A DNA stretch of 64,000 bases, taken from contig JANQJG010000177.1 in NCBI GenBank assembly GCA_028281785.1, forward strand, positions 62,001 to 126,000, in the 5' to 3' direction. This document shows positions 1-64,000 of this stretch, in pieces (position 1 is the stretch's first letter; every line of letters begins with the position of its first letter). Under the pieces are notes generated by a model. It made no database searches, had not been told where the DNA came from, and saw only the letters and a program-made list of their open reading frames with translations. Source of the stretch: Rhodospirillales bacterium (GTDB lineage Bacteria; Pseudomonadota; Alphaproteobacteria; Rhodospirillales; Shumkoniaceae). Both the position numbers and the translations under genes were made by a program.

Positions 1-615
1 GACGATGCGGATTCGCCCGCCCTCGGCCTTGGCCCACGCCAGCAGCTCGCTCGACGGCAGCAGCGCCTCCGGGCAGGCCAGTCTGAGCTCGAAGTCGAAA
101 CGCACGGCGGCATGAACAAAGGACGCCGCAACGTTGTTCCCGTCACCGCACCAGGCGACGACCCGATCGCGGATCGAACCACGATGTTCCTCGAAGGTCA
201 TAATGTCGGCCATCAACTGGCAAGGATGGGAGTCGTCCGTCAGGCCGTTGATCACGGGAATTGTCGCCGCCTCGGCGAGCTCCATAAGCCGCTCGGCCCT
301 GCTGGTGCGGATCATGATCGCGTCGGCATAGCGGGAGAGAACACGCGCCGTATCGGCGATGGTTTCGCCGCGCCCGAGCTGGGAATCGCCGCCGCTGAGG
401 ACGATCACATGGCCGCCCAGCTGCTGCATGCCGACCTCGAAGGAAACGCGCGTTCGCGTGGACGGCTTCTCGAAGATCATGACCAGGGTTCGGCCGGCCA
501 GCGGCTTGGCGTTGGCGGCGTCGCCGTTCTTGTAGGTCGCCCCCAGGCTCAGCATCTCCCGCAGGGTGGTTTCGTCGAAGGCGTCGAGGTCCAGGAAATG
601 TTTGATTTCAGTCAT
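1..615 (-). CDS. argF: Ornithine carbamoyltransferase, C-terminus cut by window edge
   Basis: Transfers the carbamoyl group of carbamoyl phosphate to ornithine to give citrulline, the sixth step of arginine synthesis, in the cytosol. The first 205 residues are visible, starting MTEIKHFLDLDAF. The carbamoyl-phosphate motif STRTR is at residues 52-56 and an HPCQ motif follows near residue 133, both typical of the family. The rest of the gene lies beyond base 1. It follows argD on the same strand, so an argD-argF unit is likely, but the 270-bp spacer between them is filled by a repeat element. The family is certain; the anabolic role is inferred from argD next door. Confidence 0.95.
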   Translation of the reverse strand, partial: MTEIKHFLDLDAFDETTLREMLSLGATYKNGDAANAKPLAGRTLVMIFEKPSTRTRVSFEVGMQQLGGHVIVLSGGDSQLGRGETIADTARVLSRYADAIMIRTSRAERLMELAEAATIPVINGLTDDSHPCQLMADIMTFEEHRGSIRDRVVAWCGDGNNVAASFVHAAVRFDFELRLACPEALLPSSELLAWAKAEGGRIRIV

Positions 616-638
616 CGTTCAGGTTTCCGCTTTGGCAA

Positions 639-906
639 GAGCATGTCTCGTCCATATGGATTCATTCTGACAGAACGGTTTCGGGCCTTGGCCAGGAGGA
701 CGCCGCCGAGCGTATCGGGGACTACGGTCAAGGCGTCCGACGCCGTCCACGGCCCGAAACCGCCTGCCCCGAAGGGGTGGGCCGCGGCGGCCATCCGCGG
801 CGTTGTCCGGCTCGCCCGATGGGGTCGCATCGCGCTTCGCCGGACGCCTGACGGGCTGAGCCGCCGCGACGCCATCAGAATGGGTCTATATGGACGAGAC
901 ATGCTC
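639..906. repeat. 268-bp MITE-like element with 32-bp terminal inverted repeats
   Basis: Bases 639-670 and the reverse complement of 875-906 match at 29 of 32 positions, beginning GAGCATGTCTCGTCCATAT. The interior is GC-rich and encodes nothing I recognise. The right end is followed by TA (907-908, in the context CTAG); the left end is preceded by AA, a possible decayed TA. This fits a small non-autonomous transposable element with a TA target duplication. The right inverted repeat supplies the last six codons and the stop of argD. A related single end lies at 38848. The mobility of the element is inferred. Confidence 0.8.
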
Positions 907-2070
907 TAGCTCGGCAGAGACCCGGTCGATCACGCTCACGGCCTCGTCGATATGTTGCTCCTCAATGATCAATGGCGGCACCAGCCGCACCACGTTGTCG
1001 CCGGCAGCGACGGCCAGCAGGCCGCTTTCCTCCAAGCGATCGATGATACGGGTATTCTCGACCTCGCATTCCAAGGCGAGAAGCATCCCGGCTCCGCGCA
1101 GGCCCTTGAAGATTCGGGGATGCGACACCACCACCTTCTCCAGTCGGCGCCAGAGGATACGCGCCTTGGCGTCGACCGCATCCAGAAAACCGTCGGCCAG
1201 CAGAACATCCAGGACGGCGTTTCCCACCGCCATCGCCAGCGGATTGCCGCCGAAGGTCGATCCGTGGCTGCCCGGCGTCAGCGAGGCCGCCACATGCTCC
1301 TTGGCCAGGCAGGCGCCGACCGGGAAACCGCCGCCCAACCCCTTGGCGACCGACAACAGGTCGGGCTCGATCCCCGCCCATTCATAGGCGAAGAGTTTGC
1401 CGGTCCGCCCAACGCCCGTCTGCACCTCGTCGAAGTACAGCAGCACGCCGAACTCGTCGGCGATCCGCCGAAGCTCGCGCAGATAGTCCAGGGTCGCGGG
1501 TCGGACACCTCCCTCACCTTGCACGGGCTCGACCAGGATCGCCGCGGTTTCCGGCGTGATCGCCGCCCTCAGCTCATTAAGATTGCCGAACGCGACTTGG
1601 TCGAAGCCCTCGGGCAGGGGCGTGAAACCGGCCGTATGCTTGGCCTGGGCGCCGGCGGCGATGGTCGCCAGCGTGCGGCCGTGGAAGCCGCCGGCACAGG
1701 TGACGATGCGGTAGCGCTCGGGCGCGCCGTGATCATCCTGGTATTTGCGGACGAGCTTGAGGCCGCATTCGACCGCCTCCGCGCCCGAATTGCAGAAAAA
1801 GACCGAGTCGGCGAAGGTCGCATCAACCAGGCGTTCGGCCAGCCGGTCCTGTTCCGGAATCTGGTAGAGGTTGGAGCAGTGCCACAGCTTGCCGGCCTGG
1901 GCCTGCAGCGTCTCCACCAGATGGGGATGGCAATGCCCCAGCGCCGTCACCGCAATCCCGGCGCAGAAGTCCAGATATCGTCGGCCCTGCCCGTCCACAA
2001 GATAGACGCCTTCGCCCCGGACGAAGGCCAGATCCTTGCGGGCGTAGTTGGGCATGACCGCGGAAATCAT
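886..2070 (-). CDS. argD: Acetylornithine aminotransferase (class III PLP transaminase)
   Basis: Converts N-acetylglutamate semialdehyde to N2-acetylornithine, and may also serve as succinyldiaminopimelate aminotransferase, using pyridoxal phosphate. The protein has 394 residues. The PLP lysine is K243 in SVAKGLGGGFPVGA, and GSHGSTFGGNPLA and FDEVQTGVGRTG are family motifs. The start at 2070 has a GAGGAG ribosome site about five bases upstream; an internal methionine at residue 6 (MPNYARK) is an alternative. The last six residues, EHVSSI, and the TAG stop lie inside the 639-906 repeat, so the C-terminus has been rewritten by that element. argF follows on the same strand. Confidence 0.95.
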   Translation of the reverse strand: MISAVMPNYARKDLAFVRGEGVYLVDGQGRRYLDFCAGIAVTALGHCHPHLVETLQAQAGKLWHCSNLYQIPEQDRLAERLVDATFADSVFFCNSGAEAVECGLKLVRKYQDDHGAPERYRIVTCAGGFHGRTLATIAAGAQAKHTAGFTPLPEGFDQVAFGNLNELRAAITPETAAILVEPVQGEGGVRPATLDYLRELRRIADEFGVLLYFDEVQTGVGRTGKLFAYEWAGIEPDLLSVAKGLGGGFPVGACLAKEHVAASLTPGSHGSTFGGNPLAMAVGNAVLDVLLADGFLDAVDAKARILWRRLEKVVVSHPRIFKGLRGAGMLLALECEVENTRIIDRLEESGLLAVAAGDNVVRLVPPLIIEEQHIDEAVSVIDRVSAELEHVSSI

Positions 2071-2160
2071 CGGACTCCTCTTGAGGTTAGGGGGCAGTGC
2101 CCCGGATTTCGGAAGGCGCAGAGTATCGATAGCCCGACCCGCGAAGTCAACGCGGCGATT

Positions 2161-2853
2161 TCAGGTCGCGGAACCGGCCGCCGCGGCCGGCCCCGCACCA
2201 CCATGGGCCTCCGACCAGGCGATGGGGTCGGCGATATAGCCCTCGATCTTTTTCAACGTCTCGCCATCCAGCGCGCCGCGGCGGTGGGCGACGCGGATCA
2301 CGTCGTCCCAGGTGGCCAGCGAGAACAGCGTCACCCCCCGCGCGTCGAGGTTGCGAACGACCACGTCGAAGATCCCGTATTTGAAGATGACAAAGGCGTC
2401 GCTGACGTGGGCCCCGGCCCGGCGCAGACCGTCGCAGAACACGCCTTTCGTACGGCCGTCCGTCGTCAGATCCTCGACCATCAGCACACGTTTCCCAGGC
2501 TCCAGATGGCCTTCGAGCTGCGCCTTCGGCCCGTATCCCTTGGCCTGACGGCGGACCACGACCAGAGGAAGATTGAGGCGGTCGGCAACCATCGCGGCGA
2601 AGGGAATGCCCGCGACCTCGCCGCCGGCGATCACGTCGAACGCCTGATAGCCGAGCGTGGCCAGGATCTTTTGCACGGCCAGTTCGATCAGGGTGTTTCG
2701 GGCCAACGGATAGGAGATCAGGCGCTTGACATCGACGAAGACCGGGCTTGCCCAGCCCGAGGAGAAGAAGAACGGCTCCTGCGGCCGGAACAACACGCAG
2801 TCGGTGTCCAGAAGGATCTGGGCCGTGGTCTCGGCAAGCTGACTGTCAGTCAT
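2161..2853 (-). CDS. pyrE: Orotate phosphoribosyltransferase
   Basis: Joins orotate to PRPP to form orotidine 5'-phosphate in pyrimidine synthesis. The PRPP-binding motif VLMVEDLTTDGRTK is at residues 123-136, and AGGEVAGIPFAA and VVRRQAKGYG are typical PyrE segments. The 230 residues are the longer alphaproteobacterial form, with a low-complexity Ala/Gly tail. The start overlaps the stop of the upstream M20 hydrolase by four bases (ATGA), so the two are translationally coupled. Confidence 0.93.
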   Translation of the reverse strand: MTDSQLAETTAQILLDTDCVLFRPQEPFFFSSGWASPVFVDVKRLISYPLARNTLIELAVQKILATLGYQAFDVIAGGEVAGIPFAAMVADRLNLPLVVVRRQAKGYGPKAQLEGHLEPGKRVLMVEDLTTDGRTKGVFCDGLRRAGAHVSDAFVIFKYGIFDVVVRNLDARGVTLFSLATWDDVIRVAHRRGALDGETLKKIEGYIADPIAWSEAHGGAGPAAAAGSAT

Positions 2854-4145
2854 GGCAGAACCTCCGGCGCCGTGAGCAGGGCGTCGTACAACAGCTGCGC
2901 CCCGGAAAAGAAATCGTCATACGCCATGGCTTCATCCGGATTGTGCGAGCCGTGCTCGTTGCGGATGAAAACCATCGCGGTGGGAATGCCGGCATTGGCG
3001 AAAACCGCGGCGTCATGACCGGCTCCCGACGGCAGCTTCTCGAACGGAATTGCGGTTTCTTGGCAAAGCGCGGCAAGGTGTTCCAAGAGAACCTCGTCGG
3101 TGCGCGCCGGCGGCGTCGGGATCGCGGGTCCTAGCTCGAACGCGACCCTGCGGTTGCGGCCGACGATGTCCATTTCCTCTTCGAGGATACCGGCGAAGCC
3201 ATCCATGGTTTCGGCCGACTGACTCCGGTACTCCAGGCTGAAATCGACCTCTCCCGGAATTCGGCTCATGGCGTGCTCGGCCGGATCGGTGCCGACGATA
3301 CCGAGCGTCACCACCAGATCCTCGCCCTGTTCGAGCAGAATCATCCAGTGCTGGTCGAGCCGCATGACGAGCTCCGACAGCGCGAATACGGCGTCATTGC
3401 GCAGCCAGCGCGGCACCGCGCCGGCATGGCCCGCGTTTCCGCGGCAAACGGCGTTGGGGTGGCGGATATTGCCGCGAATCCCGGTGACCAGCCCGACCGG
3501 CACCTTGCGCGCCACCATCACCGGTCCCTGCTCGATATGCAGCTCGAAAAAGCAGGCGAGGGAAGAGGGATCGAGCAAGGCGTTCCCAGCGCGTATGGGG
3601 ATGAGGTCGGCGCCGCAGGCGGCCATGGCCTCGGCCAGGGTTTCCCGCGCGCCCCGGCGGCGCAGCTCCAGATCCGAGGCGGCAAGCCCGCCAAAGAGCG
3701 CGCTCGATCCGATATAGGCACGGCCGAACCAGGCGCTCTCCTCCCCGCGGAGGACGAACAGCTTGAGCGGGCGCGGCGGCCGGACGTTCGACCGCTTGGC
3801 CCGAACCAGGGCGAGAAGCCCGGCGACCACCCCGGCCGCGCCGTCATAGTTGCCGCCCTGGGGCACGGAGTCCACATGCGAGCCGCAGGCCACGGCCGGC
3901 GCGACATCATCTTCGCCGGGAAGAGTAATGACGACATTGGCTGCCGCGTCGATCTCGACGGTCAGGCCTTCCCCTCGCGCCGTTTCGGCGATGGTCTCCA
4001 TGGCCCGGGTCTCGCCGGCACCATAGGTCGGCCGGTTGATGCCGACGCCCTCGCCGGACTGCCGGCGCAGCTCCTCGAACAGCTCGATCGCCCATGCCTT
4101 GAGTGGATCGGGCACTTCCGGCTCGGTGTTCGGCCGCGGCGTCAT
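2850..4145 (-). CDS. M20-family Zn-dependent amidohydrolase (N-carbamoyl-amino-acid hydrolase/allantoate amidohydrolase type)
   Basis: Probably hydrolyses an N-carbamoyl compound to the free amine, CO2 and ammonia with a two-metal site. Metal-site motifs are visible: CGSHVDSVPQGGNYDGAAG (H90 and D101), RGEES (residues 133-137), ELHIEQGPV, and GSHNPDEAM near the C-terminus. These features and the 431 residues fit the hydantoinase/carbamoylase subfamily (HyuC, AllC, UAB) rather than DapE or ArgE. The substrate cannot be told from sequence; the four-base overlap with pyrE suggests a link to pyrimidine or carbamoyl metabolism, for example carbamoyl-beta-alanine, but that is inference. Confidence 0.85.
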   Translation of the reverse strand: MTPRPNTEPEVPDPLKAWAIELFEELRRQSGEGVGINRPTYGAGETRAMETIAETARGEGLTVEIDAAANVVITLPGEDDVAPAVACGSHVDSVPQGGNYDGAAGVVAGLLALVRAKRSNVRPPRPLKLFVLRGEESAWFGRAYIGSSALFGGLAASDLELRRRGARETLAEAMAACGADLIPIRAGNALLDPSSLACFFELHIEQGPVMVARKVPVGLVTGIRGNIRHPNAVCRGNAGHAGAVPRWLRNDAVFALSELVMRLDQHWMILLEQGEDLVVTLGIVGTDPAEHAMSRIPGEVDFSLEYRSQSAETMDGFAGILEEEMDIVGRNRRVAFELGPAIPTPPARTDEVLLEHLAALCQETAIPFEKLPSGAGHDAAVFANAGIPTAMVFIRNEHGSHNPDEAMAYDDFFSGAQLLYDALLTAPEVLP

Positions 4146-4212
4146 CGGAGGTCTCCCAAAACCGTATTCTGACGGGGGCGTCCGGTCTTGCCAAGACCGC
4201 CCCTGCCCTCGG

Positions 4213-4992
4213 TCACGCCTTCAGCCTGTAGCCGGTCGCGAACATCCGGTAGCACACGAACCACAGGAAGACGTCTGTCGCCGCCACCACGACCAGCCCA
4301 AGCGCGACCGGCATGTCGGCATGGCCGATGAAGCCGTAGCGAAATCCATCGATCACATAGAAGAACGGGTTGAAATGGGCGAGCGTCTGGAACAGCTCCG
4401 GCAGCCGCTCAACGGAGTAGAAGGTGCCGGAGAGGAAGGAGAGCGGCGTGACCACGAAATTCGTGACTGCGGCGATATGATCGAATTTCTCCGACCAGAT
4501 CCCGCCGATCGTGCCGAGCAGGGACAGCATCACCGATGCCGCGACTCCGTGGAAGACGATGAAGAACCAATGGCTCAGATGGAGATCGACGACCACGGCC
4601 ATGGCCAAGGCGACCACGATGCCGACGACGATTCCACGGGTGGCGCCGCCCATGGCGATGCCGAAGGTCAGCTCATGGGCGCTGAGCGGCGGCATCAACG
4701 TATCGACGATATTGCCCTGCACCTTTGCGATGACGATGGAGGAGGAGGTGTTGGCAAAGGCATTCTGCAGGATCGCCATCATGATCAGACCCGGCGCCAG
4801 GAACTCGATATAGGACACACCGCCGATGCCGGCCCGATCACGCCCGATGGCCAGGGCGAACACCGCGAGGAACAGCAGGGTCGTCACGACCGGCGCAACC
4901 ACGGTCTGGGTATAGACCTTCATGAAGCGGCGCACTTCGCGCATGTAGAGGGTTTGCAGCCCGATCCAGTTGATGGTCTCGGCTTGCCGCAT
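4213..4992 (-). CDS. ABC-2 type transporter permease
   Basis: Integral membrane permease of an ABC-2 exporter, 259 residues with about six membrane segments. The segment PLSFLSGTFYSVERLPELFQ and the terminal FRYGFIGHAD region resemble the YadH/NodJ group. The frame stays open far upstream, but the start at 4992 is preceded by AAGGAG (in gggaaggagccagcatc), the family homology begins there, and further extension would cover recX. No ATPase gene is adjacent in this window, so its partner must be encoded elsewhere. The substrate is unknown. Confidence 0.88.
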   Translation of the reverse strand: MRQAETINWIGLQTLYMREVRRFMKVYTQTVVAPVVTTLLFLAVFALAIGRDRAGIGGVSYIEFLAPGLIMMAILQNAFANTSSSIVIAKVQGNIVDTLMPPLSAHELTFGIAMGGATRGIVVGIVVALAMAVVVDLHLSHWFFIVFHGVAASVMLSLLGTIGGIWSEKFDHIAAVTNFVVTPLSFLSGTFYSVERLPELFQTLAHFNPFFYVIDGFRYGFIGHADMPVALGLVVVAATDVFLWFVCYRMFATGYRLKA

Positions 4993-5066
4993 GATGCTGG
5001 CTCCTTCCCGGCTTTCTTCTCTCGCGGGTGTTATATAGAGCGGCAGTGGCAACGGGCTCAAAGAAA

Positions 5067-5663
5067 ATGGATAAAAGCGGACGGGGATCGGAGGGCGACG
5101 AGCGGCGGCGGCGCGCGCCCCGGAAGGCGACGGAAACCTCGCTGACCAACGCGGCATTGTTTTACCTACAGCGCTTCGCGTCCTCCTCGGAGAACCTGCG
5201 GCGCGTGCTCCTCCGGCGAGTCGCGCGCTCCGCCCGACATCACGGGACGGACCCGGCCGAAGGCGCGGCCCTCGTCGATGCGATTGTCGCCCGGTTCGAA
5301 CAAAACGGGCTGTTGGACGATCAAACCTATGCCGAGGCGCGCGCCCGAAGCCTGCACCGGCGCGGCGCCTCGACGCGCATGATCCGCGCCGGCCTGCGCC
5401 AGAAGGGCGTCGCGGACGACGCGATAGACCGCGCCCTTGCCGCGCTCGCCGAGGACACCGAGGACCTGGAACTCGCGGCAGCCGTGGCGCTCGCCCGGCG
5501 CCGCCGGCTGGGTCCTCACCGCGCGGCGGCGCAGCGCGAAAGCCATCGCGAAAGGGACCTCGCCACCCTCGCCCGAGCCGGCTTCTCCTATGATATCGCA
5601 CGGCGGGTCATCGAGGCCGAGACCGTCGCCGATCTGGACGCGATGTTGTCTGGCGAAGGATGA
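5067..5663 (+). CDS. recX: RecX family regulatory protein
   Basis: RecX binds RecA filaments and modulates recombination and the SOS response. The 198-residue protein is strongly basic at its N-terminus and has three-helix repeats typical of RecX (YLQRFASSSENLRRVLLRRV, then DAIVARFEQNGLLDDQTYAE, then RRLGPHR and RAGFSYDIARRVI). A GTG at 5028 in the same frame is an alternative start but leaves only 35 bases to the divergent permease. The ATG at 5067 is preferred. recA is not adjacent. Confidence 0.82.
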   Translation: MDKSGRGSEGDERRRRAPRKATETSLTNAALFYLQRFASSSENLRRVLLRRVARSARHHGTDPAEGAALVDAIVARFEQNGLLDDQTYAEARARSLHRRGASTRMIRAGLRQKGVADDAIDRALAALAEDTEDLELAAAVALARRRRLGPHRAAAQRESHRERDLATLARAGFSYDIARRVIEAETVADLDAMLSGEG

Positions 5664-5669
5664 AGGAGG

Positions 5670-7988
5670 TCAGCCGTCCGGTACCGAGGTCTCGTCGGGT
5701 GTTCCCGTTGCCTTGGCCGCGCCTGGAGGCTCGCCCCCACTTACTTCCTTGCGTGCGGCGGGCTTCCGTCGCCGCTTGGATGAGGTATCGACAAAGGCTG
5801 GCGGCGCCGAGCCGTCCTTGTCCTGCCCGAAATAGAGGGTCGTATGCGGGAAGGGAATCTCGATGCCCAGCTCGTCGAAGCGGTTTTTCATGCGACGGTT
5901 GAATTCGCGCCCGACATTCCATTGCTTGATCGGGCGGGTCTTGATGCGTGCCTTGATGATGACCGCCGAGTCCGCAAACTGGTCGACGCCCAGCACCTCC
6001 AGCGGCTCGAGAATCAGCGGCCCGTACTCCGTGTCCTCCTGCAAGCCTGCCCCGATCTCCCGCAGGACATCCATCACCTCGTCGACGCTCTCCCGGTAGG
6101 CGACGCCGACCTCGAAGACATACATGGAGAAATCCTTGGTCATGTTTGTGACCGTGTCGACGGCGCTGAAGGGGATGGTGTGGACGTTGCCGGACAGGTC
6201 GCGGAGACGGATGGAACGGATCGACAACCGCTCGACCACGCCGCCGATTCCCGCGACGTTGACCACGTCGCCCACCGAAATCGCATCCTCGAACAGCATG
6301 AACGCGCCGGTGATCACGTCCTGCACGAGCTTCTGTGACCCGAAGCCGATGGCGAGGCCGACGACCCCCGCCCCGGCGAGCAGCGGGCCGATATTCACGC
6401 CGACCTCCGAAAGGACGATCAGGGTGACCATGACCAGCAGAATGACCAGAAGCGCGTTTCGCACCAGCGGCAGCAGCGTGCGCGCCCTGGCACTGCGCTC
6501 GATCAGGTTGCCTTCGGCATCGGTACGGCCGAGATAGCGCTCGATCGCCGTGCTTACCGCTTCCCAGAGGACGAGGGCGATAACGATAACGATCAGGATG
6601 CTGAGGCCGCTGCCGACGACGCGCCGGCCGAAGGGGCTTTCAAGCCAGCCGAACGCATCGAGCCCCCAGGCCTGGAGGAGGGCAATACCGGCGATCAGAT
6701 AGATGACCGTGCGCAGCACGGTGTGCAGCACGGGCATGTAGCGGTTGACCCGGCCCTCCAGGGTCGGGAAACGGGTTCTGAGATCGGCTTTGACCGTGAA
6801 GCCGCGTTCCACCGCGCGCCGCATGCCGTGCGCGGCGAGCCGCGCGGCGACCAGGATCACGGCGGTTAAAACGGTCGCCCGGATCAAGTATTCGAAACCG
6901 CCTTCGATCCCCAAAGCCCAGATGGCGTACAGGCCGGCCACGTACACGATGGCGAGAACATGCCAGACATCGGCGAGGCGTTGGCGCAACCGTCCCCCCA
7001 GGGCCCGGCGCAGGCGGCCCCGCCCCTCGCCCCGGATCCAACCGGCGACGACAGTCCGGTTCTGCGACAGGAAGACGATGACCAGGACGGCGACGAGCAA
7101 ACCCAACAGCTTGAGCAGAGCCGCGTGGCCTCCGCGCGGCAGGCCGAGCAAAAGCGCCGCTTCCACCGCGTAGTAGCCGAACACCGAGATCCCGATCAGC
7201 CGCGATGCCCAGATGAAAAGGTAGTTGGCGGTCTCCCCGTCCATGGGGAAGAGGCGCAGGCCCGCGGCGCCGGGCGCCAGAATCAGCCGCATCGCCACCA
7301 GCAGAAGCCGCGTCAAGAGATAGGCGTTGACGACGGAAAGAATGACGATCTGCGTCGATTCGGACGGCCGCATCACGGGCAGCATGCCATAGGCGGCGCC
7401 GGCAAAGACCGCGAGCGGAACGATCTGGAGAACGGCCCGCGCAAGGAGCAGGGGAATACGCACGAACAGACCGGCCGTCTCGCGCCCCTCGAGATGGGAT
7501 CGGGGGCGTGTCAGCAGGCGGGCGACAACCCTCTCCGCCAACCAGCCGACCGTCAGGATCAGGACGAGATTGAAGAGGGCGACGCCCCAGAGCCGGCGCG
7601 ACTCCGAATCCCCAACCTGGTCGCCGAGCCATGCCCACAGGCCCGGGAGATCCCCCAGCCGCTTGAGGCCGCCGACGAGTTCCTGCCCCGACTCGGCCGC
7701 GTTGGCCGAAAGCTCTGCGATCAGGCGGGCACCGAACCCCTCTGGCGGAGCCGCTTCCTCTGCACCCTGGCGCGCGGCGATCAAGGCTCGAAGCTGGGAC
7801 AGCAGCTCCTGACGCTTCGTCTCGTCCTCGATCGTGGTGACAAGGCTCTCCAGCTCCTCGACCGTGACCTCCTGGCCAGAGGCGGACGTCGCCGTCCCAG
7901 TGACGAGGACGAGACAGCAGAGAAACAGGATCGGCAGCACCCGTATCCCAAGCGGCCCCCGGCGGCGGACTGTGACACAGGTTCCCAT
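5670..7988 (-). CDS. MscS-family mechanosensitive channel with large N-terminal region
   Basis: Inner-membrane channel expected to open under hypo-osmotic stress. The protein has 772 residues: a signal peptide (about residues 1-38, VLPILFLCCLVLVTG), a periplasmic coiled-coil segment, about eight extra membrane helices, then the MscS pore and beta domain (GAGVVGLAIGFGSQKLVQD, GAFMLFEDAISVGDVV) and a charged tail. The size and layout resemble E. coli YbiO. The start at 7988 is chosen because AAGGA lies eight bases upstream; ATG at 7994 is in frame. It converges on recX with a six-base gap. Confidence 0.88.
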   Translation of the reverse strand: MGTCVTVRRRGPLGIRVLPILFLCCLVLVTGTATSASGQEVTVEELESLVTTIEDETKRQELLSQLRALIAARQGAEEAAPPEGFGARLIAELSANAAESGQELVGGLKRLGDLPGLWAWLGDQVGDSESRRLWGVALFNLVLILTVGWLAERVVARLLTRPRSHLEGRETAGLFVRIPLLLARAVLQIVPLAVFAGAAYGMLPVMRPSESTQIVILSVVNAYLLTRLLLVAMRLILAPGAAGLRLFPMDGETANYLFIWASRLIGISVFGYYAVEAALLLGLPRGGHAALLKLLGLLVAVLVIVFLSQNRTVVAGWIRGEGRGRLRRALGGRLRQRLADVWHVLAIVYVAGLYAIWALGIEGGFEYLIRATVLTAVILVAARLAAHGMRRAVERGFTVKADLRTRFPTLEGRVNRYMPVLHTVLRTVIYLIAGIALLQAWGLDAFGWLESPFGRRVVGSGLSILIVIVIALVLWEAVSTAIERYLGRTDAEGNLIERSARARTLLPLVRNALLVILLVMVTLIVLSEVGVNIGPLLAGAGVVGLAIGFGSQKLVQDVITGAFMLFEDAISVGDVVNVAGIGGVVERLSIRSIRLRDLSGNVHTIPFSAVDTVTNMTKDFSMYVFEVGVAYRESVDEVMDVLREIGAGLQEDTEYGPLILEPLEVLGVDQFADSAVIIKARIKTRPIKQWNVGREFNRRMKNRFDELGIEIPFPHTTLYFGQDKDGSAPPAFVDTSSKRRRKPAARKEVSGGEPPGAAKATGTPDETSVPDG

Positions 7989-8148
7989 TGTCATTTTCCT
8001 TAAATTCCGTCGTCTCGGCCAGAGAAGCCCCCGGCACGCCCCCCCCTGGCACATGGCCGATCCGGCAGTTGCAAGATCGCGCCAGGATCGCGAAACTTCA
8101 CCCCATCGTCTCGCGGGGCGCAATGAAATTCGCAAGGGACTCTCTGCC

Positions 8149-8490
8149 ATGGCCGTCGTCATCTATCACAACCCACGCTGCAGCAAATCTCGTCAAACGC
8201 TATCGCTGCTCGAGGAACGCGGGATCGATCCGCAGATCGTGGAGTATCTCCAGACCCCGCCGACCGCCGAAGAGTTGCGCCGCATCCTAGGCCTTCTGAG
8301 CCTGCGGCCGCGTGACCTGCTGCGCAAGAAGGAAGCCAAGGAGGCGGGGCTCGATGACCCCAGCCTCAACGACGACGCGCTGATCGCGGGCATGGCCGCC
8401 AATCCCATCGTCATCGAGCGTCCGATCGTCCTCGCCGGGGGCAAGGCCGCCCTTGGCCGCCCGCCGGAAGGCGTGCTGGACATTCTCTAA
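8149..8490 (+). CDS. arsC: ArsC-family reductase (glutaredoxin-coupled arsenate reductase type)
   Basis: Reduces arsenate to arsenite with glutathione and glutaredoxin in the classic members. The 113-residue protein has the thioredoxin-like fold start VVIYHNPRCSKSRQTLSLL, with the active cysteine in NPRCSKSR at residue 11, and NPIVIERPIV and the GRPPE end as in ArsC. AAGGGA lies upstream of the ATG. No arsenite pump or arsR is nearby, so a general stress or unknown substrate role remains possible. The 3' end overlaps the convergent LacI-type gene by four bases. Confidence 0.88.
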   Translation: MAVVIYHNPRCSKSRQTLSLLEERGIDPQIVEYLQTPPTAEELRRILGLLSLRPRDLLRKKEAKEAGLDDPSLNDDALIAGMAANPIVIERPIVLAGGKAALGRPPEGVLDIL

Positions 8491-9569
8491 CGCCCGGGCG
8501 CCGGGCCGGTCGACTCGCGCTGGATCAAACGCGTCTCAAGGACGCGCGAGATTGCCGGTGTCCTTTTTTTCAGCAGCATCTCGGCCGCCGCGACTCCCTT
8601 TTCGACCAGGGGCTGGCGGACGGTCGTGAGGGCCGGGCGAAACCGGGCCGCCAGGGGAATGTCGTCGAAGCCGACCACCGAAAGATCCCTCGGGACCTGA
8701 AGGCCGAGCTGCGACGCCGCCTGGAAGGCACCGATGGCAAACCGGTCGCTCATCGCCAGGATGCCGGTCGGCGGCGTCCGACCCGCCAGCAATTCCAGAG
8801 TCGCGCGGCGCGCGTGCTCCTCGCTGTTGCCCGGACACTCGAAAACCGGCACGCGCCGGAGATCGAGGCCCTTCTCCCGCATCGCCGCTCCATATCCCTC
8901 CAGCCGCAATGCCGTCGGCCGATAGTGGATCTCGCTCCTCCTTTGACGCGTCACGACTCCGAAATGTTCCTCGGTTTGCAGATCGAGGCTAAGGATTGCC
9001 AGCCGCCGATGCCCGAGTTCGAGCAGATGGGCCGCAGCCTGTTGCGCGCCGGCGAGGTCGTCGATACTGATCGACGGAACGCCTTCGACAGACACGGAAT
9101 CGACCGTGACCACGGGGAGGCGCCGCTCCAGCACCTGAGGAACCACGGGACTTCCGTCCGGCAAGCAATAGAGGATGAACCCGTCGACCGCGGCGGCCCT
9201 AACCGCCTGGGCGGCGGCCGCGTCGTCCATCACCGGCAGGAGCAGGAGGCCGGACCGCCTTTTCTCGCAGACCCGCGCCAGCCCCTTGAGAAGCGCGATC
9301 GAGGTATCGTCGTCGAGGGCATAGGGCAGGGTGTCGCCGAACAGGAGGCCGATACTTCCGGTCCGCCCCGTGCGCAGCATTCGGGCCATGGGGTTCGGTC
9401 CGGGGTAGCCGAGCGCCTCGGCGGTACGCAGGATCCTGCCGCGGAGCTCGGCGGAGAGCTGTTCGGGCCGGTTGAACGCGTTCGACGCGGTGGTGCGGGA
9501 CACACCCACCGCCTTGGCCAGATCGTCGAGCGTCCGCGCGCGTTCGCATGGTTTTTCATCGGCATGCAT
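8487..9569 (-). CDS. LacI-family transcriptional regulator
   Basis: DNA-binding repressor with a sugar-binding core, 360 residues. The N-terminal helix-turn-helix is TLDDLAKAVGVSRTTASNAF (about residues 13-32) with the hinge helix following; the periplasmic-binding-protein-like domain contains TGILAMSDRFAIGAFQAA and the typical DLSVVGFDDIPLA. A perfect 16-bp palindrome at 9634-9649 upstream of its start may be its own operator. The target sugar is unknown; no transporter is adjacent. The trehalose genes at 12.2 kb are possible targets, but nothing in the sequence proves it. Confidence 0.92.
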   Translation of the reverse strand: MHADEKPCERARTLDDLAKAVGVSRTTASNAFNRPEQLSAELRGRILRTAEALGYPGPNPMARMLRTGRTGSIGLLFGDTLPYALDDDTSIALLKGLARVCEKRRSGLLLLPVMDDAAAAQAVRAAAVDGFILYCLPDGSPVVPQVLERRLPVVTVDSVSVEGVPSISIDDLAGAQQAAAHLLELGHRRLAILSLDLQTEEHFGVVTRQRRSEIHYRPTALRLEGYGAAMREKGLDLRRVPVFECPGNSEEHARRATLELLAGRTPPTGILAMSDRFAIGAFQAASQLGLQVPRDLSVVGFDDIPLAARFRPALTTVRQPLVEKGVAAAEMLLKKRTPAISRVLETRLIQRESTGPAPGR

Positions 9570-9633
9570 CCGGAAATCTTACCCCCCGTGATGGGCCGGT
9601 TTCGTGGCTGTGGAAAAGAAAACTAACAGACCT

Positions 9634-9649
9634 TCTTGATCGATCAAGA
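9634..9649. promoter_or_regulatory. 16-bp perfect palindrome, possible LacI-family operator
   Basis: TCTTGATCGATCAAGA reads the same on both strands and has the central CG of many LacI-family operators. It lies 65 bases upstream of the LacI-type gene (minus strand) and 94 bases upstream of the small gene at 9743 (plus strand). A half-like copy, TTTTCTTGATCG, occurs near 9693. Autoregulation is the simplest reading. Confidence 0.5.
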
Positions 9650-9742
9650 TACTTCGGCTATATTCCACATCTGAATGCATTCAGTTCCTCCATTTTCTTG
9701 ATCGTTTCAGATCACCCGTCAATCCCCTGGTGGAGGATAAGC

Positions 9743-9943
9743 ATGAACTATCTCGCCAATTTCGTTGCTCTGGAAAGGCTGCATGAATTCTTGAACGAAG
9801 CGCATGCCGCCAATAGGCGCCAGCGCTGGCGGCGGTACTGGTGGAGCCGGAGCGCCCTGGAAAACGGAGAGCCCTTTGCGCCCGCGCCGACCCGGTCGGC
9901 GCGGGCCGTGCGGCACATCCAAAAAGCTCGGCGGAACGTATGA
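9743..9943 (+). CDS. Small basic hypothetical protein (66 aa)
   Basis: Unrecognised protein. It starts MNYLANFVALERLHEFLNE and has a very basic, tryptophan-rich centre (RRQRWRRYWWSRS) and a basic C-terminus, suggesting binding to nucleic acid or membrane. The start has a good ribosome site (tggaggataagc). It is divergent from the LacI-type regulator, with the palindrome at 9634 between them. No homologue is recalled; coding status rests on the ribosome site and composition. Confidence 0.5.
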   Translation: MNYLANFVALERLHEFLNEAHAANRRQRWRRYWWSRSALENGEPFAPAPTRSARAVRHIQKARRNV

Positions 9944-9980
9944 CGTTCGCGACGTTGCCGCCGGCTTCTCATTCTGGAAC

Positions 9981-10012
9981 AAAAAAAAAGGGGGTGCCGC
10001 TGGGGCACCCCC
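9981..10012 (-). terminator. Rho-independent terminator of glnK-amtB
   Basis: Read on the minus strand, GGGGGTGCC and GGCACCCCC form a nine-pair stem with a five-base loop, followed by nine T. It lies about 100 bases after the amtB stop. Confidence 0.88.
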
Positions 10013-10113
10013 GAGTTTGCCGAAGAAAGGGAGGCGGGAGGAACACCTCCCCGTCGACCAAGGGAGTGGGGAGAGAAGGAGGAGGACTCTCCCCGGTTGG
10101 TCGCAGGCGTCGG

Positions 10114-11412
10114 CTAGTGAACCACTTCGCCGTGCAAGTTGATGTCGAGACCCTCGATCTCGACCTCTTTCGACACCCTCAGGCCCATGACCGCGTCGAT
10201 GACCTTGAGGATGACGAAGGTGAGAACTCCGCAATAAACGATCGTGGCGACGATGCCCCAGAGCTGGGTCACGACCTGGCCGGCATTGCCCTCGATCAGG
10301 CCGGGCGTCCCGCCGATCGCTTCGACCGCGAAGACGCCGGTGAGGATCGCGCCGACGATGCCGCCTACGCCGTGCACGCCGAAGGCATCGAGCGAGTCGT
10401 CGTAGCCGGCCATCCGCTTCAGGCTGGTCGCGCCCCAGAAGCAGGCAACCCCGGCCACGATGCCGATGAACAGCGCCCCCACCGGACCGACGAAGCCGGA
10501 GGCCGGGGTGATCGCCACCAAGCCGCTGACGGCGCCGGAGACGATGCCCAGGATGCTCGGCTTGCCACGGGTGGCCCATTCCGCGAACATCCAGGAAAGC
10601 GCCGCGGTCGCCGTGCAGATCTGGGTGACCGCCATGGCCATGCCAGCGGCACCGTCGGCGGCGACCGCCGAGCCGGCGTTGAAGCCGAACCAGCCCACCC
10701 ACAGCAGCGAGGCGCCGATCACGCTCAGGACGAGGTTGTGCGGCGCCATGTTCTCGGTGCCGTAGCCACTGCGCTTGCCCAGCACGATCGCCGCCACCAG
10801 GCCGGCCACGCCGGCATTGATGTGGACCACGGTGCCGCCGGCGAAGTCCAGAACCCCGTCATCGCCCAGGAAACCGCCGCCCCAGACCCAATGACAGATC
10901 GGCGCGTAGACGAGCACCATCCACAGGCCCAGGAACCACAGCATGGAGGAGAACTTCATGCGGTCGGCGAAGGCGCCGGTGATCAGGGCCGGGGTGATGA
11001 TGGCGAAGGTCATCTGGAAGGTCATGAACACCGATTCAGGTATCGTGCCCGAGAGAGATCCGGACTCCATGCCAGCCAGAAAGGCACGGTCGAACCCGCC
11101 GTAAAACGCATTGAGGCCACCCCCGTCGCCGAAGGCGATGGAGTAGCCGATGACCATCCACAATACGGTCATCAGGCAGCAGGTCGCGAAGCTCTGCATG
11201 GCCGTCGCCAGCACGTTCTTGCGCCGGACCATGCCGCCATAGAACATGGCCAACCCCGGAATCGTCATCATCAGGACCAGGGCCGTGGAGGTCAACATCC
11301 ACGCCGTATCGCCGCTGTTCAATTCCTCCTGGGCGTGCGCCTCGGCGCCCAACAGGCCCAGGGGCACGAGAGAGATCGCGAAAAGCCCAAATACTTTTGC
11401 CAAATGAACCAT
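10114..11412 (-). CDS. amtB: Ammonium transporter
   Basis: Trimeric inner-membrane channel for ammonium uptake. The 432-residue protein has a cleaved N-terminal signal (to about AEAHAQ), then eleven membrane segments, with signature regions AMFYGGMVRRKNVLATAMQS and FAGGTVVHINAGVAGLVAA. The start at 11412 has AAGGAG nine bases upstream. It follows glnK by 13 bases, the standard arrangement in which GlnK gates the channel according to nitrogen status. A strong terminator at 9981-10012 ends the unit. Confidence 0.95.
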   Translation of the reverse strand: MVHLAKVFGLFAISLVPLGLLGAEAHAQEELNSGDTAWMLTSTALVLMMTIPGLAMFYGGMVRRKNVLATAMQSFATCCLMTVLWMVIGYSIAFGDGGGLNAFYGGFDRAFLAGMESGSLSGTIPESVFMTFQMTFAIITPALITGAFADRMKFSSMLWFLGLWMVLVYAPICHWVWGGGFLGDDGVLDFAGGTVVHINAGVAGLVAAIVLGKRSGYGTENMAPHNLVLSVIGASLLWVGWFGFNAGSAVAADGAAGMAMAVTQICTATAALSWMFAEWATRGKPSILGIVSGAVSGLVAITPASGFVGPVGALFIGIVAGVACFWGATSLKRMAGYDDSLDAFGVHGVGGIVGAILTGVFAVEAIGGTPGLIEGNAGQVVTQLWGIVATIVYCGVLTFVILKVIDAVMGLRVSKEVEIEGLDINLHGEVVH

Positions 11413-11425
11413 CACCAAGAACTCC

Positions 11426-11770
11426 TTAAATGGCCGAGTCGCCGGTTTCACCGGTTCGAATTCGGACCGCCTGCCCAACATCGAGAACGAAAATCTTGCC
11501 GTCGCCGATCGAACCGGTCTCGGCCGAGGCGCGAACCGCTTCGATCACGCGTTCGACCATGTCGTCCGTCACGACCACTTCGATCTTCGATTTGGGCAGC
11601 AGGCTGACCTCGTATTCGGCACCCCGGTAAATCTCCGTCTGCCCCTTTTGCCGGCCGAAGCCTCGGACCTCCGATACCGTCATTCCCTGAACGCCGAGGC
11701 CGGTCAGCGCCTCTCGGACCTCGTCGATCTTGAACGGCTTGACGATGGCCATAACCAGTTTCAAAGACAT
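11426..11770 (-). CDS. glnK: Nitrogen regulatory protein PII
   Basis: Trimeric sensor of 2-oxoglutarate, ATP/ADP and nitrogen status that binds AmtB and other targets. The 114-residue protein has the T-loop TEIYRGAEYEVSLLPKSKIE with Y53 as the uridylylation tyrosine, and the C-terminal GDGKIFVLDVGQAVRIRTGE. The start MSLKLVMAIVKPF is at 11770, with GGGGGAG upstream; an in-frame GTG at 11821 is unlikely. It is co-transcribed with amtB. A possible sigma-54 promoter lies about 65 bases upstream. Confidence 0.95.
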   Translation of the reverse strand: MSLKLVMAIVKPFKIDEVREALTGLGVQGMTVSEVRGFGRQKGQTEIYRGAEYEVSLLPKSKIEVVVTDDMVERVIEAVRASAETGSIGDGKIFVLDVGQAVRIRTGETGDSAI

Positions 11771-11835
11771 TTTTCTTCTCCCCCACGGAAGAACTGTTGC
11801 GGTGCGCCCTCGCTTTCGCACCCGTCGATCTGTTT

Positions 11836-11851
11836 TTCAAAATGCGTGCCG
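11836..11851 (-). promoter_or_regulatory. Possible sigma-54 promoter of glnK-amtB
   Basis: On the minus strand, CGGCACGCATTTTGAA matches the sigma-54 pattern TGGCACG-N4-TTGC except for the first base and A for C at the -12 element. A transcript would start about 55 bases before glnK, as expected for an NtrC-controlled gene. I see no clear NtrC site, so this is tentative. Confidence 0.4.
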
Positions 11852-11937
11852 ACTGAAGGCCGCTTGAATAAATTCATTCTTTTCAATTGGTTGCTCCGCC
11901 CTTGCCAGGGGCCGCCGATTCTGGCGTCAACGAATTC

Positions 11938-12009
11938 GCCTAATTTATAGGCATATTTAGGTTTGTGGTGAATATTTAGGCGGGCCAAGGGAGCCGATCC
12001 CCGCCTAAA
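11938..12009. promoter_or_regulatory. Cluster of TTTAGG/CCTAAA half-sites between glnK and the trehalose genes
   Basis: The palindrome GCCTAATTTATAGGC (11938-11952) is followed by two direct copies of ATATTTAGG (11953-11961 and 11972-11980, 19 bases apart) and the inverted GCCTAAA (12003-12009). Five related half-sites within 72 bases in the divergent intergenic region suggest a multi-site operator. The regulator and the regulated gene are unknown. Confidence 0.5.
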
Positions 12010-12209
12010 CGACGGGCAAGGCCGGCATCAGGCGTCGGCCGCTGGAAAAATAATCAGCCCCTTGTCTTAGGAGCTTAATTTATTCAAAAAAGGGGCGTTA
12101 CGTCTTGGAGGCCGTATGATACCGACCCATCCTCAGCGCGCGGCCCAACTCGCCCTTATCTCCGCCCAAAAACTGCCCGCATCCGCGCCATTGCGCAAAG
12201 GAGCCCCCC

Positions 12210-12971
12210 ATGACCGGCGCCCACGAGCTGTCCCGAGAAAAATACGACGCAGTCCTGTTTGATCTGGACGGCGTAATCACGGCGACGGACAAGGTCCATT
12301 TCGCCGCCTGGAAAGCGCTTTTCGACGACTTCCTCAAAGGTATCGCGGAACGCGACAACACGCCGTTCCAACCCTTCGACGAGGAGGACATGCGCCAATA
12401 CGTCGATGGCAAACCGCGTTACGAGGGCGTACGCAGCTTCCTCGCCTCGCGCGGGATCTCCGTACCGATGGGCGAGCCCGACGATCCGGAGGACGCGGCG
12501 ACCGTCTGCGGGCTGGGCAACAAGAAAAACCGCTATTTCAACGAGACCCTGCAGCGTGATGGCGCCACGGTGTTCGAATCGACCGTGGACCTGATCCACG
12601 CCTTGCGGCGGGTCGGGATCCGTTGTGCGGTCGTTTCTTCGAGCAAGAACTGCAAGACGGTTCTGGAGGTCACCGGCCTCACCGACCTTTTCGAGATCCG
12701 GTTCGACGGCACCCATGCCGCCGAACTGAAGCTTAAAGGCAAACCCACGCCCGATACCTATCTCAAGGCCGCGGAACGGCTGGGCGTCGACCCCTCCCGG
12801 GCAGTTGTCGTCGAGGACGCGATCTCGGGTGTCCAGGCGGGACGCGCTGGCAATTTCGGCCTCGTGATCGGGGTCGACCGGTTCGGCAATGCCGAGGGTC
12901 TGCGCGAGAACGGGGCCGACATCGTGGTCCAGGACATGGGCAAAGTCACCGTGCCGGAGGACAACCGATGA
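12210..12971 (+). CDS. HAD-superfamily beta-phosphoglucomutase
   Basis: Converts beta-glucose 1-phosphate to glucose 6-phosphate. The 253-residue protein has the HAD nucleophile motif FDLDGVITATD (D18, D20), a helical cap, SSSKN as motif II/III, and VVEDAISGVQAG as the metal motif, matching beta-PGM. AAGGAG lies upstream of the ATG. It overlaps the next gene by four bases (ATGA). With a GH65 phosphorylase in the same operon, which would release beta-glucose 1-phosphate, the assignment is well supported. Confidence 0.88.
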   Translation: MTGAHELSREKYDAVLFDLDGVITATDKVHFAAWKALFDDFLKGIAERDNTPFQPFDEEDMRQYVDGKPRYEGVRSFLASRGISVPMGEPDDPEDAATVCGLGNKKNRYFNETLQRDGATVFESTVDLIHALRRVGIRCAVVSSSKNCKTVLEVTGLTDLFEIRFDGTHAAELKLKGKPTPDTYLKAAERLGVDPSRAVVVEDAISGVQAGRAGNFGLVIGVDRFGNAEGLRENGADIVVQDMGKVTVPEDNR

Positions 12972-13774
12972 CCCGGCGAATCAGCGAACTGCCGTCTGCG
13001 CTCGACCGCGGCGACGAGATCGCGGGAAAGCTCTCGGGTAAACGGGCCGCCGTGTTTCTCGACTATGACGGGACGCTAACGCCCATCGTCGAGCGGCCGG
13101 AACTCGCGGTTCTTTCGGACTCGATGCGGAGCATCGTCCGGGCGCTGGCCGAGCGTTGCTCGGTCGCAGTCGTCAGCGGCCGCGACCGGCCCGATGTGGA
13201 GAAGCTGGTCGGCATCGACAATCTGATCTTCGCCGGCAGCCACGGCTTCGACATCGCCGCCCCGGGCGGACGCGCCATTCAGCGGGAGGAGGGCGCCGAG
13301 TTCGCGGACCTGCTGGAAAACGTGAAGGCTCGCCTCAACCGGGAGGTCGCGCCCATCGAAGGATCGCTGATCGAGCCGAAAAAGTCGTCTGTGGCCGTGC
13401 ACTACCGGCTAGTGGCGGAGGCCGACCGGCCCCGTGTCCAGGCCGTGGTCGACGCGATCCTGGCCGAGCACGACCGCCTGCGCGTGACCCCGGGCAAGAT
13501 GGTTTACGAGATCCAGCCCAAGCTCGACTGGAACAAGGGCAAGGCGGTGCTGTGGCTGCTGGAGGCGCTGGATCTCAGTCATCCCGACGTGCTCCCCATG
13601 TATTTCGGAGACGATGTCACCGACGAAGACGCCTTTCGGGCGCTCGCCGGCCGTGGCCTCGGCGTCTTCGTCGGCAGCGTCGCGGAGGCCGGCGCCGATC
13701 GGCCCACGGACGCCGACTACGCCGTGGCCAACCCCGATGAGGCAGGAAAACTGCTGGACTCACTCGCCCGATAA
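12968..13774 (+). CDS. otsB: Trehalose-6-phosphate phosphatase
   Basis: Hydrolyses trehalose 6-phosphate to trehalose. The 268-residue protein has the HAD motif FLDYDGTLTPI (D32, D34), VVSGRDRPDVE, and the late metal motif FGDDVTDEDAFRAL, all typical of OtsB. It overlaps the preceding gene by four bases and is followed by the GH65 gene after 26 bases. No otsA synthase is in this window. Confidence 0.9.
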   Translation: MTRRISELPSALDRGDEIAGKLSGKRAAVFLDYDGTLTPIVERPELAVLSDSMRSIVRALAERCSVAVVSGRDRPDVEKLVGIDNLIFAGSHGFDIAAPGGRAIQREEGAEFADLLENVKARLNREVAPIEGSLIEPKKSSVAVHYRLVAEADRPRVQAVVDAILAEHDRLRVTPGKMVYEIQPKLDWNKGKAVLWLLEALDLSHPDVLPMYFGDDVTDEDAFRALAGRGLGVFVGSVAEAGADRPTDADYAVANPDEAGKLLDSLAR

Positions 13775-13800
13775 CCTCCGCCAAAGAAATGAGGAATCCC

Positions 13801-16212
13801 ATGCCTACCTGGACTCTCGTCTATCAGGGCTACGCACCCGAGGAAGAGCGGCTTCGCGAGGCGCTATGCGCCCTGGGAAACGGCTATTTCTGCACCCGGG
13901 GCGCGGCGGAATGGGCGGACGCCCACGAGGACGCCCACTACCCCGGCACCTATGTCGGAGGCGGCTACAACCGGCTCGTGACCGAGATATCCGGCCGACC
14001 GGTGGAGAATGAAGACCTGGTGAACATGCCGAACTGGCTGTGCCTGACCTTCCGCATCGGGGACGACGCGTGGTTCGATCTGGCCGATGTCGAGATCGAG
14101 TCCTATCGGCAGGAGCTCGATGTGCGGGAAGGCATGCTCACGCGTACATTGCGCTTCAAGGATAGCGAGGGCCGGGAGACGGTGCTGGCCAGCCGCCGCA
14201 TCGTCAGCATGGAAAAGCCCCATCTCGCCGCCATCGAGATGACGATTACGCCCAAGAACTGGTCGGGTCGGATGACGATCCGCTCGGCTCTCGACGGCTG
14301 CGTCATCAACGCCGGCGTCGCCCGCTACAGCAAGCTCAACAGCCAGCATCTGGTGCCCCTCGATGCCGGCGCCGAGAACGACGGTGTCATCCAGCTTCTG
14401 GTGGAGACGACCCAATCCCGGCTGATGGTCGCCGAGGCGGCCCGTACCGCCCTGTTCGATGACGACAGCCGGCCGCTCAAGGCGGAAACAGAGAACGAGG
14501 TCCGCGACGGCTATGTCGCGCGGCACTTCACCTTCGATATCAGCGAGGGCGAGGCGGTTCGGGTCGAAAAGCTGGTGGCCCTCTATACCTCGCGCGACCG
14601 GGCGATATCGCATCCGCAAACCGAGGCCGTTCTGGCGGCTCAGCGGGCGGAGAATTTCAACGAGTTGCTTCACGGGCACAAGGTCGCCTGGAAGCAGCTT
14701 TGGAGACGCTGCGACGTGGTGTTGGATCAACGCGAACGCATCCAGATGATCCTTCGCGTCCACATCTTCCATCTGCTGCAGACCGTATCCCGGAATACCA
14801 TCGATCTCGACGTCGGCGTCCCGGCTCGCGGGTTGCACGGCGAGGCCTATCGTGGCCATATCTTCTGGGACGAGCTCTTCATCTTTCCCTTCCTTAATTT
14901 CCGGATTCCGGAGCTAACCCACTCGCTCTTGCGCTACCGTCATCGGCGTCTGGACGAGGCGCGCGCGGCGGCCAAGGAAGAGGGCTATCGGGGCGCGATG
15001 TTCCCATGGCAGAGCGGCTCGGACGGCCGCGAAGAGACGCAGTCGATGCATCTCAACCCCAAATCGGGGCGCTGGCTGCCCGATCTCAGCCGCAATCAGC
15101 GCCATGTGAACATCGCGATTACCTACAACCTTTGGCAGTATTGGCAGGCGAGCGGCAACAACGGCTTCATGTCCATCTTCGGGGCCGAGGTGATGTTCGA
15201 GATCTGCCGCTTCTGGGCCAGCATCGCCCATTACAATCCCGAGCGGGAGCGCTATGAGATCCACGGCGTGATGGGGCCGGACGAATACCATGAGAAGTAC
15301 CCGGACAGCGACGAACCCGGCCTCCGGAACAATGCGTACACCAATGTGATGGTGGCTTGGTCCATGGAGGCGGCGCTTCGCATCCTGGACTCGCTGTTGC
15401 CCTACCGGCGGGAAGAGTTGCGCGAGGAGATCAACCTCACCGACGAGGAGGTCTCCGTCTGGGCCGAAATGAGCCGCAAGATGTTCGTCCCGTTCCACGA
15501 CGACGGCATCATCAGCCAGTTCTTGGGCTATGAGGCCCTCAAGGAATTCGACTGGGAGGGATACCGCAAGAAGTACGGCAATATCGCGCGGCTCGACCGG
15601 ATCCTAGAGGCGGAGGGCGACTCGGCCGATCACTACAAGCTCTCCAAACAGGCCGATGTCCTGATGCTCTTCTATCTGTTCTCGGAGGACGAGCTGACCC
15701 GGATCTTCAACAATCTCGGCTACGAACTGACACCCGACCTGATCCGCCGCAACATCGAATATTACGGCCTGCGGACCTCGCATGGCTCCACCCTGAGCAA
15801 CATCGTCCAATCGGCGGTCAACTCGCGCTACGACCGGGAAAGCTCCTGGAAGACCTTCTGCGAGGCCCTGGAGAGCGACATCTACGACATCCAGGGCGGG
15901 ACGACGCCGGAGGGTATCCATCTCGGCGCCATGGCTGGCACAGTGGATCTCGTTCAGCGTTGCTATACCGGGATCGAGATCCGTGACGGCATCCTCTTCT
16001 TCAACCCGCGCCTGCCGGTACAGCTCGGCGCCATCGATCTCGCGCTGCGCTATCGCGGCCTGTGGATCGATGTGCGGGTCACCAGCTTCGAGATCGCCAT
16101 TTCGCCGCGCAACAGCGCCCATCACGAGCTGGTCAAGGTCGGCGTCCGCGACAAGGTATATTTCCTCAAGCCGGGGTACCGCAGGGTCTTTTCCCTGACC
16201 GATCCGGAGTGA
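13801..16212 (+). CDS. Glycoside hydrolase family 65 phosphorylase (trehalose/kojibiose type)
   Basis: GH65 enzymes cleave alpha-linked disaccharides with phosphate and inversion, giving beta-glucose 1-phosphate. The 803-residue protein has the family order: an N-terminal beta-sandwich, an (alpha/alpha)6 barrel, and the catalytic glutamate at residue 495 in VMGPDEYHEKYPDSD; the downstream LSKQADVLMLFYLF and YGLRTSHGSTLS are phosphate- and substrate-loop motifs. The start at 13801 has GAGGAA at the right distance; ATG at 13789 is in frame. With otsB and beta-PGM the likely substrate is trehalose (or trehalose 6-phosphate), though kojibiose or nigerose cannot be excluded. Confidence 0.88.
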   Translation: MPTWTLVYQGYAPEEERLREALCALGNGYFCTRGAAEWADAHEDAHYPGTYVGGGYNRLVTEISGRPVENEDLVNMPNWLCLTFRIGDDAWFDLADVEIESYRQELDVREGMLTRTLRFKDSEGRETVLASRRIVSMEKPHLAAIEMTITPKNWSGRMTIRSALDGCVINAGVARYSKLNSQHLVPLDAGAENDGVIQLLVETTQSRLMVAEAARTALFDDDSRPLKAETENEVRDGYVARHFTFDISEGEAVRVEKLVALYTSRDRAISHPQTEAVLAAQRAENFNELLHGHKVAWKQLWRRCDVVLDQRERIQMILRVHIFHLLQTVSRNTIDLDVGVPARGLHGEAYRGHIFWDELFIFPFLNFRIPELTHSLLRYRHRRLDEARAAAKEEGYRGAMFPWQSGSDGREETQSMHLNPKSGRWLPDLSRNQRHVNIAITYNLWQYWQASGNNGFMSIFGAEVMFEICRFWASIAHYNPERERYEIHGVMGPDEYHEKYPDSDEPGLRNNAYTNVMVAWSMEAALRILDSLLPYRREELREEINLTDEEVSVWAEMSRKMFVPFHDDGIISQFLGYEALKEFDWEGYRKKYGNIARLDRILEAEGDSADHYKLSKQADVLMLFYLFSEDELTRIFNNLGYELTPDLIRRNIEYYGLRTSHGSTLSNIVQSAVNSRYDRESSWKTFCEALESDIYDIQGGTTPEGIHLGAMAGTVDLVQRCYTGIEIRDGILFFNPRLPVQLGAIDLALRYRGLWIDVRVTSFEIAISPRNSAHHELVKVGVRDKVYFLKPGYRRVFSLTDPE

Positions 16213-16309
16213 GGCGGAGGCCGCCCTCCGCTGGCATGGCCCGCCTACCTCGCCTGTGCTAATCTGGTGGGTTGGGGCATTTCGTCCCGAGCACAGGGAG
16301 GAATGGGCC

Positions 16310-16591
16310 ATGAAGTACGTTCTTCTGGGAACGCTCAATGCCGACTGGGTGGCCCGCCAGTCGGAGCGCACCGAGGCCGCCAGGGTCAAGGCCGGCGAAC
16401 TCGGCGTTTCCATCGAGTCCGTCTACTACACCCACGGCGTCTACGATTTCGTCGACGTCGTCGATGCCGACCATGCCGAGGCGGTTCTGGCCTTCTCGGT
16501 ATGGTACGCGAGACACGGCTATGGGCGAGTCGTCACCATGCCGGCCTTCAATGAGGCGGTGATGGAAGCCGCCCTCAATCGCGCATCATGA
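16310..16591 (+). CDS. GYD-domain protein
   Basis: A 93-residue protein of the GYD family (small alpha/beta, ferredoxin-like fold, unknown function). It begins MKYVLLGTLNADWVARQSER and contains VYYTHGVYDFVDVVDA and the central YGRVVTMPAF. The ribosome site (cagggaggaatgggcc) fixes the start. It lies 97 bases after the GH65 gene on the same strand. GYD proteins are usually small oligomers with no established activity. Confidence 0.8.
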   Translation: MKYVLLGTLNADWVARQSERTEAARVKAGELGVSIESVYYTHGVYDFVDVVDADHAEAVLAFSVWYARHGYGRVVTMPAFNEAVMEAALNRAS

Positions 16592-16685
16592 GACCGTCTT
16601 GCGCGGTTGAGGGCGCGCGGGCCGCGCCCGCCTTTGCGCCAGGGGCCTATCGTAAATCCAAATCTGACCGGGAGGATCGTTCGCC

Positions 16686-17720
16686 ATGCCCGCCGCGCCC
16701 AGCGTCCGTTTCGGAGTGATCGGGGTCAATCACTACCATATCTTCGGCCAGGTCGGTTGCCTGCTCGACGCCGGGGCCGAGCTTGCCGCTGTCGATTTCA
16801 CGGGCGGCCAGCCAAACCTCGTCACCGAGTTCCGCTCGACCTACCCGCAGGCACGCGAAGTCCGGGAAAGGGCGGAGATTCTGGAGGACGAGAGCCTCCA
16901 GTTGGTGCTCGCCGCCGCCGTGCCCTGCGACCGGGCCCCGCTCGGCGTCGAGGTAATGCGTCATGGCAAGGACTACATGACCGACAAGGGCGGCTTCACC
17001 AGCCTGGGACAACTGGCCGAGGCACGCGCCGTGCAGGCTGAGACAGGCCGCATCTATTCCATCTGCTTCTCCGAACGCTTCGAGAACCGGGCCACGGTGA
17101 AAGCCGGAGAGCTGGTCCAAGCCGGCGCCATCGGCCGGGTCATCCAGACCTTGGGTCTCGGGCCCCATCGCCTTAACGCCCCGCAGCGGCCGGACTGGTT
17201 CTTCGTCAAGGAGAAGTATGGCGGCGTGCTGGCGGACATCGCGTCCCATCAGGTCGACCAGTTCCTGTTCTTCACCGGCGCCGACAAGGCCGAAGTTTCG
17301 GCCAGCCAGGTCGCCAATTTCCATCATCCCGAATACCCAGAGCTCGAGGATTTTGGCGATATCGTCCTCAATACGGACGGCGCCACCGGCTATATCCGTG
17401 TCGACTGGTTCACCCCCGATGGCCTCGAGGTCTGGGGCGACGGCCGCCTTTTCATCCTCGGGACCGACGGGACCATCGAGCTTCGCAAATACGTCGACAT
17501 TCAGGGCCGGCCGGGCGCCGACCATCTGTTCCTGGCCGACCACAAGGGGGTCCACCATATTGACTGCGGTGATGTCCCGCTGCCCTATGGCGGCCAGCTC
17601 ATCCGGGACGTTCTCGACCGCACCGAGACGGCGATGCCGCAGGCGCATTGCTTCCTCGCCTCCCAGCTCTGCCTGGATGCCCAGGCCAAGGCCCGCCGGC
17701 TGGGTCACCTCGCGGGATAG
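16686..17720 (+). CDS. Gfo/Idh/MocA-family oxidoreductase
   Basis: NAD(P)-dependent dehydrogenase, probably of a sugar or inositol derivative. The 344-residue protein has the Rossmann start FGVIGVNHYHIFGQ and a lysine in the TDKGG loop in place of the usual EKP motif, then the C-terminal alpha/beta domain with GGVLADIASHQVDQFLFF. GGGAGGA precedes the ATG by nine bases. The substrate is unknown. Confidence 0.85.
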   Translation: MPAAPSVRFGVIGVNHYHIFGQVGCLLDAGAELAAVDFTGGQPNLVTEFRSTYPQAREVRERAEILEDESLQLVLAAAVPCDRAPLGVEVMRHGKDYMTDKGGFTSLGQLAEARAVQAETGRIYSICFSERFENRATVKAGELVQAGAIGRVIQTLGLGPHRLNAPQRPDWFFVKEKYGGVLADIASHQVDQFLFFTGADKAEVSASQVANFHHPEYPELEDFGDIVLNTDGATGYIRVDWFTPDGLEVWGDGRLFILGTDGTIELRKYVDIQGRPGADHLFLADHKGVHHIDCGDVPLPYGGQLIRDVLDRTETAMPQAHCFLASQLCLDAQAKARRLGHLAG

Positions 17721-17747
17721 ACGGGCCTCGGCGAACCGATCACACGG

Positions 17748-18395
17748 TCAAGGCGGCGGCATGTCCAGCGCCGCCACCTCGCGTAGGATCTCGGCGCCCG
17801 CCGTCGCGAGGTAGCGGACCTCGTCCTCGGCGCAGCCGACGCTGCTCAGCCAGACCAGATGGCTGAGCACGGTTTCGCCCTCCACCGTGGCCCAGATATC
17901 GTCATTGGCGAGGTCTTCTTCCTCGGTCAGATCGCTGACCCGCATGGCAAAGGGCGGAAGGCCGACATGCGCGATCCAGCGGGCGACATCGATATCGCCC
18001 GAGGTCTCGTAGTAGATGCCGACGACAAAGCCTCGCGGCAGGTCTTCCTCGACCAGCAGATCCGGCACCGGGGCAAGGGGTCGGCCCGCCAAGCCAAGCA
18101 GGGTCGCCACGGTCTCGTCGTGAACCCCCTCGATCGCGCCGGCCAGGAGCGTCGCCAACTCATGGGTATCCACCGGCGAAGGCTCGAAGAACATGAGGTT
18201 GCCGAGCGCGAACCGTCCGTCGGAGGTGAGCGGGAAGGCGAGATCGCGAACGTCGCCGCTCGGGAGGCTCGTCTCCGGCCGATGAATGACACGCATGAAG
18301 AAGGTCGGATCGTCCAAATGAACGAGCCAGACGTCCTCTCCGTCCTCGGCGAACTCCGGCCAAGAATACAGTCGGCCAATGATGAAACCGCTCAT
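17748..18395 (-). CDS. Hypothetical protein, 215 aa
   Basis: Not recognised. The acidic, soluble protein begins MSGFIIGRLYSWPEFAEDGE and has no signal peptide or membrane segment; repeated acidic patches (DLTEEEDLANDD) and WIAHVGLPPFAMRV are visible. It is convergent with the oxidoreductase. The start is uncertain: 18395 has no clear ribosome site, and an in-frame start at 18443 would add 16 residues. Confidence 0.65.
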   Translation of the reverse strand: MSGFIIGRLYSWPEFAEDGEDVWLVHLDDPTFFMRVIHRPETSLPSGDVRDLAFPLTSDGRFALGNLMFFEPSPVDTHELATLLAGAIEGVHDETVATLLGLAGRPLAPVPDLLVEEDLPRGFVVGIYYETSGDIDVARWIAHVGLPPFAMRVSDLTEEEDLANDDIWATVEGETVLSHLVWLSSVGCAEDEVRYLATAGAEILREVAALDMPPP

Positions 18396-18491
18396 ACGCC
18401 GACCAGACACCGGATCTGGCGAAAGGTCAAGACCGCCAGCCAAGAACAGCCGGGAGCGGCCTGTGGCCGCCCCCGGTGTATCGACAATGCC

Positions 18492-18938
18492 CTATGCGGC
18501 GCGGCGGCGCGGCTCGTTGGCCGCCGGTGTCGCAAGCTTCCGCGCCTCGTAGTCCGGCAACGCGTCAAGGCCCTGCGGAGCGGAAACCGGCGTCTCGGTC
18601 CCGTCCAGCAGCCCCTGGGCACGGGCCACGAAATGGGGAATGTCCTCGCGTCGCAGGCCGATGTCGGCCAACGTCCGGTCGTCAAGGGTCGAAAGCTCGT
18701 GGTACAGGCGCGAGCAGGCGACGCCCTGGCCGATCGCTTCGATCAGACGGAAGATACCGAAGACGGCCATCCGGGCTCCACGGAAGAGGGCGCTCCCGGC
18801 CTTACGCAGCAGCCGGGCCATCGCCTCGCCCCTGATCCGCTCGACCTCACGCGAAAGTTCGAATGGGTCGATACCAGGATGGATGTTAAGTGTGCCTAAA
18901 TTTTCATCACGTTCGGGAGTCGTGTGCATGTGCGACAT
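18492..18938 (-). CDS. DUF1127-domain protein
   Basis: A 148-residue protein whose middle part (LYHELSTLDDRTLADIGLRREDIPHFV) is the DUF1127 motif found in many small alphaproteobacterial proteins. DUF1127 proteins are linked to RNA metabolism and phosphate or carbon stress in some species; the role here is unknown. The sequence before the motif contains a basic amphipathic segment (about residues 40-70). The start at 18938 has AGGAG about ten bases upstream; MHTTPER at 18929 is an alternative. Confidence 0.78.
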   Translation of the reverse strand: MSHMHTTPERDENLGTLNIHPGIDPFELSREVERIRGEAMARLLRKAGSALFRGARMAVFGIFRLIEAIGQGVACSRLYHELSTLDDRTLADIGLRREDIPHFVARAQGLLDGTETPVSAPQGLDALPDYEARKLATPAANEPRRRAA

Positions 18939-19516
18939 GTCGCTTTGTTCTCCTGCATGTCTATCGCTGATACGCGCACGCTCCCAGACAAGCACAACCC
19001 GATAAGCCTTTATTTTTGTTCGAGGACTCTGCTTGTTCGGCCCCGGCTGCTTCTCAGCCTGCGGGGTGACCGAGCCGGCGGCACGCTTGGGGCCGCCTCC
19101 GGCGGATCCGCTCGACATAGTCGGGGCCGCCGTAATGAGCAAATATTTCGTTATATTTTGATGTAATTCTTCTCCAACTCCATGTCGAGATCGGCGTCTC
19201 TATTTCCCTCATCTAGGTTTAGATTTTGGCTTTTCCATGACATATTCATGAACTTCACATGACCTGTGCGGCTGATGCGAAACGAGGTCGAGGCCGCCTC
19301 GCCCGGCCGGAATCCTCGTTAGGCCCTCGCATAGACCTTGCAAAAAGGATGCCACTGGCAGGGGGTACGGAAAAATGCGCGGTCGTCGTCTTCTCGGATT
19401 TCTGGATTCAAGCCGCAAGGCTCGGGACTGTGAACTAGTCATCGAGGTCCATCAAGTCAACACCGGCAGCGCTGTGATGCGGCCGATCGGGCGTGTCGAC
19501 CTTGCGAACTCGCCCC
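18939..19516. other. Intergenic region, no supported gene
   Basis: This stretch has short open frames on both strands, but none has a convincing start, ribosome site or recognisable product. It mixes a GC-rich segment (around 19050-19130) with AT-rich parts (19135-19180), so it probably holds the promoter of the DUF1127 gene. Confidence 0.5.
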
Positions 19517-21040
19517 TTACTTGATCTGAAGACGCCCCTCGACGGCCGGTGAGACCGTCCCCGCCGCCTCTACGTACTCGATTACCTGGGCCGCCATGAG
19601 CCGTCCGGCGATCTCGTCGATCACGCGCGGCGCGTCCACGAACACTTCGTAACCGTCGCCGCCACGGGCCAGGAAATCGTTGGTGGCCAGCACGTAGGTC
19701 CGGTTCTCGTCAAGGGGCGCGTCCCCGACCATGACGGAGACGACGCGGCTGCCGGGCTTCGCCGAGGGATCGTAGACGACGCGCATTCCCGAGACATGGG
19801 GGAAGCGGCCGCTCATGTCCTCGATACGGCCGAAGCCGTTCTCCAGCGCGGCGATGATCTCGGCGCCGGTGAGGCGGAGCGTCACCGTCTTGTTTCCGAA
19901 CGGCAGTTCGGACTGGATGTCCCGGCGCGTCAGCTTGGTTCCCGGCGCATAGGCGCGTTCGGCGCGGATGCCGCCGCCATTGGTTAACGCCAAGTCGGCC
20001 TCCGTGGCCTTGCGCATGGCGTCGGCGATCAGGTTGCCGATGGCGGCTTCGCGGGCGCGGATCACCGGCCGCGTGCTGTCCATCGCCGTCACCGTTGTTC
20101 CGATCTCCACGTCGAGCTCGTTGGACAGCTTGTCCAGGAAGACCTGGACCTCGGCCGCCATCTTCGGATCGGACTCGACGGACCGCGTATTAATGGTGCG
20201 GAAGGAAGGCTCCCAGGTCACCCGCAGGGACCCGTCGCGAGCTTTCACACGGTCGAGGGTCAGGGTCACCACGGTCACGTAGTCGGCCTGCGAGCCGGAC
20301 TCGACCAGCGCCGTCTTGCCGTCATACTGGCTGCTGAGGATGTGATCGTCCCCCGACAGGATCAAATCGACCGTGCCGGCGCGGAACAGTGCCGCGTCCT
20401 CGCCAAGATCCGTGTGCGCCAGGGCGATGACCACATCCGCGCCCTTGTCGCGAAGAGCCTTCGCCTGCTCCGCGGCGACCTCAACCGGATCGAGGAATGT
20501 GACGCTGCCCGGGCTCGACTTGACGGCGGTGCTGGCGGCCGTGAGGCCGAAAATGCCGAAGGTGTATCCGGCTCGTTCGATCAGGATGCTGGCCTGGGCC
20601 CCGTCAATGACCTCTCCGTCGGCGTCGATCGCGTTCGCGGAAAGGATGGGGAACGTCGCCTCGCGGAAGCGCTCTGTGGCGATCGCGGGGCCGAAATCGA
20701 ACTCGTGATTGCCGACGGCCATGGCGTCGAAACCCACCGAGTTGAAAAGCGCGATCATATGGGCGCCCTGGTCGAAGCCCGACAGCAGCGAGGGGGAGAT
20801 CGCATCCCCGCCATGGGTCACGATGACATTGTCGGCGCGGGCCTCCTTCTCGGCCTTGATCGCGCCAACCAGCCTCGCCACGCCACCCTGCCCCTTCTGC
20901 TCTTCCATGCGGTCGAGATCGTTCACGTGCAGGATCGTCACGGTGACTGGCTCGGCAAGGGCCGCCGAAAACGGCAAAGCTGATGCCGCACCGGCAAAGA
21001 AAAGCGCCAAAACCACGGGGGCCAAACGTGCTTGTGTCAT
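19517..21040 (-). CDS. Exported 5'-nucleotidase/UshA-like metallophosphatase
   Basis: Periplasmic protein of the 5'-nucleotidase family, 507 residues, with a signal peptide (about residues 1-29, to ALAEP). The N-terminal metallophosphatase domain has ILHVNDLDRM, THGGDAISPS, GNHEFDFG, ALAHTDLG and SGDDH; the C-terminal 5-nucleotidase domain has LTNGGGIRAER and ATNDFLARGGDGYE. Two metal ligands of the usual motifs (NDxH and GHxH) appear as Asp instead of His, so metal preference or activity may be altered. The substrate is likely a nucleotide or other phosphoester. Confidence 0.88.
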   Translation of the reverse strand: MTQARLAPVVLALFFAGAASALPFSAALAEPVTVTILHVNDLDRMEEQKGQGGVARLVGAIKAEKEARADNVIVTHGGDAISPSLLSGFDQGAHMIALFNSVGFDAMAVGNHEFDFGPAIATERFREATFPILSANAIDADGEVIDGAQASILIERAGYTFGIFGLTAASTAVKSSPGSVTFLDPVEVAAEQAKALRDKGADVVIALAHTDLGEDAALFRAGTVDLILSGDDHILSSQYDGKTALVESGSQADYVTVVTLTLDRVKARDGSLRVTWEPSFRTINTRSVESDPKMAAEVQVFLDKLSNELDVEIGTTVTAMDSTRPVIRAREAAIGNLIADAMRKATEADLALTNGGGIRAERAYAPGTKLTRRDIQSELPFGNKTVTLRLTGAEIIAALENGFGRIEDMSGRFPHVSGMRVVYDPSAKPGSRVVSVMVGDAPLDENRTYVLATNDFLARGGDGYEVFVDAPRVIDEIAGRLMAAQVIEYVEAAGTVSPAVEGRLQIK

Positions 21041-21365
21041 GGGAACCCGCCTCCGATCGATTGGAACTTCAGGCGCAAACATGGTCGGCGGCCATACCGG
21101 CGACCCGCGCCCTTTTAGCTGGAGGCGGCTGCAAGGCCGTCAACTCGCGTCACAAAAACTTCACGAAGCCGGAAAAGGCCGCCCCTTGCCCCCATGCCCG
21201 GCAATACCGGGTTCGGCCCGCCGGGTTCATTACGAAGCAACATCGAAGGCTTAGAATTTCTTCCGTTTGAGGTCTCACGTTAATACTTCCACAACGACCC
21301 GATGGCAAAAAAGGCGGAAAGGCCCGTCGGTTAATCCGTTCGAAATCTCACGGAGGGTTCGCTCA

Positions 21366-21710
21366 ATGCGGAAAATCAACCTCACGCCCGGGGACCGTTT
21401 TCTTCGACTGGGCGGCGACGAGTCCGAGTGGCGCGTCGAAAAAATCATCGAGACTCCGGGGGTGCCCGATCATGTGCGCCTAGTGAACGAAACCGGCAAA
21501 CGCCGTTATCTGACCTATGCCGTCTCGGTTCTCGGCGACAAGACCCGGTTCAAACGCCTCGAGGGCAGCGCCCAGGCGGCGCCTTCCAAGCGGATGGAAA
21601 CCGGGGGCGCGGCCGTCAAGAAGGGCCTTCCCGGCATCGGCGGCGACGAGGCGGACAACCAAGCCTACGCCCTTCCGCCCGCAACTTCCTGGACCAGACA
21701 GACGGTTTGA
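21366..21710 (+). CDS. Hypothetical protein, 114 aa
   Basis: Not recognised. It starts MRKINLTPGDRFLRLGGDES, a small beta-rich, soluble domain (about residues 1-65: WRVEKIIETPGVPDHVRLVN), followed by a low-complexity tail. GGAGGG eight bases upstream supports the start. It is convergent with galE. Confidence 0.6.
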   Translation: MRKINLTPGDRFLRLGGDESEWRVEKIIETPGVPDHVRLVNETGKRRYLTYAVSVLGDKTRFKRLEGSAQAAPSKRMETGGAAVKKGLPGIGGDEADNQAYALPPATSWTRQTV

Positions 21711-21931
21711 CCCGGGCGGCCGGGAAAGCCCAACCGGCTCCGCGGCATACTTGGACCGACGCGACACGTCACCCGCCACGGCGAACCTTCCATTCCAGGC
21801 TGGCCGCGAATCGGGAACCGAACCTGGGGTGGCGAAGCGCCGCCGGGTCGTCGACCGCTTGTCGCGCGCGACCTGAGCCTCTGGGATCGGTTTGCGCGCG
21901 TCACCCCGTAAGTCCCTTGTTCTTTTGCACG

Positions 21932-22933
21932 CTACGGCATCGGAGGCGCATTCGCGGCCAGCCGCCGCTCCCACGCCAGGGCCGAGCCGATAATCGTATC
22001 CAGGTCCTGATGGCGCGGTCTCCAGTTCAGGCGCTCGCGGATGAGCGTGGCATCGGCGACCAACTCGGCCACGTCGCCGGGCCGTCTTGGGGCGTCACGC
22101 CTTTTCAGCCGCACTCCCGCGACCCGGTCGACGGTATCGAGAACTTCCTTGACGCTATACCCGGAACCATAGCCGCAGTTCAGGACCATGCTTTCGCTGC
22201 CGCGCAAAAGGTGATCGAGCGCGGCGACATGCGCGCTGGCGATATCGCTGACATGGATGAAGTCGCGAACGCAGGTGCCGTCACGAGTCGGGTAGTCGTT
22301 GCCGTAGACGTCGATCCCGTCGCGGATGCCGAGCGCGGCCTGGCAGGCGACGCGGATGAGGTGCGTGGCGTCGGGCGCGCTGGCGCCAGCCCGCTGCAAC
22401 GGGTCGGCTCCGGCCACGTTGAAGTAGCGAAGTATGATGTAGTTGAAGGACTCGTTTGCCGCCGCCGCGTCGCGCAACATCCATTCGGTCATCAGCTTCG
22501 ACATACCGTACGGATTGGTCGGACTGGCCCGGGTCTGCTCGGTTACCGGAGAATGCTCCTGAAAGCCGTATACCGCCGCGCTCGACGAGAAGACGAAGCT
22601 TTCGATGCCGGCACGAAGGCAGGCTCGAATGAGGGCCAGACTCTTTTCCACATTGTTGGAGTAGTATTTGATCGGCTCTCTTACCGATTCCTCGACCTCG
22701 ATGAAGGCGGCGAAGTGCATGACCGCATCGATCGACCGGCCGCCTTCCAACACAACTTGAACGAGCCCTTCGTCGCCGACGTCGCCATGGACGAATTCGA
22801 CACCCTGGGGCACCGCCTCGCGTCGGCCGGTGGACAGGTCGTCAAGGACCAGGACGTCTCGCCCGGCCTCCAGCAAGGCCGGAACGGCGTGGCTGCCGAT
22901 ATAGCCAGCCCCCCCGGTAACAAGGACCGTCAT
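21932..22933 (-). CDS. galE: UDP-glucose 4-epimerase
   Basis: Interconverts UDP-glucose and UDP-galactose with bound NAD+, feeding surface polysaccharide synthesis. The 333-residue protein has the Rossmann motif TGGAGYIGSH (residues 6-15), the catalytic YxxxK as Y142-K146 in PYGMSK, and the serine in SSSAAVYG. The neighbouring genes give no further context. Confidence 0.92.
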   Translation of the reverse strand: MTVLVTGGAGYIGSHAVPALLEAGRDVLVLDDLSTGRREAVPQGVEFVHGDVGDEGLVQVVLEGGRSIDAVMHFAAFIEVEESVREPIKYYSNNVEKSLALIRACLRAGIESFVFSSSAAVYGFQEHSPVTEQTRASPTNPYGMSKLMTEWMLRDAAAANESFNYIILRYFNVAGADPLQRAGASAPDATHLIRVACQAALGIRDGIDVYGNDYPTRDGTCVRDFIHVSDIASAHVAALDHLLRGSESMVLNCGYGSGYSVKEVLDTVDRVAGVRLKRRDAPRRPGDVAELVADATLIRERLNWRPRHQDLDTIIGSALAWERRLAANAPPMP

Positions 22934-23280
22934 GCGGCTTGATATCTTGTGAGGAGCAGCAGCGGTGTCATCACGATAGAGCACCTACCTTTCGGCGATG
23001 CTCCCGATCCCTTTCGCCTTGCCGTAAGCCCCCTCGGTGGATGGCGATTTGCCAAACACCTCCACCACCCAACCCCTACCAAAACTCCGGCACCACTTCA
23101 ACTCGCTGCGGGCAATGGGACCTCTCCTAATCCGCTTGGATGCCCGCCTTTGGATAGGGATTTCTTGCCCGTTGATGAGCGCGAGAAATGTTCAGCCGCT
23201 TTGGCCGATTGGGGAGGCCGGTGCCGCTGCGGCCCGGCTCGGGGCGAAATGAAAAGACTGTCGGCAAAAGCCTTGGAAAC
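22934..23280. other. Intergenic region between galE and tRNA-Arg, no supported gene
   Basis: Two short overlapping open frames occur on the plus strand, but neither has a ribosome site or recognisable product. Apart from the galE promoter expected just upstream of 22933 and the tRNA 3' flank, I see nothing here. Confidence 0.5.
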
Positions 23281-23357
<77 letters not shown>

Positions 23358-23605
23358 GCGGAACACGGAGCACGATCCCGTTTCCGCGGGCCGGGACACT
23401 ACTTCAGGCGCAAGCGAATCGCAAGAGAATCCAATGGACAATGGCAATCCGCTGTCCATTAAGGGAAATTCCGTCCTTGTCGGGCCTAGGGGCTTTGTTT
23501 AAGATCCCGAAAAATCAATGGAAAAGACTTTTTTTCTAAGGCCCGACAATAGTCCGCACGGTCCTGGCCATGGCTTCCGTATCCAATGATGGGCGCTTAT
23601 ACAAA

Positions 23606-24778
23606 ATGGTTATGTCACGATTCCGGTTTGCGGCCGTCGCGTTGACGCTCCTGCTTCCCGCCTGCGCGTTTACCGAAGAGACCCTATGGCCCTCGCTTGA
23701 AGCCGAGGATCCAGCTGCTTCCGCGGCGGAGACAACGAGTCCGGAGGTGGCCCGGACGGGCCCCGGGCAAATGTCGCCGGAAGGCGAGGGCGCAACCGCC
23801 CAGCCGCCGCTCGGGACGACCGACTTCACCCCGCCGGGCGTCACTCCGGCGCGGTCCACGGGCACCTTCGTCGGCCAGAAGGTGATCGAGCTGCAGGGGG
23901 AACTGGTCAAGCTGCAGACCTCGATCGCCGACCAGAACGCCTCCCTGCAGGATCTGCGGGTCAAGATCGTCGAGGACTCGCAGCGCTACCACGACACCGT
24001 CGGAGCCATCAACGCACGGCTTCAGGTCGGCACCACCCCGGGCAACCCCATTCTCGTTCAGCAGTTCAACAGCGCCCAGGCGGATCTCGACCGTATCGCC
24101 ACGGACGTCGCGGAGTTGAACCAGTTGGCGACCGGCGTGTCGAGCGCGTCGACACTCTCGGCCTATCTGTCTGAATCGACCCGTGCCGCCTTTGGCTTGT
24201 CCGGCGCCGTCGACGAAGACCACCAGCAGCTCGCGGTGCTGGAGGACGAGGTCAACCGCACGGTCGTCCTCATCGATCGGCTGCTCAAGGAAATCGCGGA
24301 GGACGTGCGGCGCCAGACCAACTACGTCGCCACCGAGCGCAGCAACCTCAACGCCCTGTCCGCCGCGATCAAGAGCGGCGAGATCTATGGCGCGAGCCTC
24401 GTCAATCGCGCGATCGCCTCGGTCGCCGGCCCCCCGACCCCGCAGGTGGCGTCGACGGGGCAGGTCAGTATCTCGGGGCGCCGGCCACTCGTCGTCATTC
24501 GCTTCGACAAGGCCAACGTCCAGTATCAGGAAGCAATGTACAACGTGGTCAGCCGCGTGCTCGAGCGCCGGCCCGACGCGACCTTCGACCTTGTTGCCGT
24601 GGCGCCGGCCTCGGGCGGCGCGGCGCAGGTCGCCCTCAACACGACCAAATCGAGGCGGCACGCGGAAAACGTGCTGCGGTCCCTGGTCGAAATGGGGCTA
24701 CCCCCGGGGCGGGTCGCCGTGGCGGGAACCACGAGCGCGACGGCGCTGACCAACGAGGTTCATCTCTACCTCCGCTGA
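23606..24778 (+). CDS. Putative lipoprotein with OmpA-like C-terminal domain, 390 aa
   Basis: The N-terminus (MVMSRFRFAAVALTLLLPAC) is a lipoprotein signal with lipobox LLPAC. A Pro/Ala-rich linker (about residues 25-80) is followed by a long helical, coiled-coil-prone region (VIELQGELVKLQTSIADQ to EDVRRQTNYVATERSNL, residues 90-260) and a compact C-terminal domain (VVIRFDKANVQYQEAMYNVV) resembling OmpA-like peptidoglycan-binding domains. That suggests an envelope-tethering role; I do not recognise a specific family. ATG at 23612 is an alternative start. Confidence 0.72.
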   Translation: MVMSRFRFAAVALTLLLPACAFTEETLWPSLEAEDPAASAAETTSPEVARTGPGQMSPEGEGATAQPPLGTTDFTPPGVTPARSTGTFVGQKVIELQGELVKLQTSIADQNASLQDLRVKIVEDSQRYHDTVGAINARLQVGTTPGNPILVQQFNSAQADLDRIATDVAELNQLATGVSSASTLSAYLSESTRAAFGLSGAVDEDHQQLAVLEDEVNRTVVLIDRLLKEIAEDVRRQTNYVATERSNLNALSAAIKSGEIYGASLVNRAIASVAGPPTPQVASTGQVSISGRRPLVVIRFDKANVQYQEAMYNVVSRVLERRPDATFDLVAVAPASGGAAQVALNTTKSRRHAENVLRSLVEMGLPPGRVAVAGTTSATALTNEVHLYLR

Positions 24779-24920
24779 TCCGGAAGCACCCTCTTTCACG
24801 CGGATTCCGGACGCTTGGATTGAAGCGCTCTGAAACGTGTCAGCGGATCGTTGCGGGCGGATCGTTCTTGCGGTTTAATCGCGCCGTCTTCAAGCCGCCG
24901 GCAAACGAAAGGGCCTCGGA

Positions 24921-25421
24921 ATGCCCCAGTTCCGTGACGATGTGATCAATCAATCCGTGACCTGGGTCGAGGTCCACCGCGACACTAAGCGTCTCGCCCT
25001 TATGCTCATGGATCGCGGGCCCTGGCAGGGAATCGTCGCCCTGACCCGCGGCGGTCTCGTGCCGGCCGCGATCATCGCTCGCGAGCTCAACATTTTTGTC
25101 GTCGAGACCCTGTGCATCAAAAGCTATGACGAGCAGGTTCAGGAGTCGGTGAGCGTGCTGAAGACTCCGTCCCGGGCCCTGGAATGCGGCGGCGCGGGAT
25201 GGCTCCTTGTCGACGACCTCGTCGACACCGGGGCAACGGCGAGGGAGGCACGCCGGCTGCTCCCCGAGGCACATTTCGCCACGGTTTACGCCAAGCCGGC
25301 CGGCCGCGAGTTCGTCGACACCTGCGTTACCGAGGTCAGCCAGGATACCTGGATCTACTTCCCCTGGGATACGGAGCCGCAGTACGTTCTGCCGCTCGCC
25401 GATGGCGTCCAATCCCGTTGA
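24921..25421 (+). CDS. gpt: Xanthine-guanine phosphoribosyltransferase
   Basis: Salvages guanine, xanthine and hypoxanthine to nucleotides using PRPP. The 166-residue protein has the PRPP motif LLVDDLVDTGATAR and the C-terminal TWIYFPWDTEPQYV characteristic of Gpt, plus ALTRGGLVPAAIIARELN at the N-terminal side. The 3' end overlaps the start of the transporter gene by 20 bases, implying co-transcription. Confidence 0.9.
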   Translation: MPQFRDDVINQSVTWVEVHRDTKRLALMLMDRGPWQGIVALTRGGLVPAAIIARELNIFVVETLCIKSYDEQVQESVSVLKTPSRALECGGAGWLLVDDLVDTGATAREARRLLPEAHFATVYAKPAGREFVDTCVTEVSQDTWIYFPWDTEPQYVLPLADGVQSR

Positions 25422-26334
25422 CGATGACACCTCGCCGGTGGGAGTACACGATCCGCTCCCCCGTCTTGGTCTGATTCTGCTCGCCGCCGTTACCCTCGGC
25501 TGGGGGTCAAGCTGGGCGGCCATGAAGACCGTGTTGATGGAGATGTCGCCCTGGGGTTTCCGTACCATCAGCATCCTGCCGGCCGGCCTTCTCCTCATAC
25601 TGATCGCCCGCGCGTCGAGAATATCGCTGCTTGTGCCGAGCGGCCGTTGGGGGGCGCTGACCGTGTCGTCTCTGCTGAACATCACGGGTTGGCACATGTT
25701 CAGTGCCTTCGGTCTGGAATATCTCCCGGCCGGTCGGGCCGCGCTGGTTGCCTACACCATGCCCCTCTGGGCGTCGCTGCTGGCGGTCATTGTCCTTGGC
25801 GAGGCATTGACCCGACGGCTCGTGACGGCGCTCGCGCTCGGCATGGCGGGAGTGTGGGTGCTCTTGTCGGGCGATCTCACGGCCATCGGCGCCGCACCCC
25901 AGGGCATTGCCTTCATGTTGGCCGCGGCGCTGAGCTGGGGCGCGGGCGTAGTTTACCTGAAATGGGTGGATTGGCGCATGCCGACAATCTCGGTCGCGGC
26001 CTGGCAGCTCGTATTGGGCTCGATACCTGTAGTCGTGGTATCGGGCATCATCGGCGAGTGGCGGCCGCCGCCGCTCTCTGCCGTGGGTCTTTTCGCCCTG
26101 ATCTACACCATCCTCATCCCGATCACCTTCTGCACCTATGCCTATACCAAGGTGATCCGGCTGTTCCCGGCGCATATCTCGGCCATCGGGACGCTGCTGA
26201 TTCCGGTCATCGGGGTACTCGGCGGTGCCGTTCTTCTCGGCGAGTCGCTGAGCTGGCGTGAGGCGGCGGCGATCGGATTCATCGTCTCCGCGCTGACCCT
26301 GATCCTCTTGGTTCCCGCCCGGCGCTCCGAATAG
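25402..26334 (+). CDS. EamA/DMT-family transporter
   Basis: Inner-membrane drug/metabolite-type transporter, 310 residues and ten predicted membrane segments in two EamA repeats (first AAVTLGWGSSWAAMKTVL, second AFMLAAALSWGAGVVYLKW). The start MASNPVDDD at 25402 overlaps the gpt end by 20 bases. The substrate is unknown; the link to gpt suggests a purine or nucleoside-related compound, but this is only context. Confidence 0.88.
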   Translation: MASNPVDDDTSPVGVHDPLPRLGLILLAAVTLGWGSSWAAMKTVLMEMSPWGFRTISILPAGLLLILIARASRISLLVPSGRWGALTVSSLLNITGWHMFSAFGLEYLPAGRAALVAYTMPLWASLLAVIVLGEALTRRLVTALALGMAGVWVLLSGDLTAIGAAPQGIAFMLAAALSWGAGVVYLKWVDWRMPTISVAAWQLVLGSIPVVVVSGIIGEWRPPPLSAVGLFALIYTILIPITFCTYAYTKVIRLFPAHISAIGTLLIPVIGVLGGAVLLGESLSWREAAAIGFIVSALTLILLVPARRSE

Positions 26335-26347
26335 GGCCTGTTGACAT

Positions 26348-26833
26348 TCAGCACCTCGGACAGACCCCCTTGACCTCGATGACGCAGGTATGGGGACGAA
26401 AGCCCATCTCGCGCGCCGAGCGCATGACCTCGGCCTCCGCACGCTCGCTCTTGAGTTCGGCCACGGCGCCGCAATGAGCACAGACGAAAAACTCGGCGAC
26501 ATGCGGCTTGTCGGGATAACGGCAGGCCGCGAACGCGTTGAGACTCTCGATGCGATGGACCAGGCCCTGGGTGAGAAGGAAGTCGAGGGCACGATAGACG
26601 GTCGGCGGCGCCGCCCCTCGGTGTTCCTGCTTCAGGGCCTCCAAAATGTCATAAGCCCCGACCGGTCTGTATTCTCGCCAAACCAACTCCAGCACCCGAC
26701 GCCGAATGGGCGTGAGGCGGACGCCACGATCGCGGCAGAGAGCCGCCGCCTTATCGAGCGCCTGACGGACGACCTGACTGGGCGGTTGCCCCTCCCGAAA
26801 AAAAACCTCCGTGTGGTCGAATATCTCTTGCAC
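26348..26833 (-). CDS. zur: Fur-family regulator, Zur-like
   Basis: Zinc- or metal-responsive repressor. The winged-helix region is RLTPIRRRVLELVWREYRPVGAYDILEAL; the structural zinc site is formed by CAHCG and a terminal VCPRC, and HVAEFFVCAHC is typical of Zur. The 161-residue form uses the GTG at 26833 (VQEIFDH), preceded by GGAGGC and a G run; an in-frame ATG at 26926 would make 192 residues. No znuABC is adjacent. Zur rather than Fur is favoured by the C-terminus. Confidence 0.8.
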   Translation of the reverse strand: MQEIFDHTEVFFREGQPPSQVVRQALDKAAALCRDRGVRLTPIRRRVLELVWREYRPVGAYDILEALKQEHRGAAPPTVYRALDFLLTQGLVHRIESLNAFAACRYPDKPHVAEFFVCAHCGAVAELKSERAEAEVMRSAREMGFRPHTCVIEVKGVCPRC

Positions 26834-27240
26834 CCCCCTTTGCCTCCCAAGAAAAGGAAAAACCGAGTGTTCCGGACGGCCAAAGCATTCGCCAACCTCC
26901 CCCGCCAAACCGACCTTCATGACCAAGTGCTAAGACCAGTTGACCCAACGGCGATGATTGGTGCGCCCCATATTTAACTGCCAGTATACGTGACCATGCA
27001 CCCGGAAACGCAGTGGAAAATGCGCCGCAGGAAACCGGCTACCCTGGTCGATCCCTGGGGAGGCCTTCGGCCGAACCCGAATGGCGTCGGTCAGGATGGT
27101 TCTATTCGGCCGGATAGTGCTCTAGCCTTGGTGAAAAGTCCGGGCTAGGGTATGGGCCTTGACAGACTTGGCCTGTCAGGGCGTAAGAGCCTGTTTGAGG
27201 AGGCCTGGGGGAACATCGAGACTATAGGGAGGGAGATAGC
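26834..27240. other. Intergenic region upstream of Zur-like gene and the exported protein
   Basis: No supported gene. The part nearest 26833 may encode an N-terminal extension of the Zur-like protein if ATG 26926 is used. A consensus Zur box was not found by eye. GGGAGGGAG near 27228 is the ribosome site of the next gene. Confidence 0.5.
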
Positions 27241-27675
27241 ATGCTTCTGAGGACCTTCGGACTTCTTGCTCTGATTGTCGCCATTTCCTTTGGTTCAGCG
27301 CAGTTGGCCCGCGCCCAATCGCAGGAGCCGATCCTCGATCTTGAACTCAACAGGGTTCAACAGGTGAGCGAGGCCTGCCAGTTCACGTTGGTCGTGCGAA
27401 ATCGGTCGCAGATTGACTTCTCCACGGTTATCGCGGACCTGGTATTTTTCGATCAGAATGGCGTCATCTCGAGCCGGCGATCCGTGGATCTGGGACGCAT
27501 CCGTCCGAGCAAGACCCAGGTCCTCGGATTTGCGTTGAAGGAAGTGGAGTGCATGAACCTCAGCCAGGTTCTGTTGAACGAGGTGCCGGAATGCCAGCAA
27601 ATGACGGCTGAGCAGATTGATTGCACTGCCTTGACGCGCGTCAGCTATCGAAGCGAGGTGGAGTTCGTCAAGTAG
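27241..27675 (+). CDS. Exported hypothetical protein, 144 aa
   Basis: A signal peptide (residues 1-25, ending ARAQ) is followed by a small beta-rich domain with LVVRNRSQIDFSTVIADLVFF. Four cysteines (positions about 47, 103, 117 and 127) could form two disulfides in the periplasm. Not recognised. An inverted repeat follows at 27702-27750. Confidence 0.75.
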   Translation: MLLRTFGLLALIVAISFGSAQLARAQSQEPILDLELNRVQQVSEACQFTLVVRNRSQIDFSTVIADLVFFDQNGVISSRRSVDLGRIRPSKTQVLGFALKEVECMNLSQVLLNEVPECQQMTAEQIDCTALTRVSYRSEVEFVK

Positions 27676-27701
27676 CCTCCGGCGCTCGTTCTACCCCGAT
27701 A

Positions 27702-27750
27702 GAACCCCTCCCCGGAGCGCGGAGACCCGCGTGGTCCATGGGAGGGGTTC
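27702..27750. terminator. Inverted repeat after the exported gene, possible terminator
   Basis: GAACCCCTCCC (27702-27712) pairs exactly with GGGAGGGGTTC (27740-27750), an eleven-pair stem with a 27-base arm containing a further hairpin. No T tract is present, so termination is possible but not proven; it lies between two convergent genes. Confidence 0.5.
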
Positions 27751-27811
27751 GCCGATCCGTGCTGCCGCGCGGTTGCGCGGCCTGGAAGCATGGCGGCGGG
27801 GGGGGCCGCCT

Positions 27812-28183
27812 CTATTCAGCCGGGACGAGCGCCTCGATCTCGACGGCCCTCTCGATCGCCCGCGTGATCGTCGCGGACACGCCGGTGCGAAGCGTCTGTA
27901 AGGTAATCTCGACGCCATTCTCGAAGCGAATGCCGTCGTGATACGGTCCCTGGTCGAGCCGCACGAAAGTCACTTCTTCCTCGCCGCTCACGCCGAAACG
28001 GCGCTGGACGTCTTCCGGAATTCCTTCGAGCCGAAGCTTGGTGTCCGGCTGCATGCACACCGCCGTGGTGCAGTCAGCGGGAGACGCCAGCCCGATGGAT
28101 CCCCGATCGAATCGATGAGTGACGTATTTCTCGCCGGTCTGGGCGGGACGGGTACGATAGGCTTCCAAAGAGTAGTCGCACAT
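27812..28183 (-). CDS. Conserved hypothetical protein, 123 aa
   Basis: The N-terminus MCDYSLEAYRTRPAQTGEKY resembles a conserved hypothetical family I recall from other alphaproteobacteria, with no known function. A Cys pair (CTTAVC) and FVRLDQGPYHDGIRFENG are visible. No signal or membrane segment. An ATG at 28195 is an alternative start (MEGIMCDY). It is convergent with the exported gene. Confidence 0.7.
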   Translation of the reverse strand: MCDYSLEAYRTRPAQTGEKYVTHRFDRGSIGLASPADCTTAVCMQPDTKLRLEGIPEDVQRRFGVSGEEEVTFVRLDQGPYHDGIRFENGVEITLQTLRTGVSATITRAIERAVEIEALVPAE

Positions 28184-28552
28184 GATGCCCTCCATAGTCG
28201 GATCTCAAGAACCGAACTCCTTGCAATTGGTTGGAGAGCGTGAGGGGTTCAATAAGAAAATAACGTCTAAAACATTGATTTTATGATAAAATATCTGCCC
28301 ACTAAGAATAAAAGCGCGAACTGCTACAAATCCAGGACACTTGTCTTTGCGGGAAGAAATGTCCCCCATATTTCAACTCCTGGTCTTCATCCCGCGGCTT
28401 CGCGGGCGATTATCCCTCTTGAGATGATAAAGTCCGGGGAAAGGGATAAGAGTTGACGGAGGTGGACATCGCCGCCAGATCCGAAGGCGGCTCGTAAACG
28501 TATTGGGTCCGTCATCAAGCGCCGACCATGGCGGAAAGCAGTGGGGGTTCTC
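28184..28552. other. Intergenic region, divergent promoters
   Basis: AT-rich around 28250-28310 (expected promoter area). A perfect hairpin, CCCGCGGCTTCGCGGG at 28391-28406, sits about 150 bases upstream of the acylase gene. No supported gene. Confidence 0.5.
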
Positions 28553-30838
28553 ATGCGCGCTCGGAAATCGGGGAAGTCACTGATCGCCTGGCTCGCATCG
28601 GGATGGGGCATTCTGGCCCTCCCTGGATGCGCGCTGTTTCAGCCGCTTCCCGAGCCGACGACGCTGGAGGATAGGCTTTCGGTCTTTCCCGCGGGCGAGC
28701 TTCCCATCGAGAAGCCGATCACTATCCATTGGGACCGGCATCAGATCCCCTTCATCGAAGCCGAAGATGATGGAGATTTGGCTTTCGCCATCGGCCTCGT
28801 GCACGCCCATTTGAGGCTTGGACAGATGGAGTTCATCCGACGGGTGGCCTCGGGTCGTCTCGCCGAGATGGCGGGGCCCCTCGCTACCGACATCGACCAC
28901 TCCCTGCGAGTTCTGGATTTCAGCCGGGCCGTACCGGCGAGCGAGCAGGCGCTGCCCGAGGAGACCCGGATGTGGTTGCAGCGTTATGTCGATGGCGTCA
29001 ACTACTATCAGGCCCAGGTCGACCCGCTTCCCCATGAGTTCGCCGTTCTCGGGCTCGAACGCGAGCCCTGGAGCATCGCCGACGTGCTGACGATCGGCCG
29101 CCTTGCGTCAACGGACTTCAACTGGGTCGCCATCTTTCCTCTTCTAAAATTGAGGAAAAGGCCGGACTGGCCGGAGATCTGGCAGCGCGTCCTCAAGGAC
29201 GGGCAGGCCTCAGTCACCAGCTTCAACGGCGACGACATCGGCGACCCGCTACCCAGTCTGCTCCTCGGATCGAGTCGTACCGGCAGCAACTCCTTCGCCG
29301 TCTCGGCCAGGAAGAGCGCCAGCGGCGGTGCCTTGATGGCCAACGATCCCCATGTCGGGCTGTCCGTGCCCAATGTCTGGCTCATCGTCGGCTACAAATC
29401 GCCTTCCCATCACGCCGTGGGCCTGATGATTCCGGGTGTGCCGCTCATCACCATCGGCCGCAATCCCGAGATCGCCTGGGGAGGGACCAATCTTCGCGCC
29501 GCCAGCAGCGATCTGGTCGACGTCTCCAATATACCCACCGATCAGATTCGGTCGCGCGATGAGACCGTTCGTGTCCGCTGGTGGTTCGGCCGGGACATCA
29601 CGGTGCGAGAGACCGAGTTCGGCCCCGTAATCTCCGACGCGCCCCTCGTCAACGGCGTCGACGGCGAGGCCTTTGCCCTCAAATGGACCGGCCACGAGCC
29701 GAGCGACGAGTCCACGGCCTTGCTTCGCGCGAGCAAAGCCAAGGACTGGGAGTCCTTTCGTGAGGCTTTCGCAACCCACGCCGTACCCGGGCTCAACATG
29801 CTTTACGCCGACCAGGCCGGCAACATCGGCCAGTTGATCGCGGTGAAGGTGCCCGACCGCGAAAACGGCCCCCCTCCGGACCTGCTGCGCCCGCCCGAGG
29901 CCGCGAGGGACTCCTGGCAAAGCTTCACGGCCAGCACGGAGCTGCCCTACGCCTTCAATCCGGAGCGCGGCTATCTCGCATCGGCCAACAACCGCCCCGC
30001 CCGGACCGATGTTCCGCTTGGGCTGTTCTTCGCCCCGGACGATCGCGTCGAGCGCATCTCCGAATTGCTGGAGGGCCAGGACGGGCTGACCTGGCGGGAC
30101 CTCGCGCGCATCCAGCAGGACGTTTATCAGGAATCGGCGGATGAGCTGAGGCGGACCTTGCTTGCCGCCGTGGACGGCCGCGCGCTCACGCAAGAGGCCG
30201 AACGGATACGCGATCTCATCCGGGCCTGGGATGGCGCGTACCGGATCGACTCGCGGGGCGCCGTGGCGTTTGAGCTCTTTCTCAACGCCTTCGTCCCGGC
30301 CTTCTACGGAAATGTCGAGGATGGTCAAGAGGCGAGCATCGTCCCGCAGCTTCGCGGCGCCCGCAGCCTGCTCCGCGAGGATATCGAGGCCGCCGACAAG
30401 GAACGCCTAGCCGATGCCGTGGTGGCCGCCCTCTCGGCCTCGGCTCCCGACATCGACAAGTTCGCCGAGTGGGGCGATTTCCACCGCCTTCACGTCGCCC
30501 ATCCCATGGGCATGGCGCCACTCATCGGCGGCCGCTATCGCTTTGGCGAGTACCCGGTGTCGGGGAGCAACGACACGCTGATGAAGTCCGCCCACGCCAT
30601 CACCGGCGAGCGCCACGCGGCCCGCTATGGGACCAATTCGCGGCATATCTCCGACATGTCCGATTCCGACGAGAACTATTTCGTGCTGCTCGGCGGCCAG
30701 GACGGCTGGCTCAACAGCGCCAACTTCCTGGATCAGCTGCCGCTGTGGCGCAACGGCGAGTATGTCCGCGTGCCCTTGCGGCCGGAAACCGTGCGTGAGG
30801 CCTTTCCACACAAGACCCAACTCGACCCGGCCGGGTAA
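28553..30838 (+). CDS. Penicillin acylase-family lipoprotein
   Basis: Ntn-hydrolase that cleaves amides such as acyl-homoserine lactones or beta-lactam side chains. The 761-residue precursor has a lipobox (LALPGC, C26) and a mature N-terminal alpha chain, then the autoproteolysis site at S245 in RTGSNSFAVSA, which becomes the catalytic N-terminal serine of the beta chain. Family motifs GGALMANDPHVGLSVPNVWL and AWGGTNLRAASSDLVDV support this. The natural substrate is unknown. The ATG at 28553 follows GGGGG; GTG at 28541 is in frame. Confidence 0.9.
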   Translation: MRARKSGKSLIAWLASGWGILALPGCALFQPLPEPTTLEDRLSVFPAGELPIEKPITIHWDRHQIPFIEAEDDGDLAFAIGLVHAHLRLGQMEFIRRVASGRLAEMAGPLATDIDHSLRVLDFSRAVPASEQALPEETRMWLQRYVDGVNYYQAQVDPLPHEFAVLGLEREPWSIADVLTIGRLASTDFNWVAIFPLLKLRKRPDWPEIWQRVLKDGQASVTSFNGDDIGDPLPSLLLGSSRTGSNSFAVSARKSASGGALMANDPHVGLSVPNVWLIVGYKSPSHHAVGLMIPGVPLITIGRNPEIAWGGTNLRAASSDLVDVSNIPTDQIRSRDETVRVRWWFGRDITVRETEFGPVISDAPLVNGVDGEAFALKWTGHEPSDESTALLRASKAKDWESFREAFATHAVPGLNMLYADQAGNIGQLIAVKVPDRENGPPPDLLRPPEAARDSWQSFTASTELPYAFNPERGYLASANNRPARTDVPLGLFFAPDDRVERISELLEGQDGLTWRDLARIQQDVYQESADELRRTLLAAVDGRALTQEAERIRDLIRAWDGAYRIDSRGAVAFELFLNAFVPAFYGNVEDGQEASIVPQLRGARSLLREDIEAADKERLADAVVAALSASAPDIDKFAEWGDFHRLHVAHPMGMAPLIGGRYRFGEYPVSGSNDTLMKSAHAITGERHAARYGTNSRHISDMSDSDENYFVLLGGQDGWLNSANFLDQLPLWRNGEYVRVPLRPETVREAFPHKTQLDPAG

Positions 30839-30847
30839 GCCGGCGGT

Positions 30848-31684
30848 TTATATCGCCAGGTTGTCGATCAGCCGCGCGCGGCCGAGCCAGGCCGCGGCAA
30901 GCACCCGCGATGGATTCGAGGCATCTGCGATAGGCTTGAACGTCGCCGCGTCACGTGCCTCGACATAATCGACCTTCTGGAACCCCGCCTCCAGAATCCG
31001 CCCGGTCGCCTCCTTGCAGGCCGCGGCCGGGTCGCCGCCGGCCCTCACCTCCTCCGCGACCTGGATCAAGGCGCGGTGAAGCGCCGGCGCGATGGCCCGC
31101 TCGCCGGGTGTCAGATACGCGTTGCGGGAAGACAGCGCGAGCCCGTCCGCCTCGCGGACCGTCGGTCCGCTGCGGATCGTGACCGGGATGTCGAGATCGG
31201 CGGTCATGCGGCGGATGACAAGCAACTGCTGATAGTCCTTCTCCCCGAAAAAAGCCGCGTCTGGCAGGGCCTGCAAAAGCAGCTTGGCGACCACCGTCGC
31301 CACGCCGGTGAAGAAGTCCGGCCGGTGCGTACCTTCGAGTTCGTCCCCGAGGCCGGGAACCGAGACTCGGGTCGCCGCGCCGGGCGGATACATCTCCTCG
31401 GCCGTCGGCGCGAAGAGCAGATGTGCGCCAAGCTTCGACACCTTCTCCATGTCGCTCGCTTCGTCGCGCGGATAAGTGGAGAGATCCTCGCCCGGGCCAA
31501 ATTGGCGCGGATTGACAAAGAGCGTTACGCAGGTCCGGTTGGTCTCGGCCAAGGACTGGCGGACCAGCGAGAGATGTCCCTCATGCAGCGCGCCCATGGT
31601 CGGCACCAGACCGACGCCATGGCCATGGCCTCGCCAATCCCCGATACGCGCCCGCAAATCGCCGACGGTGCGAACGACGTCCAT
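30848..31684 (-). CDS. panC: Pantothenate synthetase
   Basis: Joins pantoate and beta-alanine using ATP to form pantothenate, the precursor of coenzyme A. The 278-residue protein has VGLVPTMGALHEGH, FVNPRQFGPGEDL, FFGEKDYQQLLVI and ALSSRNAYL, all PanC signatures. It starts 22 bases after the panB stop (ATG 31684, with CGGGGA upstream; ATG 31702 is in frame). It forms a panB-panC operon. Confidence 0.95.
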   Translation of the reverse strand: MDVVRTVGDLRARIGDWRGHGHGVGLVPTMGALHEGHLSLVRQSLAETNRTCVTLFVNPRQFGPGEDLSTYPRDEASDMEKVSKLGAHLLFAPTAEEMYPPGAATRVSVPGLGDELEGTHRPDFFTGVATVVAKLLLQALPDAAFFGEKDYQQLLVIRRMTADLDIPVTIRSGPTVREADGLALSSRNAYLTPGERAIAPALHRALIQVAEEVRAGGDPAAACKEATGRILEAGFQKVDYVEARDAATFKPIADASNPSRVLAAAWLGRARLIDNLAI

Positions 31685-31706
31685 GGTCTTTTTCCCCGAC
31701 ATGGCG

Positions 31707-32528
31707 TCAAGGCTTGGCTGTGTACAGGTTTTCGGGGCCGGGGAACCGCCGCGCCCGAACATCCTCGGCATAGGCGGCGGCGGCCTTCGAAACGTCCACG
31801 CCAAGCTCGGCATAACGCTTCACGAAACGCGGTTTGAAATCGGCGAACAGGCCGACGAGGTCGTCGGTGACCAGGATCTGTCCGTCGCAGGCCGCCGAAG
31901 CACCGATGCCGATGGTGGGGATAGAGATCGCCTCGGTGATCTCGCGGGCGAGCGGTTCGACCGTGCCCTCGACGACCACGGCGAAAGCGCCGGCCTGGGC
32001 CACCGCCCGGGCATCTTCAAGCAGCCGCGCCGCCTCCGTCTCCTCCCGTCCATGGGCGCGATAGCCGCCGTCCGCGTGCAGGGACTGCGGCGTCAGGCCG
32101 ATATGGCCCATCACCGGGATTCCGCGGCCGACCAGGAAGGCGATGGTCTCGGCCATCTCCACGCCGCCCTCCAGCTTGACCGCCTGGCAGCCGGTCTCCG
32201 CCATCACCCGGGCACCAGCGCGATACGCGACCTGCGGCGACTCCTTGTAGCTGCCGAAGGGGAGGTCGACCACCACGCAGGCATGCCCGACGCCGCGCAT
32301 GACCGCCGCTCCGTGCGCGATCATCATGTCCAGGGTCACCCCCAGCGTCGTCTTCATGCCATAGACGACCATGCCCAAGGAGTCCCCGACCAGAAGAAGA
32401 TCAACATGCGGGTCGAGGAATCGCGCCATCGGCGTCGTATAGGCGGTCAGGCAGACGATAGGCTCGCCCCCCTTGCGGGCCCGGACATCCGGGACCGTGA
32501 CGCCGCGTCGCGCGCCTTGTGTGCTCAC
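31707..32528 (-). CDS. panB: 3-Methyl-2-oxobutanoate hydroxymethyltransferase
   Basis: Transfers a hydroxymethyl group to 2-oxoisovalerate to form ketopantoate in pantothenate synthesis. The 273-residue protein has the Mg-binding and substrate motifs [31 protein letters not shown] and [11 protein letters not shown]. The start is GTG at 32528, supported by GGAAGG seven bases upstream. It is followed by panC and is divergent from the gamma-glutamyltranspeptidase gene. Confidence 0.95.
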
Positions 32529-32835
32529 TGTCTTTCCTTCCACATTTTGGATATGGGCCCGTGTTCTCCGGGACGGCTGCGGCGGCGGTCGCCGCGGGCC
32601 GTGGCGCGTGGCGTCTTGGCCAGCCACGGTCGGCTCCCGGCCAGCCGTTGCGCCGCCGAACTATAGGCTCCGCGTAGCGCCCTCGCAAACCCTTCGTTTA
32701 GTCCGTGACGCCAAAGACAATTCCTTGCATTATGACAATAGTGGGAAACCCGGGGTGCGATGCCCCTCAGTATCGTGGAACGGGATGATGGGAGACTCTT
32801 TCGGCGTCCTCACGCGGGACTCGCTTGGATTGTCT
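32529..32835. other. Divergent intergenic region between panB and ggt
   Basis: No gene is supported. It must hold promoters for both flanking genes. An in-frame upstream ATG of ggt at 32785 would shorten it. Confidence 0.5.
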
Positions 32836-34677
32836 ATGCGGGCGATTCTGGCCGGTGTCCTCTTGTTCGTCGCGACGGGATGCGCGCAGCCGCCGGCCAC
32901 GTCTGACGCTTCAACCGCCGCCGAACCGGCGGCCACCGGAGAAGCCGCCGCCGCGGAGGGGACCGAGGTCCCGGCCGACGCGGCCACCATGACCGAGGTT
33001 CCCGCGGCTCCCGAGCCCGACCCCGGCCCGCCACCGACCGAGAAGGCGCTTGCCAAGGCCGAGCGCTTCATGATCTCCAGCGCCAACCCCTTCGCCACCG
33101 AGGCCGGCCGCGCCGTCCTTCGGCAAGGGGGTAGCGCCGTCGACGCGGCAATCGCCGCCCAGATGATGCTGAACCTCGTGGAACCGCAGTCCTCGGGCAT
33201 CGGCGGCGGCGCCTTCATGCTGTACTACGACGCGGCCTCGGGCACGACCACCGTCTATGACGGCCGCGAAACCGCGCCGGCGGAGGCGACGCCGGACATG
33301 TTCCTCAACCCGGACGGCGAGCCGAAGAAATTCTTCGAGGCCGTCGTCGGCGGCCTTTCGGTCGGTGTCCCGGGTCTTCTGCGTATGCTCGAGGCGGCCC
33401 ACCGGGATTACGGGCGCCTGCCCTGGCACCAGCTTTTCGAGCCGACGATCGAGTTGGCGGAGAAGGGGTTCCCGGTTTCGGAACGGCTGCACCGAATGAT
33501 CTCGGAGGACAAGTACCTCAAGCGCTTCCCGGCCACCGAGGCCTATTTCCACGACGAGGCCGGCAACCCCCGGGCCATCGGCGACATCCTCGCCAACCCG
33601 CTGTTCGCCGATACCTTGAAGCAGATCGCCAGCGGCGGCGCCGACGCCTTCTACAAGGGTCCGATCGCCCGCGATCTGGTATGGGCCGTGCGCAGCGCCT
33701 GGCCCAACCCCGGACGGCTGACGGAGACCGATCTCTCCGGCTATGAGGCCAAGACGCGCGAGCCGGTCTGCCTGCTCTATCGCGCGTGGATGGTCTGCGG
33801 CATGCCACCGCCATCCTCGGGCGGCATCACCACCCTGCAGATCCTCGGCATCCTCCAGACCTTCGAGCTCGCCAACCTTGAGCCGGGCTCGCTGGAGGCC
33901 GTGCATCTCGTCGCCGAGGCGAGCCGGCTCGCCTTCGCCGACCGCAACACCTACATCGCCGATCCGGACTTCATCCCGGTTCCGACCGAAGGCATGCTCG
34001 ATCCGGGTTATCTTGCTCTGCGGGCCCAGGAGATCGCTCCCGACGCCATCATCAGCCCGGCCTTTCCGGGCATGCCGGGACCGTCCGGCCAGACCGGATT
34101 CGCTCCCGACACCTCGCAGGGCGGGCTCTCGACCACCCATATCAGCGTGGTCGACACCGATGGCAACGCGGTGTCCATGACCAGCAGTATCGAAAGCGCC
34201 TTCGGATCGCGGCTCATGGTACGCGGGTTTCTTCTCAACAATCAGCTCACCGATTTCTCCTTCAGGCCGGAGAAGGACGGCGCCCCCATCGCAAACCGCG
34301 TGGCCGCCGGCAAACGGCCGCGAAGCTCCATGGCGCCGACCCTGGTCTTTCGTGGCGACGGTAAGCTCGAGATGGCTGTGGGATCGCCCGGCGGCTCGCG
34401 CATCATCGGCTATGTCGCGAAAACCCTGATTGCCACGCTCGACTGGGACATGGACATCCAGGCCGCGATCGAGATGGGCCACTTCGTCAACCGCAACGGC
34501 CCGACCGACCTCGAGGAGGACACCGACATCGCCAGGCTGAAATCGGCGCTCGAGGCACTGGGACATGAAGTCAACATCCGGGAGCTGACCAGCGGTCTCC
34601 ATGGCATTCGGGTCACGGAAGACGGGTTGACCGGCGGCGCCGATATCCGCCGCGCGGGCGTGGCGCTCGGCGATTGA
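32836..34677 (+). CDS. ggt: Gamma-glutamyltranspeptidase lipoprotein
   Basis: Cleaves gamma-glutamyl bonds of glutathione in the periplasm or outer membrane. The 613-residue precursor has a lipobox (LFVATGC), an Ala/Pro/Glu-rich linker (about residues 20-70), the large chain, and the autocleavage threonine T433 in GGLSTTHISVVDTDGNAV, which starts the small subunit. GIGGGAFMLYYD and GSPGGSRIIGYV are family motifs. The start at 32836 lacks a strong ribosome site; ATG at 32785 is in frame. It overlaps the methyltransferase start by four bases. Confidence 0.9.
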   Translation: MRAILAGVLLFVATGCAQPPATSDASTAAEPAATGEAAAAEGTEVPADAATMTEVPAAPEPDPGPPPTEKALAKAERFMISSANPFATEAGRAVLRQGGSAVDAAIAAQMMLNLVEPQSSGIGGGAFMLYYDAASGTTTVYDGRETAPAEATPDMFLNPDGEPKKFFEAVVGGLSVGVPGLLRMLEAAHRDYGRLPWHQLFEPTIELAEKGFPVSERLHRMISEDKYLKRFPATEAYFHDEAGNPRAIGDILANPLFADTLKQIASGGADAFYKGPIARDLVWAVRSAWPNPGRLTETDLSGYEAKTREPVCLLYRAWMVCGMPPPSSGGITTLQILGILQTFELANLEPGSLEAVHLVAEASRLAFADRNTYIADPDFIPVPTEGMLDPGYLALRAQEIAPDAIISPAFPGMPGPSGQTGFAPDTSQGGLSTTHISVVDTDGNAVSMTSSIESAFGSRLMVRGFLLNNQLTDFSFRPEKDGAPIANRVAAGKRPRSSMAPTLVFRGDGKLEMAVGSPGGSRIIGYVAKTLIATLDWDMDIQAAIEMGHFVNRNGPTDLEEDTDIARLKSALEALGHEVNIRELTSGLHGIRVTEDGLTGGADIRRAGVALGD

Positions 34678-35870
34678 ACGCCTCCTCCGATCTCCCGCGA
34701 GTCTTTGTCCTGGCCGGCCGCGACAGGCGAGTCGTACGCGGCCACCCCTGGACCTATGCCAACGAGATCCGCATGGACGCCGAGACCAAGGCCCTGCCGC
34801 CGGGCAGCACGGCCACGCTCCACCGGGTCGACGGCAAACCCCTTGGCGTCGGCAGCTTCAATCCGCGCAGCCTGATCGCGTTTCGGGTCTTCGACGCCGA
34901 CGCGGCCATGCCTCTTGATAGGCGCTTCTTCGCGAGCCGATTAAGGCGCGCCCTGGCGCTGCGCGAGCGTCTGTTTACCGAGCCCTATTATCGTCTCGTG
35001 CATGCCGAGGGGGATGGGCTGCCCGGGCTGGTCGTCGACCGCTTCGGCGAGGTTGCCGTGGTTCAGTCGAGCACCGCGGGCATGGACGCCCTTCTGGACC
35101 ACCTCCTCGGGGCCATGGAGGAAGTGCTGGCGCCCTCCACCATCGTCCTCCGCAATGACGGCCGCGGGCGCGCCCTCGAAGGCCTCGATGCGCGGGTCGA
35201 CGTCGCAAAGGGACGGGTTGGCGGCCCCCTGGTGGTACGCGAAGGCGGGCTCGATTTCCTCGCCGATCCCCTCGGGGGGCAGAAGACGGGCTGGTTCTTC
35301 GACCAGCGCGACAATCGGGGCTTTCTGGCCCCGCTCGCCCGCGATACACGCATGCTGGACGCCTATTGCCATACCGGCGCCTTCGCCCTCCGCGCCGCGG
35401 CGGCCGGCGCCAGATCCGTGCTCGGTCTCGACGGGTCGGGCGCGGCCCTTGCCCTCGCCCGGGAATCGGCTGCCCGGAATGGCCTGGACGCCGTCTGCGA
35501 CTTCCGCGAAGCCGAGATCTTCGAAGAATTGGCACGGTTGGACGAGACGGGTGAGAGATTCGGTGTGGTCGCCGCCGACCCGCCGGCTTTCGTGAAATCC
35601 CGCAAGGAGTTGAAATCGGGACTCAAGGGCTACCGCAAGCTGGCCCGGCTCGCGGCCCGTCTGGTCGAGCCCGGCGGGCTGCTGTTTTTGGCCTCCTGCT
35701 CCCATAATGTCGCGATGCCCGACTTCCTGTCGGAAACGACGATCGGCATCGGCCGGGCGGGCCGTTCGGGGCGCGTCCTGCGGGCCGCCGGCGCGGCCGC
35801 CGATCACCCGGTCCATCCTGCGCTTCCGGAAACCGCCTATCTCAAGGCGCTCGTGCTCCAGCTCGACTGA
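34674..35870 (+). CDS. RlmI-like class I SAM-dependent rRNA methyltransferase with PUA domain
   Basis: Likely 23S rRNA cytosine-5 methyltransferase. The 398-residue protein has an N-terminal PUA-like domain (about residues 1-75), a central RlmI domain, then a SAM-binding motif MLDAYCHTGAFALRAAAAGA and catalytic motifs VAADPPAFVKSRKE and FLASCSHNV. The TTG start at 34674 overlaps the ggt stop as TTGA; no ATG occurs before the PUA homology. Assignment by analogy to E. coli RlmI. Confidence 0.85.
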   Translation: MNASSDLPRVFVLAGRDRRVVRGHPWTYANEIRMDAETKALPPGSTATLHRVDGKPLGVGSFNPRSLIAFRVFDADAAMPLDRRFFASRLRRALALRERLFTEPYYRLVHAEGDGLPGLVVDRFGEVAVVQSSTAGMDALLDHLLGAMEEVLAPSTIVLRNDGRGRALEGLDARVDVAKGRVGGPLVVREGGLDFLADPLGGQKTGWFFDQRDNRGFLAPLARDTRMLDAYCHTGAFALRAAAAGARSVLGLDGSGAALALARESAARNGLDAVCDFREAEIFEELARLDETGERFGVVAADPPAFVKSRKELKSGLKGYRKLARLAARLVEPGGLLFLASCSHNVAMPDFLSETTIGIGRAGRSGRVLRAAGAAADHPVHPALPETAYLKALVLQLD

Positions 35871-35888
35871 GCTGTCGTGATTCCCCGC

Positions 35889-36704
35889 TCATTCGGCGGC
35901 GTTGAGGGTCCAATCAAAGCCGTAGCCGTCGATCTCGACCACGTCATCCAGCCGTTTCTTGAGTGTCCCGTCCGCATAACGTCTGAGGTGGGCCAGGACG
36001 TTCTTGTCGCTGCCCCCGAAATCGGCCTTGAACCAGCTGTAGAGGCTGGACACGATCAGCCTTTCCCCGACGAACTGGACCCCGCGCGGGTGATTGACGA
36101 ATTCACGCGCCGAGTTGGTCAGCAACTTATCGGCGGTCTCCGCGGTCGCGGCGACGACCGGCAGGTTCGGTCCACCGACGGCGGCCCGGTTGAGCCCATA
36201 GTGGATGCGCGGGTCGCGCCAGATCGGCCGCAGGATCCGATGCTCGATGTCGTCGAGGCTCAGCACCTCCCCTTCCACCATCAGATCGGTCTGGCTGCGC
36301 GGCAGATCGCTGGCCGGGATCAGATCGATCCCGCCGCCGTCCTCGGCGTCATAGCGCTGCAGCACGGCGCGCACCGTCTGCGCGTTGTAAAGATTGATCC
36401 AGTAGGCAAGCTGTTCGGGACGGTTGAGCGTGCCGACCCGCAAGCCCTCCAGCCGGGCCACGTAATGATCCAGCAGGCTGCGGTCCGACTCGCTGACCTC
36501 GCCATAGGCGATGCGGCGGACGCCATCCTCGTCGACGACCGAGTAGGTCTCGATGAAGCTCGTCCAGAAGGAGTGATCGACGCTCTCCCGCGAGTCCGGG
36601 TCGAAGGCGGTCCATTTCGCCCAAAGGTCGGGTTCGGGGGCGGCCTGGGCGGCGGTCGCCCAGACGAACAGCAGCGCCGCAATTGCGCGAACTCCGAGTG
36701 TCAT
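35889..36704 (-). CDS. DUF547-domain exported protein
   Basis: A 271-residue protein with a signal peptide (about residues 1-22, ending AQAA) and the DUF547 core: LEGLRVGTLNRPEQLAYWIN, LYNAQTVRAVLQRY, IEHRILRPIWRDPRIHYGLN and ERLIVSSLYSWFKADF. The function of DUF547 is unknown, though the fold recalls peptidase-like scaffolds. AGGAA seven bases upstream fixes the start. It is convergent with the methyltransferase gene. Confidence 0.85.
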   Translation of the reverse strand: MTLGVRAIAALLFVWATAAQAAPEPDLWAKWTAFDPDSRESVDHSFWTSFIETYSVVDEDGVRRIAYGEVSESDRSLLDHYVARLEGLRVGTLNRPEQLAYWINLYNAQTVRAVLQRYDAEDGGGIDLIPASDLPRSQTDLMVEGEVLSLDDIEHRILRPIWRDPRIHYGLNRAAVGGPNLPVVAATAETADKLLTNSAREFVNHPRGVQFVGERLIVSSLYSWFKADFGGSDKNVLAHLRRYADGTLKKRLDDVVEIDGYGFDWTLNAAE

Positions 36705-37198
36705 GCCGTGATTCCTGGCCGGCCGCCAACCCTCTTCCAAGATAGCGACTGGCTCCTGAACCCGCCAGACATCAATAAAGGGGATTACCCTTAGGACCTT
36801 TCGGGGGATTACGCAGGGGCTGCGGTTTGGAAAGGGGACCTTTTCGGCTGGGCCTTGTCAGCGGCGCCGGGCTCTCTTTCCAAGGCTGGTGCGCACAAGA
36901 ACTTGGCGTAAGGAAATCCATGCGGCCTCATGATGGAGGAGGTGAGTTCGGTTTTTGGCGATACCAAGGTGTCTGTGGCTTTTTCTGTGGATAGGCTCGT
37001 AACGGATCGAAACAGGTCGGCCTTAGATGGGGCAGTGAATCTAAAGTTGTATTAATAGTTAAATTTTGCGACTATTAGATATACTAATACCAAATTTATA
37101 ATCTTATACGATTATTCTAATATAGAATAAATCTGAAAAATTGGTATAGCGTTCACCTTCCATGTCGTTAGGTGGCAGCTTACAGGGGGAATTGGATC
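36705..37198. other. AT-rich intergenic region upstream of the acquired cassette
   Basis: No gene is supported. Bases 37030-37145 are far richer in A+T than the rest of the window, with TATTAATAGTTAAATTT-type stretches, and could hold promoters or mark foreign DNA. The shift begins near 36770, just past the DUF547 gene. Confidence 0.55.
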
Positions 37199-38848
37199 AT
37201 GGCGGAGCAAGCCCAATTCGAATTCGGCGGCAGCGATGGCGAAAACCCGGGCGCGAGCCAATCGCTGGATGAAATCTCTGTTGAGGAGTTGATGGCCTAT
37301 CCGGAGCGGCCTCAACGGGTCGACTGGGCGAAGACTTGGTACCCGGTGGAGATGGACGCGTTCCAAGAACTCAATCAGGCGGCGACGCAGCCCGACGCGG
37401 AAACCGCGCCCGAGCAAGCCAGGGTTGACGAAAGCGCCGACGCCGATCTCGATATCGAGCGGGAGTCCGACACGCGGGAAGACGATATCGGCGAGGACGA
37501 GCTCGATCCCGAGTTCGCAGCTATGTCGCCAGAAACGCTCGCGCCGGCACTCCGCACATCCTTCGAGGGGATCCCTGCGACCGGCTGGCAGCCGCCGGAT
37601 AACACAATCGCGGTTGGCAACAGCGACGTGCTCGTCGCGGTCAACACCGATCTCGCCGGCTACAGAAAGTCAGGGCAGTTGCGTTTCCGGTGGAACAATA
37701 TGACGACCCTTTTCAGGCGGGTACTGCCGCAGGGGGCTGGCCTGTTCGACCCGCGCGTTTACTTCGATCACTACGCGCGTCGCTGGATCGTCATTGTCGA
37801 TGCGCGCCGCAACAATCCGGTGGGATCATGGATCATGCTCGCCGTATCGCGCACGACCGATCCGCGCGGATCCTATTGGGTCTGGGCACTGGATGCACGA
37901 CTCGACGGTTCGACGACAACAAACAACTGGGCGGACTACACGACCGTTGGGTTCGATACTCAGGGGCTTTATCTCTCAAACAACATGTTCGCGTTCAATG
38001 GAGGGTTCCAATACTCGAAGCTTCGAATTTTGAACAAGAGCGAACTATACGCCGGTGGCAATGGACCCAATCACACGGTCAAATGGTTCGATTTCTGGAA
38101 TATACGCAATCCAGACGGGAGTCTGGCTTTCACTATACAGCCATGCGTTCACTATAGGGGCCGCGGCGCAAACTCACCAGCATACCTCGTCAACGCGCTT
38201 TGGCCAAAGGGTACCACGCTCACCTTGTGGACCTTGCAGAATCCACTGGCTCATTGGTCCGGCGGACGGCCGTCGCTCGGGAACAGCAGCGTCGCCTGCC
38301 GCTACTATGACCTTCCACCGGATGCCGAACAGAAAGGAACGGCGGCGCCGATCGAAACGAACGATACGCGCCTTCTCAACGCGATCTACCAGCATGTGCG
38401 CGGTGTAAGGCGGATTTGGACTGCGCATACCACGAAGATCTCGTGGCGTGGCGACAACGCGGCGCGCTCGGCCCTGCAGTGGTACGAAATCGACGTACCC
38501 TCGGGACGAGTCGAACAGCAGAACGCTTATGGCGCCAAGGGCAAGTACTACTATTTTCCCGCCATTCAAACGGATATCCGGCGCAACACCTATCTCGTAT
38601 TCGGCAGATCGAGCGCCACGGAGTATGCCTCTCTGCGCGAGACGGGTCGGCGGCAAAACGCAACGCCCAACGACCTTGAGAACAGCCGCCTCGTCAAATC
38701 GGGCGAAAGCGCCTATAGCGGCAACCGCTGGGGCGACTATTTCGGAATCTGTCGCGATGGCGACGATCCGCGTCAAGTCTGGTGTTATGGCGAGTTCGCT
38801 GACGCTCGCGGCAGATGGGGAACCTGGGTGGGAGAGATCGGGTACTAG
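37199..38848 (+). CDS. Beta-propeller-like hypothetical protein, 549 aa, no signal peptide
   Basis: Residues 1-100 are acidic and low-complexity (EDDIGEDELDPEFAAMSPET). The rest is rich in Trp/Tyr/Gly with repeats like GWQPPDNTIAVGNSDVLVAVN, ILNKSELYAGG and CRDGDDPRQVWCYGEF, reminiscent of secreted beta-propeller proteins, and the end GNRWGDYFGICRD...WGTWVGEIGY fits that type. No signal peptide is visible, odd for this class. Base composition differs from the neighbours and the TAG stop abuts a repeat end. Function unknown. Confidence 0.7.
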   Translation: MAEQAQFEFGGSDGENPGASQSLDEISVEELMAYPERPQRVDWAKTWYPVEMDAFQELNQAATQPDAETAPEQARVDESADADLDIERESDTREDDIGEDELDPEFAAMSPETLAPALRTSFEGIPATGWQPPDNTIAVGNSDVLVAVNTDLAGYRKSGQLRFRWNNMTTLFRRVLPQGAGLFDPRVYFDHYARRWIVIVDARRNNPVGSWIMLAVSRTTDPRGSYWVWALDARLDGSTTTNNWADYTTVGFDTQGLYLSNNMFAFNGGFQYSKLRILNKSELYAGGNGPNHTVKWFDFWNIRNPDGSLAFTIQPCVHYRGRGANSPAYLVNALWPKGTTLTLWTLQNPLAHWSGGRPSLGNSSVACRYYDLPPDAEQKGTAAPIETNDTRLLNAIYQHVRGVRRIWTAHTTKISWRGDNAARSALQWYEIDVPSGRVEQQNAYGAKGKYYYFPAIQTDIRRNTYLVFGRSSATEYASLRETGRRQNATPNDLENSRLVKSGESAYSGNRWGDYFGICRDGDDPRQVWCYGEFADARGRWGTWVGEIGY

Positions 38849-38873
38849 AGCATGTCTCGTCTATATGGATTCA
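38848..38873. repeat. Isolated end of the 268-bp repeat family
   Basis: Twenty-five of 26 bases match the left end of the element at 639 (GAGCATGTCTCGTC, then T for C, then ATATGGATTCA). It follows CTAG, whose TAG is the stop of the preceding gene. No partner end was found downstream, so it is a truncated copy or a single relic. Confidence 0.7.
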
Positions 38874-38908
38874 CACTTTCGGACATCTCACAGATTGGAA
38901 ACTATGAA

Positions 38909-39133
38909 ATGTTCAGCTTGATAAAGGCGTATTCACTCAAAAACGTCCTAAGCGTGCAGGCTCCGTCACTAGTCACGGCGCTCGCGATCGCGGAGTTGTT
39001 CTACAAATTCGGTAGTTTTTTGCTTGAAGCGATCGCATTCCTTGCGACTTGGTTTATCATGGACGCAATCCTGTCCTTTGTTCTAAAATCTACTCCGAAA
39101 ACAGTCGAGTCGAAGCCAACGGTGGTCGATTGA
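38909..39133 (+). CDS. Small membrane protein, 74 aa
   Basis: Unrecognised. It starts MFSLIKAYSLKNVLSVQAPS and is largely hydrophobic between residues 17 and 54 (ALAIAELFYKFGSFLLEAIA, FLATWFIMDAILSFVLK), with a charged tail, suggesting one or two membrane helices. A start at 38852, inside the repeat end, would extend it by 19 residues. It belongs to the cassette with the genes at 37199 and 39187. Confidence 0.55.
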   Translation: MFSLIKAYSLKNVLSVQAPSLVTALAIAELFYKFGSFLLEAIAFLATWFIMDAILSFVLKSTPKTVESKPTVVD

Positions 39134-39186
39134 GGTCCGGATGTGCGACTACAGGTCACCGGGGCTAGGAATGAAGGTTGGGATCC

Positions 39187-39414
39187 ATGAGTGGCCCAAA
39201 GAGTAGCAATCGGGCAAACAAAGGGGCTGGCGGCTGTGCGGGCCGCACCGGCGGCGATCCGAATGGTGAAACGCCGGTCAAGCCGGCGGTGCGGGATGGG
39301 GGCGGAATTCCGATTGGAATGCCCGTCGATCGCGAGACATTCGAGAACATGAAGCGGAACTCTCGGATCACGGATTCGATTACCGATGTGAACGGTGAGA
39401 AGGATCCAGACTAA
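39187..39414 (+). CDS. Small hydrophilic hypothetical protein, 75 aa
   Basis: Unrecognised. The N-terminal half is Gly/Asn/Lys-rich (MSGPKSSNRANKGAGGCAG), the C-terminal half charged (PVDRETFENMKRNSRITDS). It has no signal or membrane segment and could be disordered. Last gene of the cassette; the next gene is convergent and starts a GC-rich block. Confidence 0.5.
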   Translation: MSGPKSSNRANKGAGGCAGRTGGDPNGETPVKPAVRDGGGIPIGMPVDRETFENMKRNSRITDSITDVNGEKDPD

Positions 39415-39418
39415 GGTC

Positions 39419-40189
39419 TCACCGCGTCGCGACAATGAAAAGCCGGCGGAAGGGAAATAGGGTCCGCCCATCCCGTTCCGGCGGGTAGGCGTCCCGAATG
39501 CGCCGCCCGTAATCCGCGAGAAAGGCGGTTGCCTGGGTCTCGTCGAGGGCGGCGAGGATCGGCCTCAGGATCGATCCCTTGGTAAACTCCGTCACGGGAT
39601 TCTCTCCCTCGAGAACCTGCTGGTAGACGGTCTCCCAGATATCGAGCCGTCTCGCATGCGGCGCGAGCCACCGGTAATACATCTCGGGCGCGGCCACCGG
39701 CCGAAGCCTTAGCTTCGGCAACAACGCCTCCCTCCATGGGCCGGCCTCGACCGTGTCGCGGATGCAGGTATGGGACGGTTCGTCGAAGTTACGCGGCATT
39801 TGAACCGCCAGAACCCCGTCCTCCGCCAAGACACCCACCAGCCGCGGGAACAGCTCGTCATGGCCGTCGAGCCAGTGCAAGGCGGCATTGGAATACATGA
39901 GATCGGGCGGCGTGGGCGGCGACCAGCCGCCGAGATCGGCTTCCACCCACTCGATCCCCTTGCCTGGCCCCGCCTTGCCGGCCTTGGCCAGCATCTCGGG
40001 CGAGGAGTCGACACCCAAGATCCTTGCGTTGGGCCATCTTTCCGCGAGCAACCGCGTCACGTTGCCGGCCCCGCAGCCCAGGTCATGGACGAGGCGCGGC
40101 GCCGCCAGATCCACGCGCCCGAGCAGCTCGATGGCCGGCCTCTGGCGCTCGGCCGCGAATTTCAGGTATTGCGAGACGTCCCAGGCCAC
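39419..40189 (-). CDS. tam: Trans-aconitate 2-methyltransferase-like SAM methyltransferase
   Basis: Methylates trans-aconitate, a TCA-cycle by-product, in E. coli. The 256-residue protein has HDLGCGAGNVTRLLAERWP (SAM motif), DLMYSNAALHWLDGHD, and the C-terminal GSILRPILAALDE and FPFRRLFIVATR. The GTG at 40189 is chosen because the family starts with the WDVSQYLKFA-like segment there and GGAGGG lies nine bases upstream. It starts 17 bases after the DUF4405 gene stops. Confidence 0.82.
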   Translation of the reverse strand: MAWDVSQYLKFAAERQRPAIELLGRVDLAAPRLVHDLGCGAGNVTRLLAERWPNARILGVDSSPEMLAKAGKAGPGKGIEWVEADLGGWSPPTPPDLMYSNAALHWLDGHDELFPRLVGVLAEDGVLAVQMPRNFDEPSHTCIRDTVEAGPWREALLPKLRLRPVAAPEMYYRWLAPHARRLDIWETVYQQVLEGENPVTEFTKGSILRPILAALDETQATAFLADYGRRIRDAYPPERDGRTLFPFRRLFIVATR

Positions 40190-40205
40190 GGGCGCGGCCC
40201 TCCGG

Positions 40206-41006
40206 TTATTGTCCGCTGGCCAGCCGTCCCAGCTCTCCCGGCGTGACCCCATGCCGATTGGCGATGTCGCGCAGGGCCTCCTGCTCCTCGAAGTCGATGT
40301 TCTGAGCCGCCAGCCGGCTCCGTACCTCTTCATAGTCGAGGCCATGGCGGGCGGCAACATCCCGAATCGTCGTGCGGCCGAAGCCGCCTCCGCCGCCATA
40401 GCCGCTTCCCTCTATGTGCTCCTCGGCCGCGTCCGAAGGCATCGCCCGTGCCTTGCCGGTTTCCCCGGCCGCCGTCTGCCCCTCGGCCTCATCGAGGATC
40501 GCGTCGATACCCGCGCCCACTTGGCGCAGGGCGTCCTCGTGCTCGGTCGACCGCGCCGGCGAGCGGACGGCGGTTCCGGCGACCGCGTTGTCGAGCCACA
40601 TCTCGTCCTTGGCCCATTCCCTCACCTCGAGGATCAGGTCGAGCGGCGGCACCCAATTCACCGAACCGACGACGATGAAGGCCGTGAGCGCCAGAGCCGT
40701 CATCATCTCCCACTTGCGGTTCAGGCTGCCCCGTGCCCGCGAGTAGAGATAGGCCTTGAGCGGCTTCCAGTTGAAATAGAGATGGATAAGCCCGGCGACG
40801 ATGAACATCGTGCAGGTGACGATGTGGATGTTGGTCCAGTCGTCCTTGCTCAGGCCAAGGATCTGCCATGCCGACCAGTTGGCGATGCGGCCCGCCGGCG
40901 CGAAGAACATCACTACGCCGGTGACCGTCGCCACGACAAATCCGGTGACCATCAGGAAAGTGACCAGCCCGCGGGTATAAAAGGGTCTCCTTCGCGTTGC
41001 GCTCAT
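40206..41006 (-). CDS. DUF4405 membrane protein with two C-terminal helical repeats
   Basis: A 266-residue protein. Residues 10-115 contain about four membrane segments with the DUF4405 pattern (VTGVVMFFAPAGRIANWSAW, IHIVTCTMFIVAGLIHLYFN); conserved His residues there may bind heme as in cytochrome b-like proteins. After a Gly-rich linker the tail has two repeats, RDVAARHGLDYEEVRSRL and RDIANRHGVTPGELGRLAS. No partner oxidoreductase is adjacent; the histidine kinase is upstream on the same strand (113 bases). Confidence 0.78.
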   Translation of the reverse strand: MSATRRRPFYTRGLVTFLMVTGFVVATVTGVVMFFAPAGRIANWSAWQILGLSKDDWTNIHIVTCTMFIVAGLIHLYFNWKPLKAYLYSRARGSLNRKWEMMTALALTAFIVVGSVNWVPPLDLILEVREWAKDEMWLDNAVAGTAVRSPARSTEHEDALRQVGAGIDAILDEAEGQTAAGETGKARAMPSDAAEEHIEGSGYGGGGGFGRTTIRDVAARHGLDYEEVRSRLAAQNIDFEEQEALRDIANRHGVTPGELGRLASGQ

Positions 41007-41119
41007 CGTCTTGCTCCGATTGAGAGGTCCATCGCGAAAATGACAGCACGGGCGTGTTTCCGGCGGATGTCTGAGGGTGGCCGGATTTGTAACCGAATGT
41101 TGCGGGTCGAAGTCGGGGA

Positions 41120-42535
41120 CTACGGCGTCGGCAGTTCGAGCCGGAAGGTCGTCCCCTCGGAATCGGTTTTGGCGAGCCGAATGTCCCCGCCATGGGCCCT
41201 CACGATGTCGCGCGCGATGACCAGCCCGAGGCCCGTGCCCCCCGCCCGCGCCGAGCCGGCAAAAGGCTGGAACAGTTTGTCCCGAGCCTTGTTCGGCAGG
41301 CCCGGGCCGTTGTCGGAGACTTCGACGACGGCTCGATCCCCATCCAGCCATCCCCGGACAACCAGCGTCTTGGCGCCCGCCTGGGCGGCGTTGCGGGCGA
41401 GATTCCCGAACACGCGGAGGAGCTGGCCGGCGTCGCCGTCGACCTCGAGGTCCGGCTCCATTTCGGTACGGACATCAATCCCAAGAGGATCTTCATTGGA
41501 CAGCTCGAAAGGGTCGGGCGTCGACATCTCCTCGACCATGCGGACGACCAACTCGCGCAGCCCGACGCGCCCCCGGTCCAACCGCGGAAGGCCGTCGCCG
41601 ACATAGTTCAGGGTCTGACTGCAGAGCGTGACCGCGCGGTCGATGGCGTCGTAGAGGCGCGGCGTGACCCTTTGCACCTCTGGGTCGTTGATGTTGGCCA
41701 AGCGGTCGGAGACCAGCATCGCCGTCGCCAGGCTGTTGCGCAGATCGTGATTGATCTTGGCCACCGCCGCGCCGAGGGTGGCGAGCCGGGTCTTCTGGGC
41801 CAGGGCCGCCCGCACGTCACGCTGCATCACGGCGAGCGTCCGCTCCGCAACGCCGATTTCGTCGCTGCGGTCGCTTGGCCGGATAATCCGTGACTCGTCC
41901 TCGGGGTCCGCTTGAAAGGCGGTCATGTTATCGGTGATACGCCGCATCGGCCGGACCAGAAGCCAATGCAGGCTGAGATAGACGGCGCCCGCCGTGATCA
42001 GGGAAATGACGATCGAAAGCTGCAGGATGCGGGTCGAATAGCCGTACATGGCTTCCCGCATCGGCGTTTCATCCATGATCACCTCGACGATGACCTCGGC
42101 TTCCTTGGGCGAGGGCCCGATCACGCGGAGAACGCGATTTTCCCTTTGAACCAGGGTGTCGATGGCATCGGGGAACCAAGCCGCCACCGCCTGCGTGCGC
42201 AAATCCAAGGTCACATCCATCTGTGGCGGCATGTCGTGGCTCAGGACCAGCAAGCGGCGTTCGGGCCGGCTGATGACGATGGCGTAGGCGCCGGCATGGA
42301 ACAGGAGTTCGTCCTTGAGCTCCATGCTGACCGAGGCATCGGCCGTGCCTTCCAGGGCCAACGCCGCCAGATGGGCGCGGGAGATCATTTCCTCCAGATA
42401 GACCTTGCGAAAACGGGAGATGGAGGGCGCATAGATCATCAGCTCCGAAATCATCACGAAGCCGATGGTCAGGAGGAGCAGCCGCGCCGACAGCCCCATC
42501 CTCGCCCCGCCTGGACTGGAAGCCGCATCCGCCAT
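41120..42535 (-). CDS. Orphan sensor histidine kinase
   Basis: Membrane sensor of 471 residues. One TM helix (about 14-35), a periplasmic domain to about residue 165, a second TM (170-193), a HAMP domain, the phosphoacceptor H263 in AAVAKINHDLRNSLA, then the HATPase domain with NLARNAAQAGA (N box), DNGPGLPNKARDKLFQPFAG and GTGLGLVIA (G boxes). No response regulator gene is adjacent. The signal is unknown. Confidence 0.88.
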   Translation of the reverse strand: MADAASSPGGARMGLSARLLLLTIGFVMISELMIYAPSISRFRKVYLEEMISRAHLAALALEGTADASVSMELKDELLFHAGAYAIVISRPERRLLVLSHDMPPQMDVTLDLRTQAVAAWFPDAIDTLVQRENRVLRVIGPSPKEAEVIVEVIMDETPMREAMYGYSTRILQLSIVISLITAGAVYLSLHWLLVRPMRRITDNMTAFQADPEDESRIIRPSDRSDEIGVAERTLAVMQRDVRAALAQKTRLATLGAAVAKINHDLRNSLATAMLVSDRLANINDPEVQRVTPRLYDAIDRAVTLCSQTLNYVGDGLPRLDRGRVGLRELVVRMVEEMSTPDPFELSNEDPLGIDVRTEMEPDLEVDGDAGQLLRVFGNLARNAAQAGAKTLVVRGWLDGDRAVVEVSDNGPGLPNKARDKLFQPFAGSARAGGTGLGLVIARDIVRAHGGDIRLAKTDSEGTTFRLELPTP

Positions 42536-42589
42536 GGCGCACAGGTTACACCACGCGCCGTTGCTGGCCTAGATTACGATGTCGTCGGC

Positions 42590-44023
42590 TCAGCCGAGAC
42601 GCATGAGCAGGCGCACGATCTTGCGCGTGCGGTCGCTGAACAGCTTCGGCGTGTAGAAGCTGCCGGCAGCCCGTTTGTTGACCTCGCCGAGCGTCGGATA
42701 GGGCGCGATCATGCTCGCGATGGCGCCCACCTTGATCTTCTTGTTGATGGCGAGGGCCCAGGTCTGCAGCAATTCTCCGGCCGAGGGTCCCGCGATGCCG
42801 GCGCCCAGGATCTTGCCCGAAGGCGTCACCACGGCTTTGACCAACCCGTCCGTTTCGCCCTCTGTCTGGGCCCGATCGTTCTCGGCATAAGGCCAGCGGA
42901 GGATTCGGATTTCGCCGCCCCGTTCCCGTGCCCGGGCCTCGGTCAGCCCGACCTGCGCCACCTCCGGATCGGTATAGGTGACCCAGGGCACGGCCCGGTG
43001 GTCGACTTTCGCCGGCATCCGAAACAACGCGTTTCGAATCACAATGCCGGCGTCGTAGCCGGCCATATGCGTGAACTGGTATCCGCCCGTGACGTCTCCG
43101 ATCGCGAAGATTTTCTTGTTCGATGTCCGCAGCCGGGCATCCACCTGGATCCCCCGCTCCGAATACGCGATCCCGGCGGCGTCGAGATCCAGCCCCTCGA
43201 CCGTCGGTCGCCGGCCCACGGCGACCAGCAGATGGCTCCCCTCAACCACCGCGTCTTCTCCGTTGCCGTCGCGCGGCCCGAAATGAACCCGAATTCCGGC
43301 GCCATTGGCCTCCACCTTGCGGACCGCGGACTTCTCGCGAAGATCGATGCCGTCCTCGATCACCCGGCGGCGGACGACATCCACCAGCTCCGGATCGTCC
43401 TTGGGCAGGATTTGGGAACGCTGGAGCACCGTGACCTTCGCGCCGAGCTGCCGATGCGCCTGCGCCATCTCAAGGCCGATCGGACCGCCGCCCAAAACGA
43501 TGAGATGCTCAGGCAACTCGTCGACATAAAAGATCGTCTCGTTGGTCAGGTAGGGCACCGCGTCGAGCCCCGGAACCGGCGGCACCATCGGGGTCGACCC
43601 CGTCGCCACGACGAAGCGGCGGGCGCGCACGCGGGTTCCATCGGCCTCGATTTCGCCCGGCTCCGTGAAGCGCGCGGCGGCCTGGATGACCTTGACTCCC
43701 AAACCTTCGTAGCGTTCCACCGAGTCCATGGGCGCGATCGCGGCGATGGCGCCATGGACATGGGCGTAGACCTGCTTGGATTGGACGGTCGGCTCGCCCG
43801 CCTCGACGCCGAAACGCGTCGCCTTGCGCACGGCCTGGGCGGCGTGCGCCGCGGCGAGGAGCGCCTTCGAGGGTACACAGCCGTAGTTCAGGCAGTCACC
43901 GCCCATTTTTCCCTTTTCGACGAGAACCGTCGAGGCTCCCATCTGGGACGCCCCGGCCGCCACCGAAAGGCCGCCCGAGCCGGCTCCGATCACGCAGATG
44001 TCCGCGTCGATGATATTGGCCAT
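42590..44023 (-). CDS. FAD-dependent pyridine nucleotide-disulfide oxidoreductase (mercuric-reductase-like)
   Basis: A 477-residue flavoenzyme with a redox disulfide GGDCLNYGCVPSK (C44, C49), two Rossmann motifs (CVIGAGSGGLSVAA and IVLGGGPIGLEMA), FAIGDVTGGYQFTHMAGYDA, and a C-terminal dimer domain. Instead of the HPT-E ending of lipoamide dehydrogenase it has APYPTLGEVNKRAAGSFY, as in the broad mercuric reductase-like group; mercury resistance is not implied since no mer genes accompany it. It forms a pair with the TVP38 gene upstream. Confidence 0.88.
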   Translation of the reverse strand: MANIIDADICVIGAGSGGLSVAAGASQMGASTVLVEKGKMGGDCLNYGCVPSKALLAAAHAAQAVRKATRFGVEAGEPTVQSKQVYAHVHGAIAAIAPMDSVERYEGLGVKVIQAAARFTEPGEIEADGTRVRARRFVVATGSTPMVPPVPGLDAVPYLTNETIFYVDELPEHLIVLGGGPIGLEMAQAHRQLGAKVTVLQRSQILPKDDPELVDVVRRRVIEDGIDLREKSAVRKVEANGAGIRVHFGPRDGNGEDAVVEGSHLLVAVGRRPTVEGLDLDAAGIAYSERGIQVDARLRTSNKKIFAIGDVTGGYQFTHMAGYDAGIVIRNALFRMPAKVDHRAVPWVTYTDPEVAQVGLTEARARERGGEIRILRWPYAENDRAQTEGETDGLVKAVVTPSGKILGAGIAGPSAGELLQTWALAINKKIKVGAIASMIAPYPTLGEVNKRAAGSFYTPKLFSDRTRKIVRLLMRLG

Positions 44024-44071
44024 CTATCGTCCCCTTCACAGCATCCATTGGTGACTAGGATGCTTTTTCTA

Positions 44072-44198
44072 GTGTCCCGATCGCGAGATTCGATACCTTG
44101 AATCTCGCGTGAATCGGCACACGAACTTATTGAGTCTCGTGTGATTCAGCTTCCGAAGTCGGCAACACATGATGCGCCGAACTTCGGAACCATCACAC
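44072..44198. repeat. 127-bp CTAG-bounded two-hairpin repeat, copy 1
   Basis: Flanked by TA on both sides (44070-44071 and 44199-44200). It is the reverse complement of the 127-bp copy at 57748-57874, about 90% identical, with differences concentrated in hairpin loops. Hairpin A contains CCGAAGT/ACTTCGG, hairpin B CGCGAGATTC/GAATCTCGCG. Its right end supplies the TAG stop of the TVP38 gene. It sits between that gene and the reductase. Confidence 0.85.
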
Positions 44199-44941
44199 TA
44201 GGCCGTGCGTTTCTTGTATTTTTTGTAGACTACCGGAACCAGGGCCAACAGAGCCAACCCGATCAAGCCGGCGATGATCTCGGGTTTCAGGACGCCGGCT
44301 AGGGTCAGCTCCTGGTCTGAATCCAATATGCTGCCGATGCCGGCACCGAAGGTCGCGTAGACGGCGGTTCCCGGGATGATGCCGAAAAATGTGCCGATGA
44401 CATAGGTCCGCAGGCTCACCCCCAGAAAGGCGGGCGCGATATTGACCAGCCAAAACGGGAACAAGGGGATAAGGCGCAGGACCAGCATGTAGCTCATTTC
44501 GTTCTCACGGAAACCCGCTTCCATCTTGCGCAGGGCGGGGCCCGCCCGGGCCCGCAAGACGTCGCCCAAGGCATATTTCGCCGCGAGGAAGAGCGCGGTG
44601 GCCCCCAGGGTCGCGCCGAACACAACGATGAACGTTCCGAAGACGGCGCTGAATATGAAACCGCCGGTCACGGTCATCAGGGTTCCAGACGGCGGAAGAA
44701 AAACGATGGTAAGCGCGTAAAGGACGACGAAGGACAGCACGGCGATGGCCGTATTGGCATCGACCCAGGCAACAAGGTCCATTCGATTGTCGCGCAATGT
44801 CTCCAGGCTCAGATAGTCGTCGAGGCCAAATCCGAAGAAGAGGCCCGCCCCGACCGCGAGCACGACAAGGGGCAACAGCCGCTTCCACGAAAAACCGCGT
44901 TTCGCCCCGTTCTGGCTCGTTACGTCCCTCGTGGCATCCAT
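44198..44941 (-). CDS. TVP38/TMEM64 (DedA-like SNARE-associated) membrane protein
   Basis: Inner-membrane protein of 247 residues. About six membrane segments; the motif LVLRLIPLFPFWLVNIAPAFL fits the conserved region of TVP38/TMEM64 proteins. The start at 44941 has GGGAG at seven bases; an in-frame ATG at 44962 exists. The stop codon overlaps the CTAG of the repeat downstream. In other bacteria TVP38 genes often neighbour such flavoenzymes, which supports the pairing with the downstream reductase. Function unknown. Confidence 0.85.
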   Translation of the reverse strand: MDATRDVTSQNGAKRGFSWKRLLPLVVLAVGAGLFFGFGLDDYLSLETLRDNRMDLVAWVDANTAIAVLSFVVLYALTIVFLPPSGTLMTVTGGFIFSAVFGTFIVVFGATLGATALFLAAKYALGDVLRARAGPALRKMEAGFRENEMSYMLVLRLIPLFPFWLVNIAPAFLGVSLRTYVIGTFFGIIPGTAVYATFGAGIGSILDSDQELTLAGVLKPEIIAGLIGLALLALVPVVYKKYKKRTA

Positions 44942-45164
44942 CCCGGATCTCCCTGAAGTCACTCATCTGGCGGCAGGACCCGCGCGAAAAACCCCGTAAA
45001 TATGAGGGAAGGGGCAGTACCAACCAGTAAACAATGCGTGACCCCAAGGTTATCCCAGTCCTCCCACCACGGACTAGATGCGGCAATATCGTCACCGGCC
45101 GGCGTTGACTTCGCAACAGCGAGTCCTTAATACAGCGGTGCCCGTTTTCGTTCGGAGAAAGTCC

Positions 45165-45299
45165 GTGAAGCGTACATTTCAGCCTAGCAATCTCGTTCGC
45201 AAGCGCCGCCACGGCTTTCGCGCCCGCATGTCGAGCGTCGGCGGACGCCGGATCCTGGCCAAGCGCCGCGCCAAGGGACGCAAGCGCCTGTCGGCGTGA
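45165..45299 (+). CDS. rpmH: Ribosomal protein L34
   Basis: A 44-residue highly basic protein, [20 protein letters not shown] to AKGRKRLSA, the L34 signature. Start GTG at 45165 with GGAGAAAG upstream. It is the first gene of rpmH-rnpA-yidD-yidC-engB-argB. Confidence 0.96.
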
Positions 45300-45305
45300 C
45301 CCGTG

Positions 45306-45683
45306 ATGTCCCCCGAACTCTTGCCCCTCAAGCGGCGGTCCGAGTTTCTCAGGGTTGCCGGGGGACGGCGGAAATGGGTGGCGCCAGGTCTCATCCTGCA
45401 AGCTCGGCCCTGCCCCACCGGTGCCGTCTCGGGTAGCGCGGAGGATACGGCCAGAGTCGGTTTCACCGTCAGCCGTAAAGTCGGCAACGCGGTGCAACGC
45501 AACCGGGCGCGACGGCGTTTGCGCGCCGCCGTCCGGCACGTGATGCCCGGTCACGCCAAGGCCGGGTACGACTTTGTGGTGATCGGGCGGTCGGCGACGC
45601 TGACGCGCCCGTTCATGTTTCTGTTGAGTGATCTGGAGTCCGCCCTCAAACGCCTCGACGCCTACCGAGAGTCGCCGGGATAA
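45306..45683 (+). CDS. rnpA: Ribonuclease P protein component
   Basis: Protein subunit of RNase P that helps bind pre-tRNA 5' leaders. The 125-residue basic protein has the RNR signature KVGNAVQRNRARRRLRAAVR and begins PLKRRSEFLRV. The adjacent GTG at 45303 is an alternative start. It lies six bases after rpmH. Confidence 0.95.
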   Translation: MSPELLPLKRRSEFLRVAGGRRKWVAPGLILQARPCPTGAVSGSAEDTARVGFTVSRKVGNAVQRNRARRRLRAAVRHVMPGHAKAGYDFVVIGRSATLTRPFMFLLSDLESALKRLDAYRESPG

Positions 45684-45737
45684 CCTTTGAAATCGAAGCC
45701 CCGAAGCCAGGCGCGCGACGCGAGACCGGAAATCGAC

Positions 45738-46007
45738 ATGACCCTATCGAGACGATTGGCAACCGCCGTGATCCGGGCATACCAGCTTCTGCTCTCGCCC
45801 GTGCTTCCGATGTCCTGCCGCTATAGCCCCACCTGCTCGGCCTACGCGGCGGAAGCGATTGGCCGGCACGGCGTGGGCCGCGGCGGATGGCTTGCCCTCA
45901 GACGGCTTGCCCGGTGCCATCCCTGGGGCGGCTGGGGATACGATCCGGTCCCCGAGAACACCGAGCCTCGAACGTCCGGTCCCGCGCCGAACGCCGGGAT
46001 TTCTTGA
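45738..46007 (+). CDS. yidD: Membrane protein insertion efficiency factor YidD
   Basis: Small protein associated with YidC/Sec insertion. The 89-residue form, [20 protein letters not shown], has the conserved [16 protein letters not shown] and [16 protein letters not shown] at 45687 would add 17 residues. Its position between rnpA and yidC is standard. Confidence 0.93.
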
Positions 46008-46043
46008 CGAATAGGCGGGGAAAGAAGGCCAACGCGCGGAGCC

Positions 46044-47798
46044 ATGAACAGCATGATGGACACTCGCAATCTGATCGTCGCGATCGTGCTCTCGGTGCTG
46101 ATCATCGTGGTCTACGATTTCTACTTCATGGCCCAACCGCCAGAGGTGCCTCCCGCGCCAGCGCCGACGACCGGAGAGGTCGTACCGCCCACCGATATCC
46201 CGGTTCTTTCGGACGGTGTCGCCCCGCCTTCCGCCGTTCCCCTTCCGGCACCCGAGGCCGTGCAGCCGACGCTGACCGTCGACCGCACGTCCATGCTCGC
46301 CGAAACCCCCCGCGTGCGCATCGACTCGGCCCGCCTGCACGGTTCAATCGCCTTGATCGGCGGCCGCATGGACGATCTCACGCTCGCCGAATACCGCGAG
46401 ACCGTCGATCCCGGGAGTGCGGAGATCGTGTTGCTGTCTCCCCCGGAATCGGAAACGGCGTATTTCGCGCAGTTCGGGTGGATTTCCCCGTCCGGCTCGA
46501 CGGTCCCCACGGGCGAGACGCGTTGGACGGCGGATGGAACCACGCTCTCGCCGGATAATCCGGTGACCCTGACCTGGGACAACGGCGAAGGCCAGGTTTT
46601 CCAGCGGATCATCTCCCTCGACGAGGACTACATGTTCACGGTGACCGACCACGTCGAGAACACGGGGTCGTCCGCCGTCGTGCTCCACCCCTACGGTTTC
46701 GTCGCCCGCTTCGGAACCCCCGATGTCCTGGGCTTCTACATTCTTCACGAGGGGCCTTTGGGGGTGTTCAACGGCGTGCTCGAGGAGATCGACTACGACG
46801 ACCTCCAGGAAGACGGGCTGTACGAACACACCTCGCCGGGCGGGTGGATCGGCATCACCGACAAATACTGGCTCACCGCCCTTATTCCCGACCAGTCCTC
46901 TGAAATCAAACACCGCTTCGTGCACCGCCGGGACGGAGAGACCGACAAGTACCAGGTCGACACCCTGGGCCCCGCCCGAACGGTGGCGCCGGGCGAATCG
47001 ACCGAGATCACCCAGCGGTTTTTCGCCGGCGCCAAGCAGGCCAAGCTGCTTGATCATTATGTGGAGGAGTACGGGATCGTTCTTTTCGACCGGGCCATCG
47101 ACTTCGGCTGGTTCTGGTGGTTGACCAAGCCGATCTTCTACATCCTGATCTACCTCAAGGGGCTGGTCGGCAATTTCGGCGTCGCCATCCTGATTCTCAC
47201 GGTTCTGATCAAGCTTCTTTTCTTCCCGCTTGCCAACAAGTCCTACAGGGCGATGAGCAAGATGAAGAAGCTCCAGCCGGAGATGTTGAAGCTGCGCGAG
47301 CGGTTCGGCGACGACAAACAGCGCTTGAACCAGGAGATGATGGCCCTCTATCGGCGCGAGAAGGCCAACCCGGCTTCCGGCTGCCTGCCGATGCTGATCC
47401 AGATTCCGGTGTTCTTTGCCCTCTACAAGGTGCTGTTCGTCACCATCGAGATGCGGCACGCGCCGTTCTTCGGCTGGATCGTGGATCTTTCGGCCCGCGA
47501 TCCGACCTCGCTCTTCAACCTGTTCGGCCTGATTCCCTGGGACCCGGCTACCATTCTTCCGGCGGCCATCAATATCGGCGCTTGGCCGCTGGTCATGGGC
47601 GCCTCCATGTACTTGCAACAAAAGCTCAACCCGCAGCCCGCCGACCCCATGCAGGCCAAGATCTTCCTGATGTTGCCCATCGTCTTCACCTTCCTGCTGG
47701 CCCAGTTCCCGGCCGGGCTGGTGATCTATTGGGCGTGGAACAATATTCTGTCGATCCTCCAGCAATGGGTGATCATGAAGCGGGCCGGGGCGACCTGA
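46044..47798 (+). CDS. yidC: Membrane protein insertase YidC
   Basis: Inserts and folds inner-membrane proteins alone or with Sec. The 584-residue protein has TM1 (LIVAIVLSVLIIVVYDFYF), a large periplasmic beta-domain, then five C-terminal TM segments with GWFWWLTKPIFYILIYLKG and FPLANKSYRAMSKMKKLQPE. Starts at 46044 (MNSMMDTRN) after yidD. The proline-rich segment after TM1 is a linker. Confidence 0.95.
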   Translation: MNSMMDTRNLIVAIVLSVLIIVVYDFYFMAQPPEVPPAPAPTTGEVVPPTDIPVLSDGVAPPSAVPLPAPEAVQPTLTVDRTSMLAETPRVRIDSARLHGSIALIGGRMDDLTLAEYRETVDPGSAEIVLLSPPESETAYFAQFGWISPSGSTVPTGETRWTADGTTLSPDNPVTLTWDNGEGQVFQRIISLDEDYMFTVTDHVENTGSSAVVLHPYGFVARFGTPDVLGFYILHEGPLGVFNGVLEEIDYDDLQEDGLYEHTSPGGWIGITDKYWLTALIPDQSSEIKHRFVHRRDGETDKYQVDTLGPARTVAPGESTEITQRFFAGAKQAKLLDHYVEEYGIVLFDRAIDFGWFWWLTKPIFYILIYLKGLVGNFGVAILILTVLIKLLFFPLANKSYRAMSKMKKLQPEMLKLRERFGDDKQRLNQEMMALYRREKANPASGCLPMLIQIPVFFALYKVLFVTIEMRHAPFFGWIVDLSARDPTSLFNLFGLIPWDPATILPAAINIGAWPLVMGASMYLQQKLNPQPADPMQAKIFLMLPIVFTFLLAQFPAGLVIYWAWNNILSILQQWVIMKRAGAT

Positions 47799-47809
47799 CA
47801 GCGTGCGAT

Positions 47810-48481
47810 ATGTCTCCCGATCCGAACGCCCGGGATGACAAGGAGATCGCGGCGGACTTGGAAGCCGGCCGGCGGCTGTTCGCCCAGGAATGCCGGTTTG
47901 TCGCCGGCGCAGCACGGATCGAGCAGATCCCCGATCTCGGCCTTCCCGAAATCGCCTTCGCCGGCCGTTCCAATGTCGGCAAGTCGAGCCTGATCAACGC
48001 CCTGACGGGACGCAGAACGCTTGCCCGCACGTCCAACGAGCCGGGACGAACCCGGGAGGTCAACTTCTTCCTCCTCGGCGGCCGGCTTGTGCTTGCCGAC
48101 CTGCCCGGCTACGGCTATGCCCGGGCGCCCAAGAAACGGGTGGCCAGTTGGACCGCGTTGATCGACGACTATCTGAAAGGGCGCGCGCCCTTGCGCCGGG
48201 TCTGTCTGCTGATCGACGCCCGGCACGGCCTCAAGGACGCCGATCTCTCGGTGATGGCGATGCTCGACACCGCCGCCGTCTCCTATCAGGCCGTCCTGAC
48301 CAAATGCGACAAGATCAAGGAAGCGCAGCTCGCCGCCGACATCCGCCGATTGGCGGCAGAGCTCGCCCGCCACGCGGCGGCCCATCCTGATGTTATCGCC
48401 ACCAGTGCCCGGAACGGCCGCGAAATCCCCGAGCTGCGCGCAGCCCTCGCGGCGCTGGCGGCAGCGAAAAAATTGAGCTAG
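47810..48481 (+). CDS. engB: Ribosome biogenesis GTP-binding protein EngB
   Basis: GTPase for 50S assembly. The 223-residue protein has G motifs GRSNVGKSS (G1), GRTREVNFF (G2 region), DLPGYGYA (G3) and TKCDK (G4). Start 47810 is 11 bases after the yidC stop; the frame stays open upstream inside yidC but has no supporting features. Confidence 0.93.
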   Translation: MSPDPNARDDKEIAADLEAGRRLFAQECRFVAGAARIEQIPDLGLPEIAFAGRSNVGKSSLINALTGRRTLARTSNEPGRTREVNFFLLGGRLVLADLPGYGYARAPKKRVASWTALIDDYLKGRAPLRRVCLLIDARHGLKDADLSVMAMLDTAAVSYQAVLTKCDKIKEAQLAADIRRLAAELARHAAAHPDVIATSARNGREIPELRAALAALAAAKKLS

Positions 48482-48493
48482 GTTCCCGCTGTC

Positions 48494-49402
48494 ATGAACG
48501 AGCCTCCCCAACTGTCCCGCGAAGAAGCTCTAACAAAGGCGCGTGTTCTCTCCCAGGCGCTGCCCTATATGCGGCGCTACGCCGGCGAGACCTTCGTCAT
48601 CAAGTATGGCGGTCACGCCATGGGCGACGCCGAGCTGGCGAAGCTTTTCGCGCGCGACATCGTCCTGCTGAAACAGGTCGGAATCAACCCGATCATCGTC
48701 CATGGCGGCGGCCCCCAGATCGGGGACATGCTCAACCGCCTCAAGATCAAGAGCGAATTCGTTCAGGGCCTGCGGGTCACGGACCACGCAACCGTCGAGG
48801 TCGTGGAAATGGTCCTGTCGGGAACGATCAACAAACAGATCGTCACCGATATCAATGGCGCGGGCGGCATGGCCGTGGGCCTCTCCGGCAAGGACGGCGG
48901 TCTTGTTCTCGCGACCAAGGTGCGGCGGACCGTGCGTGATCCCGATTCGAACATCGAGCGGATTCTCGATCTCGGCCTCGTGGGCGAGCCCAAGCATATC
49001 AACCCGCATGTTCTCGACACTTTCGAGGAATCCGACATCATTCCGGTCATCGCGCCGATCGGCCTCGGGCCGGATGGTGAGACCCTGAACATCAACGCGG
49101 ATACGGTGGCGGGCGCCATCGCCTCCGCCATCAAGGCCCAGAGGCTGATGATCCTCACGGATGTCGCCGGGGTTATGGACAGGGAAGGCCGGCTCATCCC
49201 GGAGCTTACGGTCAGCGAGTCGCGCGCCTTGATCGCCAAGGGCATCGTCAGCGGTGGCATGATCCCAAAGATCGAAACCTGCCTGAGCGCGGTCGAGAGC
49301 GGAGTCGAGGGCGCGGTCGTGGTCGATGGCCGCGTCCCGCACGCCCTACTTCTGGAGATCTTCACCAAGCACGGCGCCGGCACGCTCGTGCAGCCGGACT
49401 AA
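48494..49402 (+). CDS. argB: N-acetylglutamate kinase
   Basis: Phosphorylates N-acetylglutamate in arginine synthesis. The 302-residue protein has the amino-acid-kinase motifs [25 protein letters not shown], and [23 protein letters not shown]. It follows engB by 12 bases. The 3' end overlaps the convergent DUF2336 gene by four bases. argD and argF are at the other end of the window, so arginine genes are split. Confidence 0.95.
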
Positions 49403-50730
49403 TCTGGATCCGCTGTTGCTTGTTGCTTGCTGACGAGCTGGTAGAAGAAATCGAGCTGCCAACGCATTTCTTCCCCGGTCATCGGATACTCGCTTGGATC
49501 CTTGGCGCGGATGATACGCTCGGGATGAACGCGTCCGAGCTGAGACTGAAGCTGCGGCATCGAATGGGCGGGTATGCCCGCGCGCCAGGCCAGCGCCACG
49601 ATGCCCTTGGCGCTTTGCATGGCGACGATCTTTTCAGCGACGTTCGCGGGCATATCGGCAAGAACCGACAAGGCGGCGACCACGAAGTTCAGGTCGCCCG
49701 CCGAGAGGGCGTCAAGCACCGTCGACGCACTCAATTCCCCGGATTTCTTCAACGCGAGAACGGTATCGATGGACAATGCTGCCGAGGGCGAGGAGGGGCT
49801 GTCGACCGCCTCCTTCCCCTCGGCTTTTCCGGTTGCCGATTCGGTATCCGCCTTGTCCGCCTCGCCACCATCGAGCCGGCGGCGGACCTCGTCGCGAAGC
49901 GCAAAGGTTGTCTCTGGATCGAAATTCTCCCGCTCCGCAAGAACCTTGAGGAGGCTGTCGGCGACGAAATCGGCAAGTCTTCGCGCCGCTTTAGCCGGCA
50001 AGGCCGGCCGTCGAACCAGCGGGGCGTGCCAAGTCTTTACCGCCGGCGCCCGCTCGACAATCAGGTCCAGCGTTTCCTCACGGATCTGCGCACTATGGTT
50101 GCCAAGGAGGACGCTCACGGCCTCCTCGTCCTGGGTCGATACGACGGCGTCGCAGACCGCCTCGCTCACGACCTGCCGGCGTGAAATGGCGCTCAGCGCC
50201 CAGCTCACCGCCCCCTCGGCAATGATTTCGAGAAGGTCCTCGTCCGTCAGAACAGGCGAGTTTTCAAGGACGGGTCCGGCGACAACCTGCTCGGCGTCGC
50301 GCGCCAGGCGGCGGATCACCTCCGGTGGCGCGTTGGCCACGTCCTTGAGCGCCTCCGAGAGGATTTGCCGAACCCGCGTCATCTGATCCCGGGCGAGAAT
50401 GTCGAGCGCCTCGAAGGTCATCTGGCCAATGCGATCGCGTTCTTTTTCGGACAGCTCCGGGGCTATGCTTGCGATCTTCCTCGCCAGCCGCGAGCGCACA
50501 CTTTCGTCCGAGTCGCGGGCGAGAAGAACGTCTGCCCGGCGCGGGGCGGCCGCGTTTTCGGCAATGGTTCGACGCACCTCGGGCGAAGGATCATCGGCCA
50601 GAAAATACAGGATCTCCGGCATGACATCGGCACGGGCCGCCAATGCCTTTCGCACCTGAGAGTCCTTGTGGCAAGCGAGCTTCTTGGCTTCGTCGTACGA
50701 GATGGTTCCCGGTTCCGTCTCTTCTTCCAC
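49399..50730 (-). CDS. DUF2336-domain protein
   Basis: A 443-residue protein with a DUF2336 core of HEAT-like helices ([80 protein letters not shown]). DUF2336 is an uncharacterised domain mostly of alphaproteobacteria. It lies 42 bases after the GGDEF gene in the same operon, suggesting a role in c-di-GMP signalling, perhaps as an effector or adaptor. Inference from context only. Confidence 0.85.
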
Positions 50731-50772
50731 TCGAGTTTCCCTCGTATTCTTGAAACTGCGGCGTAGTTCGCC

Positions 50773-52464
50773 TCACTCCCCGACACCGCCTGGCGGTGTC
50801 GTTTCCGACTGTTCCGCCATCGCAAATCCCCCTTTGCTGCGGCGCTTGACCGAATACATCGCGCCATCGGCACGGGACAACAGATCGTCCAGTGATTCGT
50901 TTTGTCGGGGATCGTAGATGGCGACCCCCACCGACATGCCGAGCATCCTCTCATCGCCTTCCGAAAAGCGATGAAGGCGCCGGCCCGCGGCGGTGAGTTT
51001 TTCGGCACGGTCCTTGGCCACTTCCGGCGAAATGCCGTCCAGCCACATCACAAACTCATCGCCGCCCAGACGAGCGATCAAATCGCCCGGCCGCGAGTGC
51101 TCGATCAGCAGGTCACGCAGCTCGAGAAGCGCCTCGTCACCCCGGTGATGTCCGTGGTTGTCGTTGACCTCCTTGAAGTTGTCGAGGTCGACATAAAAAA
51201 GCGCCGCCATCTGCCCGCTGCGTTTCAGACGGCGAATGCGGCGCGGCATCTCCTCGTCGTAAAAGGCACGGCGGTTCAGCAAACCGGTCAAGGAGTCCGT
51301 CCGCGACAGGCTGACAATACGTTCATGATTGATGATCTGTTCGATGGCGATGCCGAGTTGGCCGGCGACGTCGCCGATTAGGAAACGCTCGTCCTCGGTC
51401 CAATCGCCAAGTCCCGTCGCCTTCCAAATGCAGACCCCGCCGTTCACGGTATTTCGATAGTGCGAGGCGGCGCACAAAACCTGCCAGGGACCGGAGCTAC
51501 GGCCAGAGATTGCGCTCGGATCCTCCGTTTCTCGGAAGAACTCCTCAAGGCTTTCCAGCCCGACGATGTCACCGTACTCGGCGGCAACGGCAAAATCGCC
51601 CGGCGCGGTCATGCGATAGATACGGCAGCCGGCGGCACCAAGGGCACGGCGGGTGGCCGCGGCGGCCGCTGTCAACATGTTGCGCGGCTCGACCTCGTCG
51701 CGAATGGCGCTTACCACATAGTGAAGAAGCTGCTCGCGATGGCGCGCCCGCATCAACGCCGCCTCGCGTTCCCGTTCCTGGGTGATGTCCCGGCACACGC
51801 CACGGCAGCCGAGCCATTTTTCCTCCTCCGTATAGAGCGGGCGGCAGGAAACCACGACACAGGCCAGGGAGCCATTGGCCCGGCGCATCCAGAGCTCCGC
51901 GTCCTCGACCGATTGCGGGCTGACAAAGGGCAGCGGGCGGTAGGCGCCAGCGTCGATCACGAACTCCTCGGGCCGCTTGCCAACGAGATCCTCGGCCGTG
52001 TAGCCCAGGGCACCGCGCGGCGAGACGAAAACGAACTCGCCCTGGGGTCCAACCTCCCAGGCGAAGTCGCTCGAGACCTCGACAAGGTCCTTGTAGCGCT
52101 GGCGGGATTCCATCAGGGCCGGCCGCAGATTGCGTTCCATGGTCACGTCGCGTGCCAGGACGAGGCAGGTACCCTCTCCGCCATGGGGAACGACGATCAA
52201 TTCGAAGCTGGTCTGGCCGATCGGCGTCTCGAAGACCACTTGATCGGCAAGGATACCCCCGGTGTCACTCGCCTTTTCCACCAAAAGCAGGATCTCTTCG
52301 GCCGCCCCTTTCTCCAGAAGGTTGACAATTCCGTCGGCCTTACCGTTCGCGAGCAGGACTTCCCCGTCGCCCGTGACCAACAGGGCGGCCTCCGGACACC
52401 GCTCCAGAAAGGCGGCCTCGGGCGGCGGCTTCATCGCCGTGCCGTTGGTCGTCTGATGGGTCAT
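50773..52464 (-). CDS. PAS-GAF-GGDEF diguanylate cyclase
   Basis: Makes c-di-GMP from two GTP. The 563-residue soluble protein has N-terminal PAS-like segments (about residues 15-240, QRYKDLVEVSSDFAWEVG), a GAF-like domain (about 260-400) and a GGDEF domain (about 405-545) with the intact active site RLGGDEFVMW and DLDNFKEVNDNHGHHRGDEA. The start overlaps the EAL gene stop by four bases (ATGA). It is transcribed with the EAL gene upstream. Confidence 0.9.
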   Translation of the reverse strand: MTHQTTNGTAMKPPPEAAFLERCPEAALLVTGDGEVLLANGKADGIVNLLEKGAAEEILLLVEKASDTGGILADQVVFETPIGQTSFELIVVPHGGEGTCLVLARDVTMERNLRPALMESRQRYKDLVEVSSDFAWEVGPQGEFVFVSPRGALGYTAEDLVGKRPEEFVIDAGAYRPLPFVSPQSVEDAELWMRRANGSLACVVVSCRPLYTEEEKWLGCRGVCRDITQEREREAALMRARHREQLLHYVVSAIRDEVEPRNMLTAAAAATRRALGAAGCRIYRMTAPGDFAVAAEYGDIVGLESLEEFFRETEDPSAISGRSSGPWQVLCAASHYRNTVNGGVCIWKATGLGDWTEDERFLIGDVAGQLGIAIEQIINHERIVSLSRTDSLTGLLNRRAFYDEEMPRRIRRLKRSGQMAALFYVDLDNFKEVNDNHGHHRGDEALLELRDLLIEHSRPGDLIARLGGDEFVMWLDGISPEVAKDRAEKLTAAGRRLHRFSEGDERMLGMSVGVAIYDPRQNESLDDLLSRADGAMYSVKRRSKGGFAMAEQSETTPPGGVGE

Positions 52465-54170
52465 CGGGCAGCCCCGAACAAATGAAACCCCGGCAACGGC
52501 TTGAAATCGCCGATTTTTGTCGAAGGTTTTCCAAAAAGCCAGCCTTGCACGAAGTCGACTCCGCACTTCTGGACAAATAGAAGTCTCGCCTCGGTATCCA
52601 CCATTTCGGCGATGGTATTGATCGCGAGGCTGTGACACAACGCGGTCAGCGCAGTCAGAAAGGCTCGCCCCCTATGGCTGCGCTGAGCGTTGCGGATGGC
52701 ACCGCCATCGATCTTCACCACGTCCACGTCAAGAGCGCTGAGATACTGGAAGCTTGCGGCGCCGGCCCCGAAGTCGTCAAGACACACTTGGTGCCCCCGT
52801 TTGCGCAGACCCTGGATCACACGATTCGCGGAGCGGAGATCCGCCATCCGTGACGACTCGGTGATCTCGAACAGCAATTTATCGCTCACCCATTGGTTCT
52901 CTTGGAGCAAAAGATGGAGGGATTCGACATACCGGTCGTTTGCGATCGACACGCCCGACATGTTCAGGGCAACCCGGCACCGGGTCGTGTTTCTCGGCCA
53001 TTGAGCCAGCCATTCGACCACGCGTCGCGCCACGGCCAAGTCGAAATCGATGATCAGCCCCGTTTCCTCGGCGAATGCGATCTGCCGGTAGGGCGACTCG
53101 TTTTCCCCGCCGCCGTGGAAACGGGTCAGTGCTTCGTAGTGATGGATTTTCCCCGTCATTACTTCGACGATAGGCTGGAAGGCCAATTCGAAAGCTGATT
53201 GGGTGATCACACGCCGCAGGACATCGACGGATTGCATGGTCTCGTCGACCAGCGCCGGAAGGTTCCTCGATAAGCTCTTGATCGTGAATTCCGCTCCTTT
53301 CGTGTCGCGGAAGCGGTTGATGAGAAAGAGGAGGCAATTTGCCAAATCCGCCTCGCTGACGCCTGGATCGCTCATGTCGAAGGTGACGGTCTCCGCCGCC
53401 ATTCCACCTCCCGAAGGGTCGACGTCGCCCGCCGTGTCCCGGAGCTGCCTCCTGAAGGCGTCGTCATCGAGCGCGCCCTGATGCACAAAGCCGAATCGAT
53501 CCTCATCGATTCGCGCCACCGTCTCTCCGTCCACCGCCTGGGCACGAAACTGAGCCCCTACGGCTGCCAGCAACGCCTGATCACCGCCGGTATCCAGACG
53601 CATCCTCAGATCGGTGAAGCCGGGAAGGGTTATAAGCGACAAGCGCGCGTCTTCTCCCGCCTCTCTCAGCCGGGAAAGGCTCTCCGTCGCGGCTTCGGCA
53701 AAAGCCTCGGCGCTAAGAAGCCCTGTCTCCACATCCCTGGACGAGGTTCGAAAGCCCAGTAACTGCCCCCCGTCCTTCCCGGCATGCAAGGCCAGGAAGA
53801 AATGCGCGTCGAGGTCGTCCAGCCGATAGCCGGCCAGCGCCATCGGTGGGGTGTCGCCAAGCCTCCCCGACAAGCAAAGTGATTCGTCGTCGATCCTTCC
53901 TTGCCGTTCGGCGATCCCAAGCAATTCCAACGCGCGTCCTCGATCACCAGGCGCCACCAAGCTCTGGAAAGCCTGCCCCACCAAGTGGTCATGACGTTCT
54001 CCAAGCAAAGGAAGAGTGGCACCGCCGGCGAATACGATTCTCCGCTCGCGATCCAATTCAAACAACAAGTCGGCCCAGCAAAATGCCAGCGCCACGAAAC
54101 GGTCGCGCTCGGCTTTTAGTCGATTCGCCCGCAGGACGGTGCCCCCGTCAATATGACCGTCCGCCTCCAT
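52461..54170 (-). CDS. PAS, degenerate GGDEF, EAL-domain protein (c-di-GMP phosphodiesterase candidate)
   Basis: A 569-residue soluble protein. An N-terminal PAS-like region (about residues 25-130) is followed by a GGDEF-like region with no GGDEF signature (about 150-300), then EAL (about 320-560). Catalytic residues remain: HYEALTRFH (EAL), ALNMSG, LLFEITESS, CLDDFGAGAAS, VVKIDGGA, TIAEMVDTEA and VQGWLFGKP. The EAL is probably active. First gene of the operon with the GGDEF and DUF2336 genes. Confidence 0.88.
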   Translation of the reverse strand: MEADGHIDGGTVLRANRLKAERDRFVALAFCWADLLFELDRERRIVFAGGATLPLLGERHDHLVGQAFQSLVAPGDRGRALELLGIAERQGRIDDESLCLSGRLGDTPPMALAGYRLDDLDAHFFLALHAGKDGGQLLGFRTSSRDVETGLLSAEAFAEAATESLSRLREAGEDARLSLITLPGFTDLRMRLDTGGDQALLAAVGAQFRAQAVDGETVARIDEDRFGFVHQGALDDDAFRRQLRDTAGDVDPSGGGMAAETVTFDMSDPGVSEADLANCLLFLINRFRDTKGAEFTIKSLSRNLPALVDETMQSVDVLRRVITQSAFELAFQPIVEVMTGKIHHYEALTRFHGGGENESPYRQIAFAEETGLIIDFDLAVARRVVEWLAQWPRNTTRCRVALNMSGVSIANDRYVESLHLLLQENQWVSDKLLFEITESSRMADLRSANRVIQGLRKRGHQVCLDDFGAGAASFQYLSALDVDVVKIDGGAIRNAQRSHRGRAFLTALTALCHSLAINTIAEMVDTEARLLFVQKCGVDFVQGWLFGKPSTKIGDFKPLPGFHLFGAAR

Positions 54171-54350
54171 TCCCCACCAATGTAACCATACTTAGAATAC
54201 GTCTTGCCATCTTCGCCGGCTTAATGCCAAGGGAAAAAAGAGCAGAAGGCCGCCATGCGCCATCGATCAAGCTACGGTCCCGCTTCACGCTGTGTCCCCA
54301 GGCCGGGGCAACGACTTGCGGCAACGCCCGACGGCCTCCAATATGAGGCT

Positions 54351-55058
54351 ATGAGTGGAAAATCGGATGACGCGTTTGTGAAGACCGGCGAGACGGCCAT
54401 CCTGGCCGAAACCGACACCTGGGTGTTCGACCTCGACAACACGCTTTATTCGGCGTCGGATCACGTCTTCGTTCAGGTCAGCAACCGTATCCAAAGCTAT
54501 ATCGCCGATTTCCTTGGCATTCACTCGGACGAGGCGTACCGCCTCCAGAAGCGATACTTCCAGGACTATGGAACCTCCCTGCGCGGTATGATGGTCGTTC
54601 ATGAGATGGATCCGGGGCCGTTTCTTGACTATGTCCACGACATCGATCTCAGCCCGATCGGACCCCATCCCGAACTCGATCAGGTGCTGTCCCAGCTCCC
54701 GGGCCGCAAGCTGATCTTCACCAACGCGTCCGCCGAGCATGCCGACCGTATCCTCCGGCGGCTCGGCGTCGACCATCACTTTGCCGCGATCTTCGACCTC
54801 GCCGCGGCACATTACGTGCCAAAGCCCCAGATTGAAGCTTATGAAACTTTTGTGGCGCGATTCGGACTGAACTGTAGCCGATGTGTGATGATCGACGACA
54901 TCGCGCGCAATCTCTCTCCGGCCGCGCGTCTCGGCATGACGACCGTCTGGTTGCGAAACGAAACGGAATGGGGCGGTAGCGGCCGGGAAGACGGTCATAT
55001 CCACTTTGTCGCCGAGGATCTGGTCGATTGGCTCGGCCACGCCCTGGGCGAAGGATAG
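54351..55058 (+). CDS. HAD-family pyrimidine 5'-nucleotidase
   Basis: Probably dephosphorylates pyrimidine nucleotides (Sdt1/Phm8 type). The 235-residue protein has the nucleophile FDLDNTLYSAS (D27, D29), motif II in FTNASAEH, and MIDDIARNLSPAARLGM. The start MSGKSDDAF at 54351 is chosen by homology; earlier in-frame codons exist. Upstream of dapD on the same strand. Confidence 0.85.
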   Translation: MSGKSDDAFVKTGETAILAETDTWVFDLDNTLYSASDHVFVQVSNRIQSYIADFLGIHSDEAYRLQKRYFQDYGTSLRGMMVVHEMDPGPFLDYVHDIDLSPIGPHPELDQVLSQLPGRKLIFTNASAEHADRILRRLGVDHHFAAIFDLAAAHYVPKPQIEAYETFVARFGLNCSRCVMIDDIARNLSPAARLGMTTVWLRNETEWGGSGREDGHIHFVAEDLVDWLGHALGEG

Positions 55059-55163
55059 GCGGGAAACGAGAGCGCGTCCGCAATCCAGCGATATTGACAG
55101 GCGCTCCGCCCTCCCTCATGTTCGGTGCCGCGTTCGAACCCGCCCCAAGGACAAATTGGAACG

Positions 55164-56006
55164 ATGACAACCAGCGATCTGCAAGCGACGATCGATGCTG
55201 CCTGGGAGGCGCGCGAGACAATAACCCCGCAAACGGAGGGTGGCGCTCGTGACGCTGTGGCGGCAGCGCTTGACCTCCTCGATTCGGGAAAGGCCCGTGT
55301 CGCCGAGAAGCATGACGGCGTCTGGCTGGTCCACCAGTGGCTCAAGAAAGCGGTCCTGTTATCGTTCCGCCTCAACGACATGACCGTGCTTCCCGGCGGC
55401 CCCGGAAAGGCAAGCTGGTTCGACAAGGTGCCGTCGAAGTTCGAGGGATGGGACGACAACCGCTTCCGCGCCGCCGGCTTCCGGGCCGTGCCCAACTGCA
55501 CGGTCCGGCACTCCGCCCACATTGCGCCCGGCGTCGTCCTAATGCCCTGCTTCGTCAATCTCGGCGCCTATGTCGACAGCGGATCGATGATCGACACCTG
55601 GGCCACCGTCGGCTCCTGTGCGCAGATTGGAAAGAACTGCCACATCTCCGGCGGCGCCGGCATTGGCGGCGTGCTCGAGCCGCTGCAGGCGAACCCCGTC
55701 ATCATCGAGGACAACTGCTTCGTCGGCGCCCGCTCCGAGGTCGCGGAGGGAGTCATCGTCGAGGAGGGCTCGGTCCTCTCCATGGGGGTTTATATCAGCG
55801 CGTCGACCCGGATCGTGGACCGCGCGACCGGCGAAATCCACTATGGACGCGTGCCGGCATATTCGGTGGTCGTGTCCGGGACGATGCCCGGCAAGGCGCT
55901 GCCCGACGGGTCGGCGGGACCGGGGCTCTACTGCGCGGTGATTGTCAAGCGCGTGGACGAGCGGACCCGTTCCAAGACCTCGATCAACGAACTGTTGAGG
56001 GATTGA
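55164..56006 (+). CDS. dapD: 2,3,4,5-tetrahydropyridine-2,6-dicarboxylate N-succinyltransferase
   Basis: Succinylates tetrahydrodipicolinate in lysine and diaminopimelate synthesis. The 280-residue protein has the left-handed beta-helix hexapeptides ([60 protein letters not shown]) and the C-terminal [20 protein letters not shown]. The next gene, dapE, is in the same frame and strand, immediately after the stop. Confidence 0.95.
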
Positions 56007-56009
56007 CAG

Positions 56010-57179
56010 ATATCTTCGTCGAAGGGCATCGACCCGGTTGAGCTGAGCCGAGCGCTCATCCGTTGCCCCAGCGTCACCCCCGAAGACGCCGGCGCTCTAG
56101 ACGTCGTTCAGAGTGCGCTGGAGGGCCTTGGCTTCGCCTGCCACCGTCTGCCCTTCTCCGCCGCCGACACGCCCGACGTGGACAATCTGTATGCTCGTCT
56201 CGGCTCGGAGCGACCGAATTTCTGCTTTGCCGGCCATATCGACGTGGTTCCTCCCGGACCCCGGTCCGGCTGGAGTGTCGATCCCTTCGCCGGCGAGATC
56301 GTCGAGGGTCGCCTGATCGGCCGCGGCGCCTGTGACATGAAAGGCGGTATCGCCTGTTTCGTGGCTGCTGTGGACCGCTTTCTCGCCGGCTGCCGGAACG
56401 ATTTCGGCGGCTCGATCAGCCTGCTCATCACCGGCGACGAGGAGGGGCCCGCGGTCAACGGCACCGTCAAGGTGCTGGACTGGCTGGCGCGGCGCGGTGA
56501 ACGATTGGATCACTGCCTGGTTGGCGAACCGACGAGCCGGCGACATCTCGGCGAATCCATCAAGATCGGGCGGCGCGGTAGCCTCAACGGCCTGCTGACC
56601 GTGTTCGGAACGCAGGGACATTCGGCCTACCCTCAGCTCGCGGACAACCCGATCCCGCGTCTCATGCGCATGCTCTCGGCGGTCGCGATCGATCCGCTCG
56701 ACGAGGGCACCGAACATTTCGAGCCCAGTTGGCCACAGGCCACGACGATCGACGTCGGCAACCCCGCCACCAACGTGATTCCTGCGCAGGCGCGTGCCGC
56801 CTTCAACATTCGCTTCAACGACCGGCATGACGGGGATGGCTTGGCTGCGTGGATCCGCGCCTGCTGCGAGGAGATCGGCGGACGGTACGAACTGGACATC
56901 GAGGTTTCCGGCGAGGCGTTTCTCTGCCCGCCGGGACCCTGGATCGACTTGCTTGTGACCGCCACGGAAGCGGCAACGGGCCGGCGGCCGACGCTGGATA
57001 CCAGCGGGGGCACCTCCGACGCGCGCTTCATCAAGGAGTACTGTCCGGTTGCCGAGTTGGGGCTGGTGGGAGATAGTCTCCATAAGATGGACGAGCATGT
57101 CGCGCTCATCGATCTCGAAGCCTTGACCGAACTCTATCGCGGGGTGCTCACCCGCTATTTCGCGGAGCCTCCGCCGTGA
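56010..57179 (+). CDS. dapE: Succinyl-diaminopimelate desuccinylase, start codon unusual
   Basis: Hydrolyses N-succinyl-diaminopimelate to diaminopimelate, a two-zinc M20 peptidase. Metal motifs [11 protein letters not shown] and [11 protein letters not shown], and [12 protein letters not shown], are clear. The N-terminal homology [21 protein letters not shown] lies upstream of the first AUG/GUG/UUG in this frame (GTG 56178, which would remove 56 residues). Candidates are AUA at 56010 with GAGGG eight bases upstream, or a UUG at 56003 overlapping the dapD stop with a one-base shift in GAAGGGC (56021-56027), which would read MTDIFVEGIDPVEL. The first base given is therefore uncertain. Confidence 0.85.
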
Positions 57180-57742
57180 CCTTGCGCGAGGTCGCCTTCG
57201 GCCTCTTCGGCGCGTATCGGCTGGCCCGGTTCGACGCCCTCGGCATGACCTTTTTCGACACCTCGATCACCGGCTTCTGGCGATCGTTTTTCGCCGCGGC
57301 GCTTGTCGCTCCGCTCTATCTCACGATGCTCTTCTCGCAGATCGTCGCAGGAGACGTGGTCGCCGCCCTGCCGCGCTTCTTCATTGTCCAGGCCATCGGC
57401 TACGTCATCCTTTGGGTTGCCTACCCCTTGCTGATGATCCCGGTCACCGACTTCCTCGATCGCGGGAACAAATACCTTGGGTACATTGTCGCTTATAACT
57501 GGTCGGCGGTATGGCAACAGCTGCTTTTCGTGCCGCTCACCGTGCTCGGGAGGGCCGGTGTTTTATCGCCCGAACTGGGAATACTGCTGACCATCGCGGC
57601 CTTTATCTATGTCTCCGCCTATATCTGGTTTGTTGCGCTGGCGGCTCTTGAGATCCCAGGCCTCGTCGCTTTCGCGATTCTCGCCGGTGACTTGCTCCTG
57701 AGCTTTCTCATTCAGCTGTTGGTGGCGTCGATGATCACCTGA
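57176..57742 (+). CDS. Yip1-like multi-pass membrane protein, 188 aa
   Basis: About five membrane segments ([89 protein letters not shown]). GTG start overlaps the dapE stop (GTGA). No specific function; Yip1-like by topology only. The 127-bp repeat follows. Confidence 0.75.
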
Positions 57743-57747
57743 GCCTA

Positions 57748-57874
57748 GTGTGATGGTTCCGAAGTTCGGTACATTATGTGCGCCCAACTTCGGAAGCTGA
57801 ATCACACTAGAATCAATAAGTTCGTGTGCCGATTCACGCGAGATTCGATGTCACGAATCTCGCGATCGGGACAC
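57748..57874. repeat. 127-bp CTAG-bounded two-hairpin repeat, copy 2
   Basis: Flanked by TA on both sides (57746-57747 and 57875-57876), in CTAG context. Opposite orientation to the copy at 44072. Hairpin A: CCGAAGTT ... CAACTTCGG, with GTGTGAT/ATCACAC outer arms. Hairpin B: CGCGAGATTCG ... CGAATCTCGCG with GTGTGCCGAT/ATCGGGACAC outer arms. It lies between convergent genes and could act as a bidirectional terminator. Confidence 0.88.
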
Positions 57875-57878
57875 TAGC

Positions 57879-58616
57879 TCAGTAGACCACTTCCATCAGA
57901 CAAAGGCCGCAGGCAGGCGCGGTCGGACCGGCTGCGGACCGGTCGCGCGCCTCAAGCGCCGACCGCAGGTCCTCCGGCGACCATTTCCCGTCCCCGACCA
58001 GCTTAAGGCTGCCCACGATGTTGCGTACCTGATGGTGGAGGAAGGAGGGTGCCCGAGCCGACACCTCGACATCTGGCGCGGTCCCGACGACTCGCAGCTC
58101 GGCCAGGGTCTTGACCGGCGAGCGGGCCTGGCATTGGGCGGCGCGAAAGCTGGAAAAGTCGTGGCGGCCGACGAGGATCTCCGCCGCCCTGTCCATGGCT
58201 CCAACATCCAGGGGCGACGGCACCCACCAGACCCGCCCCCGCTCCAGCGCCGGCGGCGCCCGTCGGTTGGAAATCCGGTAGAGATAGCGCCGCTCCCGGG
58301 CCGAGAACCGGGCATGGAATTCGGCCTCCGCTTGGGCGGCGTCGAGGACGGCGACGGGGGCCGGCTTGAGGTGGAAGTTCAATGCGTCGCGCACCGTTTC
58401 CGGCTTGAATTCGCGGCTCAGGTCGAAATGGGCAACCTGCCCCCGGGCATGCACGCCGGCGTCCGTGCGGCCGGCGGCGAAGGTGACGACCGTCTCCCCG
58501 CAAAAACCCGTGATGGCCTCCTCGAGCACCTGTTGCACCGACAGGCCGTTTTCCTGCCGCTGCCAGCCGACGAAACCGCCGCCGTCATACTCGAGTGTGA
58601 TCCGATACCGTGGCAT
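57879..58616 (-). CDS. truA: tRNA pseudouridine synthase A
   Basis: Makes pseudouridine at positions 38-40 of tRNA. The 245-residue protein has the catalytic D52 in AGRTDAGVHARGQ, the start MPRYRITLEYDGGGFVGWQ, and FLHHQVRNIVGSL. The 3' end runs to the boundary of the 127-bp repeat (the TGA precedes the CTAG by one base). Confidence 0.94.
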   Translation of the reverse strand: MPRYRITLEYDGGGFVGWQRQENGLSVQQVLEEAITGFCGETVVTFAAGRTDAGVHARGQVAHFDLSREFKPETVRDALNFHLKPAPVAVLDAAQAEAEFHARFSARERRYLYRISNRRAPPALERGRVWWVPSPLDVGAMDRAAEILVGRHDFSSFRAAQCQARSPVKTLAELRVVGTAPDVEVSARAPSFLHHQVRNIVGSLKLVGDGKWSPEDLRSALEARDRSAAGPTAPACGLCLMEVVY

Positions 58617-58760
58617 GGCGCTGTTGTAGCCCGCGTCGGTTTGGCCGACGACCATTTTGTCGGAAGTTCCCCAGACTCCGGCCCAACTCCCGGATGTTTC
58701 GTGCGTGATTGGCGATAAACTGGTATGAGGGTGGTTCGAATCGACTGAAACGTTTGGGCC

Positions 58761-59810
58761 ATGTCCGTCTCACCCGAGATCCGGGATATTGATAGGGATT
58801 CCCTGCATACCCTGCCGCTATCGATCCACCCCTTCCAGAGCGGCCGCCTCAAGCATGCGCGGCTGATCAAGAACTCCAAGCTGGAGCCGGTTGTCGAGTT
58901 TTTTCGCGGACCGCGCACCGGTAGCGGCCAAGTGGCCATCGAAGACCTTTGGCAGGAGCTCGAATGGTCGGAGGACCAACCCCATCCCGATCTGATCCTG
59001 CTGCGGAAGCTGGCCCCGCTTCCCAGCTATGACGTTTACAGCCTGAGAATTCTCTATCGCCAACACGGCATCCCGGTTTCCCGCATCGACTATCTCAAGC
59101 TCTCCGACTGCAAGGTCGAACAGCTGACCGGTTACATGCGCGAGTTCACGCACCCCCTGATCCTCCAGGTCTACGGGCGGGACGATATGTCGATCCGAAA
59201 TTTCGAGGACGTGATCACCCTGTTCCGCGAACCGAATCTCGAGCAGGCGCGGGAAAAACTGAAGAAGATGGCGGACATCCTCGACATCGCCCTTGACGAC
59301 CTGCCGGCCTTTCTCGAGGACTGCGGCGATACCTTCCTTTCCTTGTCCTACTATCGTCAGTGCCTAGACCAGATCGAACCGCTGATTGGCGCTTTCATCG
59401 AATCCCTTTCGGATATCCGCTCGAACCGCCAGCTTCAGGACGATCCGTACTTGATGAAGGTCTGCGACCAACTGGAGACCCTGTTTAGCCGACTCCGTAA
59501 CACGCTTGAGCGGCGCTTCGCGACCTTCGATCGCATCACGCGCGATATGTGGGAAGACGTCTCGGCGGAGCGTTTCCGTCGGATCGCCGCAATGATCACC
59601 GGTTACCACACGACGATCGGCGGCATCCTTTGCGCGTTGACCGTCAAAACAAGCGCGTGGAACAGCCTGTTCCCGACCCATCAGGCGGGCGGCCCGGTGA
59701 GCCGCGCGGAATTCATCGTCTCGGACATGAAGTTCGGCCTGGAGATAATCCGCAACATCGAGGCATCGGCGCCCGATCTTCGCGACTTCGAGTATATGGA
59801 CATACCCTAA
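58761..59810 (+). CDS. Conserved hypothetical protein, 349 aa
   Basis: Unrecognised. Soluble and largely helical, e.g. [60 protein letters not shown], ending in [20 protein letters not shown]. No signal or membrane segment. It sits on the plus strand between truA and fmt (both minus), splitting a pair that is often adjacent, and its 3' end overlaps the fmt stop by four bases. Confidence 0.75.
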
Positions 59811-60736
59811 CCCAATACCGTTCCCGCCGGCAGCGGATATCCCCTCAGAAACGCCTCGGCGTCGGTCGCCTTCTTGCCCTCGCGCTGGATCCAGGTGAGC
59901 CGCAGGGCGCCCTCGCCGCAAGCGACCGTAAGTCGGTCATCAAGCACGGTTCCCGGCGTCGTTCCGGTTCCCGTCCTGGCGATCTCCGCAGCCAGCACCT
60001 TGATACGGTGCCCCTCATAGTCGAACCAGACGCCGGGCCACGGGTTAAGGGCGCGCAATACGCGTTTGATATGAAGGGCGGGGGCGGCCCAGTCGATTCG
60101 TCCCTCGCCGCGCTCCAGCTTCGCCGCGTAAGTCACGCCCTCCTCGGGTTGCGGGACCGGCGTGAGGCGCCCGACATCGAGATCCGCGAGGGCTCGGACG
60201 GCGAGATCGGCGCCCAGCCGCGACAGGGTATCGTGCAGCGACGCGGCCGTGGTCTCACACGTGATCGGCACGGCCTCGGCAAGCAGGATCGGCCCGGTGT
60301 CGAGCCCTTCGTCCACACGCATGATAGTGATGCCGGTCTCGCGGTCGCCCGCCATAATGGCCCTCTGGATCGGCGCCGCGCCGCGCCAGCGCGGCAGCAG
60401 CGAAGCGTGGACGTTAACGCAGCCCAGCCGTGGCGCGTCGAGCACCCGCTTCGGCAGAATGAGCCCATAGGCCGCCGTCACCGCCGCATCGAGGCGAAGC
60501 GTGGCGAAGGCCTCTTGCTCGGCCTCGCCCTTCAGGCTCCGGGGTGTTCGAACGGCCAGGCCCCGTTCCTCGGCGAAGGCCTGAACCGCGGACGGGCGCT
60601 CCTTCTGTCCCCGTCCCGCCGGCCGCGGCGGCTGCGCGTAGACGCAGGCGATCTCGTGCCCGGCCTCGATCATGGCGGCGAGCACGGGAACCGCGAAGTC
60701 GGGCGTTCCCAGAAAGGCCAGGCGCAGGCGCGGCAT
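59807..60736 (-). CDS. fmt: Methionyl-tRNA formyltransferase
   Basis: Formylates initiator Met-tRNA. The 309-residue protein has [20 protein letters not shown], the catalytic loop [20 protein letters not shown], and the C-terminal OB domain. No def (peptide deformylase) is adjacent; the gene upstream is the GntR-type regulator. Confidence 0.95.
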
Positions 60737-60823
60737 GGCGGAATCTCCGGCAGGGCGTGCAAACGCCCAGCATAAAGCACGCCCGAGGCCTTCCGGGCAA
60801 GTGATGGGACCGCGTGCCGACCC

Positions 60824-61603
60824 TCAGTCGACGATGCTCAGATAGGTGTGCTGCCGGGTCTCGCAGCGGCTCACCCGCCATTCCACCGGTTTGTCTTCGA
60901 TGCTGAGAGCCAGACGATCGATCTCAAGCAGCGGCGCCCCCGCCGCCAGGCCCAGCAGCTCCGCCTCCCGCGCCGTGGCCGCGACCGCCCTCAGCTTCTC
61001 CACGGCGCGAACGATGGTCATCCCGTATCGCTCCTCGTAGAGCTCATAGAGCGTGTTGGGAAGATCGTCCTTCGGCATCCGGGCGAGGCCCGGGAAACTC
61101 TTTGCCGCGACCACGATGAACTCGACGATCGCCGGCCGGCCGGCCATGTCGCGGACGCGATCGATGCGAATGACGCGGCTGCCGGCGCGCAGCTCCAGAC
61201 GCGCCTCTTCCTCGCGCGTCGCGCGCCGGGTCTCGACGGACAGCACACGGCTGCTCGGGAGCTGGCGCGACCCGTCCTGACCGACCAGGTGGAAGAAATG
61301 AAAAAGGGCGCGGTGGGGCGTATGGGTGGCGACGAAGGTGCCCCGGCCCTGGCGGCGGATCAGAACGTTCTGCGCGGTGAGTTCGTCCAGCGCCTTTCGG
61401 ACGGTGCCCTGGCTCACGCCGTACTCGGCGGCGAGCCGGAACTCGCTCGGGAGCTTGTCGCCGGGACGCCAATCACCGCCGATCAGCTTGCCGATGACGG
61501 CGTCCTTGACCTGCTGGTAGAGCGGTCGGAAGTCGACGTCGGACAGGACCGCTTGCGGTTCATCGCCGCGTTTGACGGGGGGTTCGCTCGCGCTTCTCAC
61601 CAT
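60824..61603 (-). CDS. GntR-family (HutC/UTRA) transcriptional regulator
   Basis: A 259-residue repressor: a winged-helix domain (about residues 25-95, DKLPSEFRLAAEYGVSQGTV) and a UTRA ligand domain (about 105-255, IDRVRDMAGRPAIVEFIV). It is divergent from the UxaA-type operon at 61773 and most likely controls it. The start at 61603 is preceded by GGAGCGAGG; an in-frame ATG at 61708 would extend it. The ligand is probably a sugar acid or related hydroxy acid. Confidence 0.88.
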   Translation of the reverse strand: MVRSASEPPVKRGDEPQAVLSDVDFRPLYQQVKDAVIGKLIGGDWRPGDKLPSEFRLAAEYGVSQGTVRKALDELTAQNVLIRRQGRGTFVATHTPHRALFHFFHLVGQDGSRQLPSSRVLSVETRRATREEEARLELRAGSRVIRIDRVRDMAGRPAIVEFIVVAAKSFPGLARMPKDDLPNTLYELYEERYGMTIVRAVEKLRAVAATAREAELLGLAAGAPLLEIDRLALSIEDKPVEWRVSRCETRQHTYLSIVD

Positions 61604-61664
61604 GGCCTCGCTCCGGGGCCGTCCGTCCGTCTTCGGACCATCGGGCCCCTGCGGTGAACTTTCA

Positions 61665-61678
61665 TATAGTCTTCTATA
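61665..61678. promoter_or_regulatory. Palindrome TATAG-TCTT-CTATA, possible GntR operator
   Basis: Interrupted palindrome between the GntR gene start (61603) and the lyase operon start (61773), overlapping a second inverted repeat TCTT/AAGA. It is the best candidate operator for the divergent pair. Confidence 0.5.
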
Positions 61679-61772
61679 AGATATAACGTTTTGAATTGAC
61701 AACCCCATGAACGGCCTTCTAGCTTTAGGCGGCCAAACGCCGCCGCCGGCGGCACGGGAAAGGGAGGATAAA

Positions 61773-62060
61773 TTGGCTGCACCCGACTTCCTCGTTCACG
61801 AGACCAAGGACACGGTCGGCGTCATTGTCGTCGAAGGCATCGAGGCCGGCCAGGATATGACGGGCTGGATGATGGATACGGACGAGACCATCACCGTCAA
61901 GGCACTGGACCCCATTCCATTGGGACACAAGGTGGCGCTGCAAGATATCAAGGACGGCGACACCATATTCAAGTACAGCAACGACATCGGCAAGGCCGTG
62001 GCGGACATCGCCAAGGGCGGCCATGTTCACGTGCACAACGTCAAGACGAAGAGGTGGTAG
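61773..62060 (+). CDS. UxaA/SuyA-type lyase, small (SAF) subunit
   Basis: The 95-residue protein is the N-terminal SAF-domain part of altronate/galactarate dehydratases as a separate subunit ([60 protein letters not shown]). The TTG start at 61773 is supported by GGGAGGA six bases upstream; other in-frame starts have no such site. It pairs with the large subunit two bases downstream, and could be SuyA of (2R)-sulfolactate sulfo-lyase. Confidence 0.85.
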
Positions 62061-62062
62061 AG

Positions 62063-63229
62063 ATGGACAAGCCGACATTCTACGGATACCGCCGGGAGAA
62101 TGGCCGCGTGGGCATCCGTAACCACGTCGTCATTCTACCCCTCGACGACCTCTCCAACGCCGCCTGCGAGGCCGTGGCCAACAACATCAAGGGCACGCTG
62201 GCGCTGCCTCACCACTATGGCCGACTGCAGTTCGGAGAGGATCTCGAGCTTCATTTCCGGACCATGATCGGGACCGGATGCAACCCCAATGTCGCCGCTG
62301 TCGTCGTTATCGGCATCGAGCCCGGTTGGACGCAGCGGATCGTCGACGGCATCAAGGAGACCGGCAAGCCGGTCGCCGGCTTCGCCATCGAGCGCAATGG
62401 CGACATCGCCACCATCGCCGCGGCCTCCTGGAAGGCCAAGGAATTCCTGCAATGGGCGAGCGAGCTCGAGCGCGAGGAATGCAGCACCGAGGACCTTTGG
62501 GTTTCGGTGAAGTGCGGCGAATCGGATACGACTTCCGGCCTTGCTTCCAACCCCACCGTGGGTAACTTCATCGACAAGATGGACGTGTGGGGCGCCACCA
62601 CCTGTTTCGGCGAGACCTCCGAGATCACCGGCGCCGAGCAGGTCTGTTCCACCCGCGCCGCGAACTCCGAGACCACCGAGAAGTTCCTGAAGACCTGGAA
62701 CGCCTACAACGACTTCATCATGGCCGAGAAGACCAACGACCTTTCGGAGTCGCAGCCGACCAAGGGCAATATCGCCGGCGGCCTGACCACCATCGAGGAA
62801 AAAGCGTTCGGCAACCTCCAGAAAATCGGTAAGGAGGCGACGTATATCGACGTTCTGGAGCCGGCCGAGGCGCCGGCCAAGGGCGCGGGCCTGTACTTCA
62901 TGGACACCTCCTCGGCGGCCGCCGAATGCGTCACCCTTCAGGCGGCGGCGGGCTTCGTCGTCCATCTGTTCCCCACGGGGCAGGGCAACATCATCGGCAA
63001 CCCGATCGAGCCGGTGATCAAGCTGACCGCCAATCCGCGGACGGCCCGCGATATGAGCGAGCATGTCGACCTCGACGTCTCCGGCATCCTGCGCCGGGAG
63101 ATGAACTTCGACCAGGCCGGCGATGAGCTGATCAAAATGGCCATCCGCACCTGTAATGGGCGATTGACGGCGGCCGAAGCCCTCGGCCACCGCGAATTCG
63201 TGATGACGAAACTCTATCGAAGCGCCTAG
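62063..63229 (+). CDS. UxaA/SuyB-type lyase, large subunit
   Basis: The 388-residue catalytic chain begins [20 protein letters not shown] and has [60 protein letters not shown] and [15 protein letters not shown]. It belongs to the UxaA/GarD superfamily, which uses an iron site to remove water or sulfite from a hydroxy acid. The 95 + 388 residue split matches SuyAB (about 8 and 42 kDa, from memory), so sulfolactate is a candidate alongside sugar acids. The TAG stop is the CTAG of the next repeat. Confidence 0.85.
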
Positions 63230-63363
63230 AGCGGATCGTGATCAATTGGGAACACGGCATGTTTGCAATTGATCGCGTGAATCCGCTCTACCTCAATGAA
63301 CCAGATCAGATTCACGCGATGAAATGGTATTGCCGGGCGATTCCATTTCATCGCGATCTGATC
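63229..63363. repeat. 135-bp CTAG-bounded two-hairpin repeat
   Basis: Flanked by TA (63227-63228 and 63364-63365), in CTAG context. Hairpin A: GAGCGGAT ... ATCCGCTC with CAATTG arms; hairpin B: AGATCAGAT ... ATCTGATCT with GCGATGAAATGG/CCATTTCATCGC arms. Same design and nearly the same length as the 127-bp repeats, but with unrelated sequence. It lies between the lyase operon and the convergent enolase-family gene. Confidence 0.8.
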
Positions 63364-63442
63364 TAGAATACCCGGGCCGCGCGTTCCCAAGTGACGCGCG
63401 GCCCGATTGATTCGGGACGACGCCTGACACGATCATTGAGCG

Positions 63443-64000
63443 TCACGCCTCAAGATAATTCTCTTCCTCGATTCTGTCTTGATCGATGTCCATGCCAAGC
63501 CCTGGCACGGATGACAGGTGGATATCGCCTGCTTCCGGCCAAGGCGGGTTTTTCAGGAAGTGCATATTGATCTGGTTCCACTTGACCAGATACTCGATCA
63601 TCGGCGATTGCGCCGCCGAAAAATGGATGCCCGCTGGTGTCGAGGTCCCGTGAGGAATGAAGGTCAGGTCATGGGTCGTCGCGAGTGCCGCAATCTTGAG
63701 GGTCTCGGACAGGCCACCGCACCAATAGATATCAGGTTGGAGAATATCAAGCGCCTGCCTCTCGATGAAGCGCTTCACGCCCCAGCGGGTGTATTCGTGC
63801 TCGGCCCCGGCGAGCGGGATCGACGTCTTCGCCTTCAGGCGAGCATACGTCCCGATCCGATCCGGAAGGAAGGGTTCTTCGAGCCAGCGGGGTCGGTATT
63901 CCTCGATACGCAACGCCAGGTCCGCCGCGTACTCGTAGCTGAACCCCTGCCAGCAATCGAACATGAGGTCGTAGCCGTCTCCAAGCGCCGTGCGTAGCTC
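63443..64000 (-). CDS. Enolase-superfamily (mandelate racemase/muconate lactonizing-type) protein, N-terminus beyond window
   Basis: The visible C-terminal part (about 186 residues) has the metal ligands MFDCW, EEPFLPD and GAEHEY, then PDIYWCGGLSETLKIAALA and the base histidine in FIPHGTSTP. It resembles sugar-acid dehydratases such as those for galactarate, altronate or talarate. The start lies past base 64000. With the lyase operon it suggests a carboxylic-acid catabolic cluster. Confidence 0.85.
   Translation of the reverse strand, partial: ELRTALGDGYDLMFDCWQGFSYEYAADLALRIEEYRPRWLEEPFLPDRIGTYARLKAKTSIPLAGAEHEYTRWGVKRFIERQALDILQPDIYWCGGLSETLKIAALATTHDLTFIPHGTSTPAGIHFSAAQSPMIEYLVKWNQINMHFLKNPPWPEAGDIHLSSVPGLGMDIDQDRIEEENYLEA

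Follow-up and report, generated by a model that had tools for sequence, protein, structure and literature searches.

What is a propeller-like protein without a signal peptide doing beside two very small proteins in an alphaproteobacterial genome, and do the three genes belong together? They lie in a stretch of 64,000 nucleotides from a Rhodospirillales bacterium, referred to below as the window. The first-pass annotation had read them as a possible acquired cassette, in which the missing signal peptide pointed to an unusual secretion route or to an intracellular role with the small membrane protein as partner. The analysis finds that the cassette is real, acquired, recurrent and unnamed. A description of such a cassette was not found in the literature searched; one paper on the fibres of injection systems, which mentions propellers (PMC12923769), was set aside as unrelated to the cassette. 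The features on which the argument depends are as follows, in window coordinates.

35889 to 36740, reverse strand: left flank, DUF547 protein (PF04784), outside the cassette and marking the insertion site.
37040 to 37198, forward strand: AT-rich leader and ribosome-binding region of gene 1, with 23% GC at 37040-37160 and AGGGGG about 10 bases 5' of the ATG at 37199.
37199 to 38848, forward strand: gene 1, from its ATG at 37199 to its stop codon at 38848, coding for a leaderless, probable beta-propeller protein of 549 aa with an acidic leader (residues 1-115), a docking-like motif at about 47-66 and a core at about 115-549.
38847 to 38873, forward strand: solo terminal inverted repeat of a MITE-like element; it runs over the stop codon of gene 1 and matches 638-664 at 96% and 909-888 at 95%.
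38909 to 39133, forward strand: gene 2, encoding a membrane protein of 74 aa, predicted to be a two-helix hairpin, in a reading frame that is already open at 38852.
39187 to 39414, forward strand: gene 3, encoding a Gly-rich hydrophilic protein of 75 aa with the motif IPIGMPVDRETFENMKR; in every actinobacterial locus a homologue of it stands 5' of gene 1.
39419 to 40399, reverse strand: right flank, methyltransferase resembling trans-aconitate methyltransferase (PF13649), outside the cassette.

The gene content that had been described at this site was recovered throughout. The AT-rich leader is present, and the gene 1 protein has neither a signal peptide nor another N-terminal hydrophobic segment, since the maximum Kyte-Doolittle mean over 15 residues is 0.13 in its first 70 residues. 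Its leading region is acidic, with 33 D+E against 6 K+R in the first 115 residues. The hydrophobic stretch of gene 2 spans approximately residues 17-59. Models built independently of the window recover both of the small open reading frames. With a gene-3 model made from actinobacterial sequences only, the window gene 3 ranks first of 636 ORFs at E 5.5e-6, the next one having 0.26. A model for gene 2, made from Ruegeria and Microvirga only, finds the window gene 2 (E 8.8e-22; next 5.9). Judged by these sequence models, genes 2 and 3 are not chance reading frames. In searches of Pfam, NCBIfam, PHROG and PADLOC, no family covers any of the three proteins, and no toxin or defence family was matched. 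A weak match to DUF2380 in some homologues falls below its cut-off and was taken as chance. The cassette is thus a small gene system outside all the family databases searched.

That the cassette had been acquired was part of the earlier proposal, and it is borne out by its site, its composition and its distribution. The third-position GC content (GC3) of genes 1, 2 and 3 is 0.71, 0.60 and 0.64, compared with 0.82-0.85 in the genes on both sides. In three related genomes, one of the same family (G001) and two of the same order (G005 and G023), the DUF547 and methyltransferase genes are adjacent and the cassette is absent (loci L105, L111 and L112). The gaps at this empty site are about 130, 110 and 17 bases in G001, G005 and G023, respectively, with no gene between. 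In all three, colinearity continues into the histidine kinase beyond; in G023 it also takes in the rRNA-methyltransferase-like and gamma-glutamyltranspeptidase genes. No gene 1 homologue was found among 59 relatives. Among 385 genomes of the same class, a close homologue occurs only in the window's own genome, and distant relatives occur in two others; the identity to actinobacterial proteins is 52-54%. Because the site is empty in three relatives, the 59 relatives lack gene 1 and the other genomes of the class that were compared hold at most distant homologues, comparison of these genomes makes horizontal acquisition the most likely origin of the three-gene cassette at this site. Scans for Rfam families, tRNAs and terminators revealed no site-specific integration target, and no relatives of the cassette were found in phages or viral contigs. 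A repeat end had also been noted between genes 1 and 2, and it is real. At window positions 635-910 there is a MITE-like element of 276 bp, with arms at 635-670 and 875-910 that form 36-bp terminal inverted repeats (89% complementary), and with internal inverted repeats. One end of this element recurs alone at 38847-38873 (96% over 27 bp).

The fold of gene 1 was approached by modelling. The model of the full-length protein is poor (pLDDT 36.9), and that of the core only is moderate (pLDDT 49.6), with core residues of about 27-250 mostly at about 65-88 and forming repeated strands. When this partial core model was used in Foldseek, almost all matches were beta-propellers, including GH43, sialidase, arylsulfate sulfotransferase and WD40 proteins; the best E-value was 2.9e-4, at TM-scores of only about 0.2-0.3 and identities of 7-12%. 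The core is therefore likely, as far as a partial model can tell, to belong to the beta-propeller fold class. The resemblance to the GH43, sialidase and arylsulfate sulfotransferase propellers in the PDB is one of fold, with a low TM-score, and no catalytic site was identified in gene 1. The earlier assignment as a propeller is supported at the level of fold, by the partial model and its structural matches together with homology to an exported propeller-like family.

The gene 1 family falls into a close clade and a set of distant homologues, and these differ in whether they carry an export signal. Full-length homologues with 51-54% identity (57-59% in the core) are present in six Amycolatopsis genomes and one Modestobacter genome; G914, an Amycolatopsis-like genome, has a further one, and so does G943, a Pseudonocardiaceae genome of a different kind, in which the core is 63% identical to that of the window. 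Members of the close clade are rare. In a scan of genome contigs with exact short peptides of the window protein, by which diverged copies will be missed, they turned up in 3 of the 297 Pseudonocardiaceae sampled and, for the Modestobacter family, in 1 genome of 115, with the starting genome counted in each. No member of the close clade has a signal peptide, and the maximum 15-residue hydropathy stays below 0.9, whereas it is mostly above 1.7 in the distant homologues. The latter, at a core identity of about 21-31%, are found in actinobacteria, haloarchaea and alphaproteobacteria, and most have Sec or Tat-like N-termini, with a few (e.g., L022 and L013) having no obvious signal. They form an unnamed family of mostly exported, propeller-like proteins, annotated as hypothetical, IPT/TIG or PEP-CTERM proteins, and their core is homologous to that of gene 1: the PPD, DP, Q, R and RWGDY motifs are invariant or nearly so in both. 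Across 25 aligned sequences, core positions P24, D26, D76, Q270 and R402-Y406 are invariant, and the PPD, DP, RWGDY and W.T-like end motifs are present. Conservation of gene 1 extends over its length, unlike in polymorphic toxins. The cysteines differ, however: one is invariant in the leaderless clade, as opposed to six in each of two groups of exported homologues. The single invariant cysteine fits a reducing compartment. In contrast to the cassette, the exported family lacks gene 3 and a linked gene 2, and neither of these genes nor the leader is detectable near the distant homologues within the stretches read. Thus, the statement that propellers of this type are usually exported applies to the distant homologues and fails for the close clade, which is consistently leaderless. 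Homologues standing alone with ordinary signal peptides, which had been named as evidence against the cassette, are likewise confined to the distant set.

The trio was to be sought in other genomes, and its slots were indeed found in nine actinobacterial loci (L003-L009, L065 and L066), namely one of Modestobacter, seven of Amycolatopsis type and that of G943. In all nine, a gene-3 homologue is directly 5' of gene 1 and a membrane protein is directly 3' of it, so that the actinobacterial order g3-g1-g2 is a rotation of the order g1-g2-g3 in the window. Between the Amycolatopsis jejuensis locus (L008) and L007, conservation is concentrated mainly in the trio, at 82% over 2.1 kb, and the near flanks differ. 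The membrane slot is filled by a small two-helix TM protein in eight of the nine loci and, in G943, by TauE/SafE (PF01925), a full permease unrelated to gene 2. Between the gene 2 family of the window and the small TM protein of actinobacteria, profile comparison detected no homology (score 11.2, inside the shuffle range); thus what is conserved there is the gene slot.

Homologues of gene 2 itself are known from plasmids, where they accompany other leaderless propellers. One on a Microvirga plasmid (52%, E 3e-10) precedes a leaderless Sortilin/BNR-type propeller of 1028 aa. On two Ruegeria plasmids (40-45%, E 4e-8 to 7e-8), the homologue follows a leaderless propeller of 425 aa (WP_170543932.1), itself preceded by a hydrophilic protein of 80 aa. 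A plasmid of Streptomyces europaeiscabiei encodes a leaderless propeller (WP_327349089.1) 43% identical to that of Ruegeria. Before it stand a hydrophilic protein of 80 aa and a TauE permease that shares 69% identity with the one in G943; no other TauE match at E <1e-40 was found among 72,556 plasmids. Profile comparison relates the Ruegeria-type propeller to the gene-1 superfamily (97.95% probability, E 3e-13), and no significant pairwise match exists between the Ruegeria or Streptomyces propellers and gene 1. Both proteins resemble gene 1 in belonging to this superfamily and having no signal peptide, and their loci resemble the cassette in having an 80-aa small protein before the propeller and an adjacent membrane protein, either a gene 2 homologue or TauE. 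They differ from gene 1 in lacking the acidic leader, and their 80-aa proteins have no match to gene 3. All three slots (propeller, small hydrophilic protein and membrane protein) are adjacent in the window and in loci L003-L009, L065, L066, L114, L115 and L117. These recurrent gene neighbourhoods speak for the small membrane protein as a putative partner, as first suggested.

A further tie between the genes is a motif common to the leader of gene 1 and to gene 3. The leader segment reads WYPVEMDAFQELNQAA in the window, FPVPVEEYDQLKTGA in Amycolatopsis and FPVSMEEYRELVTAAEQPDP in G943, and the conserved segment of gene 3 reads IPIGMPVDRETFENMKR in the window, with IPIGMPVSPEEMDRLKKAA and VPIGSPVGPDEWRELKRRAEQPDP as its counterparts. 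When the leader and gene 3 profiles were aligned with hhalign, the score was 29.0, and 31.7 with actinobacterial sequences only; none of 150 column shuffles came near these values, the maxima being 19.3 and 17.8. A search of the window's own genome gave no second occurrence of the gene-3 motif, no convincing further copy of the leader turned up in ten cassette-carrying genomes, and nothing convincing emerged when additional copies of either were sought in this genome and its relatives.

We favour a reading, with a probability of about 0.5, in which the acquired, mobile cassette encodes a leaderless propeller that stays in the cytoplasm and is docked to the membrane. The propeller would have lost, or never possessed, an export signal, and its acidic leader is probably flexible and bears the short docking-like motif. 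The gene 2 product would be a small hairpin protein of the inner membrane, and this membrane partner would hold the propeller, via the leader, at the inner face of the membrane. The gene-3 protein may compete for or share this binding site, or may bind directly to the leader, and could act as an adaptor or competitor that sets the amount of docked propeller. The cassette propellers are of a usually exported kind, here signal-less and tied to membrane partners that vary by lineage. Should the motif of the leader and gene 3 serve for docking, it would represent a compact and novel means of positioning a protein at the bacterial membrane. A more general and rather doubtful extension is that the cassettes form a modular system, in which different leaderless propellers are addressed to interchangeable membrane partners (small hairpins or TauE-like permeases) by a leader motif also carried on a separate small protein, as a new principle of targeting or export across phyla.

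The same motif could instead be expected of two substrates of one machine, as in an unlikely alternative to cytoplasmic docking, non-classical export. The acidic leader would act as a signal for secretion or sorting, the membrane protein would be, or would recruit, the translocation route, and gene 3 would encode either a chaperone or another small cargo that bears this signal. The Sec or Tat-like N-termini of most distant homologues and the membrane protein that always adjoins agree with export. However, the cassette has no known secretion machinery, neither TauE nor a 74-aa hairpin is a likely protein channel, and the leaderless clade is missing the conserved cysteines of its exported relatives.

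It is quite unlikely that the cassette is an effector or toxin unit, with gene 1 as a putative toxic or contact-delivered protein, gene 2 as its membrane immunity protein and gene 3 as a chaperone or adaptor. Compactness, mobility and patchy distribution would suit such a unit, leaderless effectors are commonly encoded beside small membrane proteins, and gene 3 of Modestobacter has a leaderless lipase overlapping or abutting it; yet no toxin or defence family was matched, and the conservation of gene 1 along its whole length is not that of polymorphic toxins. Contractile-injection genes (DUF4157 and tail sheath) are also found about 2 kb away from the Streptomyces version. As the sheath family PF04984 is absent from the window genome (G000) and from six of seven other trio genomes, this proximity does not generalise, and a role as contractile injection cargo was rejected.

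Still less probable is passive co-inheritance, by which an unremarkable propeller gene would carry small neighbours as passengers, and their co-occurrence would reflect the shared descent of one transferred fragment. Most actinobacterial copies do come from one genus and hence are not independent, and few genomes in the sample have the close clade. However, gene order differs between the window and actinobacteria and yet all slots are filled, Modestobacter and G943 fall outside Amycolatopsis, and both gene 2 and TauE also occur beside further leaderless propellers. Finally, a propeller that binds or senses a sulfonate beside a TauE/SafE exporter of sulfite or a related anion would suit the pairing of TauE/SafE with leaderless propellers in G943 and Streptomyces and the taurine-like cluster (TPP enzyme, pta, sulfate exporter and TRAP permeases) around the Ruegeria locus, but it is very improbable: PF01925 is broad, neither the window nor Amycolatopsis or Modestobacter was seen to have a sulfur gene beside the cassette, and the Ruegeria setting may be coincidence.

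The surroundings of several of these loci were noted as well. On the Ruegeria plasmids (L114:1-13883 and L115:5040-13896), gene 2 and the propeller lie beside genes resembling those for taurine/sulfonate catabolism and uptake, and the neighbourhood holds a TPP enzyme, pta, a sulfate exporter, an aminotransferase-type regulator, TRAP permeases and an AGE-family epimerase. On the S. europaeiscabiei plasmid (L117:4764-11546), TauE, the small protein and the leaderless propeller are about 2 kb from the DUF4157 and tail-sheath genes. In Modestobacter, the hydrolase at L003:1155-2771, a leaderless alpha/beta-hydrolase (Lipase_2/DUF676) that overlaps or abuts the start of the gene-3 homologue, may be an extra member of the cassette. 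Near the same trio, on the opposite strand (L003:5691-7127, reverse), is a BNR-type propeller that has no obvious signal peptide and ends with a long Asp run. Its neighbour (L003:7164-8060, reverse) resembles, by eye, the neighbour of a matrixin-propeller protein in Microvirga (L116:6392-7516).
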